A stretch of DNA of 64,000 bases, from the NCBI RefSeq assembly GCF_945605565.1, contig NZ_OX216966.1:4332001-4396000 (forward strand), in the 5' to 3' direction. The stretch is from Paenibacillus dendritiformis. Lineage in GTDB: Bacteria; Bacillota; Bacilli; Paenibacillales; Paenibacillaceae. This document shows, piece by piece, positions 1 to 64,000 of this stretch. The notes under the pieces were generated by a model, which searched no databases, was not told the DNA's origin, and worked only from the letters and a program-made list of their open reading frames with translations. Within the stretch, counting starts at the first letter, position 1. Every line of letters starts with the position of its first letter. The translations under genes and the position numbers were made by a program.

Positions 1-64
1 CAGGCCGTGGCTCTTCTTCCGGAACGAAGACAAGCTCGGTGAGACAATCAAACGGATAGGTCAA
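1..64 (-). CDS. Partial gene, possibly YdcF/DUF218-like (N-terminus only)
   Basis: Only the first 21 codons are inside the window; the gene runs off the left edge. A TTG start at 64..62 follows AGGAGG (reverse strand, about 8 bases upstream), and the frame stays open to position 1. The peptide begins MTYPFDCLTELVFVPEEE, which resembles from memory the N-terminus of YdcF/ElyC-type (DUF218) proteins of Bacillota. An ATG in another frame at 88 stops after 13 codons. The family call is tentative; that a gene starts here is better supported. Confidence 0.42.
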   Translation of the reverse strand, partial: MTYPFDCLTELVFVPEEEPRP

Positions 65-90
65 CCTGCATCACCTCCTGTACGGTCATT

Positions 91-519
91 TCAATATTTG
101 ACGCCATGGGCACGGAAGGCACAGAGGCACAGCAAGTACATCAGATTGGTTGCGCCGAACAACGAAAAAACACCCGGATTCAGCACCATATACATGCTAT
201 ACGGGAGACTCCAGACGAATGCGATTAGCAGCAGCGAGCTCCGGAGCCGCATCAAGCCTGACACGCAGAGAACGGCCGGAAGGGCCAGCATGGCCAAGCT
301 GATTCCCGCACTGACTTGATCCATCCCCGCAAAATATGGATCCACCCCTATTAATAGCACCCATAGAATGATAGAAAGCGCACATGCCCCATAGCCTATC
401 CTTTGCACCATAGCAATACGAATCTTGTTCATCTTATTCACCACTCGATTCATCGGGATACGGATGCGTATCATCCTTGGATGATTTTTGTTGTTCCCCG
501 CATCGCTTAGTTTTATCAT
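91..519 (-). CDS. Small multi-pass membrane protein, unknown function
   Basis: A 142-codon frame whose last two thirds are strongly hydrophobic. There are about four membrane segments starting near residue 45 (GACALSIILWVLLIG), then around 65-85, 90-108 and 115-135. The first 35 residues are basic and polar. The start is uncertain: the ATG at 519 has only a weak AGAAG upstream, and an ATG at 432 would give a 113-residue protein more typical of a small membrane protein. The stop lies 26 bases before the start of the next gene on the same strand, so the two are probably co-transcribed. I do not recognise the family. Confidence 0.55.
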   Translation of the reverse strand: MIKLSDAGNNKNHPRMIRIRIPMNRVVNKMNKIRIAMVQRIGYGACALSIILWVLLIGVDPYFAGMDQVSAGISLAMLALPAVLCVSGLMRLRSSLLLIAFVWSLPYSMYMVLNPGVFSLFGATNLMYLLCLCAFRAHGVKY

Positions 520-889
520 ACTTCTGTTTCCATTTCTTCTACAATACTTTGAACTTCACCTTATTCAACGGTTGAGAAAAGGTGTAATCAACTCATCAAT
601 CCGTTGAGGAAACATCAACAGAAGATGGATCTATGCGTGAGCCCGCCCATGTTCGAAGTGAGGGAAAGGATGCATCTGTTTCATTTTCTTCAACAAAATT
701 TCGATCGGGCAAGCACTTTTTGCAACAAGGTGAATTATAATGGCTCATAACTGGATGGAAATGGATGGGAGGTGTTGAGGAACATAAAGTAAAAGCTATT
801 TTCGACCGATACAGGAAAGGTGTGGTGAGAATAGAACGTAAAGGAAGCTTTGCATTGATGATGACAACATGAAAAAAGGAGCGAAAAAA
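520..889. other. Intergenic region, no gene seen
   Basis: About 370 bases between a leftward membrane-protein gene and a rightward transporter-like gene, so promoters for both should lie here. I found no convincing ORF, RNA gene or repeat and no clear -35/-10 pair. A TATAAT-like string near 737 lacks a correctly spaced -35. Confidence 0.4.
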
Positions 890-1471
890 ATGACATCATG
901 GCTTATGATCGCGGCGTTAACCTTTTCGTCGAGCATCGATAATTTGGGAGTCGGCTTATCCTATGGCGTGCGGAATATTCGCATCAATTTGCTCTCGAAT
1001 CTCTTTATTGCAGTAATCTGTTTTCTGTTTAGCATGTGCGGAATCTATTTCGGGATGTTCATTGCCACCGTGCTGCCCGGAATCCTTCCGGTCGTGCTGG
1101 GCGCCTTCCTGCTCGTTGTGATCGGTCTGCGGATTATATTACTGGCCGTTCCGCGCAAGAACCAAACTCCAAGCACCCACTCGGAAGCAGCCAGTCCCAA
1201 AAGCATCGGCTTCGTTGAATCCGCGGTGCTCGGCGTCGCGCTGTCAGCCAATGCATTGACCAATGGCGTCGGGGCCGGTCTGCTCGGTTTCTCCCCGCTG
1301 TTAATCTCGATATTGGCGGCGGTCGGCAGCTTCGTCACCGTATGGGCCGGAGTAGCCTTCGGCATCAGGCTGACGCATGTCCGCATCGGCAAATTTACCG
1401 TCGGGCAATTCGGGACCTTGATTAGCGGGATGCTCTTATTGCTGGTGGCCTGTGGCGCGTTCCTAGACTAG
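890..1471 (+). CDS. MntP/YtaF-type membrane protein (putative metal efflux)
   Basis: A 193-residue membrane protein with about six segments in two homologous halves. The first half carries SSSIDNLGVGLSYG near residues 11-24 and the second carries SANALTNGVGAGLLG near residues 115-130. This is the internally duplicated pattern of the MntP/YtaF family (manganese efflux pump; sporulation membrane protein YtaF). The metal-binding Asp of the first half is present, while the second half has Asn-Ala-Leu-Thr-Asn, so manganese export is not assured. I chose the ATG at 890 because AAAGGAG lies 8 bases upstream; the ATG at 869 has no such site. It stands alone, facing the next operon. Confidence 0.72.
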   Translation: MTSWLMIAALTFSSSIDNLGVGLSYGVRNIRINLLSNLFIAVICFLFSMCGIYFGMFIATVLPGILPVVLGAFLLVVIGLRIILLAVPRKNQTPSTHSEAASPKSIGFVESAVLGVALSANALTNGVGAGLLGFSPLLISILAAVGSFVTVWAGVAFGIRLTHVRIGKFTVGQFGTLISGMLLLLVACGAFLD

Positions 1472-1540
1472 CAATCTTTCAAAGTGACGGACATAGACAG
1501 CGTGTTCCTGCGGGCGGAAGCCCGCTTTCCTGCTTCAATA

Positions 1541-1576
1541 AAAAAACCAAAGGCTTTGCGTTATCAAAGCCTTTGG
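1541..1576 (-). terminator. Rho-independent terminator
   Basis: Perfect 12-bp stem (CCAAAGGCTTTG with its complement) around a 6-base loop, followed on the minus strand by a run of T. It lies just after the stop of the Gfo/Idh/MocA gene. Confidence 0.85.
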
Positions 1577-1594
1577 CCACATAGTGGATCCGCC

Positions 1595-2623
1595 TTAAAA
1601 GTGAACTTTTTGCCCCGTTTTCCCGGATTGGTAGATAGCCGCAACCATTTTCTGCGTCTTCAATGCTTCTTCCCCGGTAATATGCAGCGGAGCGCCATTG
1701 ACGACCGCATCGTAGAAATTCCCGATTTGATGAATGTGGCTTATGCCCCAATACGATTTGACCCCTTCGCCATAATCGATAAGGTTGGTGCGATCCGAAT
1801 CGCGGCTGATTTCTGTGCCATCGTCATAGAAAATGCTGCCTTTCTCGGCCCGGATATACGCTTTCCCCTTCTCGCAATGCAGCTCAATCTCGACGGGAGC
1901 ATCATAGCTGTGATAGTTCATGGCATAGAAGGAGGCCATGACCCCATTATTAAACTGGATCACCCCGTCAGCCACGTCTTCCACATCAATCTTTTCATGC
2001 GTACGATTTTCAATATGAGCGGATATCGCCGCAATATCGTCGCCAATAAACCATCTCATCAAGTCCAGCGTATGAATAGCCTGGTCGATGATGACGCCGC
2101 CGCCTTCCTTATCCCAGGTGCCCTTCCAATCGCTGAAGCTGTAATACTCGTCCGTTCGCTTCCATGTAACCGAGCAGCGGGCTCCCAGGACGCGGCCCAG
2201 CTTGCCGCTGTCAAGCGCTTCCTTAATCAGCACCGAGCCGGGATTGTAGCGATTTTGGAAGATGACGCCAAATGTAACCTTGTTGCTGCGGCACGCTTCA
2301 ATCATCGCTTCCGCATCTTCCACGGTAATGCTCATCGGCTTCTCAGTGATGACATGCTTGCCTTTCTCTGCCGCATAGATAACGACTGGCGCATGCATAT
2401 GATGCGGCGTGCATACATGAACAACGTCCAGACCGGCTTCATCAATCATTTGTTTATAGTCCAAATAATAGTCGCAGTTGTATTGCTTCGCCGCTTTTTG
2501 CGCCCGCTCCTCTTTGAGATCGCATACAGCCACTAATTCCGCGAGATCATTTAACTCAACAGACTTGGCATGCATCGGAAAAATATTACCGCAACCAACG
2601 ATGCCAACACGTTTTTTTGTCAT
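1595..2623 (-). CDS. Gfo/Idh/MocA-family NAD(P)-dependent oxidoreductase
   Basis: A 342-residue protein with an N-terminal Rossmann fold: GIVGCGNIFPMH at residues 7-18, acidic AVCDLKEERA at the end of beta-2, and the family signature EKPMS near residue 95. The C-terminal half has the GFO_IDH_MocA_C pattern, including a GGGVIIDQAIHTLDL stretch whose His is the usual catalytic or structural residue. Members oxidise or isomerise sugars, inositols or related polyols in the cytoplasm; the substrate cannot be read here. The ATG at 2623 follows GGAGGG by 7 bases and gives a standard N-terminus; an upstream extension to 2692 is unlikely. It is a single-gene unit ended by a strong terminator. Confidence 0.9.
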   Translation of the reverse strand: MTKKRVGIVGCGNIFPMHAKSVELNDLAELVAVCDLKEERAQKAAKQYNCDYYLDYKQMIDEAGLDVVHVCTPHHMHAPVVIYAAEKGKHVITEKPMSITVEDAEAMIEACRSNKVTFGVIFQNRYNPGSVLIKEALDSGKLGRVLGARCSVTWKRTDEYYSFSDWKGTWDKEGGGVIIDQAIHTLDLMRWFIGDDIAAISAHIENRTHEKIDVEDVADGVIQFNNGVMASFYAMNYHSYDAPVEIELHCEKGKAYIRAEKGSIFYDDGTEISRDSDRTNLIDYGEGVKSYWGISHIHQIGNFYDAVVNGAPLHITGEEALKTQKMVAAIYQSGKTGQKVHF

Positions 2624-2740
2624 GAATCGTCCCTCCATCCTTGTATCGCATTCGACGAGAACGCTTGCAACCAGATGATTCACCTCTATCATATCTCGGC
2701 ATAGCGGAACTGCCCATGAATGATTTCGGTGTTACCTGAA

Positions 2741-3352
2741 CTATTTTGCTGCAATTTGAAGTTTATATCTCTCCTGGCGCACAAATTCAATGCATCCCGC
2801 CATGCACGCTTCCGCCTGCTTCGGCTGATAGCTCGGATGAAAAGGATTCATAAACCCATGTCCGCCCGGGATGACCTCAACGCGTGTCCGCTCTGTCTCC
2901 CTCAACTGCTGCGCTAATCCAGCGACATCGAATTGCTCCTCGCTTGCAAAGTACAACAAGGCAGAACAACAAGGCTCAATGTCTGCGTAATTGCGAATTC
3001 TTGAGCCGTAGAAGCCGATAACTCCGTCAAGGCTGCCGCTGTCGCTGCACATCCAGGCTACGGTGGCTCCGACACTGAAGCCGGCCAACATGACTGCATC
3101 ATAGTCTGGGCGGCTCGCTTCAACGAGTGCTCGCACTTCTTGGGCGGAGGCATCGAATCCGACCTCATTGATAAAATAGGAATACGCGTCTGCTTCCTCC
3201 TCATAGGCAAACGGCGCTCTGCCCAATAGATTCGGCGTCAACACATCATACCCTTGCTCTTCAAAACGTTGGCGATAATAAGCGATATGATCGTTAACCC
3301 CGTATATTTCGTGAAGCAGGATGATGAGTGTTTTTCCCGTCTGCTGTTCCAT
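2741..3352 (-). CDS. Dienelactone-hydrolase-like alpha/beta hydrolase
   Basis: A 203-residue alpha/beta hydrolase of the dienelactone hydrolase group. The start region LLHEIYGVNDHI (residues 12-23) is the usual oxyanion-side loop, the nucleophile elbow is AGFSVGA near residue 95 (Ser, where classical enzymes have Cys), and GGHGFMN near residue 163 supplies the catalytic His. The length is a little below the usual 230-240. GAGGT precedes the ATG by 6 bases. It has no signal peptide, so it is cytoplasmic. The substrate is unknown; the Ser nucleophile suggests a general carboxylesterase rather than a true dienelactone hydrolase. Confidence 0.82.
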   Translation of the reverse strand: MEQQTGKTLIILLHEIYGVNDHIAYYRQRFEEQGYDVLTPNLLGRAPFAYEEEADAYSYFINEVGFDASAQEVRALVEASRPDYDAVMLAGFSVGATVAWMCSDSGSLDGVIGFYGSRIRNYADIEPCCSALLYFASEEQFDVAGLAQQLRETERTRVEVIPGGHGFMNPFHPSYQPKQAEACMAGCIEFVRQERYKLQIAAK

Positions 3353-3390
3353 ATCTCGACCTCATTTTTCAAAGAATGGCTATGTGACAA

Positions 3391-3912
3391 TCAACCTTCT
3401 GCCAGGATGCTGCGGAGGATTTTTTTGCTTTCGATATCTTTAGGTCGTGGCGTTCGGCCGATTTGCTCGAATACTTCCTTTTCTTCAAGTAATTGAGTTG
3501 GACTGAGGACGAATGCCGATATTCCATTCAGGGTGTATTGCTGTAACGGAAGCGAATCCGCCCTCCACACCCATTCGGGTAGTCCGTTCGGAATAATATG
3601 TCCTTCACTTGAACGAGTCAAATAAAGAAATTGGATGTCCACAGTCCCTTTACGGAAATCTGTCTGCCTGTCACTTACAGGCATCCTGTCGAACTCTGCT
3701 TCTATAAGGGCGCGTTCCAGACTTTCTCGATATTCTACCCATGTGACTAGGTCAAGGTCTTCATGCGGTCTCGTAATCTTCCCAAGCAGAAAGTCGATCG
3801 CCCAGCCTCCCCGCAACCAAAACTCCCCCCCAATCGATGAAAATATGGCATTAATCTCGCCAAGTATCCTCAATTGGGATAAGGTTTGATCATCCGTTAC
3901 ATGCTGTGACAT
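3391..3912 (-). CDS. AadB/LinB-like nucleotidyltransferase-fold protein
   Basis: A 173-residue protein with the nucleotidyltransferase pattern of the AadB/LinB/AbiEii group: LRGGWAIDFLLGKITRPHED near residues 34-53, then DLDLVTW, and a later Asp in KGTVDIQFLYL that could be the third metal ligand. Relatives add AMP to aminoglycosides or lincosamides, but many chromosomal Paenibacillus and Bacillus copies have no known substrate, so resistance is not implied. Start at 3912 because GGGGGAA lies 6 bases upstream; an in-frame ATG at 3927 overlaps that site. It lies 38 bases downstream of nothing obvious and probably forms its own unit. Confidence 0.78.
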   Translation of the reverse strand: MSQHVTDDQTLSQLRILGEINAIFSSIGGEFWLRGGWAIDFLLGKITRPHEDLDLVTWVEYRESLERALIEAEFDRMPVSDRQTDFRKGTVDIQFLYLTRSSEGHIIPNGLPEWVWRADSLPLQQYTLNGISAFVLSPTQLLEEKEVFEQIGRTPRPKDIESKKILRSILAEG

Positions 3913-3971
3913 GTAATTTTCCCCCATATTTATTTATCTTATAAGTGCAAGCTGCCTGTTCTTCGTGCCGC

Positions 3972-4583
3972 TTATTGCAGCGGCTGCCTCTTCGATATCC
4001 TTATACAGCGATTCGGAATGGCCAAGCCCTCTCCCTTGCGCATGACCTGGACAACCGGACATATATGCCCCCCAACGAACTCCTTAACGGGGATATAAGA
4101 ATTCACATAAGCTTGCGTCGTTTCCCTGCCATTGCGGCAATCATATTCTAACGGCAACCCCGCGCTGTCGCCGGTTTCCTTTTGCTTGCAAAATAAAATA
4201 TGGGCGTAATCGGCCACGGCAATAAGGAACTCATCCACCGGCAGGACAACCTCCAGCAGCACATCGCCAATATATTGGCGCATCAGCTTATAGCCTAGAT
4301 TACCGTAATAAGGGCAATTCGTGAGCCAATTCGGAAGCGGCTGGAGAAAGCCTTCCACCAAATAACGGTCTTGATAGAGCGCCGGCACCTGGGGACAAGC
4401 TACGGGCCGCTGGGCATGCAGCCCCCCGCCAGGCGAGAATATGGAGTCGAGCCGGTCTGCGTGGGTATAATGGTACAAGGTGAGCATCCCGCCAGCCAAC
4501 TCAGGCGCCCCCTCCTCCACTTCCACATAGTTGGCGAGACGCAGGCCTTCCTGCTCCAGGAATCGCTGTCCTAATCTTGTCAT
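3972..4583 (-). CDS. Uncharacterised protein, possible ADP-ribosyl-fold N-terminus
   Basis: A 203-residue protein I do not recognise. Near residue 36 it has LTLYHYTHADRLDSIFSPGG, the H-Y-[ST] plus amphipathic helix pattern that opens DarT, DUF4433 and KptA-type NAD-binding folds. The C-terminal half contains conserved-looking aromatic and Cys residues (YDCRNGRETTQAYVNSYIP). No signal peptide or membrane segment is visible. AGGTG lies 7 bases before the ATG at 4583. It sits among stand-alone acetyltransferase and hydrolase genes without a partner antitoxin. The ART-fold idea rests on one short motif only. Confidence 0.55.
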   Translation of the reverse strand: MTRLGQRFLEQEGLRLANYVEVEEGAPELAGGMLTLYHYTHADRLDSIFSPGGGLHAQRPVACPQVPALYQDRYLVEGFLQPLPNWLTNCPYYGNLGYKLMRQYIGDVLLEVVLPVDEFLIAVADYAHILFCKQKETGDSAGLPLEYDCRNGRETTQAYVNSYIPVKEFVGGHICPVVQVMRKGEGLAIPNRCIRISKRQPLQ

Positions 4584-4627
4584 TACCAATCACCTGCCTT
4601 CGCGGGCATGTCTCGCGATCCTCATCC

Positions 4628-5116
4628 CTATGTTCCTTGATGTAGTTTTTTCTCATAGATTAGTATCTCTTTGTTGTTGCCGTTTGTTTTCGTATCGATC
4701 CTTTTGAAGCCTTGCCGCATCCAGAAAAGATGGGCCCGCGTATTTTTCGTAACGACTCCGATTCGGTATTTGCCAATGCCCTGGCTGTCCATGAGCTCTT
4801 CAAATAACTGTACGGCCTGTCCGCCATATCCCTGTGACTGCAGGTCGCCGCTTACCACCAGGAGCCCCAGCCATGTGCATTGATCGGCCGGATTCATCGG
4901 CAAATATTCCAGGATGCCAATATAGTCCGCATCATCTTTTAATAGCATCCGCTGAGCGCCGATGCGATGGGCCTGCTGAATATCATCAAGCAATTCTTCT
5001 CTTGAAATGATCTCTTTATTTCTGGATACGAGATTAAATAAAGGGTTGGAATTGATTATGGCTTCTTCGACATCGACTAGCTTCGCCGATGATTTCTCAA
5101 ACGATAACATGGACAT
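4628..5116 (-). CDS. GNAT-family N-acetyltransferase
   Basis: A 162-residue GNAT protein. The acetyl-CoA loop is seen as LLVVSGDLQSQGYGGQAVQL near residues 88-107 (Q/R-x-x-G-x-G/A type), followed by VTKNTRAHLFWMRQGFKRI, the usual beta-5/alpha-4 region with N and the aromatic-QGF motif. The substrate is unknown. The start at 5116 is preferred because AAAGG lies 9 bases upstream; the ATG at 5125 would have the site touching it. It follows the next upstream GNAT gene by only 5 bases, so the two form an operon. Confidence 0.82.
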   Translation of the reverse strand: MSMLSFEKSSAKLVDVEEAIINSNPLFNLVSRNKEIISREELLDDIQQAHRIGAQRMLLKDDADYIGILEYLPMNPADQCTWLGLLVVSGDLQSQGYGGQAVQLFEELMDSQGIGKYRIGVVTKNTRAHLFWMRQGFKRIDTKTNGNNKEILIYEKKLHQGT

Positions 5117-5121
5117 GGTCT

Positions 5122-6000
5122 TCATCCTTTCGAATGCATGCTGTATATCATATCTGTCAGTTCATCGCCGGATAAAAAACCAAGATTCGAGTACAGCTTC
5201 TCCGCCGCATTGCCGGATGTGACAAATAGGCGCAGTATGGAATAGGTATCATTCAACTGATGAACCGCTCTGCGTAACATATACTTGCCCAGTCCCTGCC
5301 CCCGGCAGGCAGGCCTGACGGCAATCTCATAAATGAGCGGGAGCTCTTCCCACAAAGATACGAGGCAAAGTCCAACGATCTCATTCGTGTCTTGGTTGAC
5401 AAGAATGGAGGAAGCATCTCGCGTCTCCTGCGTAACATGCTTGAAATAATAATCGATATCTTCCTTATATTGAGTATCCGGGCGTTCATCCGTCCCGCGC
5501 CGGTAGGCCTCCTTCATCAGCTCGGCCAGCACCATGCTCTGGGTGGGCTCCGGCGGGATGCATATGTACGGGCTTGCCAGCGCGAGGTCCTGCTGCTCCG
5601 TAGGCCGGATCATGCATTTTCTGGCCGGGAGGGGCTTGAAGCCTTCGGCTTCGAAGGCGGACAGATGCTCGGGAAGCACGTTATAAGCATAGATGGAGCC
5701 GGAGCCTGAAGATCGGCCGACGATATGTTCCTTGAGAAAAGTGGCCATCGATGACGACCATTCGTATGGCGGGAACAGGAACAAGGAGCCAATAGCTTTA
5801 TCGGTCAGCGTAACCCCGGCCACCCTGGTCCCGTCGACAACGATCCAGTAGCAATTCGTCGCCTCCTTCATCATTTCCTGCAACGCGTCCCAGCTCGGTC
5901 TGAACCATACATTTTTCCGATAGGTTGCAAACTGCTTGGAGTACGTTCCAGCGTCGGCCGGGATTAGCTTGTAACCCGTCGAATCCATGGGCTGTGTCAT
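5122..6000 (-). CDS. Two-domain GNAT acetyltransferase
   Basis: A 292-residue protein with a degenerate N-terminal GNAT-like half (about residues 10-130, ending MIRPTE) and a canonical C-terminal GNAT domain. The latter has IYEIAVRPACRGQGLGKYML near residues 225-244, the full R-x-x-G-x-G acetyl-CoA loop, then LFVTSGNAAEKLYSNLGFLS. Such tandem GNATs usually keep catalysis in one half. It is co-transcribed with the single-domain GNAT downstream (5-base gap). The ribosome binding site is weak (GGTGATGG), so the exact start is less certain. The substrate is unknown. Confidence 0.8.
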   Translation of the reverse strand: MTQPMDSTGYKLIPADAGTYSKQFATYRKNVWFRPSWDALQEMMKEATNCYWIVVDGTRVAGVTLTDKAIGSLFLFPPYEWSSSMATFLKEHIVGRSSGSGSIYAYNVLPEHLSAFEAEGFKPLPARKCMIRPTEQQDLALASPYICIPPEPTQSMVLAELMKEAYRRGTDERPDTQYKEDIDYYFKHVTQETRDASSILVNQDTNEIVGLCLVSLWEELPLIYEIAVRPACRGQGLGKYMLRRAVHQLNDTYSILRLFVTSGNAAEKLYSNLGFLSGDELTDMIYSMHSKG

Positions 6001-6026
6001 ACCATCACCATCTTTTCGTGTCGTGT

Positions 6027-6407
6027 TTATCCTACTTTGTTCCCCACTGCGATCCAGCGGCCATCCACATCCTCGAATACGAACTCATGATTGTTGTAGT
6101 CCGTCGTTGCCAATGGGCGAACGATCTTAATTCCTTTGCTAGCCAGCTCGCGTTCCAATTCCCGTTGGTCATAGGCTACGAAATAGGCGTCATATCCATA
6201 GCCGTGAACGATGCGATTGGGGACGACGGCATCATGTTGCGATTGCGTCAACACGATCTCGATAGCGTCTCTGTACAAGCATACATGGGGCTCTGACGAT
6301 TCAAGATAATACACCGCTCTGAAGCCGGCATGCTCATAAAAGGCCGCTGTCTTCGCCATATCCGGTGTCGGAAAAATTTGCAGGCAATGCGAGAAGCCTT
6401 TGCACAT
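6027..6407 (-). CDS. VOC-superfamily protein (glyoxalase/bleomycin-resistance fold)
   Basis: A 126-residue protein with two beta-alpha-beta-beta-beta modules: LQIFPTPDMAKTAAFYEHAG at residues 9-28 and, in the second half, YFVAYDQRELERELASKGIK followed by EFVFEDVDGRWIAVG. One-domain VOC proteins act as dimers, either as metal-dependent isomerases or dioxygenases or as drug-binding proteins. The metal ligands (one His or Glu per strand) are not all evident. AAGGAG precedes the ATG and overlaps the end of the small membrane-protein gene just upstream, so the two share a transcript. Confidence 0.75.
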   Translation of the reverse strand: MCKGFSHCLQIFPTPDMAKTAAFYEHAGFRAVYYLESSEPHVCLYRDAIEIVLTQSQHDAVVPNRIVHGYGYDAYFVAYDQRELERELASKGIKIVRPLATTDYNNHEFVFEDVDGRWIAVGNKVG

Positions 6408-6413
6408 TATAAA

Positions 6414-6560
6414 CTACTCCTTTTTTCGATTCAGTTCTTCCAGCTTACGGTTCATATCATCTATCGAATGCTGTATGGACTCCATTCTTCGCAATGCAGC
6501 GTATTGATTTCCTATTATTCCGGCAAATCCCACGATCAGAATAATAATGATCAAAATCAT
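6414..6560 (-). CDS. 48-residue single-pass membrane protein with coiled-coil tail
   Basis: A small gene below usual ORF cut-offs. AGGAGGGA stands directly before the ATG at 6560. The 48 codons give a hydrophobic helix (MILIIIILIVGFAGIIG) and then a heptad-like charged tail (RRMESIQHSIDDMNRKLEEL). This looks like a membrane-anchored coiled coil similar in layout to small phage-shock-like or YtxH-type peptides, but I recognise no family. The TAG stop is 6 bases before the ATG of the VOC gene and its last codons supply that gene's ribosome binding site, which argues for translational coupling. Confidence 0.72.
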   Translation of the reverse strand: MILIIIILIVGFAGIIGNQYAALRRMESIQHSIDDMNRKLEELNRKKE

Positions 6561-6671
6561 TCCCTCCTATTATCTTCGTAAGGGACGGGCCCATTTCCTT
6601 TATCCCTTCCATTTGGAAAATAAAGCGCATAAAACAAATATACCACTGCCTCTAATTACTGGAAATGATAT

Positions 6672-7230
6672 TTAATAAGCACTTTGTTGCATCGCTTTCC
6701 GCTTCCTCTGCGCAGCATAAACACTCAACCCGCCAAATAATCCTTCCGTAAAACAGACGGCAATCGCATGCGTGAAATCCCCCGTAAAGCCGGTGTCAAA
6801 GAGCCGGAATGGAAGATGGTAAATAATGGGGTCGTGACCATCCGGCAAACAAGAAAGCGACGAGAAAGCTGACAGCCAACCCCGCCGTCAGTTCGCCTGC
6901 ACTCTGTTCCAATCCCAGCAAATATTTGCCGCCGGGCGTCGTAATCAGCATCATCCCTCCGAAGCATGCTCCTGACAGAAGAGCGGCTCTCAGATTGCTG
7001 AGCAGAAGGAGCAGAAGCGCTTCCCGCTCCGGCTGTTTAATAACGATAGACGGACTCTTGACCTTCCATGTAAATAGGGCCATGCAGCCTATCATAACCG
7101 TGACAAAAAGAGCCATAGCAACGCTGTTGGACAAGGATGCTTTCTGATAAAAAGTATCCAGCACCCAAGCTGAGCTGAAAAAAGCCGCTGCCAGGACATA
7201 GAAGTATCCGTTTCTAAAAAGCGCTGCCAT
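6672..7230 (-). pseudogene. Membrane protein gene interrupted by a frameshift
   Basis: From the ATG at 7230 (GGAGG 10 bases upstream) the frame encodes about 145 residues with four hydrophobic segments, then hits TGA at 6796. From about position 6845 another frame continues smoothly to TAA at 6672, encoding PIIYHLPFRLFDTGFTGDF and a C-terminal helix with a basic tail. Splicing the two at the TGGTCACGACC region gives one protein of about 185 residues. The family is unknown to me. A one-base change would explain it, as a real mutation or as a sequence error. Confidence 0.65.
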
Positions 7231-7265
7231 GTTTATGTTTCCTCCACAATTCCGTACTCCACTTG

Positions 7266-7925
7266 CTAAAAAACAATCTTCGAAGCATCTGCGAACGTTA
7301 TCCATCCGATCCCGCTTACGAACACTTTCACCGGATAGCATTCCGCTTGCTTTTGATTCGAGAAATACCATTCTCGGCCTGTCTTGACGACAATGAACAG
7401 CCCGTGCTCATCTCCAACCGGAGTAAGGCCTTCATTATCCGGTCTCCAGTTCGGCACGCCCATTTCATTCAGGGCCCTGACTAAAGGAATCACCTCATTG
7501 GCAACAACTCCGATTTCACTGACGCCATTGATATCACGACTGCCGAACGGATGCGAGATTGCGTTGGATAAATTATGCCGGGCGATGAATTCGACGATGT
7601 TGCCGGAAGGATCTTCAAAATAGACGGAGTGGGCATTCCAGGAGGTAAAAAATACTTCATCCTCCCCGTCTTCTTCGATTAAAGTCACTCGGGCTTGAAG
7701 CCAGCTTTTGGCTTCACGGAATTTATTTTCTGGAATGTTCATGGCAAAATGATAAAAAGGGCGGGCAAACGCCGTTGTCGTCTGAAACGTTACCTGGGTA
7801 TCCCCCGCCTGTACGGTAAAGGAATCGTCCCGGTCCTCGACAAGTTCAAGCTCCAGCACATCGCGATAGAACGATTTCGTTTCCAACGGATTGCCCGTCA
7901 ATAAAATGGCGCGCTCCACAATCAT
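7266..7925 (-). CDS. VOC-superfamily (glyoxalase-like) protein
   Basis: A 219-residue two-module VOC protein. The N-terminal module begins ERAILLTGNPLETKSFYRDV and ends at SVYFEDPSGNIVEFIAR (residues 98-114), the classic D-P-x-G-N-x-x-E motif whose Glu is a metal ligand. The second half (about residues 130-200) is more divergent and ends in a beta-rich domain. It resembles ring-cleavage-type or lactoylglutathione-lyase-like proteins of Bacillota with unknown substrate. A GGAGG-type site precedes the ATG at 7925. It lies upstream of the frameshifted membrane gene on the same strand with a 35-base gap. Confidence 0.78.
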   Translation of the reverse strand: MIVERAILLTGNPLETKSFYRDVLELELVEDRDDSFTVQAGDTQVTFQTTTAFARPFYHFAMNIPENKFREAKSWLQARVTLIEEDGEDEVFFTSWNAHSVYFEDPSGNIVEFIARHNLSNAISHPFGSRDINGVSEIGVVANEVIPLVRALNEMGVPNWRPDNEGLTPVGDEHGLFIVVKTGREWYFSNQKQAECYPVKVFVSGIGWITFADASKIVF

Positions 7926-8165
7926 TCCCTTTCCCTCCTCCTAATCAATGGCTTATTCCGTCCTATTCCTCGACCTCGCGTTCGTGTTGGCGGCCAAGTC
8001 AATTAACATTCATTGATTCACGAACCCAATTATTTTAGAATGCGGACTGGGCGTCATCATGCCGCGCTCCGTGAATTCTTCTCGTTTTCTTAATCTCCTG
8101 TAATTACAATCATTGTATCTGATTATATGATAACAAATGAATTAAACTTAAAATAGCAACAAAAA
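7926..8165. other. Intergenic region, no gene seen
   Basis: Together with the terminator at 8166-8203 this is about 330 bases without a gene, upstream of the VOC gene on the minus strand and downstream of the CBS gene. It is AT-rich near 8100-8160. No ORF, repeat or clear promoter hexamer pair was found. Confidence 0.35.
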
Positions 8166-8203
8166 GAGCAAGACAAGAACCTATATCGTTCCTCACCTTG
8201 CTC
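8166..8203 (-). terminator. Rho-independent terminator after the MarR-CBS unit
   Basis: Stem GAGCAAG/CTTGCTC with an inner GGAAC/GTTCC-like extension, then TTTTTG on the minus strand, about 50 bases after the CBS stop codon. Confidence 0.7.
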
Positions 8204-8253
8204 AATCGAGATATTCGCTGCAATCATTGACTCACAGACCGGGACCTCATCTT

Positions 8254-8721
8254 TCAGTGAGCCGCAGAGGCACATTCCGCTAAATACCGAATAATGTCGC
8301 CACGGCTGATCATCCCCGCCAGTACCCCGTTCCTTTCCACGATGACTTTTTGGACTCTTCTATTGCAAAATAACGTGGCCACCTCTTCAATGTTAGAGTC
8401 AACTGGGACCGTTGTCACATCGCGCGCGGCAATTTCCATGACATTGCGGCCGGCCAGGCGCTGCCATTTCGAACCGATGGCTTCCTCATCGATATATACG
8501 GGCAGAGGCATATACGTTTGGAATATCCAAAACTTAATATCAAAATTTCGAATATACTGCATCACGTCGCGTTGGCTGATTAACCCGGAAATCTCGTTAC
8601 GCTCGTTAACAACGGGCAGCGCGCTAACCCGATAAGCAGCAAATCGCTCGATTGCGGTTTCGACCGTATCGGTTTCCTTCACCTTGATGACCCGCCGAAC
8701 CATAATGTCGGAAGCTAACAT
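8254..8721 (-). CDS. Two-CBS-domain protein
   Basis: A 155-residue protein made of a CBS pair. The first repeat starts ASDIMVRRVIKVKETDTVET and contains SALPVVNERNEISGLISQRD; the second starts ARDVTTVPVDSNIEEVATLF and contains MISRGDIIRYL at the C-terminus. Free-standing CBS pairs bind adenosyl ligands and act as cytoplasmic energy or redox sensors. AGGAG lies 6 bases before the ATG at 8721, which I prefer over an ATG at 8748 that overlaps the marR stop. It is the second gene of a MarR-CBS operon transcribed from a Fur-box promoter. Confidence 0.85.
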   Translation of the reverse strand: MLASDIMVRRVIKVKETDTVETAIERFAAYRVSALPVVNERNEISGLISQRDVMQYIRNFDIKFWIFQTYMPLPVYIDEEAIGSKWQRLAGRNVMEIAARDVTTVPVDSNIEEVATLFCNRRVQKVIVERNGVLAGMISRGDIIRYLAECASAAH

Positions 8722-8740
8722 AGCCAGCTCCTGCTCCCTT

Positions 8741-9244
8741 CTATCCATCTACACCTTCTGTCAGTTTCTGTTCGTAATACTCAACCAGGTCTCGCGAGAA
8801 CTGCTTGATGCAATCCAACTGTTCCGCCGTATATCGATCAAGAAACTGGAGAAAGCGATTCTCCTCCACCTGGTGCAAATGCTCGTGCAGGTCGAAGAGT
8901 TTGCGGCCTTTGGGAGTCAGGCGAAAATATACTTCTTTTTTGTTGTCATTAAGCTGCGTGCGCTTGACGAATCCTTCATCGAACAGCTTCGACGTCATCT
9001 TCGTAATGCTGGCCTTCGACAGCTCCATCTTCTCTGCGATCGATGTCGTATTGATTGGCTCATAACGGCCGATGCAGTCGATGACGTGAATAATGGTGAA
9101 GTTGTATGCCCCTTCACTTAGTCCCTCTTCTAATGCTTTCTTGCGAAATGTTGCGATTTCCCAGGTCTCTTCTTGCTCGATCAAGTGCATCATTTTCCAG
9201 CGAAGATCATATATTTGTTTTTTTAATGGATCGGAATGCTCCAT
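8741..9244 (-). CDS. MarR-family transcriptional regulator
   Basis: A 167-residue winged-helix regulator. The recognition region is near residues 65-95: TSIAEKMELSKASITKMTSK, followed by the wing KRTQLNDNKKEVYFRLTPKG. A long C-terminal dimerisation helix carries QVEENRFLQFLDRYTAEQL. It is probably an autoregulator of itself and the CBS gene, whose start it nearly overlaps. AAAGGGGGC lies about 10 bases upstream of the ATG. The promoter about 165 bases upstream contains a perfect 7-1-7 Fur box, so expression should rise when iron is low. Confidence 0.85.
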   Translation of the reverse strand: MEHSDPLKKQIYDLRWKMMHLIEQEETWEIATFRKKALEEGLSEGAYNFTIIHVIDCIGRYEPINTTSIAEKMELSKASITKMTSKLFDEGFVKRTQLNDNKKEVYFRLTPKGRKLFDLHEHLHQVEENRFLQFLDRYTAEQLDCIKQFSRDLVEYYEQKLTEGVDG

Positions 9245-9416
9245 TTCTGCAAGTGCCCCCTTTCTATATATCCCGCTGTATCAATGACGAATTCATTTTA
9301 TTTACTGAGGTAACAATACGGGCTGCAGTCAAAATACTTGGACAAAAAAATGGGCGCAGCACTGCATGCATTCAAATAAACAGCACACCTGCATCCTTTA
9401 CACAGCAAACAAAATT

Positions 9417-9445
9417 ATTATAACTTAGTTGATAATGATTATCAA
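9417..9445 (-). promoter_or_regulatory. Sigma-A promoter with perfect Fur box for the marR-CBS operon
   Basis: On the minus strand TTGATA (9445..9440), a 17-base spacer and TATAAT (9422..9417) make a near-consensus promoter reading toward marR. The 15-mer TGATAATGATTATCA at 9430-9444 matches the Bacillus 7-1-7 Fur consensus exactly and covers the -35 and spacer, the classical repressing position. Confidence 0.8.
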
Positions 9446-9462
9446 TATCATAAATAAAAAAA

Positions 9463-9498
9463 GCCCTCTATTTTTCCCGGGAGAAAATAAGAGGGCCC
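9463..9498 (-). terminator. Rho-independent terminator after the Nudix gene
   Basis: Stem GCCCTCTATTTTT.../...AAAATAAGAGGGC around CCCGGG, with a run of seven T on the minus strand. Confidence 0.85.
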
Positions 9499-9547
9499 TG
9501 TTCTCAGTTCGATCAACAATCAACGCCATTTGAATTTCCGCTATATT

Positions 9548-10111
9548 TTAACTTATCGCCGCAGCTGCTTCAGAGATGCTGCTCATATACTTCATGATGT
9601 ACTCCATCCTTGCCGCTTCATCGTATTCGATGTTCAGATCGATCGGTGTCGTTATTTGCTCGATCAACGAATCCCCTACAAAAATACAATGGTGATTATA
9701 GCATTGCTCATCATGCAGCACCTGCTCAAGACAACTCCGAATATTGGAGGCAACCCCGGCGTTGTCGGGATGCATGATCCATCGGAGCTCTTTCCAATCC
9801 AATATCCCTTCCGCTGTCTTTACGGGTGTCGGGTAACGTTGCTCTTCCGGAATAGCGGCTGCATATAGATAGAGCCCGCCAAAATCTCTTCTCTCCCCGG
9901 TAGTCCATGTAATTAAGCCCTTAAAAGTAAGATCAAGAGCTTCAATCCCTGTTTCTTCCCTGATTTCCCGCAGCATGGAAGCTCTTGGTTGTTCATTCTT
10001 CTCGATCTTCCCTCCGACTCCGTTCCAACAGCCCATCCATGCCGGCTTCTCTCGATTTAACAGCAATATTTTGCTGCCTTGCTTGATTAAGCATAATGTG
10101 TATTTCAGCAT
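9548..10111 (-). CDS. Nudix hydrolase (MutT / 8-oxo-dGTPase-like)
   Basis: A 187-residue protein with a full Nudix box GGKIEKNEQPRASMLREIRE plus ETGI near residues 33-56 (G-x5-E-x7-REUxEE-x-G-U). The N-terminus LKYTLCLIKQGSKILLLNRE and the motif WMGCWNGVGGK are typical of the MutT/YtkD-like 8-oxo-dGTP branch. The C-terminal 60 residues (from HHCIFVGDS) are an extra segment of unknown role. It hydrolyses nucleoside diphosphate-X compounds in the cytoplasm; the true substrate is not determinable. Single gene with its own terminator. Confidence 0.85.
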   Translation of the reverse strand: MLKYTLCLIKQGSKILLLNREKPAWMGCWNGVGGKIEKNEQPRASMLREIREETGIEALDLTFKGLITWTTGERRDFGGLYLYAAAIPEEQRYPTPVKTAEGILDWKELRWIMHPDNAGVASNIRSCLEQVLHDEQCYNHHCIFVGDSLIEQITTPIDLNIEYDEAARMEYIMKYMSSISEAAAAIS

Positions 10112-10262
10112 TCCGTCTCCTCGCTCTGTTCTTGACTTGGCTGCAGCCTATTATTCTATTATCCCCTACGATGAGCCGGTGCTCAATAGAAATGAAACAA
10201 AAGCAAGCCATCAATCCGAAAATTGAAAGCTTGCCTCTCAGTGAAGTGTGCATCATACAAAA

Positions 10263-11288
10263 TCAGTTGTTTCCCAGCATTTCCGGCAGCTTGTCCAGCA
10301 GCCATAAGCGGGTGAAGGCATCCGAGTCCGACTCCTGAATGTACAGACGGTACACATGTCCGTTCTTAACCGCAGGCAGCCCCTTCCAGATCGGACTCTC
10401 CAGAAGCGCATCAGTCGACCGCTTGGCCTCATCGTCAACCGGATCGAGGATAAAGATGCGGTCGCCCGCGAACTCGCCAAGCGATTCGGGGGAAATCAAC
10501 CTGAAGCCCTCACTCGCATCCAGAATCTCCTGAATCGGAGGCGTCGGCTTCAACCCCCCCGGACCGTACAATAACTGCGGAAGACCGGCCCGCGCCATCA
10601 CGAACAGACGGTCGCCGGGATAATACGTGAAGACCGATGCCGTCTCCCCTGGCTTCAGCACCGTGGCATGGAGGTTCTCCCACATCTTCGCAGCCTTGTC
10701 ATGATACGCTTGAAGCCAATCCTCCACTTCCTTCTCTTTGTTGAAAATGATGCCGATCTCCTTCATCCGTTCGTCCAACGAGGCGAAGGTGTCGAACATG
10801 ATCGTCGGAGCGATTTTGCTTAACTGCTCATACTCTTTCTCATCCACACTGCCGATAATAATGAGATCGGGGTTCAAGGAGGCGACCTTTTCCAAATTGA
10901 TCGGAAATCCAATATTCTCAATCTGGGAGGCTTCCTTCTCATATCTTCGTCCTTCCAGATGATCTCCGAAAATGCCGGCCATCGGAATTCCGAGCTCAAT
11001 CAAATCCCCCGTCGTCTCCCCTGCAAAAATGATGTTATCCATGGATGCCGGCAATTCAATGGTGTGTCCCTTGTAATCCGTATAGGTTCGAGGCGAAGCC
11101 TGTTCCGTTCCCTCTTCCTTGCTTCCGGTCTGATTCGAATTCGCCACATCGGCCGCCGCCGCTTTATCCGGTCCCGCTGCAGCCGGGCCTGCATTTTGAT
11201 TGCCGTTCGCGCACCCCAGCAGCATCATGCTCATGACAGCCGCTAAGGCCGTCGCCGCCACAGTTTTCCTTCCCCACTTCATCAACAT
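10263..11288 (-). CDS. Iron-siderophore ABC transporter substrate-binding lipoprotein
   Basis: A 341-residue secreted lipoprotein: basic start, hydrophobic core and lipobox MLLGC near residues 23-27, then a low-complexity Ala/Gly/Gln linker and a FhuD/BtuF-type class III binding fold. The fold begins TYTDYKGHTIELPAS and contains VASLNPDLIIIGSV and a C-terminal WLLDKLPEML. It binds ferric siderophores outside the membrane and delivers them to a permease not encoded here. GGAGGG lies 5 bases before the ATG at 11288. A near-perfect 19-bp Fur box sits about 40 bases upstream of the start, so it should be induced by iron starvation. Confidence 0.88.
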   Translation of the reverse strand: MLMKWGRKTVAATALAAVMSMMLLGCANGNQNAGPAAAGPDKAAAADVANSNQTGSKEEGTEQASPRTYTDYKGHTIELPASMDNIIFAGETTGDLIELGIPMAGIFGDHLEGRRYEKEASQIENIGFPINLEKVASLNPDLIIIGSVDEKEYEQLSKIAPTIMFDTFASLDERMKEIGIIFNKEKEVEDWLQAYHDKAAKMWENLHATVLKPGETASVFTYYPGDRLFVMARAGLPQLLYGPGGLKPTPPIQEILDASEGFRLISPESLGEFAGDRIFILDPVDDEAKRSTDALLESPIWKGLPAVKNGHVYRLYIQESDSDAFTRLWLLDKLPEMLGNN

Positions 11289-11324
11289 TGTTCCCTCCGA
11301 TACATGCCAAGATCTATGTTTTGT

Positions 11325-11343
11325 GATAATGATTCTCATTATC
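11325..11343 (-). promoter_or_regulatory. Fur box upstream of the siderophore-binding lipoprotein gene
   Basis: GATAATGATTCTCATTATC is a 19-bp palindrome with a single mismatched pair and agrees with the classical Fur consensus. It is 37 bases from the chosen ATG, so it must overlap the promoter or the transcription start. It differs by one base from the box at 22241-22259. Confidence 0.85.
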
Positions 11344-11426
11344 TGTTATTGAGAGTACTGAATATCATCCAGGATTACAATGGATAAAATCGAAACGGCT
11401 GTTATCATTTGTACAAAAGGGAAAAA

Positions 11427-11445
11427 GCCGCTCTGCCTGAGCGGC
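11427..11445 (-). terminator. Rho-independent terminator after the catalase gene
   Basis: Stem GCCGCTC/GAGCGGC with a 5-base loop, followed on the minus strand by TTTTTC; 25 bases beyond the catalase stop. Confidence 0.85.
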
Positions 11446-11470
11446 TTCTGGCTTCTCCTATTCAAATCAG

Positions 11471-13132
11471 TTAATACGAATCCGTCTCATGTCCTTTGCG
11501 TTCAGCTTCCTTGACCGCTTCACCCGTATGCGTGGAGCCGATCGGGCCATGATCGGATGAACTCGCGCTGTTCCGCAATCCTTCCGCAACGCGGCGCCCA
11601 TAGTCCTCATCACATTTCGTGAACAGCTCGATCATTCGCTCCTGAATATGAGTATTGCAGGTCTTCAAGGTATTGACCAGATTCAAGATGAGATCATTGC
11701 GCTCGAACTCATCAAATGCCCGGTACGTCTCGCCTGCTTGCTTGAAATCATTCGTACGGTCAATGCTGGCCCGCATCAGCTTCCCTTCGACATGCGGCGT
11801 GTACTCCTTGTTCGTTCTGGGCGCTTCCTTCAAGCCGTTCAACGAAGACGGCTCATAGTTGATATGCGGATTTTGGCCTGGTGCGACATCCACATAATAG
11901 GCCATTTGACCGTCGCGCTGATTGGTAGCCACCCGCTTCTTCGGCGCATTGATCGGAAGCTGCAAGTAGTTCGCGCCAATGCGGTAACGCTGCGTATCGG
12001 AATAAGAAAGTGTCCGTCCCTGCAGCATTTTGTCATCCGAGAAATCCATCCCGTCGACGAGCACCCCGGTTCCAAAGGCGGCCTGCTCCACCTCGGCAAA
12101 ATAGTTCTGCGGGTTTTTATTCAACACCATCCGCCCGACCGGCAGCCACGGAATGTCTTCCTTCGGCCATATTTTCGTATCATCCAACGGGTCGAAATCC
12201 AGTTCGGGATGATCATCGTCGCTCAATATTTGCACGAACAGCTCCCACTCCGGATAGTCACCGCGTTCAATCGCCTCATAGAGATCCTGTGTGGCGTGGT
12301 TGAAGTTTTTGGCCTGAATCGCCTCGGCTTCCGCCTGTGTCAAGTTTTTGATTCCCTGCTTCGGTTCCCAATGATATTTGATGAGAACGGCGTCTCCGTC
12401 TTTGTTAATCCATTTGTAAGTATTTACGCCGGACCCTTGCATTTGACGATAGTTGGCCGGAATTCCCCACGGGGAGTATACGAACGTGACCATGTGAAGC
12501 GTCTCCGGCGAATTGCAGCAGAAATCGAAGAAGCGTTCACCGTCTTGAATGTTCGTCACCGGATCCGGCTTGAAGGCGTGAATCATATCCGGGAATTTGA
12601 TCGCATCGCGAATAAAAAAGATTTTCAGATTGTTGCCGACGAGATCCCAGTTCCCGTCCTCCGTATAAAATTTGACGGCGAAGCCTCTCGGATCGCGAAG
12701 CGTCTCCGGGGAATGTCCGCCATGAATGACCGTAGAGAAGCGTACAAACACAGGCGTTTTTTTACCTGCCTCTTGAAACAGTTTCGCACGCGTATATTTG
12801 GAGATAGGCTCCTCTCCGACTTTTCCGTAAGCTTCAAAATATCCATGTGCTCCTGCGCCGCGAGCATGCACGACCCGCTCTGGAATGCGCTCGCGATCAA
12901 AGTGCGTAATTTTTTCGATGAATTGGTAATTTTCCAGCGTAGCCGGTCCCCGGTTCCCTACCGTCCGGATATTCTGGTTATTGCGAACGGGGTGCCCTTG
13001 ACGGGTCGTCAGCGTGGAAGCATCCTCTCCGTCCGCCATGCGCATATCGAGCGCATCCCCGGAGCCCCTTACGGAAGTGCCGTGCTCCTTCGCGTCGCCT
13101 TTCCCACCGATGTTCATGTTTTTATTATCCAT
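11471..13132 (-). CDS. Monofunctional haem catalase
   Basis: A 553-residue catalase that disproportionates hydrogen peroxide. Visible residues: the active-site His in [16 protein letters not shown] (about residues 87-102), the distal Asn in [11 protein letters not shown], and the proximal haem Tyr region [20 protein letters not shown] near residue 370. The length and the extra 60 polar residues at each end exceed the 480-residue KatA type and recall Bacillus KatX/YdbD-length enzymes, so I give no symbol. Single gene with a downstream terminator. No convincing PerR box was seen in the 190 bases upstream, although AT-rich TTATATTCTATTATTATG is present. Confidence 0.93.
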
Positions 13133-13375
13133 CTTCGTTCTCCTTCATCGAGCTTAATAATTGCAGGCTTATATTCTATTATTATGAAATTCCGCAATGG
13201 ATTATTCAGGCAGGGGAGAATTCGGACAAGTTTCCGGAAGCTTGCAACTTGCCGACTCGTATACACCCGGCGTGGCGGTCGGATTCGGCGCGATGCAATC
13301 ATCGCGATGGGTTTACAGGGGGGGGAATGTCAATGGAGGCCGATATTACAGTGTTCAATACAATTCATAAAAAAA

Positions 13376-13390
13376 AGGGCTCTCGCCCCT
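13376..13390 (-). terminator. Rho-independent terminator
   Basis: AGGGGCGAGAGCCCT hairpin followed by eight T on the minus strand, just after the coiled-coil gene's stop. Confidence 0.8.
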
Positions 13391-13391
13391 C

Positions 13392-13769
13392 TCAAACTAG
13401 TTCACATTTGAGAACATGCAAGTCCCGATCATGCTCGCCCAGCTTTCCCGCGATGTAGTCGAGTTGCAGCTGCAAGTCTTGGAAATTCTCGCGAACCTCG
13501 CCTTGAAATTGCGACATCTCGTCCTTGAATTCTAGCATCTCGCCCTTGAACTGCGACATCTCGTCCTTGAATTCCAGCATCTCGCCTTTGAACTGCGACA
13601 TCTCGTCCTTGAATTCCAGCATCTCGCCTTTGAACTGCATGATCTCGTCTTTGAATTGCGTCATTTCGCCTTGAAACTTATACATTTCCATTCGGAAGGC
13701 TTCGTTCCTCGCGGATTCCGTCTCCAGCCGGTCCAGGATTGCAACAAGTATTGGTTTGATCTCCTCCAA
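13392..13769 (-). CDS. Repeat-built coiled-coil protein
   Basis: A 125-residue protein predicted to be one long coiled coil. Three copies of the 14-residue unit SQFKGEMLEFKDEM (two heptads) lie in the middle, encoded by nearly identical 42-bp direct repeats; variants flank them. The ends are non-repeated: EEIKPILVAILDRLETESAR at the N-terminus and a LDYIAGKLGEHDRDLHVLKC segment at the C-terminus. I chose a TTG start at 13769 because AAAGGAG lies 9 bases upstream, while an ATG at 13820 overlaps a TATAAT-like -10 element. The repeat number probably varies between strains. The function is unknown. Confidence 0.7.
   Translation of the reverse strand: MEEIKPILVAILDRLETESARNEAFRMEMYKFQGEMTQFKDEIMQFKGEMLEFKDEMSQFKGEMLEFKDEMSQFKGEMLEFKDEMSQFQGEVRENFQDLQLQLDYIAGKLGEHDRDLHVLKCELV
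13546..13672 (-). repeat. Tandem 42-bp coding repeats
   Basis: Three nearly identical 42-bp units encoding SQFKGEMLEFKDEM, plus a diverged copy at each edge. High identity at synonymous positions suggests recent unequal exchange. Confidence 0.7.
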
Positions 13770-13895
13770 ATGTGAGCATCTCCTTTCCTGATCGGACTTT
13801 ATAGCATTTATAATATGCATTATACACTTTTGAACTGTTAATAGCTAATGAATTTTATAGATATATAGAACTTTTATTTGAATAACGTTAATACA

Positions 13896-14636
13896 TCATG
13901 GCTCGTCCACAAACTTTGCGCTAAGCCAGAAGGTGCCGGATATAATGCTTCCCACGGCAATATCCTTATCAAGCAGTTCCAGATCGGTAACGACATCGAT
14001 TTCTCCGCCGAGTGTTTTTGCTTTGCACCAGGAGAAGGAGCTTCCGGTGTATTCATTTTGAATGAGCGACGCCTCAACGACTCTTCCCGTAAATATTGCG
14101 GTTGATGCAGGTTCATTCGAATTTCCGAACAAGCCGGAAGGGATAAATGATTCAGCTGCGAATTTCACTTCCCCTTCTTGGGATTGACTATATTCTTCTT
14201 CATTATCATATACATTGACCTCATGGGAAAAAGCAGTCAACTGGATGCTTATCCGTTGCGGAACTTCGACCTGGCCAAAAAGTCCAAGGTTCGGCATGTC
14301 GAACACAAACGGGCAGGTGCCAGATTCAAGAGATTCGTCTGGTTCCATCCAGGCATGACATGCGCCGTCCAGCACAGAATCGGTCTCCCGATCGATTATC
14401 GCCGTAAGCCCGACCTCCAGTCTTGATGTACCGGCAAAGTGCGGGTTCAACCCGATGATCTCATTTTCTTGATTAACCTGCAGCCACAGTTCAATTCCGT
14501 TGCCTGCTTCAAAGTATATATATTGGCCTTGGTCTGCCTCCAGCAGCGTTCCGTGCTCTATCGCAACGCCAGCTATCTGCTCAAAGTCTTCACGCGATTT
14601 CACTGGAAATCCGATTGATGTCATATGGTTTGCCAT
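13896..14636 (-). CDS. Uncharacterised cytoplasmic protein
   Basis: A 246-residue acidic protein that I do not recognise. No signal peptide or membrane segment is present. The first third (MTSIGFPVKSREDFEQIAGV, then QYIYFEAGNGIELWLQ) looks like a small alpha/beta domain. The rest (GTSRLEVGLTAIIDRETDSV, CPFVFDMPNLGLFGQ, ASTAIFTGRVVEASLIQNEY) is rich in beta strands and may be OB- or hot-dog-like. Full-length relatives appear common in Bacillus from memory, but without an assigned function. GGAGG lies 6 bases before the ATG at 14636. It is followed by the GNAT gene upstream on the same strand with a 40-base gap. Confidence 0.65.
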   Translation of the reverse strand: MANHMTSIGFPVKSREDFEQIAGVAIEHGTLLEADQGQYIYFEAGNGIELWLQVNQENEIIGLNPHFAGTSRLEVGLTAIIDRETDSVLDGACHAWMEPDESLESGTCPFVFDMPNLGLFGQVEVPQRISIQLTAFSHEVNVYDNEEEYSQSQEGEVKFAAESFIPSGLFGNSNEPASTAIFTGRVVEASLIQNEYTGSSFSWCKAKTLGGEIDVVTDLELLDKDIAVGSIISGTFWLSAKFVDEP

Positions 14637-14675
14637 GTTCATCCTCCATTTGGAAAGCGTCTGCCTCCACCAATA

Positions 14676-15224
14676 TCAATGCTTGCCATGCAGTTCCTTT
14701 TGATACTTGCTGTGTCCATCCGTGCTTCCTGCATACTGAAAGCCGTTCGCTATGTAGTAATCATTGAGCTTCCCATTGTCGCCTACACAATCCAGCTTTA
14801 TGTATTTCTTATGTTCCGGAAATTGTAATCCTCGTTCGATCCAGCTTAAAATCGCCTTGCCCAACCCTTGGCCCGAATGGGATCGGCACAAGGCCAATCT
14901 ATGGATAAAAATGGAGTCATCCAGACGCTCGCCTTGCCAAATATGCCGATCCCAAGCTTCCGGCTCCAAAAGAATGGTTACGGTTCCGATCACAATGCCT
15001 TCCTTCTTGATGACGAATGCCGATCCGCCTTGAATGCTAGTCATGACATCATCCCGCCCGTATCCGTCCAGAAAATGTCCCCATTGCCGGATGCCATTGC
15101 TGCGGAGCCAAGTCGCGGCTTCAAGAAACAGTTCGAGCAATATATCATGGTGATTCAGCTCTGCCCGTTGAATCGTATAGTCATCCAATAGCTGGTGCTG
15201 TATTATCAACATCTTATTATCCAA
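14676..15224 (-). CDS. GNAT-family N-acetyltransferase
   Basis: A 182-residue GNAT protein. The N-terminal helix region includes EAATWLRSNGIRQWGHFLDG (AAC(3)/PaiA-like spacing), the central strand reads SAFVIKKEGIVIGTVTILLE, and the acetyl-CoA loop is SHSGQGLGKAILSWIE near residue 120. LDCVGDNGKLNDYYIANGF closes the fold. The substrate is unknown. The TTG at 15224 has GAGGTG 6 bases upstream and is preferred to the GTG at 15233. Confidence 0.82.
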   Translation of the reverse strand: MDNKMLIIQHQLLDDYTIQRAELNHHDILLELFLEAATWLRSNGIRQWGHFLDGYGRDDVMTSIQGGSAFVIKKEGIVIGTVTILLEPEAWDRHIWQGERLDDSIFIHRLALCRSHSGQGLGKAILSWIERGLQFPEHKKYIKLDCVGDNGKLNDYYIANGFQYAGSTDGHSKYQKELHGKH

Positions 15225-15297
15225 ATGATTCACCTCAACTAGAATATCTCAAATTGCGAACGGGCATCGCCTGAATCTGCGCATCGTACTCCTTCGC

Positions 15298-16458
15298 CTA
15301 TCCATTAGCCAAACTGTCGCACTTATCTAACAGGGTCCGCAACAATTGAGCTGTCTGTCCTTTTTTCTTCGATGCTCTTAATCTATTGCGAATCGGCCGC
15401 AGCGACCTTTTGAATGCTTCTGGCCCTTTTCTTTGTACCATTTGTACGGCTGCAATTCGCAGCGTACGTTTCATCAACAGAGCAATGGGGCGTTCGGCCT
15501 TTGACCTCATTCCCCGGCGCAGCACTCGCAGCGCATGTTTATATGTTACCACATCCTCCCATGCCGGCATAAGAGCGAATAAGTTCAATTCGGGATCCTT
15601 GCATCCATTCGATCGGAACATGATTCTCAAGTTATCAATATTCCCGACTTCTCCTCGATAAAGATTCGGATGCATCTGATGATACCCGAGAAGCTGCCTG
15701 ATGCAGCGGAAACGAATTTTTTTGCGATGCAGTCGATATCCAAGCTCCCAGTCTTCCAGCCCATATTTGAAAAATCGTTCGTTGAAGCCACCAATCCTTG
15801 TCACATAACTTCGCTTAATGGAAACACAACGAGTAATCAATTGAAGCCAAGGCGCCACATCCGTCTTGGCGAATTGCTCCTTAACACCGGGAGCTTTTTT
15901 ATCGGGAAGGATAAGCTGCGACAGCCGCTCCCTCTGATTGACCAGATCATCCGGAGTAATGAGCGGAACGATGTGATCGATCGTTTCGTATTCATCCTTC
16001 CATAAGCCGGCTTGCGTGAGTACATCCCGGCACATCTGCTTTTCCTCGGGGGAGAAATCCGGGTGGACATGGGTATAGACGTCGTCCCAGGAATAAGGAA
16101 ATGCAGATAACACGCTCCTTGGAAACATGCGATGGCTATCATCCAGGATTCGAAAAAATTCAGGGACAACAACAAAATCAGCATCACAAAAGACCACATA
16201 TAACCCTCTTGCATGCCGCAGTCCCAAATTTCTGGTGACAGACCTTCCTCTTTGCACCTCATTCGATAAATAGGTAAGCGGGCTTGTTGTGTGGAAGCCT
16301 TCGACAAGTTTTCGGGTTCCATCGGTAGAACCGTCATCCACGACAATGATTTCGTATTGCTCCTTCGGATATGTTACTCTATCTAATGCAACAAGCGTAA
16401 GCAGCAACTGTTCGGCTCGATTGAAAGTCGGGATAATGACGCTGTATCGAATAGCCAT
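15298..16458 (-). CDS. Family-2 glycosyltransferase
   Basis: A 386-residue GT-A enzyme. The N-terminus IRYSVIIPTFNRAEQLLLTL and VVDDGSTDGTRKLVEG (residues 41-56) bind the nucleotide sugar. The DxD-like element is FCDADFVVVP near residue 91, and the acceptor-side motif GGFNERFFKYGLEDWELGYR near residue 225 is the galactosyltransferase-type ED motif. A basic C-terminal region of 100 residues probably sits on the membrane surface. The donor and acceptor are unknown, and no other glycan gene is adjacent. AAAGGGG lies about 11 bases before the ATG. Confidence 0.87.
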   Translation of the reverse strand: MAIRYSVIIPTFNRAEQLLLTLVALDRVTYPKEQYEIIVVDDGSTDGTRKLVEGFHTTSPLTYLSNEVQRGRSVTRNLGLRHARGLYVVFCDADFVVVPEFFRILDDSHRMFPRSVLSAFPYSWDDVYTHVHPDFSPEEKQMCRDVLTQAGLWKDEYETIDHIVPLITPDDLVNQRERLSQLILPDKKAPGVKEQFAKTDVAPWLQLITRCVSIKRSYVTRIGGFNERFFKYGLEDWELGYRLHRKKIRFRCIRQLLGYHQMHPNLYRGEVGNIDNLRIMFRSNGCKDPELNLFALMPAWEDVVTYKHALRVLRRGMRSKAERPIALLMKRTLRIAAVQMVQRKGPEAFKRSLRPIRNRLRASKKKGQTAQLLRTLLDKCDSLANG

Positions 16459-16591
16459 GAATGAACTGCCCCTTTCTGCCGCTGAATAGGGATGGGCCTG
16501 TAAGGCCTATGTTATTGTATTCATTGCTCAGATGCCAAGCTTAGACCAACACCCGTTGACAGCAAATAATTATCGTTAAGGGAGTCAAATC

Positions 16592-16632
16592 AAAAAACCC
16601 ACCCGTGGCGCCAACCATCGAGAGGGTTTTTC
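16592..16632 (-). terminator. Rho-independent terminator after the Nudix gene
   Basis: Outer stem AAAAACCC/GGGTTTTTT with an inner GGTTGGCGCC-type arm. T runs occur on both strands, so it may also act rightward. Confidence 0.65.
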
Positions 16633-16657
16633 CTGTGTTTGTTTCATTTCAAGGGGA

Positions 16658-17083
16658 CTACGATTTATCCATAGGGAACAGCTCCGCCACAAATGGCGTG
16701 ACATCAAGTTCCGGTAATTCATCTAGGGCGATCCAGCGGGCTCCTAACGAATCCTGTCCGCTCGTTCTTAATTCATAGCGGTTATCAAGCAATTCTACAT
16801 CATAGATGATGCCGATATGATGAAGCTCTTCCAATTGATTTGCGGTATATGGGTAAATAAGCGTATATGAGATCGCTGATCTAATCTTTCCTGCGATACC
16901 GGTCATGCCGGTCTCCTCTTCTATTTCTCTTTGGAGAGCTTCATACGGCTTCTCTCCGAACTCAATGGTTCCGCCGGGAAGATCCCATTTTCCGGTATGC
17001 GGGCCTCTTGCTTTTTGAATGAGAAGCAGTTCATTGTTCTTGATAATGACCCCATACACGCCAAGGTGAGTGTATCTCTTCAT
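16658..17083 (-). CDS. Nudix hydrolase
   Basis: A 141-residue Nudix protein with the box GGTIEFGEKPYEALQREIEE plus ETGM near residues 37-60. The core starts HLGVYGVIIKNNELLLIQKA and GPHTGKWDLPGGT is the usual strand before the box. It cleaves a nucleoside diphosphate-linked compound; the exact substrate is not readable. It lies 24 bases downstream of the VOC gene on the same strand, so both are probably on one transcript that ends at the terminator. Confidence 0.85.
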   Translation of the reverse strand: MKRYTHLGVYGVIIKNNELLLIQKARGPHTGKWDLPGGTIEFGEKPYEALQREIEEETGMTGIAGKIRSAISYTLIYPYTANQLEELHHIGIIYDVELLDNRYELRTSGQDSLGARWIALDELPELDVTPFVAELFPMDKS

Positions 17084-17107
17084 ACTTCCCCTCTTCCCTT
17101 CGTTGGG

Positions 17108-17458
17108 CTAGATATGAGCAACGATATTGACGAGCTTGCCGAATGGGTCGCGGACATAGAAACGCCGAACGCCCCACGGCTCATCAGCCGGCCCGTATTC
17201 AATCGGGAACCCGGCGTTCCTCATTCGCTCCAGCGCGGCATCAACATCGTCAACTTCGATCGACAGATCCGGCACAGGCGTCTTCGAGCCTCCCTCCGCG
17301 GCAACACTGAGCTGAACGCTCATCTTCTCTCCCGATCCGTAGGTAACAATCCAGCCATGATCCATCAATACATCGAGCCCAAGCACGTCACGGTAGAAGC
17401 GTTCCGCTTCCGCGATATCCTGCGCGCCAATATTGGCGACAATTCGTCTTACTTTCAT
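17108..17458 (-). CDS. VOC-superfamily (glyoxalase-like) protein
   Basis: A 116-residue single VOC domain: VANIGAQDIAEAERFYRDVL at residues 7-26, SIEVDDVDAALERMRNAGFP in the second module, and the terminal RRFYVRDPFGKLVNIVAHI with the D-P-x-G-x-x-x-x-I/E signature (here Asn-Ile rather than Glu). The missing Glu suggests a binding or metal-independent role. Start codon ATG at 17458 with a GGGAG-type site. It lies 24 bases from nagA and may be the tail of the deoR-nagA unit. Confidence 0.8.
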   Translation of the reverse strand: MKVRRIVANIGAQDIAEAERFYRDVLGLDVLMDHGWIVTYGSGEKMSVQLSVAAEGGSKTPVPDLSIEVDDVDAALERMRNAGFPIEYGPADEPWGVRRFYVRDPFGKLVNIVAHI

Positions 17459-17482
17459 TCCCGGTTCTCCCTTGAATTATAT

Positions 17483-18646
17483 TCAACCATTTGCCACATC
17501 TATCCTTTCTCCCTTGATCATCGTCCATTGCACATCGAAGTTATCGTCGAGGAGGACGAGATCGGCCTGACAACCGGGGGCGATTCGGCCTGTATGATGA
17601 TTCCCGAGAATATCGGCAGGAGTCGTTGCAGCCATCTGCACCGCATCGGTTAACGGGATTCCGAGCTCGACCGTCAACTGCAATGCTTTATTCATTGTGA
17701 TGGTGCTTGATGCCAGCGTTCCGTCCTTCAAGCGGGCGATCCCGCCGCTGACCTCGACCTGATGGCCTCCGAAGTTATAAGTCCCGTCACCCAGCCCCAT
17801 CGCCTGCAGGGCATCGGTAATCAGCACCATTCGGTGCGGCCCCTTCAATCGATGCATCATGCGAACGATCGCGGGATGCAAATGAACGTTATCCACAATC
17901 GCCTGGAGACTGACATGCTCTTCTTCGAACGCGGCGACCACAAGTCCGGGATCCCGATGATGAATCGGCCGCATACCGTTGAAGCAGTGCGTGACATGAC
18001 TCGCTCCCTCGGCAAAGGCCTGCTTCGCCTCCTCATAGGTCGCATCGGAATGCGCTACCGCAACAACGGCCCCTTGCTCCTGCAAATAGGCGATGAGTTC
18101 CATTCCGCCTGGCAATTCGGGCGCAATCGTCACCATTTTAATCAGATCGCCGGCTTCCTGGCAGATCCTTTGCATTTCATCCATATCGGGATGCCGGAGG
18201 TACTTCTCGTTCTGCATCCCTTTGCGCTTCCGGTTCAAATACGGCCCTTCCAAATGGATGCCCGCAATAGCGGCTCCCTCTTCGCTGCCGATGACCCGCT
18301 TGACGCTTCGAATCATCCCCAGCAAGTCTTCTATCGTCGAGCTCACCGACGTCGCCAAAAACGAGGTGCATCCGCTAGCCGCGCATGCCCGCGATACCTG
18401 CTGAATGCTCTCTTCCGTGCCGTCCATCATATCGTAACCGTTCGCGCCGTGAATATGAACATCGATCATTCCGGGAATGAGCAGCATGCCTTGGCCGTCG
18501 ATCAACTCGCCATCCGGCACTTGACCCGAGGGCACGGAGTCGGCTTCAATCTTTTCAATATAACCGTCACGAATCCAGACAATAGCCTGGCTAACCACCT
18601 TATCTTGGCACACGGCTTGCACATTATAGATGATCTTGCGACTCAT
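17483..18646 (-). CDS. nagA: N-acetylglucosamine-6-phosphate deacetylase
   Basis: A 387-residue amidohydrolase that removes the acetyl group from GlcNAc-6-phosphate during amino-sugar and wall-sugar recycling. Key parts: GMIDVHIHGANGYDMMDG near residues 56-73 (metal-binding H-x-H-G), HLEGPYLN near residue 128, AVAHSDATYEEA and HCFNGMRPIHHRDPG near residues 195-230, and LITDALQAMG carrying the catalytic Asp near residue 272. AAGGGGGAAA precedes the ATG at 18646. The start overlaps the end of the DeoR-type regulator gene by 23 bases, so both are one operon. No nagB is present in the window. Confidence 0.93.
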   Translation of the reverse strand: MSRKIIYNVQAVCQDKVVSQAIVWIRDGYIEKIEADSVPSGQVPDGELIDGQGMLLIPGMIDVHIHGANGYDMMDGTEESIQQVSRACAASGCTSFLATSVSSTIEDLLGMIRSVKRVIGSEEGAAIAGIHLEGPYLNRKRKGMQNEKYLRHPDMDEMQRICQEAGDLIKMVTIAPELPGGMELIAYLQEQGAVVAVAHSDATYEEAKQAFAEGASHVTHCFNGMRPIHHRDPGLVVAAFEEEHVSLQAIVDNVHLHPAIVRMMHRLKGPHRMVLITDALQAMGLGDGTYNFGGHQVEVSGGIARLKDGTLASSTITMNKALQLTVELGIPLTDAVQMAATTPADILGNHHTGRIAPGCQADLVLLDDNFDVQWTMIKGERIDVANG

Positions 18647-19427
18647 CGGAATTTCCCCCTTCGGCTTTATTGGCTTGAATAACGGCAATCTCGTGCCGCT
18701 CGAATACGTCTTGGAACTCTTCCGGAATGGCTTGATCGGTTATCAACACATCCACATACGCAAAATCGAGCCTGAATAATGAATTTTCGCTAAACTTGGT
18801 GAAATCGGCGACAACAATGACCTGATCCGATCTGCGTGCCATTTCCTGCTTGACCCGGACATCCTCTTCATAGGGATAGTAAAGACCATCTTTTCCTATG
18901 GCGGAAGCCCCGATAATCGCTTTGTCCGAACGAATGTCTTTCAGCTTATCGACGATGGATGGCCCGTACAAAAAGCGGTGCTTTGCATTCAAATACCCTC
19001 CAAGCACGTAAATCTGCACATCCTCCCGGTTCGACAGCACGCCGGCATTGTCGATCGAGTGCGTCACCGCCGTAATATGCTTGGCCGTCATCTGTTCAGC
19101 CACGCATTGGACCGTGGTCGATACGTCGAGAATAATCGTCTCATGATCATGAATGAGCTTGGCAGCCGCTTCACCGATTCTTCTCTTATGGTCCGGATGA
19201 CTAATCCTCCGTTCCTGGTACGAAGTAAGCTCCTTCCGCAGCTCTGGCAAGGCAATTCCTCCATGCGTCCGAATGGCCGCACCTTCCTGAATCAAGCGGA
19301 CGATATCTCTTCTGGCCGTATCCCTGGATACGTCGAACATGCTGCATATCTCTTTTACACTCATCGTTCGATGCCGTTGCAAATAGTCCATGATTTTCAA
19401 CAGCCGTTCCTCTTGAAACAAATTCAC
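18624..19427 (-). CDS. DeoR-family transcriptional regulator (amino-sugar operon)
   Basis: A 267-residue repressor. The N-terminal winged helix contains RHRTMSVKEICSMFDVSRDT followed by ARRDIVRLIQEGAAIRTHGG, the DeoR signature. The C-terminal sugar-phosphate-sensing domain (NagB/RpiA-like fold) has LDVSTTVQCVAEQ, VLGGYLNAKHR and GASAIGKDGLYYP. It probably represses its own operon with nagA and responds to an amino-sugar phosphate. The GTG at 19427 is chosen because AAGGGG is 5 bases upstream; the longer reading back to 19550 would cross the promoter. Confidence 0.87.
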   Translation of the reverse strand: MNLFQEERLLKIMDYLQRHRTMSVKEICSMFDVSRDTARRDIVRLIQEGAAIRTHGGIALPELRKELTSYQERRISHPDHKRRIGEAAAKLIHDHETIILDVSTTVQCVAEQMTAKHITAVTHSIDNAGVLSNREDVQIYVLGGYLNAKHRFLYGPSIVDKLKDIRSDKAIIGASAIGKDGLYYPYEEDVRVKQEMARRSDQVIVVADFTKFSENSLFRLDFAYVDVLITDQAIPEEFQDVFERHEIAVIQANKAEGGNSDESQDHL

Positions 19428-19439
19428 CACCACCCCTTG

Positions 19440-19474
19440 TAAGTAATTATAAGCAATTAATAAGTAATTATCAA
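19440..19474 (-). promoter_or_regulatory. Promoter of deoR-nagA overlapped by phased direct repeats
   Basis: Minus strand TTGATA (19474..19469), a 17-base spacer and TATAAT (19451..19446). On the plus strand the same bases read as three direct repeats, TAAGTAATTA, TAAGCAATTA and TAAGTAATTA, starting at 19440, 19450 and 19461, about one helical turn apart. This is a likely operator for the DeoR protein. The 5' leader would be only about 12 bases. Confidence 0.75.
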
Positions 19475-19512
19475 TCATTGTTCTTCGGATAAAAGTTAGA
19501 TGCGCAGAACAA

Positions 19513-19543
19513 TAAAAAAACCTTTGCAGCAGGGGCAAAGGTT
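19513..19543 (-). terminator. Rho-independent terminator after thyX
   Basis: Stem AACCTTTG/CAAAGGTT, then seven T on the minus strand, 70 bases after the thyX stop and just before the deoR promoter. Confidence 0.85.
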
Positions 19544-19612
19544 CTTTCATCTTTTATCATGTTTGATTCGATACACGAAGCAACATGCTTCCTGAAAGCG
19601 TATCATGCACAT

Positions 19613-20317
19613 TTACTTATGAAGCAGCTCATCAATCGAATGGCTGAACAGAGGCTTGCTTAGTTCGAGTATCGCTTTGGCGTACTCCTGGATCTCTTGC
19701 TGTGCGTCATGCTCCAGACGCTGGTTCAAAAAATGACATACGGACTGCAGCGACGCGGTCCAGTACCAACGGACATACATGCCGTATGCGGGCAAAAATA
19801 AGCGGGCTTGTTCGGCACAAATGCCGTCCTCAAGCGCTTGCTCATATTTGGCAATCCCCTGCTCGACATAGTTCATAAGCTCGTCCGTATATTTTTGCCC
19901 AAGCTCCCACGATAATGGTTCGCCGCTGCCCTGTTTCGAATTTTCAGGCTGGCTTCTCCATTCTCCTTCGGCCGGGATATAGAATGCCGGCTCCTCGGTG
20001 ATGTATCTTCGGCTTGACTCGTTCCAGGCTTCCAGACTGTCCCCAGTGCCTTCCATATGAGCAGACCCGACAACATATTTCCACCATTGACGGGCGACCA
20101 TAAGAGGCGCATAGATCTCGTATTGCATGATGGCATGCCGGAAAGGCGAAGTATGCCCTTCCCGGGCTAAAAATTGGATCAGTCTAAGATCTTTTTCATT
20201 CAGTTCCTTCGATTCTTTCGCGTAGGACACCCTCGCCGCATTCACCACGGTCAGATCGGATCCCATATGATCGACTAACCGCACATAACCTTTATCCAGC
20301 ACCTGCTTCATCGTCAT
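19613..20317 (-). CDS. thyX: Flavin-dependent thymidylate synthase, variant motif
   Basis: A 234-residue ThyX that makes dTMP from dUMP with FADH2 and methylenetetrahydrofolate. Recognisable parts: VVNAARVSYAKES at residues 24-36, FLAREGHTSPFRHA near residues 48-61, PLMVARQWWKYVVGS near residues 72-86, and WNESSRRYITEEPAFYIP near residues 98-115. The usual RHR-x7-S signature after ARQW is replaced by WKY plus an insertion of about 12 residues before NESSRRY. No thyA is present in the window. GGAG lies 10 bases before the ATG. Single gene with terminator. Confidence 0.9.
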   Translation of the reverse strand: MTMKQVLDKGYVRLVDHMGSDLTVVNAARVSYAKESKELNEKDLRLIQFLAREGHTSPFRHAIMQYEIYAPLMVARQWWKYVVGSAHMEGTGDSLEAWNESSRRYITEEPAFYIPAEGEWRSQPENSKQGSGEPLSWELGQKYTDELMNYVEQGIAKYEQALEDGICAEQARLFLPAYGMYVRWYWTASLQSVCHFLNQRLEHDAQQEIQEYAKAILELSKPLFSHSIDELLHK

Positions 20318-20468
20318 CCCGGTTTCTCTCCTTTGTCTTGTTTTCTATACATTTTAGTAGTAACGCTGGAACAAATTTCGCTCCATAGCTTATTCTCGGT
20401 TCTCAGTTGAAAATCCTGTCGACATGCAGAGGATAAAGCAACTCATGATTTGAATGCCCGGATCAAAA

Positions 20469-20495
20469 AGGAGCTAGCGTGATGCAGCTGCTCCT
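20469..20495 (-). terminator. Probable Rho-independent terminator
   Basis: Stem AGGAGC/GCTCCT with a 15-base loop and five T on the minus strand, 10 bases after the stop of the gene at 20505. Confidence 0.6.
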
Positions 20496-20504
20496 TGTAG
20501 CGGT

Positions 20505-20870
20505 TTATCTATTCCATTCTTTACTTACAATATATGTATAGCTGCCATCCCGTTCATACGATACCTGGCCATAATAGACCTGGACTCGGAACTCTCTGGA
20601 AATGATGCTGCCAATCTCGTCGATGGGCAGATTCATATTTTGTATGATCAATATAATCGGGCATTCATTTAATCCTTGCTCCCAATTATGTTCCCTCGAA
20701 ATATTGAAATAAGGTCCTGTTTCATCTTGCTCTTCGGAATCACTTTCACACCACTCCCACGTATCCTCATAGTCCCGCTCATAACGAGGCAAGTTCAGTG
20801 CCATTTGAAGCTCTCTTGCAATGTCATGCAGTTCTCTTTCGCAAAAAAACCAGAATTTGTTTTGCTGCAT
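20505..20870 (-). CDS. Small acidic protein, unknown function
   Basis: A 121-residue acidic cytoplasmic protein I do not recognise. It begins QQNKFWFFCERELHDIAREL, followed by a very acidic loop (CESDSEEQDETGPYF), and a second half with predicted beta strands (CPIILIIQNMNLPIDEIGS, then FRVQVYYGQVSYERDGSYTY). Size, acidity and layout resemble immunity-type proteins, but no toxin gene is adjacent. A GGGA-type site precedes the ATG. It has its own terminator. Confidence 0.6.
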   Translation of the reverse strand: MQQNKFWFFCERELHDIARELQMALNLPRYERDYEDTWEWCESDSEEQDETGPYFNISREHNWEQGLNECPIILIIQNMNLPIDEIGSIISREFRVQVYYGQVSYERDGSYTYIVSKEWNR

Positions 20871-20924
20871 CCCTATTCTCCCAACGTAACATTTCAGATA
20901 TTCATATCCCGAAGATGATCCTTA

Positions 20925-21010
20925 CTTCACCCAATCTGCGAGTCGTTCATTGTCCTTCAAGGCATCCCGTTTGTAATAGTACACCTTTTGCTGAACTGCA
21001 AAGCGATGTC
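20925..21010 (-). pseudogene. Possible C-terminal gene remnant
   Basis: On the minus strand, ending at TAA 20925, an open stretch of 28 codons reads HRFAVQQKVYYYKRDA and then LKDNERLADWVK, which looks like the tail of a real protein. It has a TGA immediately upstream, no start codon and no ribosome binding site. I cannot assign the parent family. Confidence 0.3.
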
Positions 21011-21091
21011 ACGCTTCATATGGATAAAAGAAGTGACCACGTACAACGAGCTTCCTTACACAAACGCATCGCAGCTGGAAGCGGAATATCG

Positions 21092-22093
21092 CTAGCATTG
21101 GGCGGATTTAGGGCGATGACGGGCTTGCGCGGCCGCGTTCGCCTTCCCGAGTTCGCTCGGATTATAGCCATAGGTTTTGCGGAATAGAGCGGCGAAATGG
21201 CTTATATTATGGTAGCCGACCATGAGGGCCGCTTCGCTTACATTGCCTTCTCCTTGCTCCAAAATTTTCCGCGCTTCATTCATTCGCAGCGCACGCACAT
21301 AACCGAATACGGTCGTGCCGAACAATTCCTTGAAGCCAAGCTTGAGCTTATAATCATTCAAGCCAGCCAATCTGGCAAGCTCAAGCAAGCTCGGAGGCTT
21401 CCTCCAGCAATGGGTCAATATTTCTCGCGCTTCGTGAAGACAACGGATATCCTCGGCGTTCAGCTTGGATAGCTCCGTTCGGACCCGTTCCTCCTTTTGC
21501 GCCCCGTCCAGGTGATGGACCAGCAGTTCATTCGCTTTCCCTTCCAGATACAACTTCCGGAGGCTTCCTTGATAAGGGCATTGCGCCATTTGTTCCACGA
21601 TATGAGCAATGTGGGGAGAACCGGCCGTCTGTCTGCAGTACGTGGAGTCATCCGTCAGCCGGGCCACATCAGGATGCAGTTCGCGGAACTGGCGGACATC
21701 TAGCCGGAGCTCCATATGCCATAACCGTTCCTGCGGATACAGCTCCGCATGTACCTTCGAATCCTGGATGAAGATGAAATTGGACACGCCAGGCGCCAAG
21801 CCGTAGCTTGAAGCCCGGCCCTCCGTATTCCAGCAGCCCTGCCCAGACAATGTATACGTGATCTCCAGGTGAGGATACTGGATTCCGACATCCATCGTCA
21901 CCGGTTCGGACAGACTCGCCTCGAACCAATTGATTTCCATTCCACGCCGCAGCACAATCCGCTGCACACGGCCCGTGCCGCCCAGAATAGGAACAGTGTA
22001 CTGATATTGTTCTTGCGGATCCGTCGACGGTGATATATCGCTTAACTGCTGAAAGACACAGTCTAAATTTCGCGTATTCATTTGCAGCTTCAA
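21092..22093 (-). CDS. AraC-family regulator, probably of iron/siderophore uptake (PchR/Btr-like)
   Basis: A 333-residue protein with an N-terminal sensing domain (ITYTLSGQGCWNTEG near residues 80-95) and a C-terminal double helix-turn-helix. The first HTH is SLLELARLAGLNDYKLKLGF and the second NVSEAALMVGYHNISHFAAL, followed by FRKTYGYNPSELG, the AraC signature. The PchR-like group binds siderophores and activates their uptake genes. A Fur box lies in the promoter spacer 150 bases upstream, and the Fur-boxed siderophore-binding gene at 10263 is a plausible target. Start TTG at 22093 with GAGGG 8 bases upstream. Confidence 0.85.
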   Translation of the reverse strand: MKLQMNTRNLDCVFQQLSDISPSTDPQEQYQYTVPILGGTGRVQRIVLRRGMEINWFEASLSEPVTMDVGIQYPHLEITYTLSGQGCWNTEGRASSYGLAPGVSNFIFIQDSKVHAELYPQERLWHMELRLDVRQFRELHPDVARLTDDSTYCRQTAGSPHIAHIVEQMAQCPYQGSLRKLYLEGKANELLVHHLDGAQKEERVRTELSKLNAEDIRCLHEAREILTHCWRKPPSLLELARLAGLNDYKLKLGFKELFGTTVFGYVRALRMNEARKILEQGEGNVSEAALMVGYHNISHFAALFRKTYGYNPSELGKANAAAQARHRPKSAQC

Positions 22094-22231
22094 GTACGCT
22101 TCCCTCTCTTCCTCGAATCAACAATGGAGCTCATCCTGATGAGCTTATACTTAAATATACCGAATACATATTGCATATGCACAATTTTTTTGCCTAAGGA
22201 AAAATATGATGCTCTTCGTCATATAACTTCA

Positions 22232-22261
22232 GTTTAGTTGATAATGATTCTCATTGTCAAA
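22232..22261 (-). promoter_or_regulatory. Promoter with Fur box in the spacer (AraC regulator gene)
   Basis: Minus strand TTGACA (22261..22256), an 18-base spacer and TAAACT (22237..22232). The Fur box GATAATGATTCTCATTGTC at 22241-22259 fills the spacer and the -35, so iron-loaded Fur should block RNA polymerase. Confidence 0.82.
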
Positions 22262-22286
22262 TTTTTCGTCCTTCCGAGCACAAAAA

Positions 22287-22329
22287 AATCGCCCGCTACC
22301 CAGTCGCAATTGCTGAATAGAAGGCGATT
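22287..22329 (-). terminator. Probable Rho-independent terminator
   Basis: Stem AATCGCC/GGCGATT around a 29-base loop, followed by TTTTTG on the minus strand, right after the MTA/SAH deaminase gene. Confidence 0.65.
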
Positions 22330-22338
22330 ATTTACAAT

Positions 22339-23628
22339 TTATATTCCCGCTACGATGCGTTTGGCCCGGATGGCAGCCTGCCGCAGCATCTCATCTTCGT
22401 CGATCGTTGCCAATTGCCGATGCCTCATCAGCACCTGTCCATTCACGATCGTCGTGTCGACATCCGCTCCGTTGGCGCTATAGGCCAGCAACGATTCGAT
22501 CTGATGGACGGGCTGCAAATGCGGCTTGTTCATGTCGACGAGAATCAGGTCGGCGCGCTTGCCGGCTTCGAGCGTCCCTACTTCGCGATCGATATTCAAT
22601 AACTTGGCGCTATCCCGGGTAGCCATGCGCAGCGCCTGGCCGGCAGGCAGCATCGTCGGATCGCCGTAGTCCAGCTTTTGCAGCCAGGCCGCCGCTTTGA
22701 TCTCCTCGAACATGTCGACCGTGGCGGCGCTTCCGGCGCCGTCAGTTCCCAAGCCAACCACAATATTCTGCTTCATCATGTCCGCGACCGGCGCAATCCC
22801 GCAGCCCAGCTTCAAGTTACTGACCGGATTATGCGCCACGCCGCCGCGCATGCCTCTTAACAGCCCGATGTCTCCCCGCGTCATATGCACGCCATGCGCC
22901 AAGAGAACATGAGCCTTGTCGAACAGGCCGATATTGTATAAGTATTCGGCGGGCGTCTCGTTATATTTTTCGCGGATGGACATCACTTCTTCTATCGTCT
23001 CAGCCAGGTGGATATGGATCGGAAGGCGCATCTCTTCGGCAAGCCTGACGATGCGCTTCAGCGGTTCGGGCGGACAAGTATATGGCGCATGAGGGGCAAG
23101 CATCGTCGTAATTCTGCCATCTGCTTTTCCGTTCCAGCGCTCGATGAGTCCAAGCGCTTCCGTCAATCGCTGGCCCCCGTCGTCCTGCAGAAATACCATT
23201 CCCCTGGACAAAGAGGCCCGCATGCCCACTTCGTCCACCGCAGCGGCGATTTCATCCATATGAATGTACATATCTGCAAAAGCGGTCGTGCCCGATTTGA
23301 TCATTTCCGCCATCGACAGCTTGGCGCCCCAATAAATATCTTCAGGCGTCATGTTCGCTTCGGCGGGCAGCATTTTGCGTTCCAGCCAATCCATTAGCTT
23401 GAGGTCATCCGAGAAGCCCCGCAGCAAGCTCATCGGAGTGTGTTGGTGCGCATTAATTAAGCCGGGCATTACCGCCATTCCTTGGCCATCCCACACTTCG
23501 TCGGCATCCACATCCAGGGCAGGCCCGATTTGTTGAATCGTATCCCCTGCGAGATGGATATCACCATGGAACGGGGTGTCCCCCTCTTTCATCGTCACGA
23601 TGATCACATTTTTGATGAGCGTATTCAT
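22339..23628 (-). CDS. mtaD: 5-methylthioadenosine/S-adenosylhomocysteine deaminase-type amidohydrolase
   Basis: A 429-residue amidohydrolase of the MtaD/SsnA/TrzN group. Metal and substrate motifs: PGLINAHQHTPMSLLRGF near residues 54-71 (H-x-H), the pair PIHIHLAETIEEV near residue 205 and LLAHGVHMTRGD near residue 245, and LGTDGAGSAATVDMF near residue 300 with the catalytic Asp. It deaminates MTA or SAH to the inosyl forms in methionine salvage; related enzymes use other amino-purines. GGAGGAGG precedes the ATG at 23628 by 9 bases. Single-gene unit. Confidence 0.85.
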   Translation of the reverse strand: MNTLIKNVIIVTMKEGDTPFHGDIHLAGDTIQQIGPALDVDADEVWDGQGMAVMPGLINAHQHTPMSLLRGFSDDLKLMDWLERKMLPAEANMTPEDIYWGAKLSMAEMIKSGTTAFADMYIHMDEIAAAVDEVGMRASLSRGMVFLQDDGGQRLTEALGLIERWNGKADGRITTMLAPHAPYTCPPEPLKRIVRLAEEMRLPIHIHLAETIEEVMSIREKYNETPAEYLYNIGLFDKAHVLLAHGVHMTRGDIGLLRGMRGGVAHNPVSNLKLGCGIAPVADMMKQNIVVGLGTDGAGSAATVDMFEEIKAAAWLQKLDYGDPTMLPAGQALRMATRDSAKLLNIDREVGTLEAGKRADLILVDMNKPHLQPVHQIESLLAYSANGADVDTTIVNGQVLMRHRQLATIDEDEMLRQAAIRAKRIVAGI

Positions 23629-23703
23629 CGGCACAGTCCTCCTCCACATGCAAGATAACTTGAGGATAGACTATGACGTAACGTAAAGGTCAATCCGGTC
23701 GTC

Positions 23704-24741
23704 TTATTTATCTTCCGGAACGATCACTACTTCGGGCTCGGGAATGAAACCGAAGTGCCGGTAAATCCCCTCAGAGATGATATCCTTCAAATAAAGGATA
23801 TCGGACGCCGTCGCATCGTTATGGTTCAAAATCATATTGCCATGATACGGCGAAATCATCGCCCCGCCATGAGCGAGTCCTTTTAAGTTCAGCCTATCGA
23901 CGAGAGCGCCGATCGAGGCGCCTGCCGCATAGTTATTTTTAAAAAAAGAGCCACAAGATCGGGAAGTAAAATGCCGGTTCCCCGTCCGGTACTTGTCAAT
24001 GTCCGACAGTTGCCCAGGTATGGCGTGATTTCTAAGCTGAAGCTCCTTAACTTCATTGGAAAAGAAAGAATAAAACTGCGATAGCGACGACAGCTTGCCG
24101 CTCCCTTCCTTATATCTCTCCAGGATGCCGCCGAGTCCGCTCTGTACCGGTGCTTCAGGCTCGGGAACCCGGATCTCCGCCCCTACGATGATCCATGGCT
24201 TTTGTTGAAAGATCGATTGTTTATAGGAGAACCGGCAATCTTCGGCACGGATGACTTGCAGAGACAGTGACGGATCGGCTGCATCCACATAATATACCTT
24301 CTCTACCTTATCGCCCATTTGATCATCGTGATACTTCGCGTTCATGTAAATACCGGCGCCCACGCAGCCAGGCAGCAAATATGTAAAATGAAGCCCGGAT
24401 GTTCCCCAGATCAAGCCTGCGACGGACAGCATCGACAGCGGCAAACCGGACGAGATGAACCATGTGGAGCCGTCAATCTGTCTGATCTCGGCAAAGTTCT
24501 TCAGTGAAATAAAGACGGTTCCCCGCCGCGGCCGCTCCGGAAACAGAATATTCGTCCCCATGCCGAACACGAAATATTCCATCCCGTACGTTTTGCACCC
24601 ATCCAAGATTGTCATAAGCTGTTCCGCCGTTTCCGGCATTGCAAAATAATCCGCTTCCCCTCCGATTCCATAAGAAGAGTGCTCCGCTAACCGCACTTGA
24701 CGCTTGCACAATGTATGAAAAAGCTGATTGCGATCATTCAT
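23704..24741 (-). CDS. MurB-like FAD-binding reductase
   Basis: A 345-residue protein with the MurB layout: HSSYGIGGEADYFAMPETAE at residues 21-40, the FAD-binding VFGMGTNILFPE near residues 58-69, LLPGCVGAGIYMNAKYH near residue 122, and the active-site block SRSCGSFFKNNYAAGASIG near residue 265 (the Ser of GSFFKN protonates the enol). The C-terminus keeps GAMISPYHGNMILNHNDATA. MurB makes UDP-N-acetylmuramate. Several positions, such as GTSGLHF where the usual motif is GLE, are unusual, so this may be a second, divergent copy. No other mur gene is adjacent. Confidence 0.82.
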   Translation of the reverse strand: MNDRNQLFHTLCKRQVRLAEHSSYGIGGEADYFAMPETAEQLMTILDGCKTYGMEYFVFGMGTNILFPERPRRGTVFISLKNFAEIRQIDGSTWFISSGLPLSMLSVAGLIWGTSGLHFTYLLPGCVGAGIYMNAKYHDDQMGDKVEKVYYVDAADPSLSLQVIRAEDCRFSYKQSIFQQKPWIIVGAEIRVPEPEAPVQSGLGGILERYKEGSGKLSSLSQFYSFFSNEVKELQLRNHAIPGQLSDIDKYRTGNRHFTSRSCGSFFKNNYAAGASIGALVDRLNLKGLAHGGAMISPYHGNMILNHNDATASDILYLKDIISEGIYRHFGFIPEPEVVIVPEDK

Positions 24742-24887
24742 CGCTGTGAAAAAACCCCTTTCGAACTTGACGCATAAGATTCACCAATGCAGGCTTTTTC
24801 ATTATACATGACAATCTTGTATATTGTTCGCACGCCCTTTAATATAGAAAAATAGCCTTCCTCCATGATCAAGGTACCGGATCAAAT

Positions 24888-25084
24888 TCAATTCGCTCCA
24901 CAGTGTGCCTGCCATTCTTCCTCCTTCATCTTTATATTCAACGCCACTCCTTCGATAACAATCGCGGTCAGTCCCGCTTCCGTCCTGGTCTCATGCCATT
25001 CGCCCTCTTCCCAATATGCGGCATATCCCTGTCAAACGCCTTAATCTCCTGTCCCATGTCCTTGCCATAGTTATAAATTTTCAT
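24888..25084 (-). pseudogene. Cupin-domain gene with internal deletion and frameshift
   Basis: AGGAGG and ATG at 25084 start MKIYNYGKDMGQEIKAFD in one frame. From about 25015 a second frame reads YAAYWEEGEWHETRTEAGLT and AIVIEG to a TGA at 24888. The N-terminal and C-terminal pieces both match, from memory, the ends of a roughly 120-residue cupin protein of Bacillus and Paenibacillus, but the metal-binding middle is missing. So an internal segment was lost and the remaining halves are out of frame. Confidence 0.62.
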
Positions 25085-25164
25085 GTATGTATTCCTCCTG
25101 TAATTCGTTAAGTTTCACAGACTTCACATCATCTGGCCAATAGAATGATTATAAACATAAAAAT

Positions 25165-25196
25165 AGCCGATTGCTCATAAAAACGAACAACCGGCT
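25165..25196 (-). terminator. Probable terminator after the copper-storage gene
   Basis: Stem AGCCGRTTG/CAAYCGGCT with one mismatch and a 14-base loop; T-rich on both sides, so possibly bidirectional. Confidence 0.65.
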
Positions 25197-25228
25197 GTTT
25201 TTAATCAAATAAGCCGCCGTTACTGAAC

Positions 25229-25582
25229 TTACCCTTGCATCATGGCAAATGCTCTGCACTCCTGCGCGCAATTCAGACAGATCCTGCTGCACATTTGCGA
25301 CATTTGATCCGGGAACCGGGCGCACTCATTCCCGCATATTTCACAAATCTGGGCGCACAGTCCCGCCGTCGCCTTGGAAAACATGCTGCCTCTCGCCAAA
25401 TAACATGCCATCGTCACACATATCGTCGCGCAATCCCGAAGCAGAAGAATCTGCCTTCTTCTGGCATGAATATCGGGTGTGCCGAGCATTGCGGTCACCA
25501 TATGCTCGCACATATTCAAGCAGTCTTGCACCGTTTTTAACAGCGGCGGGAACATCATCGGATGAGCCATCATTGGTTGCAC
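25229..25582 (-). CDS. Cys-rich four-helix-bundle copper-storage protein (Csp/DUF326)
   Basis: A 117-residue protein with 13 Cys, most in CxxxC/CxxC spacing along helices: DCLNMCEHM, RDCATICVTMAC, LCAQICEICGNEC and MCSRICLNCAQEC. This is the pattern of the Csp family, in which the Cys line the core of a four-helix bundle and bind many Cu(I) ions. No signal peptide is seen, so it would be the cytosolic Csp3-like form. A GTG start at 25582 follows AGGGGG by 9 bases; upstream in-frame codons lack a site. Single gene with its own terminator. Confidence 0.85.
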   Translation of the reverse strand: MQPMMAHPMMFPPLLKTVQDCLNMCEHMVTAMLGTPDIHARRRQILLLRDCATICVTMACYLARGSMFSKATAGLCAQICEICGNECARFPDQMSQMCSRICLNCAQECRAFAMMQG

Positions 25583-25704
25583 TTGACCAGACCCCCTAAA
25601 AATCAATTTGGATAAAGCATATATATATCCCATTTCTATGCCCTGGGCATTTGTCCCGATGCCAGGTACAGGGTATATGGTCGTCCCTATTGAAACGGAA
25701 CAAA

Positions 25705-25735
25705 AAGAACGGCCTGCACAAAACAGACCGTTCTT
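25705..25735 (-). terminator. Rho-independent terminator
   Basis: Stem AAGAACGGNCTG/CAGNCCGTTCTT with one mismatch, then TTTTTG on the minus strand, 15 bases after the stop of the repeat-protein gene. Confidence 0.85.
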
Positions 25736-25749
25736 CGCTGCAACTGAAA

Positions 25750-26511
25750 TTATTTTGTTCCGCGAACGATGTGGTTTTCCTCCATTTGAGTCTTCAGTTC
25801 GTCAACGGTAATGCCTTTTTCTGATGCCAGCTTTTCCAGCTTCGCTTCGCGCTCCTGTTCCATTTGCGCTTTCAGCTCATCGACAGTGATGTCTTTTTCC
25901 GCTGCCAGCGACTCCAGGTCACGGAGGCCCCGGATTTTACCTTTCGTGCCGCGTTCCTGCTCCATCTGTGCCTTCAGCTCGTCCACCGTAATGCCTTTTT
26001 CCGCCGCCAATTGCTCCAGCTTCGCTTCGCGTTCTTGCTCCATCTGCGCTTTCAGCTCATCGACAGTGATGCCTTTTTCCGCCGCCAATTGCTCCAGCTT
26101 CGCTTCGCGCTCTTGCTCCATCTGCGCTTTCAGCTCATCGACCGTAATGCCTTTCTCTGCTGCCAGCGACTCCAGGTCCCGGCCGCCCCGGAATTTACCT
26201 TTCGTGCCGCGTTCCTGCTCCATCTGTGCCTTCAGCTCGTCCACCGTAATGCCTTTTTCCGCCGCCAATTGCTCCAGCTTCGATTCGCGCTCCTGCTCCA
26301 TTTGCGCTTTCAGCTCATCGACAGTAATGCCTTTCTCTGCTGCCAGTTGTTCAAAATTTATGCCGCGCTCTTTAATCAGGGAGAAATGCTTCGCGGCTGC
26401 CCCTTGAGTTAAGGTTGTATCGGCTTCCGCCGCAAAGGCGGACCCCATTGCACTGACGGCAAGAATAGCTCCAAAGGCGGTGACTGCAAGCGATTTGTTC
26501 ATTTTTTTCAT
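25750..26511 (-). CDS. Secreted seven-repeat alpha-helical protein
   Basis: A 253-residue protein. Residues 1-27 are a Sec signal peptide (KKMNKS basic start, hydrophobic core, AFA-A cleavage site). The rest is seven copies of LAAEKGITVDELKAQMEQER, each a helix-turn-helix-like pair. Two kinds of linker alternate: a 5-6 residue one (EAKLEQ) and a longer basic one (GTKGKFRGGRDLES). The higher-order order is short, long, short, short, long, short, so part of the array arose by block duplication. The repeat is highly charged and would form a rod or solenoid. No family or function is known to me. GGAGG lies 8 bases before the ATG. Confidence 0.8.
   Translation of the reverse strand: MKKMNKSLAVTAFGAILAVSAMGSAFAAEADTTLTQGAAAKHFSLIKERGINFEQLAAEKGITVDELKAQMEQERESKLEQLAAEKGITVDELKAQMEQERGTKGKFRGGRDLESLAAEKGITVDELKAQMEQEREAKLEQLAAEKGITVDELKAQMEQEREAKLEQLAAEKGITVDELKAQMEQERGTKGKIRGLRDLESLAAEKDITVDELKAQMEQEREAKLEKLASEKGITVDELKTQMEENHIVRGTK
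25790..26360 (-). repeat. Seven tandem coding repeats, about 78 or 102 bp each
   Basis: Near-identical DNA units encoding AEKGITVDELKAQMEQER occur seven times. Units joined by the short linker are 78 bp and those with the basic linker 102 bp. Such arrays expand and contract by slippage or recombination. Confidence 0.8.
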
Positions 26512-26639
26512 TCAATTTCCCTCCAAAATGGTTTTTTGTCTTACAAGAATGAGTTTAGACCGTTCACCTGAACCCACCCTGAATGCCGACTTTACACTGC
26601 CTGAAAATATGAAGACTCTGATCATTTCTGCGTTGCGGC

Positions 26640-27930
26640 CTAGTCGTTCTTATCGCCTACCTTCACGCGCACCTCCTGTTGTTGGCCATAGCGCGAAATC
26701 GTAAGCGTCATCTCTTCACCTGCTGGGGAAGCTTCGATTTTGTCGGTAAGCTCCTGCACACTCGAGATGTCCGCTCCGTCGACGGCCGTGATGACATCGT
26801 AAGGGCGGATGCCGGCCGCAGAGGCGGGCGATTGCTGTTGCACGTCTGCCACGAGCACTCCGTTGGGGCTGCTCAGCTTCAAGTCTGCCAGCATATCGTC
26901 GGTTATATTGAGGGCTGATGCCGATGTACGGCGAAGACTCCTTCGGAATCGTTTCATTATGTTTCAAGCGATCCAGAACCGAGGATACCGTGCTTGAAGA
27001 AATGGCGAAGCCGATTCCCTGCGCATCCGCGTTGACGGCCGTATTGATGCCGATGACTTCTCCGTTCATATTAAGCAAAGGTCCGCCGGAGTTGCCCGGA
27101 TTAATCGCCGTATCGGTTTGCAGCAAATGTTTATAATATCTTGTCCCCTGCTCGTCATCGATCTGGATGGGCCGCTCCTTGGCGCTGAGCACGCCAGTGG
27201 TCACCGTGGAATCGAACTCGTATGGATTACCGATCGCTACGACAGTATCGCCGACATGGCTTGCGTCCGAATTCCCGAGAGCCAGCGCGGGAAACGGCTT
27301 GTCCCCCTCTATCTTGACCACAGCCAAATCCAGATCATAACTGCTGCCCAGCAGCTTCGCCTTGAACGGCTCATCATAACCCTGGACATAGACATCGATC
27401 TCATCCGCTCCGTCGATAACATGCTCATTCGTCAAAATATATCCTTCCGCTTCAAACAAAAAACCGGAGCCTGTGCCGCTAGGCTGTAAAGTGCCGCTGT
27501 CGTCCCCCTGCCCGGAAGTGCCGCTGCTGCCGCCATTGTCAAGCCGCTGCCGGAAGAACGGGCTGCCGGACAGCGTATTGTTGCGGTTCGAGCTTGCTTT
27601 CGTTTTCGTTTCGATTTTGACAACTGCCGGACTGGCTTGGCTTACGATGCTGGAGAGACTGCCGGACCCCGCTCCGTTGAACGAAGCGGTTTGAATCCCG
27701 CTCTCGGCAGGGGCTTCGGCTGATACGTTGTAGGCAAGCGGCTCATCGCCGCCCAATACATCCATCCGGCCGGCTGCGAACAGGAGTCCCCCGAGAGCCA
27801 TGGATCCGGCCATAAAAGCTGCAAAGATCGGCCGCCATGAGCTTGCGCTTCGCGTGGCATCTTGCCGGCGTGCAGGAGCAATCTCAAGCGGTACAATGAC
27901 GCTGCTCGTCTCTTTCATTTCTTCATTCAT
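26640..27930 (-). pseudogene. HtrA/DegP-type trypsin-like protease with PDZ, frameshifted
   Basis: From the ATG at 27930 (AGGTGG upstream) the frame encodes a cytoplasmic tail, one membrane anchor (FAAFMAGSMALGGLLFAAG), a Ser/Gly linker and a complete trypsin-like domain. The catalytic triad is His in LTNEHVIDGADE, Asp in YDLDLAVVKIEG and Ser in NPGNSGGPLLN. After SSPYIGIS near 26915 the frame goes astray and ends at 26716, while another frame continues ALNITDDMLADLKLSSPNGV into a normal PDZ domain ending at 26640. A single-base indel separates them. The native protein would be about 425 residues and membrane-anchored outside the cell. A two-component system is divergent upstream. Confidence 0.82.
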
Positions 27931-28155
27931 CTTATATACCACCTTTCTGCCTGAGCATGGGTTTATTATGCAGCCCGTTGCTGAAGGAAGCGTGTCCGTC
28001 CGCTGAGCATTCACTGAAACCTTTATTTGGATCCCCAGGAATCCCTGTTTCTCAGCTTGTTTTCAGATTCTTTTAAGAGCGGCTTCAGCTTCCTCCTCTA
28101 TACTGGTTGGAGCAAAGTCCGCGTGTGCAAGCGGCTTACAGGCAGGAGGATCCAT

Positions 28156-28839
28156 ATGGGACAATTGAAAGGCATCAAAATACTGCTCGTCGATGACGAA
28201 CCGAACATACTGCAGTTCCTCGAACTTGGCCTGACCAATGAAGGCTTCGAGATACAGACCGCGACGGACGGCTTGGCGGCCGTGGCGATGGCGAGCGAGT
28301 TCCAGCCGCATGTCGTCATTCTCGACGTTATGATGCCGGGAATGGACGGCTTCGAGGTGTGCCGGATGATTAAGAAATCCGAGAACGCAGCGGTCATCAT
28401 GCTGACCGCCAAAGATGAAGTGGACGATCGGGTGAAAGGGCTGACGCTCGGCGCGGACGATTATATGATGAAGCCGTTCAGCTTCGAGGAGCTGCTTGCG
28501 CGCATTCACGCGCGAATCCGCAATCAGTTCCCTCATTTGTTCGGCGAGGTCGTGGCCGGACCGTTCCGGATCGATGACCGGCGCAAGGAGATCACCTTCG
28601 ACAGCCGGGTGCTGGAGCTGTCCCCGACGGAATATGAGCTGCTTAAGTTTTTGGTCCTTAACCAGGGTCTTGTGCTCAGCAAGGCAATGATATTGGACAG
28701 AGTATGGGGCTATGATTTCGGCGGTGAGGAAAATATCGTCGAGGTGTATATCCGATCATTGCGGGAAAAGCTGAACGACCGGGAGCACCGGCTAATTCGG
28801 ACGCTGCGCGGAGCCGGATACCGGGTCGATCTTCCATGA
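28156..28839 (+). CDS. OmpR/PhoB-family response regulator
   Basis: A 227-residue regulator. The receiver domain has ILLVDDEPN at residues 8-16, the phosphoacceptor Asp in VVILDVMMPGMDG near residue 56, and LTAKDEVDDR and DDYMMKPF (Lys) further on. The DNA-binding domain ends EVYIRSLREKLND and LRGAGYRVDLP. AGGAGG is 6 bases before the ATG; the frame open to 28027 is not coding. It overlaps the kinase gene by 4 bases (ATGA). Divergent from the htrA-type gene, it resembles the CssRS arrangement in which secretion stress induces HtrA proteases; that role is an inference. Confidence 0.9.
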   Translation: MGQLKGIKILLVDDEPNILQFLELGLTNEGFEIQTATDGLAAVAMASEFQPHVVILDVMMPGMDGFEVCRMIKKSENAAVIMLTAKDEVDDRVKGLTLGADDYMMKPFSFEELLARIHARIRNQFPHLFGEVVAGPFRIDDRRKEITFDSRVLELSPTEYELLKFLVLNQGLVLSKAMILDRVWGYDFGGEENIVEVYIRSLREKLNDREHRLIRTLRGAGYRVDLP

Positions 28840-30323
28840 AGGCGGCGGAACGAATCCGGCGCTTCATCCATCCGGGCTCGCTGCGGTTTCAGCTGTTATC
28901 CCGCTCCCTTCTCATTCTCGCCGCACTGCTGATGCTCATCGGCGTATTTCAGTATTTGGTTATGCAGCAATTCGTATATGAAAATAAGGCGGAAAGCTTG
29001 AAAAGCCAAATCTTATCCTTTCCCCGCGAGGCATGGCAGCTGCTGACGGACCGAGATACCGGCGTTTCGGGGCGGCGGGCGATGCTGTTTTTGCCTGCCG
29101 ATGCGTCGCTCTCCATTATCGATGCGAACGGCACGATACAGGCTGTATCCATGGGGGATAAGATGGCCGATCCGCCTGAACTGTCACCGGAAGAATATCA
29201 AGCGGTCATGAACAAGAGCAGGAAGGAAGTCAATTATCGGGTCATGAACGACAGCCAGGGAGAGGAGCAGCTGCTCGTGCTGCAGCCGTTCGAATGGAAG
29301 GGGCGCATGCTCGGACTCATTCAGCTCAATACGAGCACCAAGCCGTTGAAGGAGATGCTGGCCAGTCAGCTTCTTACCTTTCTTTCCTTGTCGGTCCTGG
29401 CGCTGATTGGAGGCATGATCGCTTTCCTTCCGGTCTTGAAAAAAACGCTTGTCCCGCTGTCCAATATGGTGCATACCGTCGGAAAAATCGATGCCGGGAA
29501 TTTGGCGGAGCGCTTTCCGTCCCGTCAGGGCCAGCTCGAAATCGATCGGCTCGCGTTATCGTTCAATGGTATGCTGGAAAGGCTGGAATCCTCGTTCGAA
29601 GCGGAAAAGGAAGCCAAAGAGCAGATGCGCCGCTTTGTCGCAGACGCCTCCCATGAGCTCCGGACGCCGCTGACATCCATTCACGGATTCCTTGAGGTTC
29701 TGCTCCGCGGCGCCATGAACCAGCCGGAGCAGCTGCGCAGAGCGCTCATCTCGATGTACGGGGAATCCGAGCGGATCAATAAGCTGGTGCAGGATCTTCT
29801 TCTGCTCGCGAAGCTGGACCGGGCTCCGGTCATGGAGCTCGCGGACGGCGACTTGAATCGCGTGCTTCAAGAGCTGGAGCCGCAGCTTCGTCTGCTTGGC
29901 GGACAGCGGCATCTGACGCTCGCTCTGGCGGAGGATGCGAAGTGCATGTATGATCCGGACAAAATGAAGCAGGTGGTCCTGAATTTATTTCATAACGCCG
30001 TGCAGCATACGGATCCGGAAAAAGGAGAGATTCGGATTTCGACCGAAACCGTGCCCGGCGGCGTGGAACTGACGGTGCGGGATAATGGGATGGGGATCGG
30101 CAAGAGGCATCTTCCCCATTTGTTCGACCGCTTCTACCGCAGCGAGTCTTCCCGCACCCGCAAGTACGGCGGTGCCGGGCTTGGCTTATCGATAACAAAG
30201 TCGATTGTGGAGGCGCACGGAGGATCGATCCGCGTCATCAGCTCGGAAGGACAGGGCAGCGCGTTTATCGTCACGCTGCCGGCATCCGTTCCTCCCCTGC
30301 ACGGATGCGATGGAGGAACATAG
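28836..30323 (+). CDS. Sensor histidine kinase
   Basis: A 495-residue membrane kinase. TM1 is near residues 20-45 (LLILAALLMLIGVFQYLV), followed by an extracellular domain of about 130 residues and TM2 near residues 175-200. Then come HAMP (TVGKIDAGNLAERFPS), HisKA with the phospho-His in FVADASHELRTPLTSIHG near residue 275, and an HATPase domain with N-box NLFHNAVQHT, G1 DNGMGIG and G2 YGGAGLGLSITKSI. It is the partner of the regulator whose stop codon it overlaps. The extracellular sensor could detect misfolded secreted protein, given the neighbouring protease gene. Confidence 0.9.
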   Translation: MKAAERIRRFIHPGSLRFQLLSRSLLILAALLMLIGVFQYLVMQQFVYENKAESLKSQILSFPREAWQLLTDRDTGVSGRRAMLFLPADASLSIIDANGTIQAVSMGDKMADPPELSPEEYQAVMNKSRKEVNYRVMNDSQGEEQLLVLQPFEWKGRMLGLIQLNTSTKPLKEMLASQLLTFLSLSVLALIGGMIAFLPVLKKTLVPLSNMVHTVGKIDAGNLAERFPSRQGQLEIDRLALSFNGMLERLESSFEAEKEAKEQMRRFVADASHELRTPLTSIHGFLEVLLRGAMNQPEQLRRALISMYGESERINKLVQDLLLLAKLDRAPVMELADGDLNRVLQELEPQLRLLGGQRHLTLALAEDAKCMYDPDKMKQVVLNLFHNAVQHTDPEKGEIRISTETVPGGVELTVRDNGMGIGKRHLPHLFDRFYRSESSRTRKYGGAGLGLSITKSIVEAHGGSIRVISSEGQGSAFIVTLPASVPPLHGCDGGT

Positions 30324-30334
30324 ATAACGGAAAA

Positions 30335-30366
30335 GGCTCCGTTCGCTGCCGATAGCGGACGGAGCC
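30335..30366. terminator. Bidirectional terminator between convergent units
   Basis: Strong stem GGCTCCGT..CGCT/AGCG..ACGGAGCC, with TTTT on the minus strand and a later ATTTTT on the plus strand. It serves the kinase gene and the leftward WGR-type gene. Confidence 0.8.
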
Positions 30367-30376
30367 GTTGCCATTT

Positions 30377-31483
30377 TTATAACTTATACAAGCTTACGCA
30401 GCCGTAATCGGTATAGACGGCTATATAATCTGCCGTGAACGCCAGCGAGCAGTTCTTGACCACATGCTCGAGTTGGAACTCAAGGATGCATTGCTTCGTG
30501 CGCATATGATACAGGATGATCTTGCCATACTGATACACGGCCACAAGCTCTTTGGCGGCATCGGCGGCACAGCTGCGGATGTTGCTGCCCATATCCCAGC
30601 CGCCGCATGGCGCCATGGTGCTCAGATCGTAGCACATTAATCCCGATGTCCCGTACTGCTCCTGCGTGAACAGATACCGATCGTCAGGCGAGAAAAACAT
30701 CGCCGCCGTCATGGCGTTCGCAGGCTTGGCAATCACCGTCTCCTTCTTGGCTGACATATCCCACATGGAGATCTAGCCGCTATGGGAGCACGAAGCGAGC
30801 ATATGACCGCTGTGCGAGAGGGCGGCGCACAGCTGCGGGCTGTGCCCGCCATACAGCTCGCACTCCACTTTTTTACTATCGATCTCACATTGCTTCAGCA
30901 AATCATACACGACGATTCGCGGTTCGTCGTACCATACGGCCGTGCTGCCGGATACAGCCAATGTGCTGACGGGATATCTCGCTGCGGAAGCGTAATCCCG
31001 CAGAGCTCCGCTGTCGATCGACAAGCCCCGAATGTGATGGCTGTCATTGATAAGCAGCTCTCCGGCCTCCGGACAGTACCGCATCTCGTAAATCAAATGA
31101 TGTCCCGCCAGGTCATAAGTATGCCGCATGGCGCCATGCTCGTCCAGCAGAAAAATCTGTTCTCGCTCGAATTGTCCGACAACATAACCGGCATATAACG
31201 TATTGGTGCCGGGCACGGGCGCAAGCGGCACAAATCCGGTATACCCGCTGCCGATATACCGATGAAGGACGGGTTCCCCCGCCCCCGCTTCCAGGTTGTT
31301 CAGAACGAAGCCTTTTTTCAGTCTGCTCCATACTTCCTTTTCCGCGTGTTTGGCCGCTTGTTCCGGGGTATCGAACATTTTTTCCTGCTCTTTGCCGCCA
31401 TTGGAGGACGTGATGACTTGATTGCCATTGCGTCGAATACTCCATGTTTTGCCGCTGCTGCGATCGACCAGCATTCGCTTCAT
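30377..31483 (-). pseudogene. WGR-like/WD-type beta-propeller protein with in-frame TAG
   Basis: The ATG at 31483 opens a frame with a WGR-like domain (GKTWSIRRNGNQVITSSNGG, then a helix ending SRLKKGFVL) followed by propeller-like repeats such as GHHLIYEMRYCPEAGELLIN and LCAALSHSGHMLASCSHSG. A TAG at 30775..30773 stops it, but the same frame continues ISMWDMSAKKETVIAKPANA and further blades to 30377. Reading TAG as CAG would give one 368-residue protein whose SHSGQISMWD fits a WD repeat. So one transition explains the break. It sits 17 bases after the SUKH-LRR gene on the same strand, which is also disrupted. The function is unknown. Confidence 0.72.
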
Positions 31484-31500
31484 CGGGTGGTTCCTCCATT

Positions 31501-32810
31501 CTAGGCTCTTACGTACTCGTACCAGATCTCTTCTTCTTCATCGGTCATGGATCCGGTCATCGTGGAAAAGTCGATTTTCCGGTCAAAACGATCCTTCAAC
31601 AGCGCAAACTGCTGAAAAGAGGCCGTGATTTTCTTCAACGAGGCTGATCGGGCGATCTCCTCCAGCTTGCCGATATCCGGGCAGCCGCTTAGCTCCAGGG
31701 ACTGCACATTCTCCAGATCGGCCAAGATCGAAATATCCTTCACGGCCGAATTGGTCATCTTCACGGTGCGAAGCTTGCGGCAATTCCGTAAAAACTCCAG
31801 ATTCGGCAAAGAAACCTCCTCCAGTTGAATCACCCGCAAATTCATGAGCTGTCCCAGGACAGCCAGATCGTCCTCGGCAACGGAACCAAGCCCGGACAGC
31901 GTCAGTTCAGCAAGCTGCTCCAGCTCCGCCAGACTGCGAAGCTGCTCGCCATCCGGACGGCTGACCTCCAAAGCGCGCAGACTGTGAACCGATTTGAGCG
32001 GCGACCAATCACGAATTGCCGTCTGCCGCACATCCAAAGCTCTTAACTTAGGCAACAGGCCAAGAGGAGTTAGATCTGTGACTGCCGAACCCGACAGGAA
32101 CAGCTCCTGCAAATGCATCAATCCCTGCAGCGGGCGGAGATCCGATACTGGATTTTTCCCCAGATACAGCCTCTTCAGCTGCGTACAATGACTCACCGCT
32201 TCAATCGACCGGATCTCGTTCATGCTCAGCACCAATTCCCGCACATCGTTACAGCGTGCCAGGGGATCAATATCCGTCAGCCCCTCCTGTATGAAGCGAA
32301 GCTGCTTCGCACGCACAAAAGCTTCCGGCGATCCGCACGCCGCCACCACCCTCGCCTTCCACTTGTCATCCAGCCCGCCGAACCATGCCAGCGGATCCGG
32401 TACATTCGAATCGACCCGAAGCGGCTCGAGCACAGGCAGATCCAGCGATCGGATCGCATCGAGAAAATGGACTTGGCTGTCCCGCCCATAGCTCCAGAAG
32501 CGATAGTCTTCTTCTTCATGGACGGTATAATTCCTCTCCTTCGCCACATCGCGGATAAATTGCAGGAGATGGGTCAGACGACGAGCAATGACATATTTGA
32601 CTTCTTCATCGCGGCCGAAGTTGATCAACTGGCCCTTCCTTCCCTGCTCATCGGGATCGAGGTCGATGCCAAGGTGATTGCCGCCCCAATCCTTGCTAAT
32701 CGGCAGCCAGCTCTATCTCCGTGGCGGGCGGGTTGAGAGATGCGGCCAATTCCGGCAGATCTCCCCGAAGCAGTTCCGTGATTTCGTTCAGCAGTTCTCT
32801 CAATCTCATG
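31501..32810 (-). pseudogene. SMI1/KNR4 (SUKH)-leucine-rich-repeat protein, internal deletion
   Basis: AGGAGG and ATG at 32810 start MRLRELLNEITELLRGDLPE and LAASLNPPATEIELA, the N-terminus of a SUKH (SMI1/KNR4) domain, then TAG at 32698. Another frame, open from about 32710, continues WLPISKDWGGNHLGIDLDPD and EQGRKGQLINFGRDEE, the C-terminal half of the same domain. About 60 expected residues are missing between them. After the SUKH part follow a linker and some ten leucine-rich repeats (LKRLYLGKNPVSDLRPLQGL type) ending at 31501. A TTG at 32628 preceded by GGAAGG could allow translation of the LRR part. Paired with the WGR/WD gene. Confidence 0.72.
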
Positions 32811-32848
32811 CTTCCTCCTTAACGGCCAGCTCTTTTCCCTCTCGCTAT

Positions 32849-33268
32849 TTATGTAAGATCCTTCTTATAATAATAGTGCTTGCATCCAATCGGCGCATTT
32901 TCGAAAATAGCGACAACCTCGTAGCCATATTTCTTATAGAATTCGGGAGCTTGAAAGCTGAAGGTATTCAGTTTAATGAACGTACATTTTTTTGCTCTCG
33001 CGATTTGCTCGGCTTCTTCCAATAGCCGTTTCCCCAACCCTTGTCCGCGGTGATTGTCATCCACCCATAAAATATCAACTTCCATCCAATTCCATAGCAC
33101 GGTGCTGTTCAGGCCGGCAACAATCGCTCCGTTATCATCCTTCAAGCATAAATTAACTTCTTCAAGGTGGGCGTTGGGCACGCATTTGGCATTGAACTCA
33201 ATCAATTTGTGCAGGACATGCTTGGATTCTTCGGGTGTGCTGTGAAAAAGCTTCGGTCTGTTTGTCAT
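32849..33268 (-). CDS. GNAT-family N-acetyltransferase
   Basis: A 139-residue GNAT. The acetyl-CoA loop is VDDNHRGQGLGKRLLEEAEQ near residues 74-93 (R-G-Q-G-L-G), the following strand CTFIKLNTFSFQAPEFYKKY and then GYEVV. A central WMEVDILWV strand gives the substrate edge. The substrate is unknown. A GGAGGAAT-type site precedes the ATG at 33268. Single gene with no clear terminator; the broken SUKH-LRR gene starts 38 bases downstream. Confidence 0.83.
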   Translation of the reverse strand: MTNRPKLFHSTPEESKHVLHKLIEFNAKCVPNAHLEEVNLCLKDDNGAIVAGLNSTVLWNWMEVDILWVDDNHRGQGLGKRLLEEAEQIARAKKCTFIKLNTFSFQAPEFYKKYGYEVVAIFENAPIGCKHYYYKKDLT

Positions 33269-33656
33269 CGTTATTCCTCCTGTAGAGCCTTGATATGAAA
33301 TAGAACATGTTCCTTTAGTGGACTATCTTGCTCAACTTTCGGGTAGGGTTTGGAAAACCACAATATGTTTTTATTCGACGCCGTATTTTCGCATTCCTTG
33401 CCGTCTCCGCACTTTCTTGCAGTTCTCCTGCGCACGTCGCTACTATACTACATCTTGGCTGATTTTCGTAATTCGAAAATTCATGTTTATGACATGCCTG
33501 CAGACCATCCAATTCATCCCCCGGATCCCCATCCATGTTCAAAATATTGATATTTTTTCGCCAAAGATGAGCGGAGCATTAGCACAAGCCAAATGGTATG
33601 ATAAAAGAATTCTGCGAGAACCTCGATCTTACTACAGCAGGCAGGAGGTGATATTG
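33269..33656. other. Divergent intergenic region with a 19-bp palindrome
   Basis: About 390 bases between the leftward GNAT gene and the rightward MocR gene. ATTTTCGTAATTCGAAAAT at 33462-33480 is a 7-5-7 inverted repeat and could be an operator, for example for the MocR protein. TATACT near 33444 may be a -10. No ORF is convincing; the frame open from 33318 on the plus strand has no start signal and no protein-like composition. Confidence 0.4.
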
Positions 33657-35093
33657 ATGTGGATGCCTGATCGCCGCAGCAGCCAGCCTCTCTATCAACA
33701 GATAGCGGATGACATTGAACGGAGAATCGCATACGGCGAGTTCCCGCCAGGCAGTCTGCTGCCCTCCGAACGCAAATTAGCTGGGCAATTGGGAGTGAAC
33801 CGAAGCACTGTGATTCTGGCTTACGCCGAGCTTCGCGCGTTGGGAATCATCGAGAGCCGTTCGGGAAGCGGAACCCGGGTAAGCAAGGATAAATGGGGGG
33901 CGACGCCGAAGCATACCCCGAACTGGCACCGGTATTGCGAGGGCGGAAGCTTTCTGCCGAACGTCGCCTTTTTGCGCCGTATCCGGGAAGCGCTGCAGCA
34001 GGACAGCACATTAATCGATTTTGCGAGCGGCGAGCTGGGGGCGGACCTCTCTCCTGTGGAAGAAATCAATGCGCTGATCGATGAAAACCACTATACCGGA
34101 TATCTCGGGTATGATAATCCGCAAGGATTTTTGCCGCTTCGGGAAGCGCTCGTCTCGTTTTTAAGTCAATATCGGGGCATTCAGACGACAGAGTCGTCCA
34201 TCCTCATCACATCCGGCTCCCAGCAATCGTTATATTTAATCACGCAGTGTCTGCTCGCCCCTGGAGATGCGGTGGCCATCGAAGATCCTTCATATTGCTA
34301 CTCGCTGCCCATGTTCCAATCGGCAGGTCTGCGCTTGTTCCGCCTTCCCGTCGACCAGCATGGAATCCGGCCCGAGGATGTGCGCGCGCTTTATAAGAAA
34401 CATCGAATCAAGATGGTCTTCCTCAATCCGAATTATCAGAATCCGACAGGCGCCCTCCTCGATGCCGAACGCCGGGCAGAACTGCTCCATGTGACGAGCG
34501 AGCTGGGGCTGCCGATTGTCGAGGATGATCCCTTCAGCCTGACGGCCTATGACGGAACGCCTCCGCGGCCGCTCAAGTCCATGGATTCGCTCGGCTCGGT
34601 CCTCTATATCGGCTCGTTCTCCAAAATCGCAGCCTCCGGGCTGCGTGTCGGATGGATGGTCGCGCCTCATTCCGTTGTCGATCGGCTGGCCGATGCCAGA
34701 CAACAGATGGACTTCGGGCTTAGTGTCGTTCCGCAAAAGGTGGCTGCCCAGTTCCTGAAATCCGCCTATACCCGGCCGCACTTGGACCGCTTGCGCATGA
34801 ATCTGCTCTACAAGCGGGATGTGGCGATCGAAGCGCTTCAGCGCGAGCTTCCAGGGTTGGTCAGCTTCTCGGTGCCGCAGGGGGGCTTGCACCTGTGGTG
34901 TAAAATCTTGCCCGAGGTCAATGACGGCAAGCTGCTGGAGGAAGCGATCCGCAATGGTGTCATCTTCGCGCCCGGCAGTGTGTACGGCTCCGATTCCGGT
35001 TATGTGCGATTCACTTATGCAAGGCCGAAGGCGGAACAGATCGCCCCGGGCATTGCCGCATTCGCGGCCTCTCTTCGGGCCGTTCTTGGTTAG
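33657..35093 (+). CDS. MocR-family (GntR-aminotransferase) transcriptional regulator
   Basis: A 478-residue fusion. The N-terminal GntR winged helix is QPLYQQIADDIERRIAYGEF followed by PGSLLPSERKLAGQLGVNRS. The C-terminal part is a fold-type I aminotransferase that binds PLP: TSGSQQSLYLITQCLLAPGD, NPNYQNPTGALLDAE and the Schiff-base Lys in YIGSFSKIAASGLRVGW near residue 320. Relatives (PdxR, GabR) sense PLP or GABA and control metabolism genes; the target here is unknown, possibly the palindrome upstream. AGGAGG lies 9 bases before the ATG at 33657. Ends at a strong shared terminator. Confidence 0.88.
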   Translation: MWMPDRRSSQPLYQQIADDIERRIAYGEFPPGSLLPSERKLAGQLGVNRSTVILAYAELRALGIIESRSGSGTRVSKDKWGATPKHTPNWHRYCEGGSFLPNVAFLRRIREALQQDSTLIDFASGELGADLSPVEEINALIDENHYTGYLGYDNPQGFLPLREALVSFLSQYRGIQTTESSILITSGSQQSLYLITQCLLAPGDAVAIEDPSYCYSLPMFQSAGLRLFRLPVDQHGIRPEDVRALYKKHRIKMVFLNPNYQNPTGALLDAERRAELLHVTSELGLPIVEDDPFSLTAYDGTPPRPLKSMDSLGSVLYIGSFSKIAASGLRVGWMVAPHSVVDRLADARQQMDFGLSVVPQKVAAQFLKSAYTRPHLDRLRMNLLYKRDVAIEALQRELPGLVSFSVPQGGLHLWCKILPEVNDGKLLEEAIRNGVIFAPGSVYGSDSGYVRFTYARPKAEQIAPGIAAFAASLRAVLG

Positions 35094-35101
35094 AGCAAGC
35101 A

Positions 35102-35161
35102 AAAAAGGTGAATGAACGCGCTGTATAGCTATCCTATACACGTCAGTTCATTCACCTTTTT
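35102..35161. terminator. Bidirectional terminator, 16-bp perfect stem
   Basis: AAAAAGGTGAATGAAC at 35102-35117 and its exact complement ending at 35161, with a small inner stem TGTATAG/CTATACA-like in the loop. Serves mocR (plus) and the malic enzyme gene (minus). Confidence 0.9.
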
Positions 35162-35168
35162 ACATTGA

Positions 35169-36593
35169 TTACTTATCGCGAGGCTCCCGGCTGCGCCGCG
35201 CTACTCCGGCTTCATAGGCTGCCGCGATGACCGCTTTGCTCACTTTATCCGCCACCTGGGGATGGAAGACGCTTGGAATAATGTACTGTTCATTCCGTTC
35301 TTCGTCGCCGATGACCGAAGCGATCGCTTGGGCCGCGGCAAGCTTCATCGATTCCGTAATTCGGGCGGCCCTGCAATCCAGCACGCCGCGGAACATGCCG
35401 GGAAAGCATAATACGTTATTGATCTGATTCGGGTAATCCGATCGCCCTGTCGCAATGACGCGCGCATGCGGCTCCGCTTCCTCCGGCATAATCTCAGGAG
35501 TCGGATTGGCCATCGCAAACACGATCGGGTCTGACGCCATCCGCTTCACATCCTCCGCCTTCAAAATATTCGGACCGGATAGACCGATAAATACGTCAGC
35601 CCCTTCAAGGGCTGCGGAGAGGCTGCCTTCCACCTTCCGCGGATTCGTCTGTCCGGCGAACCAGTTCCAGAGCGGATCCGAATAATTGCGTCCGCTCACG
35701 AGGACTCCTTGACGGTCCACGCCGATCAGGTCGGTCACTCCGGAGGCCAGCAATATTTTGGCACAGGCCATCCCTGCCGCCCCCAGGCCGCATACGACCA
35801 CTCTGCACTGCTCCAGTTTTTTTCCGACCACTTTCACGGCATTGTACAGCGCAGCCAGGATGACGACAGCGGTTCCATGCTGATCATCATGAAAGACCGG
35901 GATATCCAGCTCCTGCTTCAGCCGTTCTTCGATCTCGAAGCAGCGCGGAGCCGAAATATCCTCCAGGTTGATCCCGCCGAAGGCCGGGGCGATCGCTTTG
36001 ATGATGCGAATCATCTCCTCCGTATCCTGGGTGCTTAGACAGATCGGAAAAGCATCGACGCCGGCTAATTGCTTAAAGAGCACCGCCTTCCCTTCCATGA
36101 CTGGCATCGCGGCTTCCGGCCCGATCGATCCAAGGCCAAGGACGGCGGAGCCGTCGGAGACGACGGCTACCGTGTTCCGCTTGATCGTCAGCGTATGGGC
36201 GCGGTCGGGATCTTGATGAATCGCCATACAGATCTGCGCCACGCCAGGCGTATAGGCACGGGACAGATCATCCCGATTTTTAATGGGCGTCTTGGGATGA
36301 ATCTCGATTTTGCCGCCCAAATGCATGAGAAAGGTCTGATCCGATACGTTGATTACCGTAACCCCGGGCAGCTGGCCAACCGCGGAGACCATACGTCCAA
36401 CATCCTGCGGAGAACGCAGATGAACCGTAATGTCTCTCACCGTTCGCACAGGCCCTGCGCGATTGATGTCCATCGCGACGATGTCGCCTCCGGCATCGCT
36501 TATCGATGAGGCTATCGCTCCAAAGGCTGCGGCATCTTGATCATACTCCAGCCGCAAAATAACGCTGGTGCTCATTTCCAACGAGTTGTGCAT
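35169..36593 (-). CDS. NAD(P)-dependent malic enzyme with N-terminal ACT domain
   Basis: A 474-residue enzyme converting malate to pyruvate and CO2. Residues 8-85 form an ACT-like domain (RLEYDQDAAAFGAIASSISD), as in YtsJ/MalS-type bacterial enzymes. The catalytic domain follows: SRAYTPGVAQIC near residue 110, VVSDGSAVLGLGSIGPEAAM near residue 143, NLEDISAPRCFEIE with metal ligands, HDDQHGTAVVILAAL, and a Rossmann VVCGLGAAGMACAKILLASG near residue 265. GAGGGGGAA precedes the ATG. It lies 28 bases after the Sco gene on the same strand, so read-through from the oxidase operon is possible. Confidence 0.92.
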   Translation of the reverse strand: MHNSLEMSTSVILRLEYDQDAAAFGAIASSISDAGGDIVAMDINRAGPVRTVRDITVHLRSPQDVGRMVSAVGQLPGVTVINVSDQTFLMHLGGKIEIHPKTPIKNRDDLSRAYTPGVAQICMAIHQDPDRAHTLTIKRNTVAVVSDGSAVLGLGSIGPEAAMPVMEGKAVLFKQLAGVDAFPICLSTQDTEEMIRIIKAIAPAFGGINLEDISAPRCFEIEERLKQELDIPVFHDDQHGTAVVILAALYNAVKVVGKKLEQCRVVVCGLGAAGMACAKILLASGVTDLIGVDRQGVLVSGRNYSDPLWNWFAGQTNPRKVEGSLSAALEGADVFIGLSGPNILKAEDVKRMASDPIVFAMANPTPEIMPEEAEPHARVIATGRSDYPNQINNVLCFPGMFRGVLDCRAARITESMKLAAAQAIASVIGDEERNEQYIIPSVFHPQVADKVSKAVIAAAYEAGVARRSREPRDK

Positions 36594-36621
36594 AAGTTAC
36601 TTCCCCCTCGCCGCCATATTG

Positions 36622-37197
36622 TTAACGCTGCAATGCTTTCACATCTTTAATGATTTTGTCGTAGGGCGTATCGATCATCCCGTCGTACTTGGCCACGACA
36701 GTGCCTGACGGGTCGACCAAGAAAAACGAAGTCCCGTGAATGACTTGATCCGAGGACTCATCCTTGGCAATGGCTGTCTTGAAGGAATCGAGCAAAAAGG
36801 TTTTGATCTCGCTGAACGAATAGCCGGTCAGCGCATGCCAATTCGAGAAATCGGCGTTAAACTTCGTCAAATATTGCTTTAACGCCTCCGGATCGTCCCG
36901 CTCCGGATCGACGGAGAACGAGATCAGCGTCGCATCCACGCCCGCTGATTGGAGCCGCTGCTGCAATTCAGCCATATTGGCCGTCATCGACGGACATACC
37001 GTGGCACAATAGGTGAACACCATGTCCGCGATCCATACCTTCCCTTTCAAATCGGACAAGGATACCGGATTCCCGTCTTGGTTCATGAACGCAAAAGGCG
37101 CCACCTCGTACTGAAGCTGATTCGGCTTCCCGCCGCTGCATGCGGAGGCGAACACCATCATCAGGCCAAGCAAGACGGATAAGACTGCTTTTTTCAT
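36622..37197 (-). CDS. SCO1/SenC-family copper/thiol-redox lipoprotein
   Basis: A 191-residue lipoprotein (lipobox FASAC near residues 16-20) with a thioredoxin-like Sco domain: copper-binding Cys pair in TYCATVCPSM near residues 62-71 and distal His in VIHGTSFFLVDP near residue 150. Sco proteins normally deliver copper to the CuA site of cytochrome c oxidase subunit II. Here the oxidase subunit II at 40533 lacks CuA ligands, so the role may be CuB assembly or thiol redox. The start overlaps the cytochrome c stop by 4 bases (ATGA), so it is translated as part of the same operon. Confidence 0.9.
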   Translation of the reverse strand: MKKAVLSVLLGLMMVFASACSGGKPNQLQYEVAPFAFMNQDGNPVSLSDLKGKVWIADMVFTYCATVCPSMTANMAELQQRLQSAGVDATLISFSVDPERDDPEALKQYLTKFNADFSNWHALTGYSFSEIKTFLLDSFKTAIAKDESSDQVIHGTSFFLVDPSGTVVAKYDGMIDTPYDKIIKDVKALQR

Positions 37198-37571
37198 TGG
37201 TCATCCCCCTCCGCTTGTGTGTGGGTAGAGAGCCATTGCGCCAACGTCTCGATTTCATCGGCACGAAGCACTTTTTTGAAGGCCGGCATCCCTTTGGCGC
37301 CATCCTGTATCGTGTCGATGAGCTGCTGCTCTGACATTTTCGAGCCAATCTCCTGTAAGCTCGGCCCCACCCTTCCGCTCAGATCAGCAGCATGGCAGGA
37401 TAAGCACTGCTTCTTATATATGGTCATCGCCGCGGCCTCCCCAGGAGCAGCCGCTCCCGCTTCTCTCCCCTGACGGTCCGTTCCCCCGCTGCACGCAGCG
37501 AGGGCAAGCGCCAGCGCGACGATAAGCAGTCCAGCGCCCAACGATACCCCCCGTGAAGATGACCGCCTCAT
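37194..37571 (-). CDS. Membrane-anchored small cytochrome c (lipoprotein)
   Basis: A 125-residue protein: signal peptide with lipobox ALAAC near residue 27, an Ala/Gly-rich linker, then a c-type domain with one haem motif CLSCH near residue 56 and axial Met in AKGMPAFKKVL near residue 93. It resembles Bacillus c550/c551 electron carriers on the outer face of the membrane. Its gene is wedged between quinol-oxidase subunit IV and Sco with 4-base overlaps on both sides. GGAG stands close before the ATG at 37571. Confidence 0.88.
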   Translation of the reverse strand: MRRSSSRGVSLGAGLLIVALALALAACSGGTDRQGREAGAAAPGEAAAMTIYKKQCLSCHAADLSGRVGPSLQEIGSKMSEQQLIDTIQDGAKGMPAFKKVLRADEIETLAQWLSTHTQAEGDDQ

Positions 37572-37897
37572 GTCTCCACCATATTGTAGAGCATAATCCA
37601 CATGGAGCCGACCACGATCACGAGCAAGATGATCAAGCCCAAAATCAATGTCACCAGGTTATACCGGGGCTTGGGCTCCTCCCGCAAATGCATGAAATAT
37701 ATCAATTGCACGATGAACTGCAGCACGGCTGCCGTCATGAGCACGATGGTGTTCGCCATCCCCTCGGCCCAGCCGTACAGGACGGCCGTAATCGGAATGA
37801 TCGTCAGCACGATCGAGAACAGAAAGCCGAGCGTATACGATCGGAAGGAGCCGTGGCTCCCGGTATCCTGCGGAGCTGTCGTATCATGCTGCGCCAT
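37568..37897 (-). CDS. qoxD: Haem-copper quinol oxidase subunit IV
   Basis: A 109-residue protein with three membrane helices (near residues 20-42, 47-68 and 80-102) and the CyoD/QoxD core SYTLGFLFSIVLTIIPITAV and QLIYFMHLREEP. Subunit IV stabilises the oxidase. It directly abuts the subunit III stop and overlaps the cytochrome c gene by 4 bases. Confidence 0.88.
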   Translation of the reverse strand: MAQHDTTAPQDTGSHGSFRSYTLGFLFSIVLTIIPITAVLYGWAEGMANTIVLMTAAVLQFIVQLIYFMHLREEPKPRYNLVTLILGLIILLVIVVGSMWIMLYNMVET

Positions 37898-38524
37898 CTA
37901 TCTCACCCCCATCAAGTAGACAATGGTAAAGACAAAAATCCATACGACGTCAAGGAAATGCCAAAACAGGCTGATGACATTCACCTTGCGCTTCGTGACT
38001 GGCGTAATGCCATGCTTGGCCAGCTGAATCATTAACGCAATCATCCAGACTAATCCGATCGACACATGAAGCCCGTGCGTTCCGACCAAGGTATAGAAAG
38101 CCGAGAGGAACGCGCTCGTGCTGATCGTGGCTCCCTCGTGAACGAGATGAATAAATTCATTGACCTCCAACACGATGAAGGCGGTGCCGAGCGAGGCCGT
38201 GACACCGAGCCAGCCGATCAAGGCCCGGAGCTTGCCCCGGTGCATGGCCAGCACAGCGAGGCCGCTCGTATAGCTGCTCGTCAGCAGAATGATCGTGCTG
38301 GCGATTATACCGCCGAGCTGGAACAGCTCTTCCGGGCCCGGACCGCCGTTCCGGTTCGGCTGCAGGACAATATAGGCAGCGAACAACGTGCCGAAAATGA
38401 TGACATCGGTCATCAGGTAGATCCAGAATCCGAATGTGCGCATGTCCTCCATATCCGGATGGTCATGATGATCCGAATGCGGCGCGGGATGGCCGGCATG
38501 TACGGAATCGTTGATGTGAGCCAT
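37898..38524 (-). CDS. qoxC: Haem-copper quinol oxidase subunit III
   Basis: A 208-residue protein with five membrane helices of the CyoC/QoxC type. It begins with a His-rich tail (HAGHPAPHSDHHDHPD), then FGFWIYLMTDVIIFGTLFAA near residue 31, EVNEFIHLVHEG near residue 120, and FYTLVGTHGLHVSIGLVWM near residue 142. The His-rich N-terminus is longer than I expect and could bind metal. Located 7 bases after subunit I. Confidence 0.9.
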   Translation of the reverse strand: MAHINDSVHAGHPAPHSDHHDHPDMEDMRTFGFWIYLMTDVIIFGTLFAAYIVLQPNRNGGPGPEELFQLGGIIASTIILLTSSYTSGLAVLAMHRGKLRALIGWLGVTASLGTAFIVLEVNEFIHLVHEGATISTSAFLSAFYTLVGTHGLHVSIGLVWMIALMIQLAKHGITPVTKRKVNVISLFWHFLDVVWIFVFTIVYLMGVR

Positions 38525-38531
38525 TCTTGTA

Positions 38532-40496
38532 TTACCCCCTTAGCGCAGCTTCTGTGCGTGTAATCTCCTCTACCGGGATATAATAGTCGGTATTGTAATT
38601 GAAGGAATGAACCAGCATGCATACCGCCACGCCGGCCAGACCGGCCACCGTCATCCAGACCCAGTCAAATACGAACCCGAATCCGGCCGTAAACCAGAAC
38701 ATCGACATGACAAAAGGAATGCCCGAATTGCGCGGCATATGGATCGGTTCCAGCTTCGGCGGTATTGAAGGCTGTTCCCCTCGCGCCCGCCGCTGCTTCT
38801 CCTCCCACCATTCATCCTGGGAAGACACTTGCGGCAGCGTCGCAAAATTATAATGCGGCGCCGGAGAAGGAATCGACCATTCCAAGGTGCGTCCGTTCCA
38901 CGGATCTCCCGTTGTATCTTTTGGCGAGTACTTCACGCTGTACACGATCTGCCATACCTGGAGCAAGAAGGCGATTGCCATCAGCACGGCTCCGATGGTG
39001 GATACCAGATTCATTTCCCACCATCCTTTGTCCCATCCGTAAGTCACAAGCCGGCGCGTCATCCCCATTAGCCCAAGCACATATTGCGGCATGAAGCAGA
39101 CGTAAAATCCGATATTCCAGAACCAGAACGCCCACTTCCCAATCCGCTCGTTGAGCGTGAAGCCGAACAGCTTGGGCCACCAATAATACAAGCCGGCGAA
39201 ATAACCGAACACGACGCCGCCGATAATCGTATTATGGAAATGCGCAATCAGGAAGTAGCTGTTGTGAAACTGAAAGTCGGCCGGCGCAACCGACAGAAGC
39301 ACCCCGGTCATCCCGCCGACGATAAAGCAGACGATAAAGCCGATCGTCCACAGCATAGGCGTCTCGAAGGTGATTTTCCCCCGGAACATCGTGAACAGCC
39401 AGTTGAACACTTTGACGCCGGTCGGGATCGCGATCAGCATCGTCGTGAGCGCAAAAAAGGCGTTGACATCCGCGCCGGAGCCCATCGTAAAGAAATGATG
39501 CGCCCAGACGAGAAACGATAAAATACTGATGATCATCATGGCGTACACCATCGATTTATAGCCGAACAGCTTTTTCTTCGCAAAGGTGGATACAATCTCC
39601 GAAAAAATGCCGAAGGCAGGCAGAATGATGATATACACCTCGGGGTGACCCCACATCCAGATCAAATTGATATACATCATCGGGTTGCCGCCGCCGTCCA
39701 GGGTGAAGAAATGCGCCCCCAAATAGCGGTCCAAAAACAGCAGCGCCAACGTTGCCGTCAAGATCGGGAACGAAAAGATGATCGCGATGCAGCTCGACAA
39801 CACCGACCACGGGAACAACGGCATTTTCATCAGCTTCATGCCGGGAGCGCGCATTTTCAGAATCGTGACGATAAAGTTGATGCCGGTCATCAGGCTTCCG
39901 ATCCCCGATATCTGGATCCCCCATATATAGAAATCCTGGCCGACGCCCGGATTGAACATCCGCTCCGAATAAGGCGGATACGCAAGCCACCCCGCATCGG
40001 GGGATCCCCCGATGACAAAGGACAAGTTGAACAGCATCGCGCCCCAGAAGAAGAGCCAGAAGCTCAGCGCATTCAAAAACGGAAAAGCGACATCGCGCGC
40101 GCCGATCTGCAGCGGCACGACTACGTTGAACAGACCGAACATGAACGGCATCGCCATAAATAGAATCATAATGACGCCATGAGTCGTAAAGATCTGATTA
40201 TAATGATCCGGCGTCAAAAAGCTCAGCTCCGGCATCGCCAGCTGCGCCCGCATCAGGAGCGCGTCCACTCCGCCGCGGAACAGCATCAGGAAAGCGGAGA
40301 GGATGTACATGATGCCGATCTTTTTATGATCGACCGTCGTCAGCCATTCACGCCACAGCCAGCCCCATTTTTTGAAATACGTCAGTCCAAATACAATCGC
40401 GATAATGGTCAGAACGATGGTGACATCGGCACCGTATATTAACGGGTCGCCCGTCACAAAAAATTCCGATGCAAAGCTTTTTACTTTCTCCCACAT
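38532..40496 (-). CDS. qoxB: Haem-copper quinol oxidase subunit I
   Basis: A 654-residue protein with 14-15 membrane helices. It carries the low-spin and high-spin haem and CuB ligands: IFTTHGVIMILFMAMPF near residue 105, the CuB His-Tyr block IWMWGHPEVYIIILPAFG near residue 284, VWAHHFFTMG near residue 333, and FLIAHFHNTIIGGVVFG near residue 421. It belongs to the large CyoB/QoxB type, which reduces oxygen to water and pumps protons with menaquinol. Nearby ctaA (haem A synthase) suggests an aa3-type haem set. Weak AAGGTG site before the ATG. Confidence 0.95.
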   Translation of the reverse strand: MWEKVKSFASEFFVTGDPLIYGADVTIVLTIIAIVFGLTYFKKWGWLWREWLTTVDHKKIGIMYILSAFLMLFRGGVDALLMRAQLAMPELSFLTPDHYNQIFTTHGVIMILFMAMPFMFGLFNVVVPLQIGARDVAFPFLNALSFWLFFWGAMLFNLSFVIGGSPDAGWLAYPPYSERMFNPGVGQDFYIWGIQISGIGSLMTGINFIVTILKMRAPGMKLMKMPLFPWSVLSSCIAIIFSFPILTATLALLFLDRYLGAHFFTLDGGGNPMMYINLIWMWGHPEVYIIILPAFGIFSEIVSTFAKKKLFGYKSMVYAMMIISILSFLVWAHHFFTMGSGADVNAFFALTTMLIAIPTGVKVFNWLFTMFRGKITFETPMLWTIGFIVCFIVGGMTGVLLSVAPADFQFHNSYFLIAHFHNTIIGGVVFGYFAGLYYWWPKLFGFTLNERIGKWAFWFWNIGFYVCFMPQYVLGLMGMTRRLVTYGWDKGWWEMNLVSTIGAVLMAIAFLLQVWQIVYSVKYSPKDTTGDPWNGRTLEWSIPSPAPHYNFATLPQVSSQDEWWEEKQRRARGEQPSIPPKLEPIHMPRNSGIPFVMSMFWFTAGFGFVFDWVWMTVAGLAGVAVCMLVHSFNYNTDYYIPVEEITRTEAALRG

Positions 40497-40532
40497 GGAG
40501 CAGTCTCACCTTCCCTTTCGATTCGAACCCCG

Positions 40533-41438
40533 TTAATCTTGGATCTTGATGTTCTGAATGTCTTCCCAGGACAAGCCATGGTTGTGCGAGGAAGCATACT
40601 TCGTGACCGTCATATAGAACAGGCCTTCCGGGAACGAGGAAAAGGTCTTCACGTCGGATGCGGCTGGCTCCGCCAACTGCTTGTAGCCTTCCAATGTGAG
40701 CGCAGGCGACGCGGCCTTGACCTCGCTCACCCATTGTTCGAATTCCTCCTGGGAAGTGGCTTCCACGTCAAAGTGCATCTTCGCAAAATCTTTGCCGGTG
40801 AAGTTCGCACCCGAGCCCCAATATTGGCCGCGCTCATCCGCCTGCAAATAAAGCGTCATCGCCATCCCCGACATCGCGTACATCTGACCGCCCAGCTGCG
40901 GAATCCAGAAGGAATTCATCGGCGAATCGGCCGTAATCTCGAATCGGATGGGCACATCCTCCGGGATCTTGATGGTATTGACCGTCGCGATGCCTTGCTC
41001 CGGATATTGGAACAACCATTTCCAGTCCAGCGAGGTCGCCTGGATGGTCAGCGCTTTGTGGTCGGATTCGAGGGGCTTGGACGGCTCCAGGGCATATGTG
41101 CTCTGTACGGTAATAATGCCTAACACGGCAATCACCACGATCGGAATCCCCCACCAGATGACTTCCAGCTTGGTGTTGTGTTCCCACTCCGGCGCATACT
41201 TCGCTGTCCTGCCCTCCTTGTCCCGGTAGCGCCACACAATGATCGCCGTAAGTATAAGAACCGGCACGATAACGATAGATGCCAACACGGTGGAGATCAC
41301 CATGAGATCCCGCTGTTGTTCGGCAATCGGCCCTTTCGGATCGAGCACGATGATATGCTCGGTGCATCCGGTCAGCAAGAGCATCGGCACGAGCATGGAT
41401 ACGAACGCCAGCCAGCGGAAGGCGTTGGATCTCTTCAT
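40533..41438 (-). CDS. qoxA: Haem-copper quinol oxidase subunit II
   Basis: A 301-residue lipoprotein (lipobox LLTGC near residue 24) with two membrane helices (residues 45-70 and 92-112) and a cupredoxin-like outer domain. The CuA ligands are absent: no Cys other than the lipobox, and the region GANFTGKDFAKMHFDVEATS near residue 210 matches CyoA/QoxA. So the enzyme should take electrons from menaquinol, not cytochrome c. AGGAGA precedes the ATG. It is the first gene of the six-gene operon qoxABCD-cytochrome c-sco. Confidence 0.93.
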   Translation of the reverse strand: MKRSNAFRWLAFVSMLVPMLLLTGCTEHIIVLDPKGPIAEQQRDLMVISTVLASIVIVPVLILTAIIVWRYRDKEGRTAKYAPEWEHNTKLEVIWWGIPIVVIAVLGIITVQSTYALEPSKPLESDHKALTIQATSLDWKWLFQYPEQGIATVNTIKIPEDVPIRFEITADSPMNSFWIPQLGGQMYAMSGMAMTLYLQADERGQYWGSGANFTGKDFAKMHFDVEATSQEEFEQWVSEVKAASPALTLEGYKQLAEPAASDVKTFSSFPEGLFYMTVTKYASSHNHGLSWEDIQNIKIQD

Positions 41439-41601
41439 TTTTTCATCTCCTATCGAATGGTGTGATTTACATCACGCCTTACTTTAAAAGGGAACGGTAC
41501 AGGTGTCACCATCCACTCGCGAAATGAAAAAACCGACCATGTTCAATAAACTGAAACATTTTGTTCACTAGTGATCCGTCCGTCCCCCATAATAGGCAAA
41601 A

Positions 41602-41640
41602 ACGCCTTCAACCCCGCTATGATAGCGAAGTTGAAGGCGT
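41602..41640 (-). terminator. Rho-independent terminator after ctaA
   Basis: Perfect 11-bp stem ACGCCTTCAAC/GTTGAAGGCGT with an inner CGCTAT/ATAGCG arm, then TTTTTG on the minus strand. It also isolates the qox promoter region downstream. Confidence 0.9.
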
Positions 41641-41672
41641 CTTTGTGAAATGACCTTCAGGTTTGCCCAGCC

Positions 41673-42593
41673 TTAGTGAATTCGATGCTTCCAAGATCGG
41701 ATGGCGATGTCCGTCAGCACGCCGAACAGCAGCGTTGCCAGCACATTATGGAGAAGGCTGGCAAATAAATAGGCATTCTCGTCGGCTATCGTCGCCGTGA
41801 GCAGTCCGCCGCTCATAATCTGTGCGATGGTGAGCGCGAGGGCTATCACGGTTCCGTATTTCCAGTCGGATCGCCGGTTCTTGATGGCGGCGCGGCGAAC
41901 AAGGATATGCAATCCGGCAAGCAGAAGAAGCAGGACCGCGGCGGCGACGCGATGCGCGAAGACAATTCCCGACGCCCCGGACAGGTACGGGATCAGCTGC
42001 CCATTGCATAGCGGCCAGCCCATGCAGGCCCCTTCGGTCCCCGTATGACGGATGTAGGCTCCCAAATACACGACGCCATAGCAGTAGATCCAGATCCCCC
42101 ATGCCGCGATGCAGATCAATTTCGGAAGTTGGCGGGAAGAAGCAGGCTCCTGCTTTTGATCCACCCGATAACACCATGCCACCAGCAGCATGCTGCTGGC
42201 TACCGCAAGCAGCGATATCCCGAAGTGAAGCGCCATAACGGCCGGCTGCTGCGGCCATTTGACCGCCGCCGCTCCCATCAAGGCCTGGACGATCGTGAAC
42301 AACAGCGTTCCGCCGGCATACGCCACCGCCTCGCGATGATGTCTTAGATAACGCCATGTATGCCAGAACGTCACCACCACAAGGATGCCCACGATTCCGG
42401 TAACGAAGCGGTGCGAATACTCGATTAAGGATTCCAGCGTGTAGGCCGGGACAAATTTCCCGTTGCACAAGGGCCAGTCATCTCCGCAGCCGCGCCCGGA
42501 ACCGGTCTTGGTCACAAGAGCTCCCGCAAGCAATACAAGAAACATACCGACGAATGAAGACCATGCCAACAAGCGGTAACGAAACGATAACAA
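41673..42593 (-). CDS. ctaA: Haem A synthase
   Basis: A 306-residue membrane protein with eight helices in two four-helix halves. It oxidises the C8 methyl of haem O to make haem A. Conserved His lie in LIEYSHRFVTGIVG near residue 60, VMALHFGISLLAV near residue 125, IVFAHRVAAAVLL near residue 215 and LFASLLHNVLATL near residue 278. The Cys pair C-x6-C appears as GCGDDWPLCNG near residues 36-46 and again as ACMGWPLCNGQ. A TTG start follows GAGGT by 8 bases. It lies upstream of the oxidase operon, separated by a terminator. Confidence 0.93.
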   Translation of the reverse strand: MLSFRYRLLAWSSFVGMFLVLLAGALVTKTGSGRGCGDDWPLCNGKFVPAYTLESLIEYSHRFVTGIVGILVVVTFWHTWRYLRHHREAVAYAGGTLLFTIVQALMGAAAVKWPQQPAVMALHFGISLLAVASSMLLVAWCYRVDQKQEPASSRQLPKLICIAAWGIWIYCYGVVYLGAYIRHTGTEGACMGWPLCNGQLIPYLSGASGIVFAHRVAAAVLLLLLAGLHILVRRAAIKNRRSDWKYGTVIALALTIAQIMSGGLLTATIADENAYLFASLLHNVLATLLFGVLTDIAIRSWKHRIH

Positions 42594-42625
42594 AAGACAT
42601 GACCTCTTCTCTGTGCTGTATTATC

Positions 42626-43702
42626 CTACTGTCGAAGTAAGCCTGACTGCTGCACTTCCGTATAGAATCGATTGAATTCCTCGATATTCATCTGCTGTGC
42701 GGCGTCGGATAATGCGGTGGCGGGATCGGGATGAACCTCGATCATGACGCCGTCTGCCCCCGCGGCCAGCGCCGCCTTGGCGCAAGGTGCCATAATATCC
42801 TTCCGGCCGGTGGAATGCGTGACATCGACAAGCACCGGAAGATGGCTCTCCTGCTTCAGAATCGGAACGGCAGAAATATCGAGCGTGTTCCGGGTCGCTT
42901 TCTCATACGTCCGAATGCCGCGTTCGATCAGCATCACTTGGGTATTGCCCCGCGATACAATGTATTCCGCCGCGTGGAGGAATTCATCGATCGTGGCCGC
43001 CAACCCGCGCTTTAACAGGACCGGCGTGCGCACCTCTCCCGCCGCCTTCAGCAGCTCGAAATTCTGCATATTTCTGGCGCCGATCTGGATCACGTCGATA
43101 TACTCGCAGGCCATCTCGATATGCGCTGGGTCCACGATTTCGCTTATCGTCTTCAATCCGAACTCGGTGCCGACTTCTTTCAATATTTTGAGGCCTTCTA
43201 CCCCGAGACCCTGGAAATCGTAAGGGGATGTTCTTGGCTTGAAGGCTCCCCCGCGCATGACCGTAATGCCTGCTTCCTTGAGCGCCGCGGCGACTTGGCG
43301 AACCTGCTCATAGCTCTCGACCGAGCAGGGTCCGGCGATCATGACAGGCGTTCCCCCTCCGATCGCAATCGGATCCAGCGTGACGATAGTATCTTCCTGC
43401 TGATTTTTGCGGCTGACCAGCAGATGCTTTTTCTGCTCCTCTTGTTGAAGGTTCAGCGACGCCTGAAAAATTTGCTTGAACAGGTGGCGAATCGTTTTGT
43501 CGTCAAAAGGCCCTTTATTGCTGGCGACTAACCTGTCAAGCATCGCTTTTTCCCGCACCGGGTCGAACCTGGGAACGCCCTGCTTCCCTTTTTCATTCCC
43601 GATCTCCTGGGTAATGCGCGCCCGTTCCGATAGCAGCTCCAGCAGTTGTGCGTTAATCGCGTCCAATTGCTCCCGCAATTGATGTACATTTCGTTGCGTC
43701 AT
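42626..43702 (-). CDS. aroA: Chorismate mutase-DAHP synthase fusion
   Basis: A 358-residue bifunctional enzyme (Bacillus AroA(G) type). Residues 1-85 are an AroQ chorismate mutase ([31 protein letters not shown]). The rest is DAHP synthase of the AroG-beta/KDPS type: [13 protein letters not shown] near residue 119, [17 protein letters not shown] near residue 146, [12 protein letters not shown] near residue 204, [14 protein letters not shown], and [11 protein letters not shown] and [10 protein letters not shown] near the end. It starts the shikimate pathway and the mutase part gives feedback by prephenate or chorismate. AAAGGAG is 8 bases before the ATG at 43702. Confidence 0.95.
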
Positions 43703-43733
43703 GGCGTTCTCTCCTTTTCTCTTTCTACAAAAA

Positions 43734-43752
43734 ACACGACCCAAGGTCGTGT
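43734..43752 (-). terminator. Rho-independent terminator after the nitrilase gene
   Basis: ACACGACC/GGTCGTGT with a 3-4 base loop and six T on the minus strand; 62 bases beyond the nitrilase stop and 32 before the aroA start. Confidence 0.85.
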
Positions 43753-43814
43753 CTGGCTTAGGGCGCCCGAGGGCGGCCAAGGCGAGGCTCCGCAGCGATG
43801 CGGCCCTCCTATCA

Positions 43815-44771
43815 TTATGACATGCCTGCAGTTCGTACGACTTCTTGTTTTTTATCGTTCACGATCAATTGAAAGACGTCTGGACGGCTATAATGGCCCG
43901 TCACATCGAAATCAAAACGGCTTTGGGCAACCTCGGAAAGATCGAGGGTGGCCATGAGAATGCCTTCCTCGTTATAGAGCGGCTCCACGACATACTCGCC
44001 AAGCGGACCAACAATGGCGCTTCCACCTCTGCACAGCATATCGGGATCTCCCTTGATGTCCTCATAGCAGGCCACATCGGCAGGATAGGAAGCCTTGGTC
44101 GCGAACTGATTGCAGGCAATGACGAAGCAGCGGCCTTCACAGGCGATATGCCGTATCGTCGCTTGCCACGTATCGCGGGCATCTGCCGTAGGAGCCAGGT
44201 AAATGTCGATGCCTTGCGCATACATGGCCATGCGGGCGAGCGGCATGTAGTTCTCCCAACAGATCAACCCGCCGATTCTTCCGACAGGGGTGTCGATGAC
44301 CGTCAGCGTGCTGCCGTCCCCTTGACCCCATAACAGCCGTTCCGAACCGGTAGGGACAAGCTTGCGATGGGTGCCTAACAGACGGCCGTCCGGACCGATG
44401 TATACGATGGAATTGTATAGCGTTCCGGTACTGTATTCCCGGTCCCGCTCCACTACGCCGATGACCAGATACACGCCCAATTCCTTCGCCAGCTCGCCCC
44501 AGGCCTCGGTCTCCGCCCCCGGGATATCGATGGCGCTGGCCCAATAGCGCTCCCAGTCTCTTCTCCCGTCGGCATTCCGGCTGCCGACGCGCGCGCCGAA
44601 GCTGAGTCCCCGCGGGTAGCCCGGAACGAACACCTCCGGGAACACAATCAATGCCGCCCCTTGTCCGGCTGCCTCTCTTGTCATCTGGGCAATCTTATCC
44701 ATGGCGCTGGGCTTATCGAACAAGATGGGTGCGGATTGAATGGCAGCAACCTTGATATAACGCTTCTTCAT
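43815..44771 (-). CDS. Nitrilase
   Basis: A 318-residue carbon-nitrogen hydrolase of the true nitrilase branch. The catalytic triad is Glu in [14 protein letters not shown] near residue 46, Lys in [19 protein letters not shown] near residue 131, and Cys in [14 protein letters not shown] near residue 165; CWENYMPL is the nitrilase signature. It converts nitriles to acids plus ammonia, with unknown preference. AAGGGGGA precedes the ATG. It is divergent from the dapA-type gene at 45009, and both may belong to the same catabolic or detoxifying function. Confidence 0.92.
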
Positions 44772-45008
44772 TCCCCTATCCCCCTTTCATGCCGCCTTGA
44801 ATATAACGGAAATGCCTCAACCCGTAACCATCCAATCTGACGATTTCTGGACCAGCCACTTTGCCTGGCAAACCGGATTGCCCTAATCCATCCCAAATGG
44901 GTGGTTACTTTCCGAACGCAATGCTTTACATTCTTGATTACATTCATGCGACGAGAAGCATGTTCATGCATGGTTCATCACTTATTTTGAGAAATGGAGT
45001 GGATAGCA

Positions 45009-45899
45009 GTGCTTACCCAAGATCATTTGCGTGGCGTTATGGTTCCTATCGTTACGCCCTTCGATCGCAGCGGGAATGTAGACTTCGACTCGTTCAAAAA
45101 ACTGATTGCGCGCTTGGTGAGCAAAGGAATTCACGGCCTGATCGTGAATGGAACGACCGGGGAATCCCCGGTGATCGAATCCCGCGAGCTGGAAGACTTA
45201 ATCCTGACCGCGCGCCAAGCCATCCCGGCAACTCTAGGCGTCCCGCTCATTGTCGGTACCGGCTCTAACAATACGTCAGCTACCGTGAAGAGAACCGCGC
45301 AGGCCAAATCGCTTGGAGCGGATGCCGCTCTCGTCGTCACGCCCTATTACAATCGTCCGTCGCAGCAAGGCATCATCCAGCATTTTCAGGCGCTTGCCGA
45401 GGCAGAGCTGCCCGTAATTCTGTACGATATCCCTTATCGCACGGGGGTGCAGCTTGAACTGGAGACGATAAAAGCGATCATGAGGATGGATCATGTGATT
45501 GGACTCAAGGAAAGCACAGGCAATTTGAAGCGGCTTGCCGCCCTGGCCCGCTGCATGACCAAGCCGGTGCTGTGCGGAGAGGATGAACTGTTTTTTGCTT
45601 CCTTATGCTGCGGAGCGGCTGGAGGAATATTAGCCAGCGCGAATCTGGACAGCGATCAGTTCGTGCAAGTATATGAGCAGTATCAGACGGATAACATCAA
45701 TGAATCGCGGCGAATATTCGATCAACTGCTGCCGCTTATCCAGTTTCTCTTTTCCGAACCGAATCCCGCTCCGCTGAAATGGCTGCTCGCGCAGCGCGGA
45801 CATATCCGGTCTGACCGGCTTCGCCTGCCGATGACCGCGATTAGCAGCGCCGCGAGCAAAAAGGGAACTCGTCTCATCCAAGGGCACGCGGGAACATAG
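45009..45899 (+). CDS. Dihydrodipicolinate synthase/N-acetylneuraminate lyase family protein
   Basis: A 296-residue class I aldolase-fold enzyme. GVMVPIVTPFDRSGNVDFDS near residues 9-28, the substrate loop VNGTTGESPVIESREL near residue 46, the Tyr in ILYDIPYRTGVQLE near residue 137, and the Schiff-base Lys in VIGLKESTGNLKRL near residue 164. It could be a DapA paralogue of lysine synthesis or an aldolase for another 2-keto acid. Usual DapA residues are kept, but it stands alone opposite a nitrilase. A GTG start at 45009 with GGAG 9 bases upstream is preferred over the earlier frame opening. Confidence 0.87.
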   Translation: MLTQDHLRGVMVPIVTPFDRSGNVDFDSFKKLIARLVSKGIHGLIVNGTTGESPVIESRELEDLILTARQAIPATLGVPLIVGTGSNNTSATVKRTAQAKSLGADAALVVTPYYNRPSQQGIIQHFQALAEAELPVILYDIPYRTGVQLELETIKAIMRMDHVIGLKESTGNLKRLAALARCMTKPVLCGEDELFFASLCCGAAGGILASANLDSDQFVQVYEQYQTDNINESRRIFDQLLPLIQFLFSEPNPAPLKWLLAQRGHIRSDRLRLPMTAISSAASKKGTRLIQGHAGT

Positions 45900-45912
45900 C
45901 ATCGAACGCCAA

Positions 45913-45943
45913 AAGCCTCCTCACCCTTCTGGTGTGGAGGCTT
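45913..45943. terminator. Possible bidirectional terminator
   Basis: Stem AAGCCTCC/GGAGGCTT with a 15-base loop. It is followed by TTTT on the minus strand and ATCC on the plus strand, so it is stronger leftward. Confidence 0.5.
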
Positions 45944-45955
45944 ATCCATGTCAGC

Positions 45956-46018
45956 CAATGGCATGTGCTGTCCATTCCGACAGCAGCAAGCGGGCCAAGT
46001 TGCTTAATTCTCTGTTTT
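45956..46018 (-). pseudogene. Duplicated 3' end of a LysR gene
   Basis: This segment matches the end of the LysR gene at 46514-46577 with few changes. The minus strand reads KNRELSNLARLLLSEWTAHA against KSRELSYPARLLLSEWTEHS, including CTGTCCATTCCGACAGCAGC identically on the plus strand. It stops abruptly at the stop codon of the MaoC-like gene and has no upstream coding part. Confidence 0.8.
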
Positions 46019-46393
46019 TTAGTCTCTTATTATTCCACGGCTCGACCCTCTTATCACTTCTTTTCCTTGTTGATTCCTATATACCGACTTCAATTCCACC
46101 TTTTTGAAGCCTTCCAATTGTTCAAGATTGGTTAGAGTTATTTTACATGTAATCGTATCGCCAGTAAAAACAGGCCGAATAAATTCACTAACCATCTCTC
46201 TTGCGATATAGTTTAAATCACCGCCAATCTTTGTTCCTATACTTGCAGTTAATAAACCCTGAACCATTAAACGTCCTCTTTCATCAGGTTCTACATGGTG
46301 CCTGCCTTGATCCCCAGAAATACGTCCAAACTCCAAAACATCTTCTTTCGTAAACGTTCTTTCCCATGTAAAAACATCATTTATTTGAATCAT
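46019..46393 (-). CDS. MaoC-like hot-dog-fold hydratase
   Basis: A 124-residue single hot-dog domain. The start FTWERTFTKEDVLEFGRISG with D-x-G-x-x-H-H (GDQGRHHVEPDERG near residues 27-40) is the MaoC-dehydratase signature. RLMVQGLLTASIGTKIGG and FIRPVFTGDTITCKITL complete the fold. Such proteins hydrate enoyl-CoA or related thioesters. Its codons are AT-rich compared with neighbours. The stop codon touches a copied LysR tail and the native LysR gene follows 100 bases upstream, so it looks inserted. AAGGAGGGG precedes the ATG. Confidence 0.82.
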   Translation of the reverse strand: MIQINDVFTWERTFTKEDVLEFGRISGDQGRHHVEPDERGRLMVQGLLTASIGTKIGGDLNYIAREMVSEFIRPVFTGDTITCKITLTNLEQLEGFKKVELKSVYRNQQGKEVIRGSSRGIIRD

Positions 46394-46492
46394 CACTTCC
46401 CCTCCTTCAAATGTAATATTCTGTTTTTCATCCTAACACAGTGTTGAATGAATGACCATTCATTTTTTGCCTTGTTCTACCAAAAACACCTT

Positions 46493-47398
46493 TTAGAAGT
46501 ATAAGGACTGCACATTGGAATGCTCTGTCCATTCCGACAGCAGCAATCTAGCCGGATAGCTTAATTCTCTGCTTTTATGAACGATCATTCCATGCGTCGA
46601 GCGGATGTCTGAACGGATGGGAAGCACGTCGAACTCTCCTGAGACAAGTTCGGCTTGCACCGCAATTTCCGGAATCAAGGCAAAGCCTGACCCGCATTTC
46701 ACGGATTGCTTAATCATGTCGAGGCTTGGGAGCTCCAGCGCCTCCTTCACGGCAATGCCCGCCTCCTGCAGCGCCTGGTTCGCTTGCGTATGATACAGGC
46801 AATCGGTTCCGAAGCTAATCAAGACCTCTTGGCTTAACCGCTGAAGCCCTTCCGTCTCCACCTCCCTCATCAGCGCCCGGGAAGCAATAAAAATCAATTT
46901 CTCTTCCACCAAGGGATAAAAGACGATATCATGCCGCTGCGGATCGCGCGGAACCATGCCGAAATCAATCGCATGCTCCAGCACATGATCGAGAATATCC
47001 TGATAAAAGCCCGCTTCAATCCGCAATTTGACTTCCGGGTACTTGTTCACAAAATACGGCATAAAGGAAGAAAAGCGCGTCAGAAAAAAAGATTCCTGCA
47101 TACGAAGATAAACCGTGCCCTTGGGCTGCTCCAACTCATTCATCGCTTCCTCGATCGAAGATCCCAAATGAACAAATTGATAGGCATATTTCATCATTTT
47201 TTCACCGGCGGGCGTTGGCTTCACACCGCGCGGCAAGCGATGGAATAATTTCTGCTTGCACGCCTGCTCCAGAGACTGAATATGGGTGGTTACCGTCGAT
47301 TGAACATATCCCAACCGATCCGCCGCCCGGCTGAAGCTTTTTTCTTCCATCACGGCAATAAAGGTTTTCATGACTCTTCCTTCCAGCAGTTCTATCAT
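46493..47398 (-). CDS. LysR-family transcriptional regulator
   Basis: A 301-residue LysR protein. The N-terminal HTH is FIAVMEEKSFSRAADRLGYV followed by QSTVTTHIQSLEQACKQKLF. The rest is the periplasmic-binding-like effector domain (VYLRMQESFFLTRFSSFMPY and so on). It is divergent from the DJ-1/PfpI-type gene at 47542, the standard LysR-target arrangement, and a palindromic site lies between them. AGGAGGGG precedes the ATG by 6 bases. Its last 60 bases are duplicated beyond the adjacent MaoC-like gene. Confidence 0.92.
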   Translation of the reverse strand: MIELLEGRVMKTFIAVMEEKSFSRAADRLGYVQSTVTTHIQSLEQACKQKLFHRLPRGVKPTPAGEKMMKYAYQFVHLGSSIEEAMNELEQPKGTVYLRMQESFFLTRFSSFMPYFVNKYPEVKLRIEAGFYQDILDHVLEHAIDFGMVPRDPQRHDIVFYPLVEEKLIFIASRALMREVETEGLQRLSQEVLISFGTDCLYHTQANQALQEAGIAVKEALELPSLDMIKQSVKCGSGFALIPEIAVQAELVSGEFDVLPIRSDIRSTHGMIVHKSRELSYPARLLLSEWTEHSNVQSLYF

Positions 47399-47423
47399 AG
47401 GTCCCCTCCTGATATCGAAAAAC

Positions 47424-47445
47424 GAAATACATTCTATCGTATTTC
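47424..47445. promoter_or_regulatory. Palindromic LysR-type site
   Basis: GAAATAC, 8 bases, then GTATTTC: a perfect 7-8-7 inverted repeat of the ATAC-N-GTAT kind bound by LysR regulators. It lies 26 bases upstream of the LysR start and about 100 upstream of the divergent DJ-1/PfpI gene. Confidence 0.62.
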
Positions 47446-47541
47446 CTCATGACTGCGATAGCTAATTCCATGATATCATAAATCTCGCAACAATATCACA
47501 AATCGATTTCAAAATTCGATAGGAAAGCGAGAGGATGAAGA

Positions 47542-48210
47542 ATGAGTAAAAAACAAGGTTTCCGATTGGGTGTCTATATTTTCAAAGATGCCGAAGTCGT
47601 AGATTATGCAGCGCCATACGGGGTATTTTCGGTAGCGCGCAGGCTGGATCCCGGGCTTGATGCCTTTCTGGTCGCTGATGCGTTAAGACCCGTCCAGACC
47701 CAAGCCGGCCTTACAGTCCACCCCAATTACAGCTTCAATGACATGCCGGATATGGATGCCTTTCTCATCCCTGGCGGGTTCGGAACCCGGCAGGAGACCT
47801 ACAACAAACGGCTGCACCAATTTATACGGTCTCTGCCCGAGACGACCTTGCTGACCAGCGTATGCACCGGCTCCTGGATCTATGGGAACATGGGGCTGCT
47901 CGACGGGCTGCCGGCGACCAGCCGCAAAGAACCGGATCGGATGGAAGCTTCCGACATGGGCAAGGTGCCCATCGATCGGCTTGCCGAACTCGCGCCGGCG
48001 TGCACGATCAGCCGGGCACGCATTGTCGATGCCGGCCGAATCATTACGGGCGCAGGCATCGCCTCCGGCATGGAAATGGGCTTCCATTTGTTGCGACGGG
48101 CCGGATATGACGAAGCCTTCATCTCGGATGTAGCCAGAGTGATGGAGTATGCCGAAGCGTACAGCATCTACAAAGATGATATTGAATATTTCAATCCAAT
48201 TGGAAAATAA
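47542..48210 (+). CDS. DJ-1/PfpI-superfamily protein (isonitrile-hydratase-like)
   Basis: A 222-residue glutamine-amidotransferase-like protein. LGVYIFKDAEVVDYAAPYGV at residues 9-28 contains the Asp/Glu that assists catalysis, FLIPGGFGTRQE follows near residue 74, and the nucleophile Cys is in LLTSVCTGSWIYGNMG near residue 108. TDGLPATSRK-like GLLDGLPATSRKEPDRM follows. InhA-type isocyanide hydratases and AraC-N regulators share this pattern; no DNA-binding domain is present, so an enzyme is likelier. It is divergent from the LysR gene, its probable regulator. AGAGGATG precedes the ATG. Confidence 0.85.
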   Translation: MSKKQGFRLGVYIFKDAEVVDYAAPYGVFSVARRLDPGLDAFLVADALRPVQTQAGLTVHPNYSFNDMPDMDAFLIPGGFGTRQETYNKRLHQFIRSLPETTLLTSVCTGSWIYGNMGLLDGLPATSRKEPDRMEASDMGKVPIDRLAELAPACTISRARIVDAGRIITGAGIASGMEMGFHLLRRAGYDEAFISDVARVMEYAEAYSIYKDDIEYFNPIGK

Positions 48211-48248
48211 AAAAATCTGCCGAACGAAATCGACAGCTTCTTCAGCAG

Positions 48249-48280
48249 CCGCTTCCCGGTTTGAACCGGGGAGCGGTTTT
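48249..48280 (+). terminator. Rho-independent terminator after the DJ-1/PfpI gene
   Basis: CCGCTTCCCGG/CCGGGGAGCGG stem with a TTTGAA loop, then TTTTC. Confidence 0.85.
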
Positions 48281-48365
48281 CTGTATCACCTTGATGCCAT
48301 CCCATCCCCAATCACGAATCTGGGTGAATGACCATACAATACACGAGATAAACATCTGGGAGTGA

Positions 48366-48866
48366 ATGAACTTGATCAAACTGACATTGGAAATGGCGAA
48401 GCTGCTGCTCGCCGCCGCGGAACGGAAGTCTCGCGAGCTCGGTCTATCCGAGGTGATCGCTATTGTGGACGAAGGGACGAACCTCATCGCGCTGCACCGG
48501 ATGGATAATGCGCGAATCGCCGCTATCGATATCGCTGTCAACAAAGCATGGACCAGTGTGGCGATGAAAATGCCGACATCCAATCTGTCTGAGGCAGCGC
48601 TTCCCGGCGGCCCGTCCTTCGGCATCAACACGACGAATCAAGGAAGAATCGTCATCTTGGGCGGAGGCATCCCGCTTGTCAAAAAAGGGGTCCTCGTCGG
48701 GGGAATCGGCGTAAGCGGCGGCACAAGCGCTCAAGACATCGAAGTGGCCAATGCCGCCGTGCAAGCGTTCGAGAGTATTCACGAGCGAGGCGGCTCGCCA
48801 ATCGGAACCGTACGAATTGGCACGCACCATTCAGCGGTTCCCTCGCCTTACTTCATTCGTGAATGA
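48366..48866 (+). CDS. GlcG/HbpS-family protein (DUF336)
   Basis: A 166-residue protein of the GlcG/HbpS fold: LTLEMAKLLLAAAERKSREL at residues 6-25, IAIVDEGTNLIALHRMDNAR, AVNKAWTSVAMKMPT, and the Gly-rich GGGIPLVKKGVLVGGIGVSG with SAQDIEVANAA near the end. HbpS binds haem and iron outside Streptomyces cells; GlcG accompanies glycolate oxidation; other members are enzymes of small ketones. No signal peptide here. The ATG at 48366 has GGGAG only 3 bases away, so the TTG two codons later may be used. Confidence 0.85.
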   Translation: MNLIKLTLEMAKLLLAAAERKSRELGLSEVIAIVDEGTNLIALHRMDNARIAAIDIAVNKAWTSVAMKMPTSNLSEAALPGGPSFGINTTNQGRIVILGGGIPLVKKGVLVGGIGVSGGTSAQDIEVANAAVQAFESIHERGGSPIGTVRIGTHHSAVPSPYFIRE

Positions 48867-48871
48867 ACTAA

Positions 48872-49495
48872 TCACTTTTCACTGAAGGCAATTTGCACGG
48901 CGATAAGCCCCAGCAAAGAACCTTGGATATAGTTCATCTTGCGAGAGATCGACGGATTTCGTAACAATAGGTAACGCAGTTTTTCCGCAAAAAAGCTAAT
49001 CACACTAAACAGTATGATGGCCTGGAGAATAAAAACGATCCCCAGAACAAGCATTTGTACCGGAACATGACCGGCTGCTTGATCGACAAACTGAGGCAGT
49101 AAAGCCAAGAAAAACAAAGACACTTTCGGATTCAGGAGATTCATCAAAATTCCTTTTTTGTATAACGCGTAATAGTTTAACGATTTCTCATCATTCATCG
49201 TGAGACCGGCATCTTTTTCACGGAACGACTTCCAGGCCAAAAACAATAAATAGGCTGCTCCGGCATACTTCACGACTGCAAATGCAAGTGTGGATTGATA
49301 AATGATCGCAGAAATCCCGAATGTCGCGGCGGCAACGTGTACGATAAGGCCTGAACAAAGCCCAAGTGCCGTTGCTATGCCTGCTTTTCTCCCCTGCGAT
49401 ATGCTCTGCGCAAGGACAAACACATTATCTGGGCCAGGCATCAATGTAAGAAGAACGGCTACCCCCAGAAAAGATAATACAGACAGAATGTCCAT
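48872..49495 (-). CDS. LysE/RhtB-family amino-acid exporter
   Basis: A 207-residue membrane protein with six helices. The N-terminal LTLMPGPDNVFVLAQSISQG near residues 17-36 is the LysE/RhtB signature, and GILMNLLNPKVSLFFLALLP near residue 114 carries the conserved N-P-K motif. It exports amino acids or related metabolites. It follows the LysR gene on the same strand by 24 bases, so regulator and exporter form one unit. It converges with the GlcG-like gene, whose stop is 5 bases away. Confidence 0.9.
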   Translation of the reverse strand: MDILSVLSFLGVAVLLTLMPGPDNVFVLAQSISQGRKAGIATALGLCSGLIVHVAAATFGISAIIYQSTLAFAVVKYAGAAYLLFLAWKSFREKDAGLTMNDEKSLNYYALYKKGILMNLLNPKVSLFFLALLPQFVDQAAGHVPVQMLVLGIVFILQAIILFSVISFFAEKLRYLLLRNPSISRKMNYIQGSLLGLIAVQIAFSEK

Positions 49496-49519
49496 TCCAT
49501 CAGCTCCCCTCGTTTCATT

Positions 49520-50431
49520 TTAATCGGTTCCATTCGTGAAGCCATGCAGATTTCTGCGAATAATCGATATAAATTCGGTAACGTAAGCTTCGGATTTTTC
49601 GTGTTTACGCGTACATAAAGCAATTGTATTGACGGGAAGCAGCTCGTCCACATGCACTTGTGCCAGCTCTCCCCGCTCGACATACTCCCTGGCTACCAGA
49701 GAAGAGATGAAGCTGGCTCCATACCCGGAAGCGACTGCATGTATCGTCTCGTTCAGTCCGCTAAATTGGAGCGCGACTTGGGGAGGGCTTACCATGTACG
49801 TCTTGCATAGAGAGAATAGCCGCTCCCGAACCGCGCTTCCTTCCTCCCTCATAATAAAAGGCTCCGTCATCATTTGACGAAAGGTGATATGCCGATTCGC
49901 ATACTTGTGGTCAGGAGCGACGACGAACCATACTTCATCCTGATACAGCTCCTCCCGATGCACTTCCTCGGAATGACTATCGGGCTCCCCTCCGCATACC
50001 GCGATATCCGCCGCATAATGGATGAGCTGCTCCAGCGCCTCCTGCGAGTTCGCCGTTGTAATCAACACTTCAATTTCCGGATGATTGCTTTTGAATTGGG
50101 CGGCCCATCTGGGAATGAGGTAGCTCGTTGCCAGATAGGTTCCGACGATACGCAATCTCCCGCTGCGATGATTTCGATAATCATCCACAATCGCTTCGAT
50201 TTGCTCTTCCAGCGCAAAAAGCCGCTTTGTCGGATTCATTATTTTTTGTCCAATGGCTGTAAGCGCGACTCCCCTTCCTTTCGGTTCGAACAAAGATACA
50301 CCCAATTCCTTCTCGAATTTCTTGATCTGGGCCGTGATGGCCGGCTGGCTAATATTCAGCTTCTCCGCCGCTTTCGTAACGCTGCCTGTCAAGGCAACGG
50401 TATAACATATTTTGAGGGCATGCAAATTCAT
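49520..50431 (-). CDS. LysR-family transcriptional regulator
   Basis: A 303-residue LysR protein. HTH: YTVALTGSVTKAAEKLNISQ followed by PAITAQIKKFEKELGVSLFE. The effector domain includes YLATSYLIPRWAAQFKSNHP and a C-terminal SSLVAREYVERGELAQVHVD, close to CysL/YwfK-like regulators. It is encoded with the downstream exporter gene (24-base gap), which it probably controls. The 60 bases upstream are very AT-rich and hold the promoters shared with the divergent phosphatase gene. Confidence 0.9.
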   Translation of the reverse strand: MNLHALKICYTVALTGSVTKAAEKLNISQPAITAQIKKFEKELGVSLFEPKGRGVALTAIGQKIMNPTKRLFALEEQIEAIVDDYRNHRSGRLRIVGTYLATSYLIPRWAAQFKSNHPEIEVLITTANSQEALEQLIHYAADIAVCGGEPDSHSEEVHREELYQDEVWFVVAPDHKYANRHITFRQMMTEPFIMREEGSAVRERLFSLCKTYMVSPPQVALQFSGLNETIHAVASGYGASFISSLVAREYVERGELAQVHVDELLPVNTIALCTRKHEKSEAYVTEFISIIRRNLHGFTNGTD

Positions 50432-50548
50432 ACCAGGCGCTCCTATTATATATTTTCATTATAAGTATCGTTCAAAATATATTATTATTCTATATTTTTC
50501 AATAGTATACTCGAGACGATAATGGAAGTAAATATGGAGGGCTGCACC

Positions 50549-51166
50549 TTGGCAAAAACGACTTTATACTTGACGAGACATGGACAGACGGAATGGAATG
50601 TGGAAGAGAGAATGCAGGGTCACAAAGACTCGCCTCTTACAAGCTTGGGCGTGCTTCAAGCGGAATGGCTGCAGCAAAGATTAGAGCCGGTGCCGTTGGA
50701 TGCGGTCTACTCAAGCTCCAGTCTGCGGGCATGGAGAACGGCCCGGATCGTAACGGGCAATAAGCAGGTCAGCATCAGGCCGATGGATGAATTAATGGAA
50801 ATCAATATGGGGCTGTGGGAAGGGCAGCATATCGAATTTATCGAGAATCAGTTTGCGCAGCAGTATTTTCATTTTTTCAACAGCCCGGATTTGTATCAGC
50901 CAACAGGCATAGGAGAAACTTATGAGCAATTGATAAGCAGGGTGATCCCCGCTATCGACAGCATCATCTCCAGACACCAGGGCAAGACGGTGCTGATTGT
51001 GACTCATCGCATTACCCTGAAGACCATTATGGGCTACTATGGAAATACAAAATTGCATGAGCTTGGAAGCTTGCCGGATATCCAATCGACCAGCCTCAGC
51101 AAAATATCGATAGAGGACCATGTTCCCATGATTGAAATGTACGGGGATACATCTCATTATCAATAG
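50549..51166 (+). CDS. Histidine-phosphatase (phosphoglycerate-mutase-like) protein
   Basis: A 205-residue protein of the branch-1 histidine phosphatase superfamily: LYLTRHGQTEWN at residues 6-17 with the phospho-His, AVYSSSSLRAWRTARIV near residue 58, ELMEINMGLWEGQ near residue 82, and the second catalytic His in VLIVTHRITLKTIMG near residue 150. The substrate could be a phosphorylated sugar, alpha-ribazole-phosphate or an unrelated ester. TTG at 50549 with GGAGGG 7 bases upstream is preferred; the ATG at 50522 has no site. The last 105 bases are duplicated at 53593. Confidence 0.87.
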   Translation: MAKTTLYLTRHGQTEWNVEERMQGHKDSPLTSLGVLQAEWLQQRLEPVPLDAVYSSSSLRAWRTARIVTGNKQVSIRPMDELMEINMGLWEGQHIEFIENQFAQQYFHFFNSPDLYQPTGIGETYEQLISRVIPAIDSIISRHQGKTVLIVTHRITLKTIMGYYGNTKLHELGSLPDIQSTSLSKISIEDHVPMIEMYGDTSHYQ

Positions 51167-51290
51167 GGAGTGCGGAATTCTCCCTTTGCCGTGGGGAGCG
51201 CACAAGGCTGCAGGGTAAAACGAACAATGGACAATATTGAAGCGGGGAAAAGCGGATGATGATGGAGGAAGCCATGAAATCCTGCGTAAA

Positions 51291-51767
51291 TCAGGCTGTT
51301 GGAAAACCCCTGTTTTTCGGAGGGTGAGTACCTAATCGAAACTTGGCATTCAGAGCGTCATCGCCTTCTGGAGACATCCTAATCTCCTGGGGTTTTAACG
51401 TGTGGAGGGAATTGCTGCTATTTTACAGGATTTTCGGCTCAATGAGTCCACATTTCGAGGAATTGCTGCACGGCTACATCATTTTAGGCCCTTTTTAGCT
51501 AAGTCGAGGAGAAACGGGTGAAATTGCTGCAGTTTTACAGGATTCCCTTTCTGGTGAAGTCGTCCCTACCGAATTGCTGTATTTGTGCAGGATTTTGCCT
51601 ACTGAATCAACGTGTCTTGCGAAACCGTGCAGTTTTGAGGACTTCGCCTATCGGATAGACATTTCATTGTGCAGTTTTCAGGCAATTCGATCAGATAAAA
51701 TTTTTCTACTGAGAGACAGGTCCTGATGAAGTGCCCAAAAATCCTTTGGACTTTCTCAACAGCCTGA
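51291..51767. mobile_element. MITE-like element with periodic hairpin units
   Basis: Terminal inverted repeats: TCAGGCTGTTGGAAAA at the left and, reading inward from the right, TCAGGCTGTTGAGAAA (14 of 16 identical). They resemble, from memory, ends of IS1182-type elements. Inside there is no ORF but a series of degenerate units GAATTGCTGC-N-TTTTACAGGATT at CTGC positions 51414, 51465, 51526, 51576, 51626 and 51669, spaced 51, 61, 50, 50 and 43 bases. Each unit can form a small CTGCA/TGCAG hairpin. No clear target-site duplication was seen. Confidence 0.6.
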
Positions 51768-51819
51768 AAAATGCATCATTTTCTGCTATTTTTGTTTTTT
51801 CTCTGTAAGCATGGCTGAA

Positions 51820-51893
51820 ATTGATGCCGTTTTGCAGCAATTCTTGTAACGGACTTAACATCATATAGAAAAACTGCATATTTGCAGTTTTTC
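51820..51893. repeat. Inverted copies of the GAATTGCTGC unit and an 11-bp hairpin
   Basis: Just outside the element, 51822-51843 reads as GAATTGCTGCAAAACGGC on the minus strand, the same unit inverted. GAAAAACTGCA at 51868-51878 pairs perfectly with TGCAGTTTTTC at 51883-51893. Confidence 0.6.
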
Positions 51894-51989
51894 TGCAAGT
51901 CGCGCATTGAGACGCAAGGGGACTGTCGCTCACTGCAGCTAAAACTACGCATGAGATAGCCCTGCTTGCGTCTGGTTGCCGATTTTAGC

Positions 51990-52234
51990 TCCGATATGAA
52001 TCTTCTTGGCTTTGTTCCACCGCCTCTTTAATTCGAGAGCGAGCAGCATATGCGCATCCGACCCTCGACAGATCTGACGTACACATTACTTCCGATCAAT
52101 TGCATAGTTCTCTGTGGCATTCTATCCGCTGTTCTCTAGGAAAGCTTACGCAATGCTGCAGGAAGTAGACGCTTCTATCCAATTTTGGACACACTTCTCC
52201 CGTGTTGTGCAGCATCAAAGAAAACAGCAGTGGA
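51990..52234 (-). pseudogene. Degenerate copy of the GNAT 5' end and the peptide gene
   Basis: The segment aligns with 54530-54944. Its left part matches the start region of the GNAT-RidA gene, with an internal deletion between two TTCGAG repeats. Its right part matches the last two thirds of the 45-codon peptide gene at 54850, for example CCAATTTTGGACACACTTCT identically on the plus strand. Frameshifts destroy both reading frames. Homology ends at 52234, 13 bases before the MFS stop codon. Confidence 0.8.
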
Positions 52235-52246
52235 CACAGGGTTATT

Positions 52247-53428
52247 TTAACCCTCAAATATTTTTCGTCTATCATAAGCAAAGAAAATCATTACAACACC
52301 TAAAAGAGCGCAAACTGTATACATTTGAGAATAGGACGTAAAATCTGCGACTGGTCCCATTACTGCACCGCCTAAAGTAATACCTAAATCAGCCATGGCA
52401 ATAAATAAACCGAGTAACACATTACGATTTGCATTTGGTAAAACAAATGTCAAATAGGTTGTTAATGTAGGATACAATAACGCCTGAGCTATCCCCATTA
52501 AGATAGCTCCTATGTATAAAAAGATGGCCCCACCTGTTAACGAATAGCTAACCATTCCAGCTGCGACTGTTAAAATAGACATAATCCCCATTACAAATTT
52601 GGGGTGCCACTTACCATCGGAAGGAATTCTCTTTCTCAGCGTAAACCTTGCCAAAACAATTGTACCTGCTTGAAGCATTAAGTAAATACCAGCATTGCCA
52701 CTCGTTAGTTCATTAGCATACAGAGGGATAAACGTTGCTATTGCACCAAACACTGTAGATGCTGTTAACATTAGTACACTGCATTTAAATAAAAATGGGT
52801 TTGTCACCAAATAACTAAAGGATTTAAATACATTAGTATCAGTTTCAGCTTCTGTCTCAATTTTAGCTTCATTATTATCTTTTATTTTAATACTATAACC
52901 AAAAACCCCTGTCATCACAGCTATACCAATCATAGCAATTGTAAAGTAATTCATACCCCCGCTTTCCCATATCCCTAATGCAAGAATAGGTCCAATAATA
53001 CCAGGCATATAAGTGAACAAGGAATACAAGGATACACCTTGTGAGCGCTCCTTCTCTGGTAACGCATCAATAATGCCAATCTGTAATGCCATCGAGAAAA
53101 AGGCCGTAGAGACCCCTTGAAATATACGCGCTACAAAAAAGCCACCTAATCCTGATACTGTATAAGTAATCAAGGCTAGACCATTAAATAAAAGTATGAC
53201 ACGCAAAACCCTTATCGGTCCGTATTTATGAATAATTTGACCTGCCCATGGTCTGAAAAACATAGTCGTAAACATATAGGCGCCCATGATTAATCCAATT
53301 GCCGTATTGTTAGCACCCAAAGTTTTTCCATGCAAAGGTATGATGACATTCAATATGGAATTAGCACTAAAAAAAAGAAATGCCAACATATATAAACGCA
53401 TAAAAGACCAAGACATTGCTATATTCAA
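52247..53428 (-). CDS. MFS transporter, AT-rich, probably acquired
   Basis: A 393-residue, twelve-helix major-facilitator protein. The loop 2-3 motif is seen as RPWAGQIIHKYGPIRVLRVI, the helix-5 region as ALQIGIIDALPEKERSQGVS with LFTYMPGIIGPILALGIWE, and loop 8-9 as RKRIPSDGKWHPK. It resembles YwoG/staphylopine-export-like or multidrug-type MFS proteins; the substrate is unknown. Codons are strongly AT-rich against neighbours. The TTG at 53428 has AGGGGG 7 bases upstream. It is framed by a ruined copy of the GNAT/peptide region downstream and a copied peptide promoter upstream, which implies insertion into a duplicate. Confidence 0.87.
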   Translation of the reverse strand: MNIAMSWSFMRLYMLAFLFFSANSILNVIIPLHGKTLGANNTAIGLIMGAYMFTTMFFRPWAGQIIHKYGPIRVLRVILLFNGLALITYTVSGLGGFFVARIFQGVSTAFFSMALQIGIIDALPEKERSQGVSLYSLFTYMPGIIGPILALGIWESGGMNYFTIAMIGIAVMTGVFGYSIKIKDNNEAKIETEAETDTNVFKSFSYLVTNPFLFKCSVLMLTASTVFGAIATFIPLYANELTSGNAGIYLMLQAGTIVLARFTLRKRIPSDGKWHPKFVMGIMSILTVAAGMVSYSLTGGAIFLYIGAILMGIAQALLYPTLTTYLTFVLPNANRNVLLGLFIAMADLGITLGGAVMGPVADFTSYSQMYTVCALLGVVMIFFAYDRRKIFEG

Positions 53429-53531
53429 GTTATTACCCCCTGGTTTGAAATCCTTTAAGGATGGCAACTTTCATTAAAGCAACTGCCTTCATTTATTACT
53501 TCACAAAAACTCTTCTAATATAATTACTTCA

Positions 53532-53560
53532 AGACTACTTTGAAAAATATACAATTGCAA
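53532..53560 (-). promoter_or_regulatory. Promoter copy upstream of the MFS gene
   Basis: Minus strand TTGCAA (53560..53555), 17 bases, TAGTCT (53537..53532). The surrounding 35 bases match the peptide-gene promoter at 55091-55119 almost base for base (TACTTTGAAAAATATACAAT on the plus strand). Confidence 0.65.
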
Positions 53561-53592
53561 GCTCCGTCCAGGATGATTAATCAGTCTCATCA

Positions 53593-53697
53593 CTTGGAAG
53601 CTTGCCGGATATCCAACCGACCAGCCTCAGCAAAATATCGATCGAGGACCATGTTCCAATGGTTCAAATGTACGGGGATACATCTCATTATCAATAG
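53593..53697 (+). pseudogene. Duplicated 3' end of the histidine-phosphatase gene
   Basis: This 105-base segment matches 51062-51166 with only a few changes and keeps the frame: LGSLPDIQPTSLSKISIEDH, then VPMVQMYGDTSHYQ and TAG. It lacks any upstream coding part, so it is a fragment left by duplication. Confidence 0.88.
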
Positions 53698-53725
53698 GGA
53701 GAACAGGTCTTGCCGGCGATATAAA

Positions 53726-53752
53726 ACCGCCCCGCTTCCAAGGAGGGGCGGT
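53726..53752 (-). terminator. Rho-independent terminator after the GNAT-RidA gene
   Basis: ACCGCCCC/GGGGCGGT stem with an 11-base loop, then TTTTATAT on the minus strand. Confidence 0.82.
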
Positions 53753-53786
53753 AATATTTATTATGTTAACTGGTACAACGATTTGG

Positions 53787-54737
53787 TTACCATCTGGCGG
53801 CCCATGCTTCGATTTCGACTTTGAGAGAAGGAAGCGCCAGAGCCGGCACATAGGACATCGTCATCGAAGGAGCGGTCCCCCCATGGAACTTCTCCCATAC
53901 TTCATTGAAGTAGTTCCAATCCATTTCTTCCGTGGCCAAAATATTGATTTTGATAATATTATCGGCACATACCGATTCCCCTTCCAAAATGCGCAGAATA
54001 TTTTGCAGCGTATTATACAGCTGCTCGTTCATATCCGAGGGCATGTCTCCGTTCATGTCGGTTCCGACTTGTCCGGACAGAACTAACAACTCCGCCCCTC
54101 TTGGGACAACGGTAAGATGTGTATAAGGGCCGACGGGAGAGGCAACCGTATTCGGATTGCTGCGTTGAACCTTTTTGGCCTCTTTCCCTTCCTTAGCATC
54201 GTCGTCGTTTACGATGGCTAATGTCTGATGATCTTCCCAATAGCCGTTAATTTTTACGTTCTTCTTGGCGATGCCTTCTTTATGGAACCCGGCCTTGAGC
54301 AGCACTTTGATGGAACCCGTGTTATGCGGCATGACTCCCGCTTCGATGCGATGAAAATCCAGTTCGTCAAAAGCATACCGAACAACAAGCTTAACCGCTT
54401 CGGTCATATAGCCTTTCCCATTGTGTTCCTGATCCAGAAAGTAGCCAATCCAACAGCTTTGCAGGTTGTATCTGACGACTTCGGTCAACATAATCTCGCC
54501 AATAATCTGGCCAGAATCCGGCAAGCAAATGACAAAGAAATATGCTCTGTCTTCTTTGCTTTGCTCTATCGCCTCTTTAATTCGAGCCGCCTGCCCCTGG
54601 AGCGTATAGAAAGACGCTTCCCGCAACCCTGTGAACGGTTGAAAGAAATCCCTGTTCTTTACTTCGAGAGCGAGCAGCATATCCGCATCCGACTCCTCGA
54701 CTGGTCTGACGTACACATTACTTCCGATCAATTGCAT
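53787..54737 (-). CDS. GNAT acetyltransferase-RidA fusion protein
   Basis: A 316-residue two-domain protein. Residues 5-178 are a RimJ/RimL-type GNAT: VYVRPVEESDADMLLALEVK, IIGEIMLTEVVRYNLQSCWI, the acetyl-CoA loop DQEHNGKGYMTEAVKLVVRY, and GVMPHNTGSIKVLLKAGFHK. A charged linker (DDDAKEGKEAKKV) leads to a RidA/YjgF domain at about residues 195-316: SPVGPYTHLTVVPRGAELLV, LSGQVGTDMNG, and SMTMSYVPALALPSLKVEIE at the end. RidA members remove reactive enamines, but the usual Arg near the C-terminus is replaced in this sequence. AAGGAG is 9 bases before the ATG at 54737. Confidence 0.85.
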   Translation of the reverse strand: MQLIGSNVYVRPVEESDADMLLALEVKNRDFFQPFTGLREASFYTLQGQAARIKEAIEQSKEDRAYFFVICLPDSGQIIGEIMLTEVVRYNLQSCWIGYFLDQEHNGKGYMTEAVKLVVRYAFDELDFHRIEAGVMPHNTGSIKVLLKAGFHKEGIAKKNVKINGYWEDHQTLAIVNDDDAKEGKEAKKVQRSNPNTVASPVGPYTHLTVVPRGAELLVLSGQVGTDMNGDMPSDMNEQLYNTLQNILRILEGESVCADNIIKINILATEEMDWNYFNEVWEKFHGGTAPSMTMSYVPALALPSLKVEIEAWAARW

Positions 54738-54770
54738 AGTTCTCTTCTCCTTTGGCAAAAAATTAAAAAA

Positions 54771-54791
54771 CGCCACAGGAACCCTGTGGCG
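54771..54791 (-). terminator. Strong terminator of the small-peptide gene
   Basis: CGCCACAGG/CCTGTGGCG with a 3-base loop, followed on the minus strand by TTTTTTAATTTTTT. A second hairpin with the same CCACAGG/CCTGTGG arms lies at 54811-54831, between the peptide stop and this one. Confidence 0.88.
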
Positions 54792-54849
54792 CTTATCACA
54801 AGCTATGTAACCACAGGAAAGCGGCCTGTGGCATTCAATCCGCTGTCTT

Positions 54850-54987
54850 CTAGGAACGCAATGCTGCAGGAATAGCCGCTTCTATCCAATTTTGGACACA
54901 CTTCTCCCGTGATTGTGCAGCATCAAAGAAAACAGCAGTGGAGTACCCGGTACCTGCAGACAAAGACTTCAAAGCTCTCTTCTTCAT
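54850..54987 (-). CDS. 45-residue peptide, unknown, with its own transcription unit
   Basis: AGGAGGAG, 7 bases and ATG at 54987 begin MKKRALKSLSAGTGYSTAVF, continuing FDAAQSREKCVQNWIEAAIP and AALRS to TAG. The first nine residues are basic and the middle is Gly/Ser/Thr-rich; there is one Cys at residue 30 and an amphipathic C-terminal helix. That leader-plus-core look could suit a modified, secreted or signalling peptide, but I know no match. A promoter with 17-base spacing lies about 100 bases upstream and a strong terminator follows, so it is a complete unit. A ruined second copy lies at 52106-52234, beside the MFS gene. Confidence 0.65.
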   Translation of the reverse strand: MKKRALKSLSAGTGYSTAVFFDAAQSREKCVQNWIEAAIPAALRS

Positions 54988-55090
54988 ACGAATACTCCTC
55001 CTTTCGCTATTTCCTCGTTATAAGCGCAAATGATGGTACCATTCCAATTTCTAACACACATTCTTCACGAACCAATATATACTTATTTCA

Positions 55091-55119
55091 ATACTACTTT
55101 GAAAAATAAACAATTGCAA
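55091..55119 (-). promoter_or_regulatory. Promoter of the small-peptide gene
   Basis: Minus strand TTGCAA (55119..55114), 17-base spacer, TAGTAT (55096..55091), predicting a leader of about 95 bases. The same sequence is conserved at 53532-53560 before the MFS gene, which supports its importance. Confidence 0.65.
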
Positions 55120-55171
55120 GCTCCTTCCATGATAATGGATACGTTTCATATACGAGAGCGCTAATAAAAAA

Positions 55172-55214
55172 AACGAGGCGCAGCAGCGATTTCAACATCG
55201 CCCTGCCCCTCGTT
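55172..55214 (-). terminator. Rho-independent terminator after tyrS
   Basis: AACGAGG/CCTCGTT outer stem with an inner GCGAT/ATCGC arm and eight T on the minus strand. Confidence 0.88.
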
Positions 55215-55242
55215 TTGCTTGCCTTTCATTTCGTCCTTACAC

Positions 55243-56505
55243 CTACACCAATTTCACCAAATGATATTTCTTCTTTCCTTTGCGAATAATGATGAAGCGG
55301 CCTTCAATCGCGTCCTCGGCGCCGACGACGAATTCCAGATCGCTCACCCGCTCGCCGTTCAGGGAAATGGCGCCATTTGTAATATCCTCGCGCGCCTGGC
55401 GCTTCGACGGCTCAATGCCTGTATCGACGAGCCACTCCACGATATTCTTGGATTCCGCGGAAGCTTCAAACGTCGGCATTTCCTTGAAGCCTTGCTCAAT
55501 TTCATCCGCAGTCAATGACCGGATATCGCCGCTGAACAGCGCGGCCGTAATTCGTTTCGCCTGCGCCAGCATTTCTTCGCCGTGAACGAATCTCGTCATT
55601 TCTTCGGCGAGCGTAATTTGCGCTTCGCGCTTATGCGGCTCGGTGCGCACTTTCTCGGCCAGCGCTTCAATCGCTTCTTTATCGAGGAAAGTGAAGTATT
55701 TCAAATATTTCACGACATCGCGATCATCGGTGTTCGCCCAGAACTGGTAGAACTCATACGGCGTCGTCTTCTTCGGATCGAGCCAGATCGCGCCGCCGGC
55801 CGTTTTGCCGAACTTCGTGCCGTCCGCTTTCAGCATCAGCGGAATCGTCAGGCCGAACGCCTTGGCCTCAGGGCCTTCCTTTTTGCGGATCAAGTCCAGG
55901 CCGCTCGTAATATTCCCCCACTGATCGGAACCGCCGATTTGCAACTGCACGCCCTCTTCCCGGTACAGATGCAGGAAGTCCATCGATTGCAGGATCTGGT
56001 AGGAGAATTCAGTGTAGGAGATCCCGCTCTCCAGGCGGCTTGACACAATATCTTTGGCCAGCATCGTATTAATGCTGAAATTTTTCCCGTAGTCGCGCAA
56101 AAAGTCAATCACATTCAACTGATGCGTCCAGTCATAATTGTTCACCATGCGCAGCTGATTGTCTCCGTCGGTCAGGAACAGCTTTTTCATCTGCGCGGTC
56201 AGCGCATCCACATTCGCCTGCACCTGCTCCATCGTCTGCAGCGACCGCTCGGATTGCCGTCCGCTCGGGTCGCCGATCGTTCCGGTCGCGCCGCCGATCA
56301 GAATGACGGGCTTGTGCCCGGCCAACTGGAATCGCTTGAGCATCATGAACGGAATGAGATGCCCGATATGCATGCTGTCTCCGGTCGGATCCACCCCGCA
56401 GTACAACGAAATCGACTGCTCTTCCACCAGCTTGCGCAGCCCTTCGGCATCCGTCTGTTGATTAATCGCCTCGCGCCATTCCAATTCATCAATAATATTC
56501 AACAT
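55243..56505 (-). CDS. tyrS: Tyrosyl-tRNA synthetase
   Basis: A 420-residue class I synthetase that charges tRNA-Tyr. HIGH motif as MHIGHLIPFMML near residue 45, tyrosine pocket LYCGVDPTGDSMHIGH and QIGGSDQWGNITSGLDLIRK near residue 190, and the KMSKS-equivalent KFGKT (ADGTKFGKTAGGAIWL) near residue 232. A C-terminal S4-like RNA-binding domain starts around residue 350 (PSKRQAREDITNGAISLNGE). It is controlled by the T-box leader upstream: uncharged tRNA-Tyr should allow read-through. The start codon is ATG. Confidence 0.97.
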   Translation of the reverse strand: MLNIIDELEWREAINQQTDAEGLRKLVEEQSISLYCGVDPTGDSMHIGHLIPFMMLKRFQLAGHKPVILIGGATGTIGDPSGRQSERSLQTMEQVQANVDALTAQMKKLFLTDGDNQLRMVNNYDWTHQLNVIDFLRDYGKNFSINTMLAKDIVSSRLESGISYTEFSYQILQSMDFLHLYREEGVQLQIGGSDQWGNITSGLDLIRKKEGPEAKAFGLTIPLMLKADGTKFGKTAGGAIWLDPKKTTPYEFYQFWANTDDRDVVKYLKYFTFLDKEAIEALAEKVRTEPHKREAQITLAEEMTRFVHGEEMLAQAKRITAALFSGDIRSLTADEIEQGFKEMPTFEASAESKNIVEWLVDTGIEPSKRQAREDITNGAISLNGERVSDLEFVVGAEDAIEGRFIIIRKGKKKYHLVKLV

Positions 56506-56570
56506 TCTCAGCTCCCTGCCCTGTTCTTTGTCTTATAAGCCTGAATATACGCGAATCCGTGAAAATAAAA

Positions 56571-56830
56571 AATCGCCCCTGATCTGCACCAGATCCAGGG
56601 ACGATTGAATAACCGCGTTACCACCCAACTTGTACAATGACCGGAACAACCGGATCATCATACCGCTCTCAGCCCGTTATCGTGAGCTATCCCGCTCGGC
56701 ATTACCCAAGATACTCCAGAGTGTAATTCGCAAGGAAACAGTATGCTGCCAGGTCCCATCAACCCCTGGCTTTCTGTGAACAGTGACTGCCTGCTACTGC
56801 GCTCTTTCAACGTATATTCCGTATAAGATT
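56571..56830 (-). promoter_or_regulatory. T-box leader (tyrosine) of tyrS
   Basis: The minus strand carries the invariant T-box sequence GGGTGGTAACGCGG at 56626..56613. It is followed by a terminator hairpin at 56606..56571 (AATCGTCCCTGGATCT arm and complement, then TTTTTT). The upstream 200 bases fold as stem I and others; a TAC triplet within GCGAATTACACTC at 56725..56723 is the likely specifier for tyrosine. Read-through occurs when uncharged tRNA-Tyr pairs with the T-box bulge. Confidence 0.93.
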
Positions 56831-56837
56831 ACAAGCC

Positions 56838-56866
56838 ATTATAGTGAATTATGAACCGGTTGTCAA
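56838..56866 (-). promoter_or_regulatory. Consensus sigma-A promoter of tyrS
   Basis: Minus strand TTGACA (56866..56861), 17 bases, TATAAT (56843..56838), a perfect match. Transcription should start near 56830, the 5' end of the T-box. Confidence 0.92.
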
Positions 56867-56932
56867 ATAGTTGGCAGCCAAATTATGACCTGCAATGAGC
56901 CGCTCTCCCCTTTACAAAACATTTATATTGAA

Positions 56933-56971
56933 TTTACGTCCCGATTACACATTCTTGCCATTCCTTTAACA
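56933..56971 (+). promoter_or_regulatory. Pho box: four PhoP repeats at 11-bp spacing
   Basis: TTTACG (56933), ATTACA (56944), TTGCCA (56955) and TTAACA (56966) start exactly 11 bases apart, the arrangement bound by Bacillus PhoP. CATAAT at 56981-56986 can serve as the -10, placing the last repeat near -35 as in PhoP-activated promoters. Confidence 0.82.
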
Positions 56972-57025
56972 ATTCTCTTCCATAATGAAGGAGGTTAAGT
57001 ACATATTTGGTTGGAGGGATACCAA

Positions 57026-58747
57026 TTGAAATTATTCGTACGGAAATCACTGGTTGCTGCGCTGGCGCTGCTGATGCTTCCATTTGGCGCATGGCAATCC
57101 GACAAGGTACTGGCCGCGGGAGCAGGGAAGCGGCAGCCGGAATCCAAAAACATTATTGTGCTCATCGGCGATGGCATGGGACCCGCGCAAGTATCCGCAG
57201 CACGGATTTACTCCAAAAATAAGCTAAAGAAGCCGGCCCTGAACCTGGACAGCATGTACGTCGGTCAAGCTACGACCTTTGCTGACAAAGGCGAGGACGG
57301 AGATACAATCGTGTCCGGAGAAGTTACGGATTCTGCATCAGCGGGAACGGCCTTCGCGACCGGTCATAAAACTTACAACGCTGCCATCAGCGTCTCGAAC
57401 GAGGATATCTCCAAGCCATTCGCTTCCGTGATTGAAGCTTCCAAAGCCGCCGGCAAGTCGACTGGACTTGTGACGACAGCACGCATTACGCATGCTACTC
57501 CGGCCGTGTACGCCGCGCATGTCCGCAATCGCGACAATGAAAATGCGATCGCCTCTCAATATTTGGAGTCCGGCGTTGATGTACTGTTAGGCGGCGGCAA
57601 GCGCCATTTCGTCAGCAAGAAGGAGAAAGGCAAGCGTGACGGCAAGACGATCATTCCCGATTTTGAGAAAAAAGGCTATAAAGTCGTATACGATAAAAAA
57701 GGCTTGGCAGCGTTAACGTCCAACAATCAAAAAATTCTCGGCTTGTTCCATGATTCTCACGTCGATTATGTGCTGGATCGCAAGCCGGAGACCCCGAGTC
57801 TTGCCGACATGACGGCTAAGGCGCTCGAATCTCTGTCCTCGAATCCGAATGGGTTCACCATGATGGTCGAAGGCGGACGAATCGACCATGCCGCCCACGC
57901 GAACGATTTCGGCGCCATGATCGAGGAGACGCTCGATTTCGACGCCGCCGTGAAGGTGGCGCTTGACTTCGCGAAGAAGGACGGCAACACATCCGTTGTC
58001 ATTACAGCCGACCATGAGACGGGCGGCCTCTCGCTTGCCCGCGACAATATTTACGAGTTGAACGTAGCCGCATGGGACGCACAAAAAATCTCTTCCGAGC
58101 TGCTCGCGCCACAGCTTGCGCAGGCAACGTCCACAGCGGAAATCAAGGAGCTAATCAAGAAACATACCGGATTTACAGATATTACGGAAGAAGAGGCGCA
58201 CTATATTATGGAGGGAGACGGCACCTCATATAAGCAGGAAGGCGCCTTCAATCAAGTGATGGCCAAACGCTACTTGATCGGCTGGTCCGGACATGGCCAC
58301 TCGGCCGTCGACGTCGGCGTGTGGGCTTACGGTCCGATCGTGCAGCATGTCCAAGGCCAGATTGACAATACAGCAATCGCAACCAGCATTGCGCACGTCG
58401 CCGGACTGGATCTGGCACTAGCAACAACCAATCTGCAAAGCAAGCACCTGTACCCGAAATTTAAAGTAAACGATGACGGCACCGTACTATTCCCTGCCGT
58501 CAAGCTCGCACAAGCGCTGCAAATCAAAGTCACGGACAACAAAGATGCGAAGGTTACCACATTTACGAAAGGCAACGTGACATTGAAAGTACAGGGCGGC
58601 AGCAAAGTGACCGTGAACGGCAAAGCCAGCACCCTTCCGGCCGAGCTCGATGGCAATATCCTCTATCTCAATCTGGAAGCGTTCAGCCAATTGACAGGCC
58701 AAGCTTTGAAGTGGGATGCCTTGTCCGAACGCATCATACTGAAATAA
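57026..58747 (+). CDS. Secreted alkaline phosphatase with C-terminal copper-amine-oxidase-like domain
   Basis: A 573-residue exported enzyme. Signal peptide at residues 1-26 (LFVRKSLVAALALLMLPFGA, cleaved after VLAA). The phosphatase domain has the metal-binding IIVLIGDGMGPAQVSAARIY near residue 40, the nucleophile Ser in GEVTDSASAGTAFATGHKTY near residue 100, and GGRIDHAAHANDF and ITADHETGGLSLAR with the zinc and magnesium ligands. The last 85 residues (VKLAQALQIKVTDNKDAKVT to the end) match the copper-amine-oxidase N-terminal-type domain common in Paenibacillus secreted proteins. TTG at 57026 has GGAGGG 8 bases upstream. It releases phosphate under phosphate starvation. Confidence 0.93.
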   Translation: MKLFVRKSLVAALALLMLPFGAWQSDKVLAAGAGKRQPESKNIIVLIGDGMGPAQVSAARIYSKNKLKKPALNLDSMYVGQATTFADKGEDGDTIVSGEVTDSASAGTAFATGHKTYNAAISVSNEDISKPFASVIEASKAAGKSTGLVTTARITHATPAVYAAHVRNRDNENAIASQYLESGVDVLLGGGKRHFVSKKEKGKRDGKTIIPDFEKKGYKVVYDKKGLAALTSNNQKILGLFHDSHVDYVLDRKPETPSLADMTAKALESLSSNPNGFTMMVEGGRIDHAAHANDFGAMIEETLDFDAAVKVALDFAKKDGNTSVVITADHETGGLSLARDNIYELNVAAWDAQKISSELLAPQLAQATSTAEIKELIKKHTGFTDITEEEAHYIMEGDGTSYKQEGAFNQVMAKRYLIGWSGHGHSAVDVGVWAYGPIVQHVQGQIDNTAIATSIAHVAGLDLALATTNLQSKHLYPKFKVNDDGTVLFPAVKLAQALQIKVTDNKDAKVTTFTKGNVTLKVQGGSKVTVNGKASTLPAELDGNILYLNLEAFSQLTGQALKWDALSERIILK

Positions 58748-58757
58748 ATGTTTATCG

Positions 58758-58790
58758 GGCGGGATGATGCTTATCATCCTGCCTTTTTTT
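58758..58790 (+). terminator. Rho-independent terminator after the phosphatase gene
   Basis: GGCGGGATGAT/ATCATCCTGCC with one mismatch and a 4-base loop, then seven T. Confidence 0.9.
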
Positions 58791-58886
58791 ATGGGGCGGC
58801 CTTGTGAGCCGACTCGCTCGTTCAGCCGTCTAGTCAAGGCGGACGACGCGCTTTCTTGTTTGGGCTGGCCGCACCCGCGTCTTCGA

Positions 58887-58940
58887 GCAAGGCTGCCGCG
58901 TCAGCGCCTTCTAGCAAGGCCGCCGCAACAGCGCCTTCTC
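58887..58940. repeat. Tandem 27-bp repeat, two units
   Basis: Units at 58887-58913 and 58914-58940 both read GCAAGGCNGCCGCNNCAGCG followed by CCTTCT, with a partial third copy before them. They lie in GC-rich DNA without a convincing ORF. Confidence 0.6.
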
Positions 58941-58998
58941 ACCGGCAGTGCCCTATCCCGCGCGAGAAGAGCAGCCGCCGCCTGTCCCGCCCCATCGT

Positions 58999-59183
58999 CA
59001 ATCCTGCAAAAATGCAGGATTGACCCTGCGGGCAAGCGTACTCGAAGCGAATCCTGCAAAATTACATCATTTTTCCTCTATAATGCTTAGTCCGCCCGTT
59101 ATTTCACGAAAATACTGCAGCCCTGCAGCATTTTACTCTTAAATTAGCGAAAACGGCCAAAATTCCTGCACTTTTGCAGCTTT
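58999..59183. repeat. Array of short palindromic hairpin units, second copy of the 51.4-kb array type
   Basis: Four units centred on CTGCA at 59004, 59054, 59115 and 59166, spaced 50, 61 and 51 bases. The first is a perfect palindrome (CAATCCTGCA/TGCAGGATTG). Read on the minus strand, the order and spacings 51-61-50 equal those of the first four units in the element at 51291, and the 61-base unit shares CTGCANGGCTNCANNATTTT with it. So both are copies of one composite repeat in opposite orientation. Confidence 0.65.
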
Positions 59184-59285
59184 GGTCCACGGCCAAGTAT
59201 GGCCCGCCATCATGCTTTGGTCCACCGCCAAGTAATGGATGACCATCAGTTTTGCTCCACCATCAATAAGTGATCCGAATAAATT
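59181..59285. repeat. Tandem 35-bp repeat, three decaying units
   Basis: Units start at 59181 (TTTGGTCCACGGCCAAGTAT), 59216 (TTTGGTCCACCGCCAAGTAA) and 59251 (TTTGCTCCACCATCAATAAG), exactly 35 bases apart, with identity falling from left to right. No coding frame is maintained. Confidence 0.65.
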
Positions 59286-59360
59286 TTCCGATACAATATA
59301 CTCTATCATCAACTAAATTGCAGGGACAATATGGGCATCACATTGTAATGAACAATAAGC

Positions 59361-59401
59361 AAACAGCCTTAATCCGCTTGCACATCAGACTAAGGCTGTT
59401 T
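59361..59401. terminator. Bidirectional terminator after the P450-reductase gene
   Basis: AAACAGCCTTA/TAAGGCTGTTT perfect 11-bp stem with a 19-base loop; T-rich on both sides; 17 bases after the P450 stop. Confidence 0.8.
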
Positions 59402-59417
59402 CTTTGGTTTCCAACAA

Positions 59418-62400
59418 TCAAGCCTTTCCGCCGGCCCACACGTCTTTGACGTAGCGCCCTTCGGCCTCGAGCCGGGAGAGCCAAGCTACCGCCTCCGCTT
59501 CGCTAACGCCGTGAACCGTTTGATAGCATTTCCGCAAGGCGGCCTCTACATCCGGAGCCATCCTGCTTCCATCGCCGCACACATAGAACTGGGCTCCCCG
59601 ATCCAGCAGGCCGATGATTTCCATTTCCCGCTGCTGCATCAGATGCTGGACATACGTTTTCGGCTGCCCTGGAAGCCGTGAAAATGCGGTGTGCACCGTA
59701 ACAAGCCCCTCTTGCTGGAACTGCTCCAGCTCTTCCAGGTAGATATGATCCGCTTCATCGCGGCAGCCGAAATAGAGATGTGCCGAGCCAAGCTGGACCC
59801 CTTTCCGCTTGAGCTCGCGGCGAGCCTGAAGGAACCCGCGGAACGGCGCGACCCCTACTCCTGGTCCGACCATTATCATCGGAGTTCCCGGATCTTCCGG
59901 AAGCCGGAAGCCTGACTCTGGCGTGCGGACGAACATCATGACGGACTCTCCCGCCTGCAGGCCGGCAAGATAATTGGATGCGACGCCGCGGTACTCGCCT
60001 TGGCCGCTCCAGGCGGGACCTTGCACCACGCTAACCGTAATGCTCGCCTGCCGCGGCTGCACGCGCGGAGAACTGGACATCGAATAGTATCTCGCTTTCA
60101 GCGGAGGCAGAAGCTCCAAAAACCGTTCGAACGGCATTTCACATGCTTCATATTTTTCCAACAACTCAAGCATCGATATCCGCTGCTGCAAAATATTCGA
60201 TTTGTATGCCTCTTCCTCCAGCAAAGCTTCGAGCTCCCGCTTATGGGGCGGGCATGCGGTCCGTGCGGCAAGCTCCCGTATCTGCACCCGGGTCGCGGCC
60301 TCCTGCAATTCCACGCTGCGGCCGAGCAGCTCGTACAGCTTGACAGGACGATCCAGCGGCAGGTGCGCCACACGCAAGCCGGACGTTTTCAGAATGACAT
60401 GATCGTTGCCATCCAAGCCGAAGCGGCTCAAGACACGTTCGACGAGCTCCTTCCGATTTTGAGGGAACACGCCCAAATGATCGCCCTCTTGATACACGCT
60501 CCCTTCCGGAAGTGCAATTTCAATATGGCGCGTGCTGCGTCCGCCTCCTGCTTTTTGAAGCTCGCGGTTGATAACGACCTTGGCATAATGGGCGTCGTAC
60601 GATTCGGCAAGCGGCGCTTCTATCATGCCGCGGACCACATCCACGGACAGATCGGGGCCTGCCTGGTGCTCCATAGCTTGGAAGCTCAGACCTAACGAAC
60701 TCATAACGGCAGGCCAGAGCTGATCGCGCCAATTCTCCACCTCGGTCTCGAAATCCCCGCCAACATCGCCGCCGCCCAGCGGTACAAGCCGCTTCGCCCC
60801 TTTGGCCGCCATCTGCCCGTCAATCCATGTCGGAACGCTCTGAAATGTGCTGGCCCAGTTGCGATCGCCGCAGCCAAAGACACAATAGCGAATCCCTTCC
60901 AATTCGCCGGGAGCCGCCTCGCGCAGCCATTGTACGAAGCCGCGCGCATTATTGGGCGGCATGCCGTTATAGGACGACGTAACGATATATATCACGCCCT
61001 CCGCGGGCAGCTTCCCGGCATAATCGTCGAGCGGGGCTACCTTGCTCTGGAAGCCCTGGTAACGCGCCGTATCCGCCATCTCGCGGGCAATCCCCTCGGC
61101 CGTGCCCAGGTCGGAGCCGTACAGCACGAGCAACGGGGTATCATGGCGCTCCGCCGGATCCAATGCTTCCAGTTCGGCCGCATTTTTTCTAAGCGCTGGC
61201 GTCCCGCTCCCGCCGCCTGCGAAAATAAAGCCGGTTTGTCTGCGGCGGGGACGGATTTTTATCGTGAAGCCATCGGGCTTCACCGTCAGCGTCTCCTTCA
61301 CCTTCAACTGGTAACGGGTATGATCGATGAACTCGAAATGTTTGAGCAGCAGTCCCAGCACCAGCGTCGCCTCTTGGAGCGCGAATTGCTGCCCGATGCA
61401 GGCCCGCTGCCCGATTCCGAACGGCTTGTATGCATCATGCGGCACCCGGCTCGGGTCCTCGAACCGTTCCGGGCGGAACACCTTCGCATCCTCTCCCCAC
61501 GCGGACACGTCCCGATGCAATTGGGGAATCAGAACAACCATCCGGTCCCCTTGATTCACCGCATATTTTCCCGCGAGCACCGTATCCCGCTTCGCCTGCA
61601 AAGAGAATCCGGGAGCTGTCGGCCACAGGCGCAGCGCTTCATCGAGAATCATGCGGACGTATTTCAAGTTCTTCACCTGGGCGTAAGTGGGAACCGGATC
61701 CGTTAACACGCGGTCTACCTCATCGTATCCCTTTTGCAGCTTCTCGGGATTGTTCAACAGATAGTATAGGGCAAAGGATAATAAACCGCTCGTTGTCTCA
61801 TGACCGGCAATCAGGAACGTAATAATCTGATGCCGAATATTCGTGTCATCCAGCGCCTCTCCCGTCTCCGGATCTTGGCCCTTCAGCATATGGGCCAGCA
61901 GGTCATCCTCTTCCTGCTGACCGTGGGCCTTCCGTTCGGCAATAATTTTGTCGACCAAGGAGAACATGAATTCGAGATCCTCCTGGAGCTGGCGTCTCGA
62001 CTTCACCATCAGCATATCTTGAATGCCGAGGCGCTGCGCTTGGCTCATCGTTTCACTGAGCGCCCGCACCATGCTGGCGACGAACGGATGAGATTGTTCA
62101 CGGTAAAAGCTGTTAAACCGGTAATTGAAGCCGCATAGCCCGATCGTATCCAGCGCCAGCCGCGTCATATCTTCCGGCACGTCCACGCTCTCATCCGGAT
62201 TCAGGCGTGACCACTTCTGCACCAGCTGGATCGCGATCTCCAGCATCTTGTCGAAATATCCGCGCATCGCCGTCCGGCTGAAGCTCGGAAGCAATATATT
62301 GTGAGCCTTCCGCCAATTCGGCTCTTCGGTTTCCGAAGTGAACAACCCGTCCCCCAAGATGGCGCGTACCTTTTCCAGCACGGTTTTGTCGACGATCTTG

Positions 62401-62603
62401 TCAAAACGGGACGGATCGGTAAGCTCCTTCACCAATTCATAGCCCGACACAATGTGCAAATGTCCAAACGGCAGTTTTAAACGAAAAAATTCACCATACT
62501 CTTCCGCCAGCTTCATGAACGACTGAATAGGCATTTCCGTGTCAAGCTGGGGCAGGTTGCCAAGCGGCCCATACGTTCTGGGCTGTGGAATCGCAATCGT
62601 CAT
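59418..62603 (-). CDS. Self-sufficient cytochrome P450-NADPH reductase (CYP102 type)
   Basis: A 1061-residue fusion, the usual length for the CYP102A/BM3 group, which hydroxylates fatty acids near the omega end. P450 domain: [20 protein letters not shown] near residue 262 (I-helix with acid-Thr), EALRLW near residue 320, haem-binding [18 protein letters not shown] near residue 393. After a linker at about residue 475 comes FMN domain [15 protein letters not shown], then FAD-binding [12 protein letters not shown] and NADPH-binding [25 protein letters not shown] precedes the ATG at 62603. A 22-bp palindrome just upstream marks repression by the adjacent TetR protein. Confidence 0.97.
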
Positions 62604-62631
62604 GCTACTACGCCTCCTCATGGTTAATGTC

Positions 62632-62653
62632 GCGGAATGAATATTCATTCCGC
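62632..62653. promoter_or_regulatory. TetR operator upstream of the P450 gene
   Basis: A perfect 22-bp inverted repeat, halves GCGGAATGAAT and ATTCATTCCGC. It shares GGAATGAA/TTCATTCC with the site before the TetR gene and resembles FatR/Bm3R1-type operators. Confidence 0.85.
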
Positions 62654-62676
62654 TTACGGTATGAAAAACGACCGAG

Positions 62677-63243
62677 TCAATGGACTCGTATCGCATTCCA
62701 ACAACATTCCTCCACGCCAGCAAGAAGCTCGTGCGTTTCCTCCAATACCTCCGCTCTGATCGTTTCGAACAGTTTGACGAGGGCGCCATAAAAAATAGAG
62801 ATCAAGGCATTAGGCGGCAATGGGGAGATGATTCCTTGCTCCTGTCCTTGGACTAAGAAGCGACGAATAAAATCCATGCCCACTTCGAATGATTTCAGGC
62901 TTTTTTCATCCAGTAATCGAGGATTCAAATGCGAATCAATGAACGAAAACGCTTCTCTGTTTCCTTTGGCAAAGTGGATCGTCTGCATAAAAATGTGATG
63001 AAATTGCTGCCGCACGGTACCCGATTCGGGGAAACCATGGGTTATCGTGTGGAAAAATCGCTCCGTCCATTCTTGAAACAATGAATTCAGAAGGACCTCT
63101 TTGTTTTCGAAATACCGGTAAATGGTACCGGCTCCCACGTTGGCGCTATCGGCTATCATCGGCACGGTAGTCGCATCAAAGCCACGATCAGTAAATAATT
63201 GCAATGCTGCCTGTAAAATATCTTCTCGCTTCGTCGTCGCCAC
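62677..63243 (-). CDS. TetR-family repressor (FatR/Bm3R1-like)
   Basis: A 188-residue repressor. The HTH is [20 protein letters not shown] followed by [20 protein letters not shown] near residues 25-45. The C-terminal ligand domain is typical of fatty-acid-sensing regulators beside CYP102 genes. It probably represses itself and the downstream P450-reductase via the two GGAATGAA palindromes and is released by fatty acids or related inducers. A GTG start at 63243 with AGGTG 6 bases upstream is preferred; an ATG further up overlaps the operator. 73 bases separate it from the P450 start. Confidence 0.9.
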
Positions 63244-63261
63244 AAACCTCACCTTTCTTAC

Positions 63262-63279
63262 GGAATGAACGTTCATTCC
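63262..63279. promoter_or_regulatory. TetR operator upstream of its own gene
   Basis: GGAATGAACGTTCATTCC, a perfect 18-bp palindrome, 18 bases upstream of the GTG start. Autoregulation is expected. Confidence 0.85.
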
Positions 63280-63413
63280 TTAGTATATTATACCAATAAT
63301 TTCAATATTTCAAGGGCATAAAATTCAAATTTTTGTGAAAAGCTCACTTTTGACATTGCATATCGGGACAAAACGACACATGTGCAGTTGCTTTACGGGT
63401 TGTTGCTATTGCG

Positions 63414-64000
63414 TTATTTTTCAGGTAAGCGCTTTGCCGCCAAGACAATGAGCAGGATGATTCCCAGATATCCGAATAACGGATACAGGTACGTGAGCAG
63501 GGAAGTAAAACCTGCTTGACTGATAATAAAGCAAGCCAGGAGCACAGCCAATACGATACCGCTTTTCGGAATGTTATATAGACTTTGAATCTGCCTGGTA
63601 ATCCCGAATACATTGCCTATCAATGTGGTAAAGATCTCCCCATATATCACCAATAAGAACAACACATGAACAAATGGCCCCAAGCTTCGAATAATCTCGG
63701 CCATCGGAAAATGGAACTGCAGTATTTCCGGCATTCTGGAGTTGATTGCAAAATGGCTGACTATCAACATCAACCCGAGTCCAACTCCTCCCAAGAAGCC
63801 ACCCCACTTTATTGCATTTTCATCCTCTACCTCTCGTCCTAGCGGAACCATAACAGCTTGAGCAAAAGCAAGATTCAAAGCGGTGTACATAAACGGACTA
63901 AGCATCCATTTCAGGTTGTCCCATTGCTGTGTATGGGAACCTGTCATCCTCCATATCCCGTCCATTTCGACAGCTCGAAAGGCAATGAGAATAATAAATA
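63414..64000 (-). CDS. YkvI-like membrane protein, 5' end outside the window
   Basis: At least 195 residues of a membrane protein; the frame is still open at the right edge, so the start lies beyond it. About five helices are visible, including MYTALNLAFAQAVMVPLGRE, a conserved-looking loop EDENAIKWGGFLGGVGLGLM, and a final LYPLFGYLGIILLIVLAAKR. This matches from memory the C-terminal half of B. subtilis YkvI-like proteins, in the APC/sodium-symporter-like superfamily, with unknown substrate. It converges on nothing and lies 170 bases from the TetR start. Confidence 0.7.
   Translation of the reverse strand, partial: FIILIAFRAVEMDGIWRMTGSHTQQWDNLKWMLSPFMYTALNLAFAQAVMVPLGREVEDENAIKWGGFLGGVGLGLMLIVSHFAINSRMPEILQFHFPMAEIIRSLGPFVHVLFLLVIYGEIFTTLIGNVFGITRQIQSLYNIPKSGIVLAVLLACFIISQAGFTSLLTYLYPLFGYLGIILLIVLAAKRLPEK

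What the first reader, a model, noticed from the sequence alone, without database searches (positions are those of the whole stretch)
54850..54987. Overlooked 45-residue peptide gene with complete signals and a ruined paralogue
An ideal ribosome binding site, a promoter with 17-base spacing and a strong dedicated terminator frame a 45-codon gene. It sits between two ordinary genes and would be missed by length cut-offs. The basic leader-like start, Gly/Ser/Thr-rich middle, single Cys and amphipathic end could suit a modified, secreted or signalling peptide. A mutated copy of its 3' two thirds lies next to an MFS transporter whose promoter is a copy of this gene's promoter, hinting at a peptide-exporter link. 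Function is unknown to me.
Basis: partly seen in the sequence, partly recalled or inferred. Interest (0 to 1): 0.72.

Follow-up and report, generated by a model that had tools for sequence, protein, structure and literature searches.

The report
Conserved leader peptide before Rid genes
The small gene is real, but it looks like part of a built-in genetic switch rather than a secreted signal: its first 21 residues, ending in GYSTAVFF, recur almost unchanged in many Bacilli just upstream of a Rid-family gene or of an acetyltransferase gene usually fused to Rid.

Summary
The ORF is real (minus strand, 54987-54850) but was misread. Its first 21 codons (MKK[RK].L..[LI]S.G.GYSTAVFF) recur across Bacilli, usually with a stop right after FF, upstream of one Rid (YjgF) clade. 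Starting blind from Rid proteins, 31 of 42 matches in 250 Bacilli genomes carry the leader; pN/pS is 0.12 over codons 12-21. Directly behind it lies a conserved RNA core in a hairpin with covarying arms, and an element that pairs with the leader's last codons. In the window's branch the stop is lost (hence 45 aa), the extension is not conserved, and the 'dedicated terminator' stands before a GNAT-Rid fusion, as in 22 of 24 such loci and 0 of 79 stop-ended ones. Best reading: a cis-acting, probably ribosome-arresting leader peptide controlling Rid or GNAT-Rid; the signal is unknown. The 'ruined paralogue' is a duplication scar; the MFS gene is a CntE-type exporter in an inserted block. My searches found no description in print or in Rfam. 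Arrest, inducer and switching are inferred; folding models showed no clean switch.

The parts
55074..55103 (-). weak sigma-70-like promoter match (TTCAAA, 18, TATATT)
   Evidence: 9 of 12 positions; 8 sites found in the region against 3.3 expected, so weak
54995..55004 (-). ribosome binding site of the leader (AAAGGAGGAG)
   Evidence: sequence
54925..54987 (-). conserved leader core, codons 1-21 (MKKRALKSLSAGTGYSTAVFF)
   Evidence: pN/pS 0.119 over codons 12-21
54850..54924 (-). clade-specific extension of the ORF (codons 22-45 and stop), not conserved as protein
   Evidence: C-terminus changes frame between close relatives
54894..54910 (-). conserved RNA core (here ACGGGAGAAGUGUGUCC), lying inside the extended ORF
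   Evidence: core found in 75 of 79 stop-ended representatives; in the window by eye
54839..54846 (-). downstream element (ACAGCGGA) proposed to pair with the last leader codons
   Evidence: duplex -17.6 kcal/mol, z -3.41 against shuffles for the stretch that holds it
54811..54831 (-). upstream hairpin, segments 1 and 2 (CCACAGG ... CCTGTGG); segment 2 can instead pair with segment 3
54768..54794 (-). intrinsic terminator, segments 3 and 4, followed by a T run, just before the GNAT-Rid start
   Evidence: counterpart in 22 of 24 type B loci
53787..54737 (-). target gene: GNAT acetyltransferase fused to a Rid (YjgF) domain, 316 aa
   Evidence: Pfam; open frame and relatives
52001..52234 (-). duplication scar: pieces of the GNAT gene and of the leader's 3' part (the 'ruined paralogue')

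Best explanation
The peptide is a cis-acting regulatory leader peptide. Shown by sequence: a 21-codon core under strong amino-acid constraint, a conserved RNA directly behind it, and a fixed place upstream of a Rid gene or a GNAT(-Rid) gene. Inferred: under some signal the ribosome arrests when the nascent chain ending in GYSTAVFF is complete, with the stop codon (or Asp/Glu in the window's clade) in the A site. The arrested ribosome covers the leader's last codons and frees the downstream element that otherwise pairs with them. In the stop-ended form (type A, no terminator) this would raise translation or stability of the Rid mRNA. In the window's form (type B) it would shift a chain of alternative helices from terminator (3:4) to antiterminator (2:3) and let transcription enter GNAT-Rid. 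The Rid domain lacks the arginine of imine deaminases, so the pair probably protects against some compound by another chemistry. The signal is unknown, plausibly a small molecule acting at the ribosome.
For: Leader upstream of 31 of 42 Rid matches found without using the peptide, in its last eight residues only Y15F (3) and V19I (1); pN/pS 0.119 over codons 12-21; Rid on the same strand behind 250 of 256 leaders, three of the other six having GNAT instead. RNA core in 75 of 79 representatives, arms that fit within each species (-4.37 against -2.04 kcal/mol when swapped, best of 2000 permutations -2.72) and leader-end pairing (-11.61 against -10.44, 0 of 2000) (also 77 of 79 below the shuffle mean). 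Type B: terminator between leader and GNAT in 22 of 24, against 0 of 79 type A. Among stop-ended leaders TAG 180, TAA 54, TGA 1, as expected if termination by RF1 mattered.
Against: No expression data. RNAalifold found no consensus pair on a MAFFT alignment of 68 representatives. Equilibrium folding favours the antiterminator without any ribosome in 9 of 14 analysable type B loci. Opening of the Rid start is not specific: unpaired 0.459 free, 0.520 with a ribosome at the leader's end, 0.562 at its start. Loss of the stop codon in type B shows that arrest at a stop is not required. For the 3 representatives with Ala codon GCG the native leader-end pairing is hardly better than swapped (-9.23, -9.04). 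11 of 42 Rid matches lack a recognisable leader, mostly the more distant ones.
Confidence: 0.7

Rival explanations
1. A classical amino-acid attenuator: shortage of charged Phe or Tyr tRNA stalls the ribosome on the FF (or Y) codons and switches the RNA.
For: Two Phe codons end the leader; type B has an attenuator-like terminator.
Against: Such leaders are recalled to keep the number of control codons rather than a whole sequence; here Ser, Thr, Ala and Val before FF are as constant as FF. Targets are not amino-acid biosynthesis genes.
Confidence: 0.12
2. An RNA-only element (riboswitch-like) in which the small ORF is incidental or serves only to melt the RNA.
For: A conserved core and covarying arms outside the coding region.
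Against: The peptide is held by selection: pN/pS 0.119, with conservative replacements only (Y15F, V19I; F, I, I changes on the Macrococcoides plasmid). In two representatives (L090, L092) the anchor is not evident while leader and Rid are kept, and L131 has a different long hairpin there.
Confidence: 0.1
3. A free functional peptide (signal, bacteriocin-like or small regulatory protein).
For: The 21-residue product is basic at the start, hydrophobic at the end and nearly invariant.
Against: Tight linkage to one target family (250 of 256), pairing of its codons with the mRNA, no common partner behind Rid (a same-strand ORF within 200 nt in 67 of 225 loci, of many kinds by eye), no family match above cut-off in Pfam or NCBIfam.
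Confidence: 0.04

Closest known systems
TnaC, tryptophanase leader (PMC8429421, start of abstract seen; the rest recalled)
   Same: A short leader whose conserved sequence is thought to be read inside the ribosome; arrest at the stop codon is the proposed parallel.
   Different: No sequence likeness by eye; different targets and hosts; the ligand is unknown here and arrest is not shown.
Antibiotic-sensing leaders of Gram-positive resistance genes such as vmlR (PMC9226507, start of abstract seen) and the Erm leaders (recalled)
   Same: uORF plus alternative RNA helices; for vmlR transcription and translation attenuation together; GNAT is a family that also holds resistance enzymes (recalled).
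   Different: Target is Rid or GNAT-Rid; one peptide is kept across many genera; a conserved RNA core follows. No compound is known to induce it.
Rid subfamilies Rid4-Rid7 (PMC4433059, passages read)
   Same: They lack the arginine needed for imine hydrolysis; their function is stated as unknown.
   Different: Met at that position in 173 of 173; the paper gives Trp in Rid4 and Rid7 and variable residues in Rid5 and Rid6. Placement in a subfamily was not tested.

Membership tests
cis-acting regulatory leader peptide (attenuator uORF) | short ORF with its own RBS, conserved in position upstream of one kind of target gene | tested here: met
   250 of 256 before Rid, three of the rest before GNAT; 31 of 42 in the blind test
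cis-acting regulatory leader peptide (attenuator uORF) | mutually exclusive RNA structures that involve the leader codons | tested here: inconclusive
   leader-end pairing supported; switching not shown by folding models
cis-acting regulatory leader peptide (attenuator uORF) | expression of the target depends on translation of the leader | not testable with these tools
   no expression data
ribosome arrest peptide | amino-acid sequence, not only codons, under constraint near the arrest site | tested here: met
   pN/pS 0.119 over codons 12-21; only Y15F and V19I in 31 leaders
ribosome arrest peptide | the ribosome stalls on it in vitro or in vivo | not testable with these tools
   needs toeprinting or ribosome profiling
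transcription attenuator (type B, the window's form) | intrinsic terminator between leader and target, with an alternative antiterminator | tested here: inconclusive
   terminator in 22 of 24; antiterminator possible, but already favoured without a ribosome in 9 of 14
RidA-type imine deaminase (the target) | catalytic arginine (Arg105 of E. coli TdcF) | tested here: not met
   Met in 173 of 173 aligned Rid domains
known Rfam RNA family | match to an Rfam covariance model | tested here: not met
   none near the leader in window 50000-57500 (only the T-box before tyrS) and none in seven relatives, E up to 1
secreted or modified peptide | conserved core peptide with cognate exporter or modifying enzyme | tested here: not met
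   C-terminal half unconserved, MFS is CntE-type and not at this place in three relatives, no common neighbour behind Rid

The most novel reading that the evidence does not exclude
A previously undescribed sensor made of two conserved halves, an almost invariant arrest peptide (GYSTAVFF) and an RNA core directly behind it, spread over Bacilli from Paenibacillus and Bacillus to Vagococcus and a Macrococcoides plasmid. It switches on a GNAT/Rid protection module against an unknown ribosome-acting compound or metabolite, and one lineage turned the terminator-free form into a transcription attenuator by losing the leader's stop codon and gaining a terminator.
Probability: 0.45. Interest if true: 0.88.

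Novelty: new variant of a known kind. Interest (0 to 1): 0.74.

Why it matters
Leader peptides usually drift fast (recalled); one kept almost letter for letter across many genera points to direct recognition of a specific signal by ribosome and nascent chain. It gives a handle on a Rid clade that lacks the deaminase arginine and on why a GNAT is fused to it. It is testable with a reporter in Bacillus subtilis and a toeprint assay, and could become a new model of nascent-chain sensing.

Tried and rejected
Secreted, AgrD-like or modified peptide: my first thought, from the length and the P..L ending (recalled likeness, no test run); dropped when relatives proved to stop after residue 21. Peptide-exporter link: rejected. 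The 'ruined paralogue' as a second gene: rejected as a duplication scar. Programmed frameshift at UUUUUUC into a longer product, considered because a hairpin follows: rejected because the distance from stop to RNA core falls in all three frames (37, 24 and 14 of 75) and the window's clade has UUUCUUU there. Terminator in type A: none in the first 95 nt of 79 representatives. Masking of the Rid start as the type A mechanism: not supported. RNAalifold consensus: none. Conserved operon partner: none seen. The GNAT comparison used an out-of-frame query (start taken at 54739 instead of 54737); it was redone in frame, and only those are used. Literature: no description found; the one hit for STAVFF is a Giardia paper.

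Full report
WHAT IS THERE. The ORF lies on the minus strand, 54987 to 54850, between tyrS (with a T-box leader at 56819-56594) and a 316-residue GNAT-Rid fusion (54737-53787). The RBS and a strong terminator are real; the promoter match is weak. A search of 5.8 billion proteins with the 45-residue form gave 4 proteins at E up to 10.

CONSERVATION. 17 of 19 same-genus genomes, own included, have a match at E <= 0.01, but many matches cover only about residues 1-25 to 1-32. Read by frame, relatives outside the window's branch stop after residue 21, leaving MKK[RK].L..[LI]S.G.GYSTAVFF. A DNA pattern for GYSTAVFF hits 125 of 394 family genomes, the reversed control pattern 1 of 394, and 108 of 392 in an order sample that overlaps the family sample. 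A relaxed pattern with a TAA or TAG stop hits 5 of 398 genomes of a phylum sample, all in Bacilli and none of the 382 listed only as same phylum (382 is my count of rows). A Macrococcoides bohemicum plasmid has MKKRSIKSLGIGYGFSIAIFF and a stop before a GNAT-Rid gene.

BLIND TEST. Because pattern searches fix the peptide, I started from a Rid protein instead: 42 matches in 41 of 250 Bacilli genomes. The leader stands upstream of 27 of the 30 best and 4 of the other 12, in all 31 of 42 (leaders were sought with a loose peptide rule, so strongly diverged ones could be missed). In the last eight residues only Y15F (3) and V19I (1) occur. Over codons 12-21 pN/pS is 0.119, over codons 2-11 0.427 (23 distinct of 31 leaders); RNA pairing also limits silent changes there.

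THE TARGET. Of 256 leaders (a redundant set from several searches) 250 have Rid on the same strand within 1.7 kb. Of the other six, L062 and L111 are cut short, L008 has a broken GNAT and no Rid match, and L079, L086 and L108 have GNAT without Rid. The place of the deaminase arginine is Met in 173 of 173. Niehaus et al. (PMC4433059, passages read) tie that arginine to imine hydrolysis and call the function of subfamilies without it unknown. Behind Rid a same-strand ORF of 90 aa or more begins within 200 nt in 67 of 225 loci, with no common partner by eye.

THE RNA. Behind the stop codon lies a core near ACGGGWGAAGUSUGYCC. Its nine-base anchor scores 7 or more in 75 of 79 stop-ended representatives (below 85% identity to each other) and 9 in 44; in 200 shuffles 28 reached 7 or 8 and none 9. 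The anchor starts 20-23 nt from the stop (once 11) and is not fixed in frame, so it is RNA rather than protein. The arms around it vary but fit within a species: -4.37 kcal/mol native, -2.04 in permutations, best of 2000 permutations -2.72; native better than the median swap in 58 of 75. The leader's last 18 nt pair with a downstream element: below the shuffle mean in 77 of 79, mean z -1.77; native -11.61 against -10.44, 0 of 2000 permutations as good. By Ala codon: GCC (9) -13.68 against -9.59 swapped, GCT (66) -11.41 against -10.62, GCG (3) -9.23 against -9.04, GCA (1) -13.1 against -9.42. RNAalifold on a MAFFT alignment of 68 of the 79 gave no pairs, perhaps because the arms misalign; this is a result against a simple consensus. 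Rfam has no match.

TWO FORMS. Type A: stop after FF (TAG 180, TAA 54, TGA 1 among 256; the 119 named loci were picked with TRR), Rid start a median 95 nt behind the stop in the redundant set and 83 in the representatives, no terminator in the first 95 nt of 79 of 79. Type B, the window's form, examined at 24 loci: FF followed by GAT, GAA or another sense codon, an ORF of 35-49 codons in 23 and 63 in one, an intrinsic terminator before GNAT in 22 (not in L062 or L266), GNAT next in 23 (no sequence in L062; broken in L008) and one open GNAT-Rid frame in 19. Genome G271 has a type A leader before Rid (L085) and a type B leader before GNAT alone (L086). In type B, four segments (CCACAGG, CCTGTGG, CCACAGG, CCTGTGG) allow 1:2 with 3:4 (terminator) or 2:3 (antiterminator). 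Blocking the leader with a model ribosome gives P(2:3) of 0.98 or more in 14 of 14 analysable loci (of 20 tried), but 9 of 14 have this without a ribosome. The layout of an attenuator is there; the switch is not shown by equilibrium folding, and kinetic folding was not modelled.

MECHANISM. Best reading: arrest with GYSTAVFF in the exit tunnel and a TAG/TAA or Asp/Glu codon in the A site, which frees the downstream element and raises expression of the target. Shown: constraint on the peptide, linkage, pairing, terminator. Inferred: arrest, inducer, direction of the effect. A compound acting at the ribosome would fit a GNAT/Rid protection module, but nothing here identifies it.

THE COPY AND THE MFS GENE. 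Four stretches within 51062-52234 and one at 53518-53590 repeat the region from the phosphatase end to the leader promoter. In G015 (L270) the phosphatase region runs directly into the Rid-GNAT-leader-tyrS block, and nothing matches 52235-53519; the same gap is seen in L271 and L273, while in G018 (L272) an MFS homologue (96.5% over 1033 nt) lies between leader and tyrS. The MFS protein matches the CntE model with 663 bits (cut-off 235), and its gene has G+C 0.369 against 0.511 for the window. The link to the peptide is therefore best read as rearrangement.

VERDICT. Its own refuting test, frameshifts in close relatives, is met for the C-terminal half only.

Noticed in passing
window 52247-53467 (-): CntE-type (staphylopine family) metallophore export MFS gene, low G+C, placed behind a copy of the leader's promoter region but without a leader.
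   Followed up: partly
window 56594-56819 (-): T-box leader in front of tyrS (Rfam RF00230, 94.5 bits).
   Followed up: no
window 51404-51847: Several imperfect copies of a GAATTGCTGC-containing unit of about 26-31 nt inside the inserted block (families D2 and D4).
   Followed up: no
   Followed up: partly
L276, Macrococcoides bohemicum plasmid NZ_CP079985.1: GNAT-Rid gene on a 102-kb plasmid with a diverged leader (GYGFSIAIFF and stop) and an RNA core-like stretch.
   Followed up: partly
L277, Klebsiella grimontii plasmid CP079755.1: A Bacilli-like leader and Rid gene in a record from a Gram-negative; transfer or a mixed assembly, not resolved.
   Followed up: no
L274 (IMG/VR contig): A leader, with what looks by eye like a Rid start behind it, on a 14-kb contig classed as viral; not checked whether it is really viral.
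   Followed up: no
L136 (Shouchella xiaoxiensis): The ORF behind Rid looks by eye like a chloramphenicol acetyltransferase; no family search was run.
   Followed up: no
L131 (Vagococcus vulneris): Leader and Rid are kept, but the RNA core is replaced by a long hairpin.
   Followed up: no
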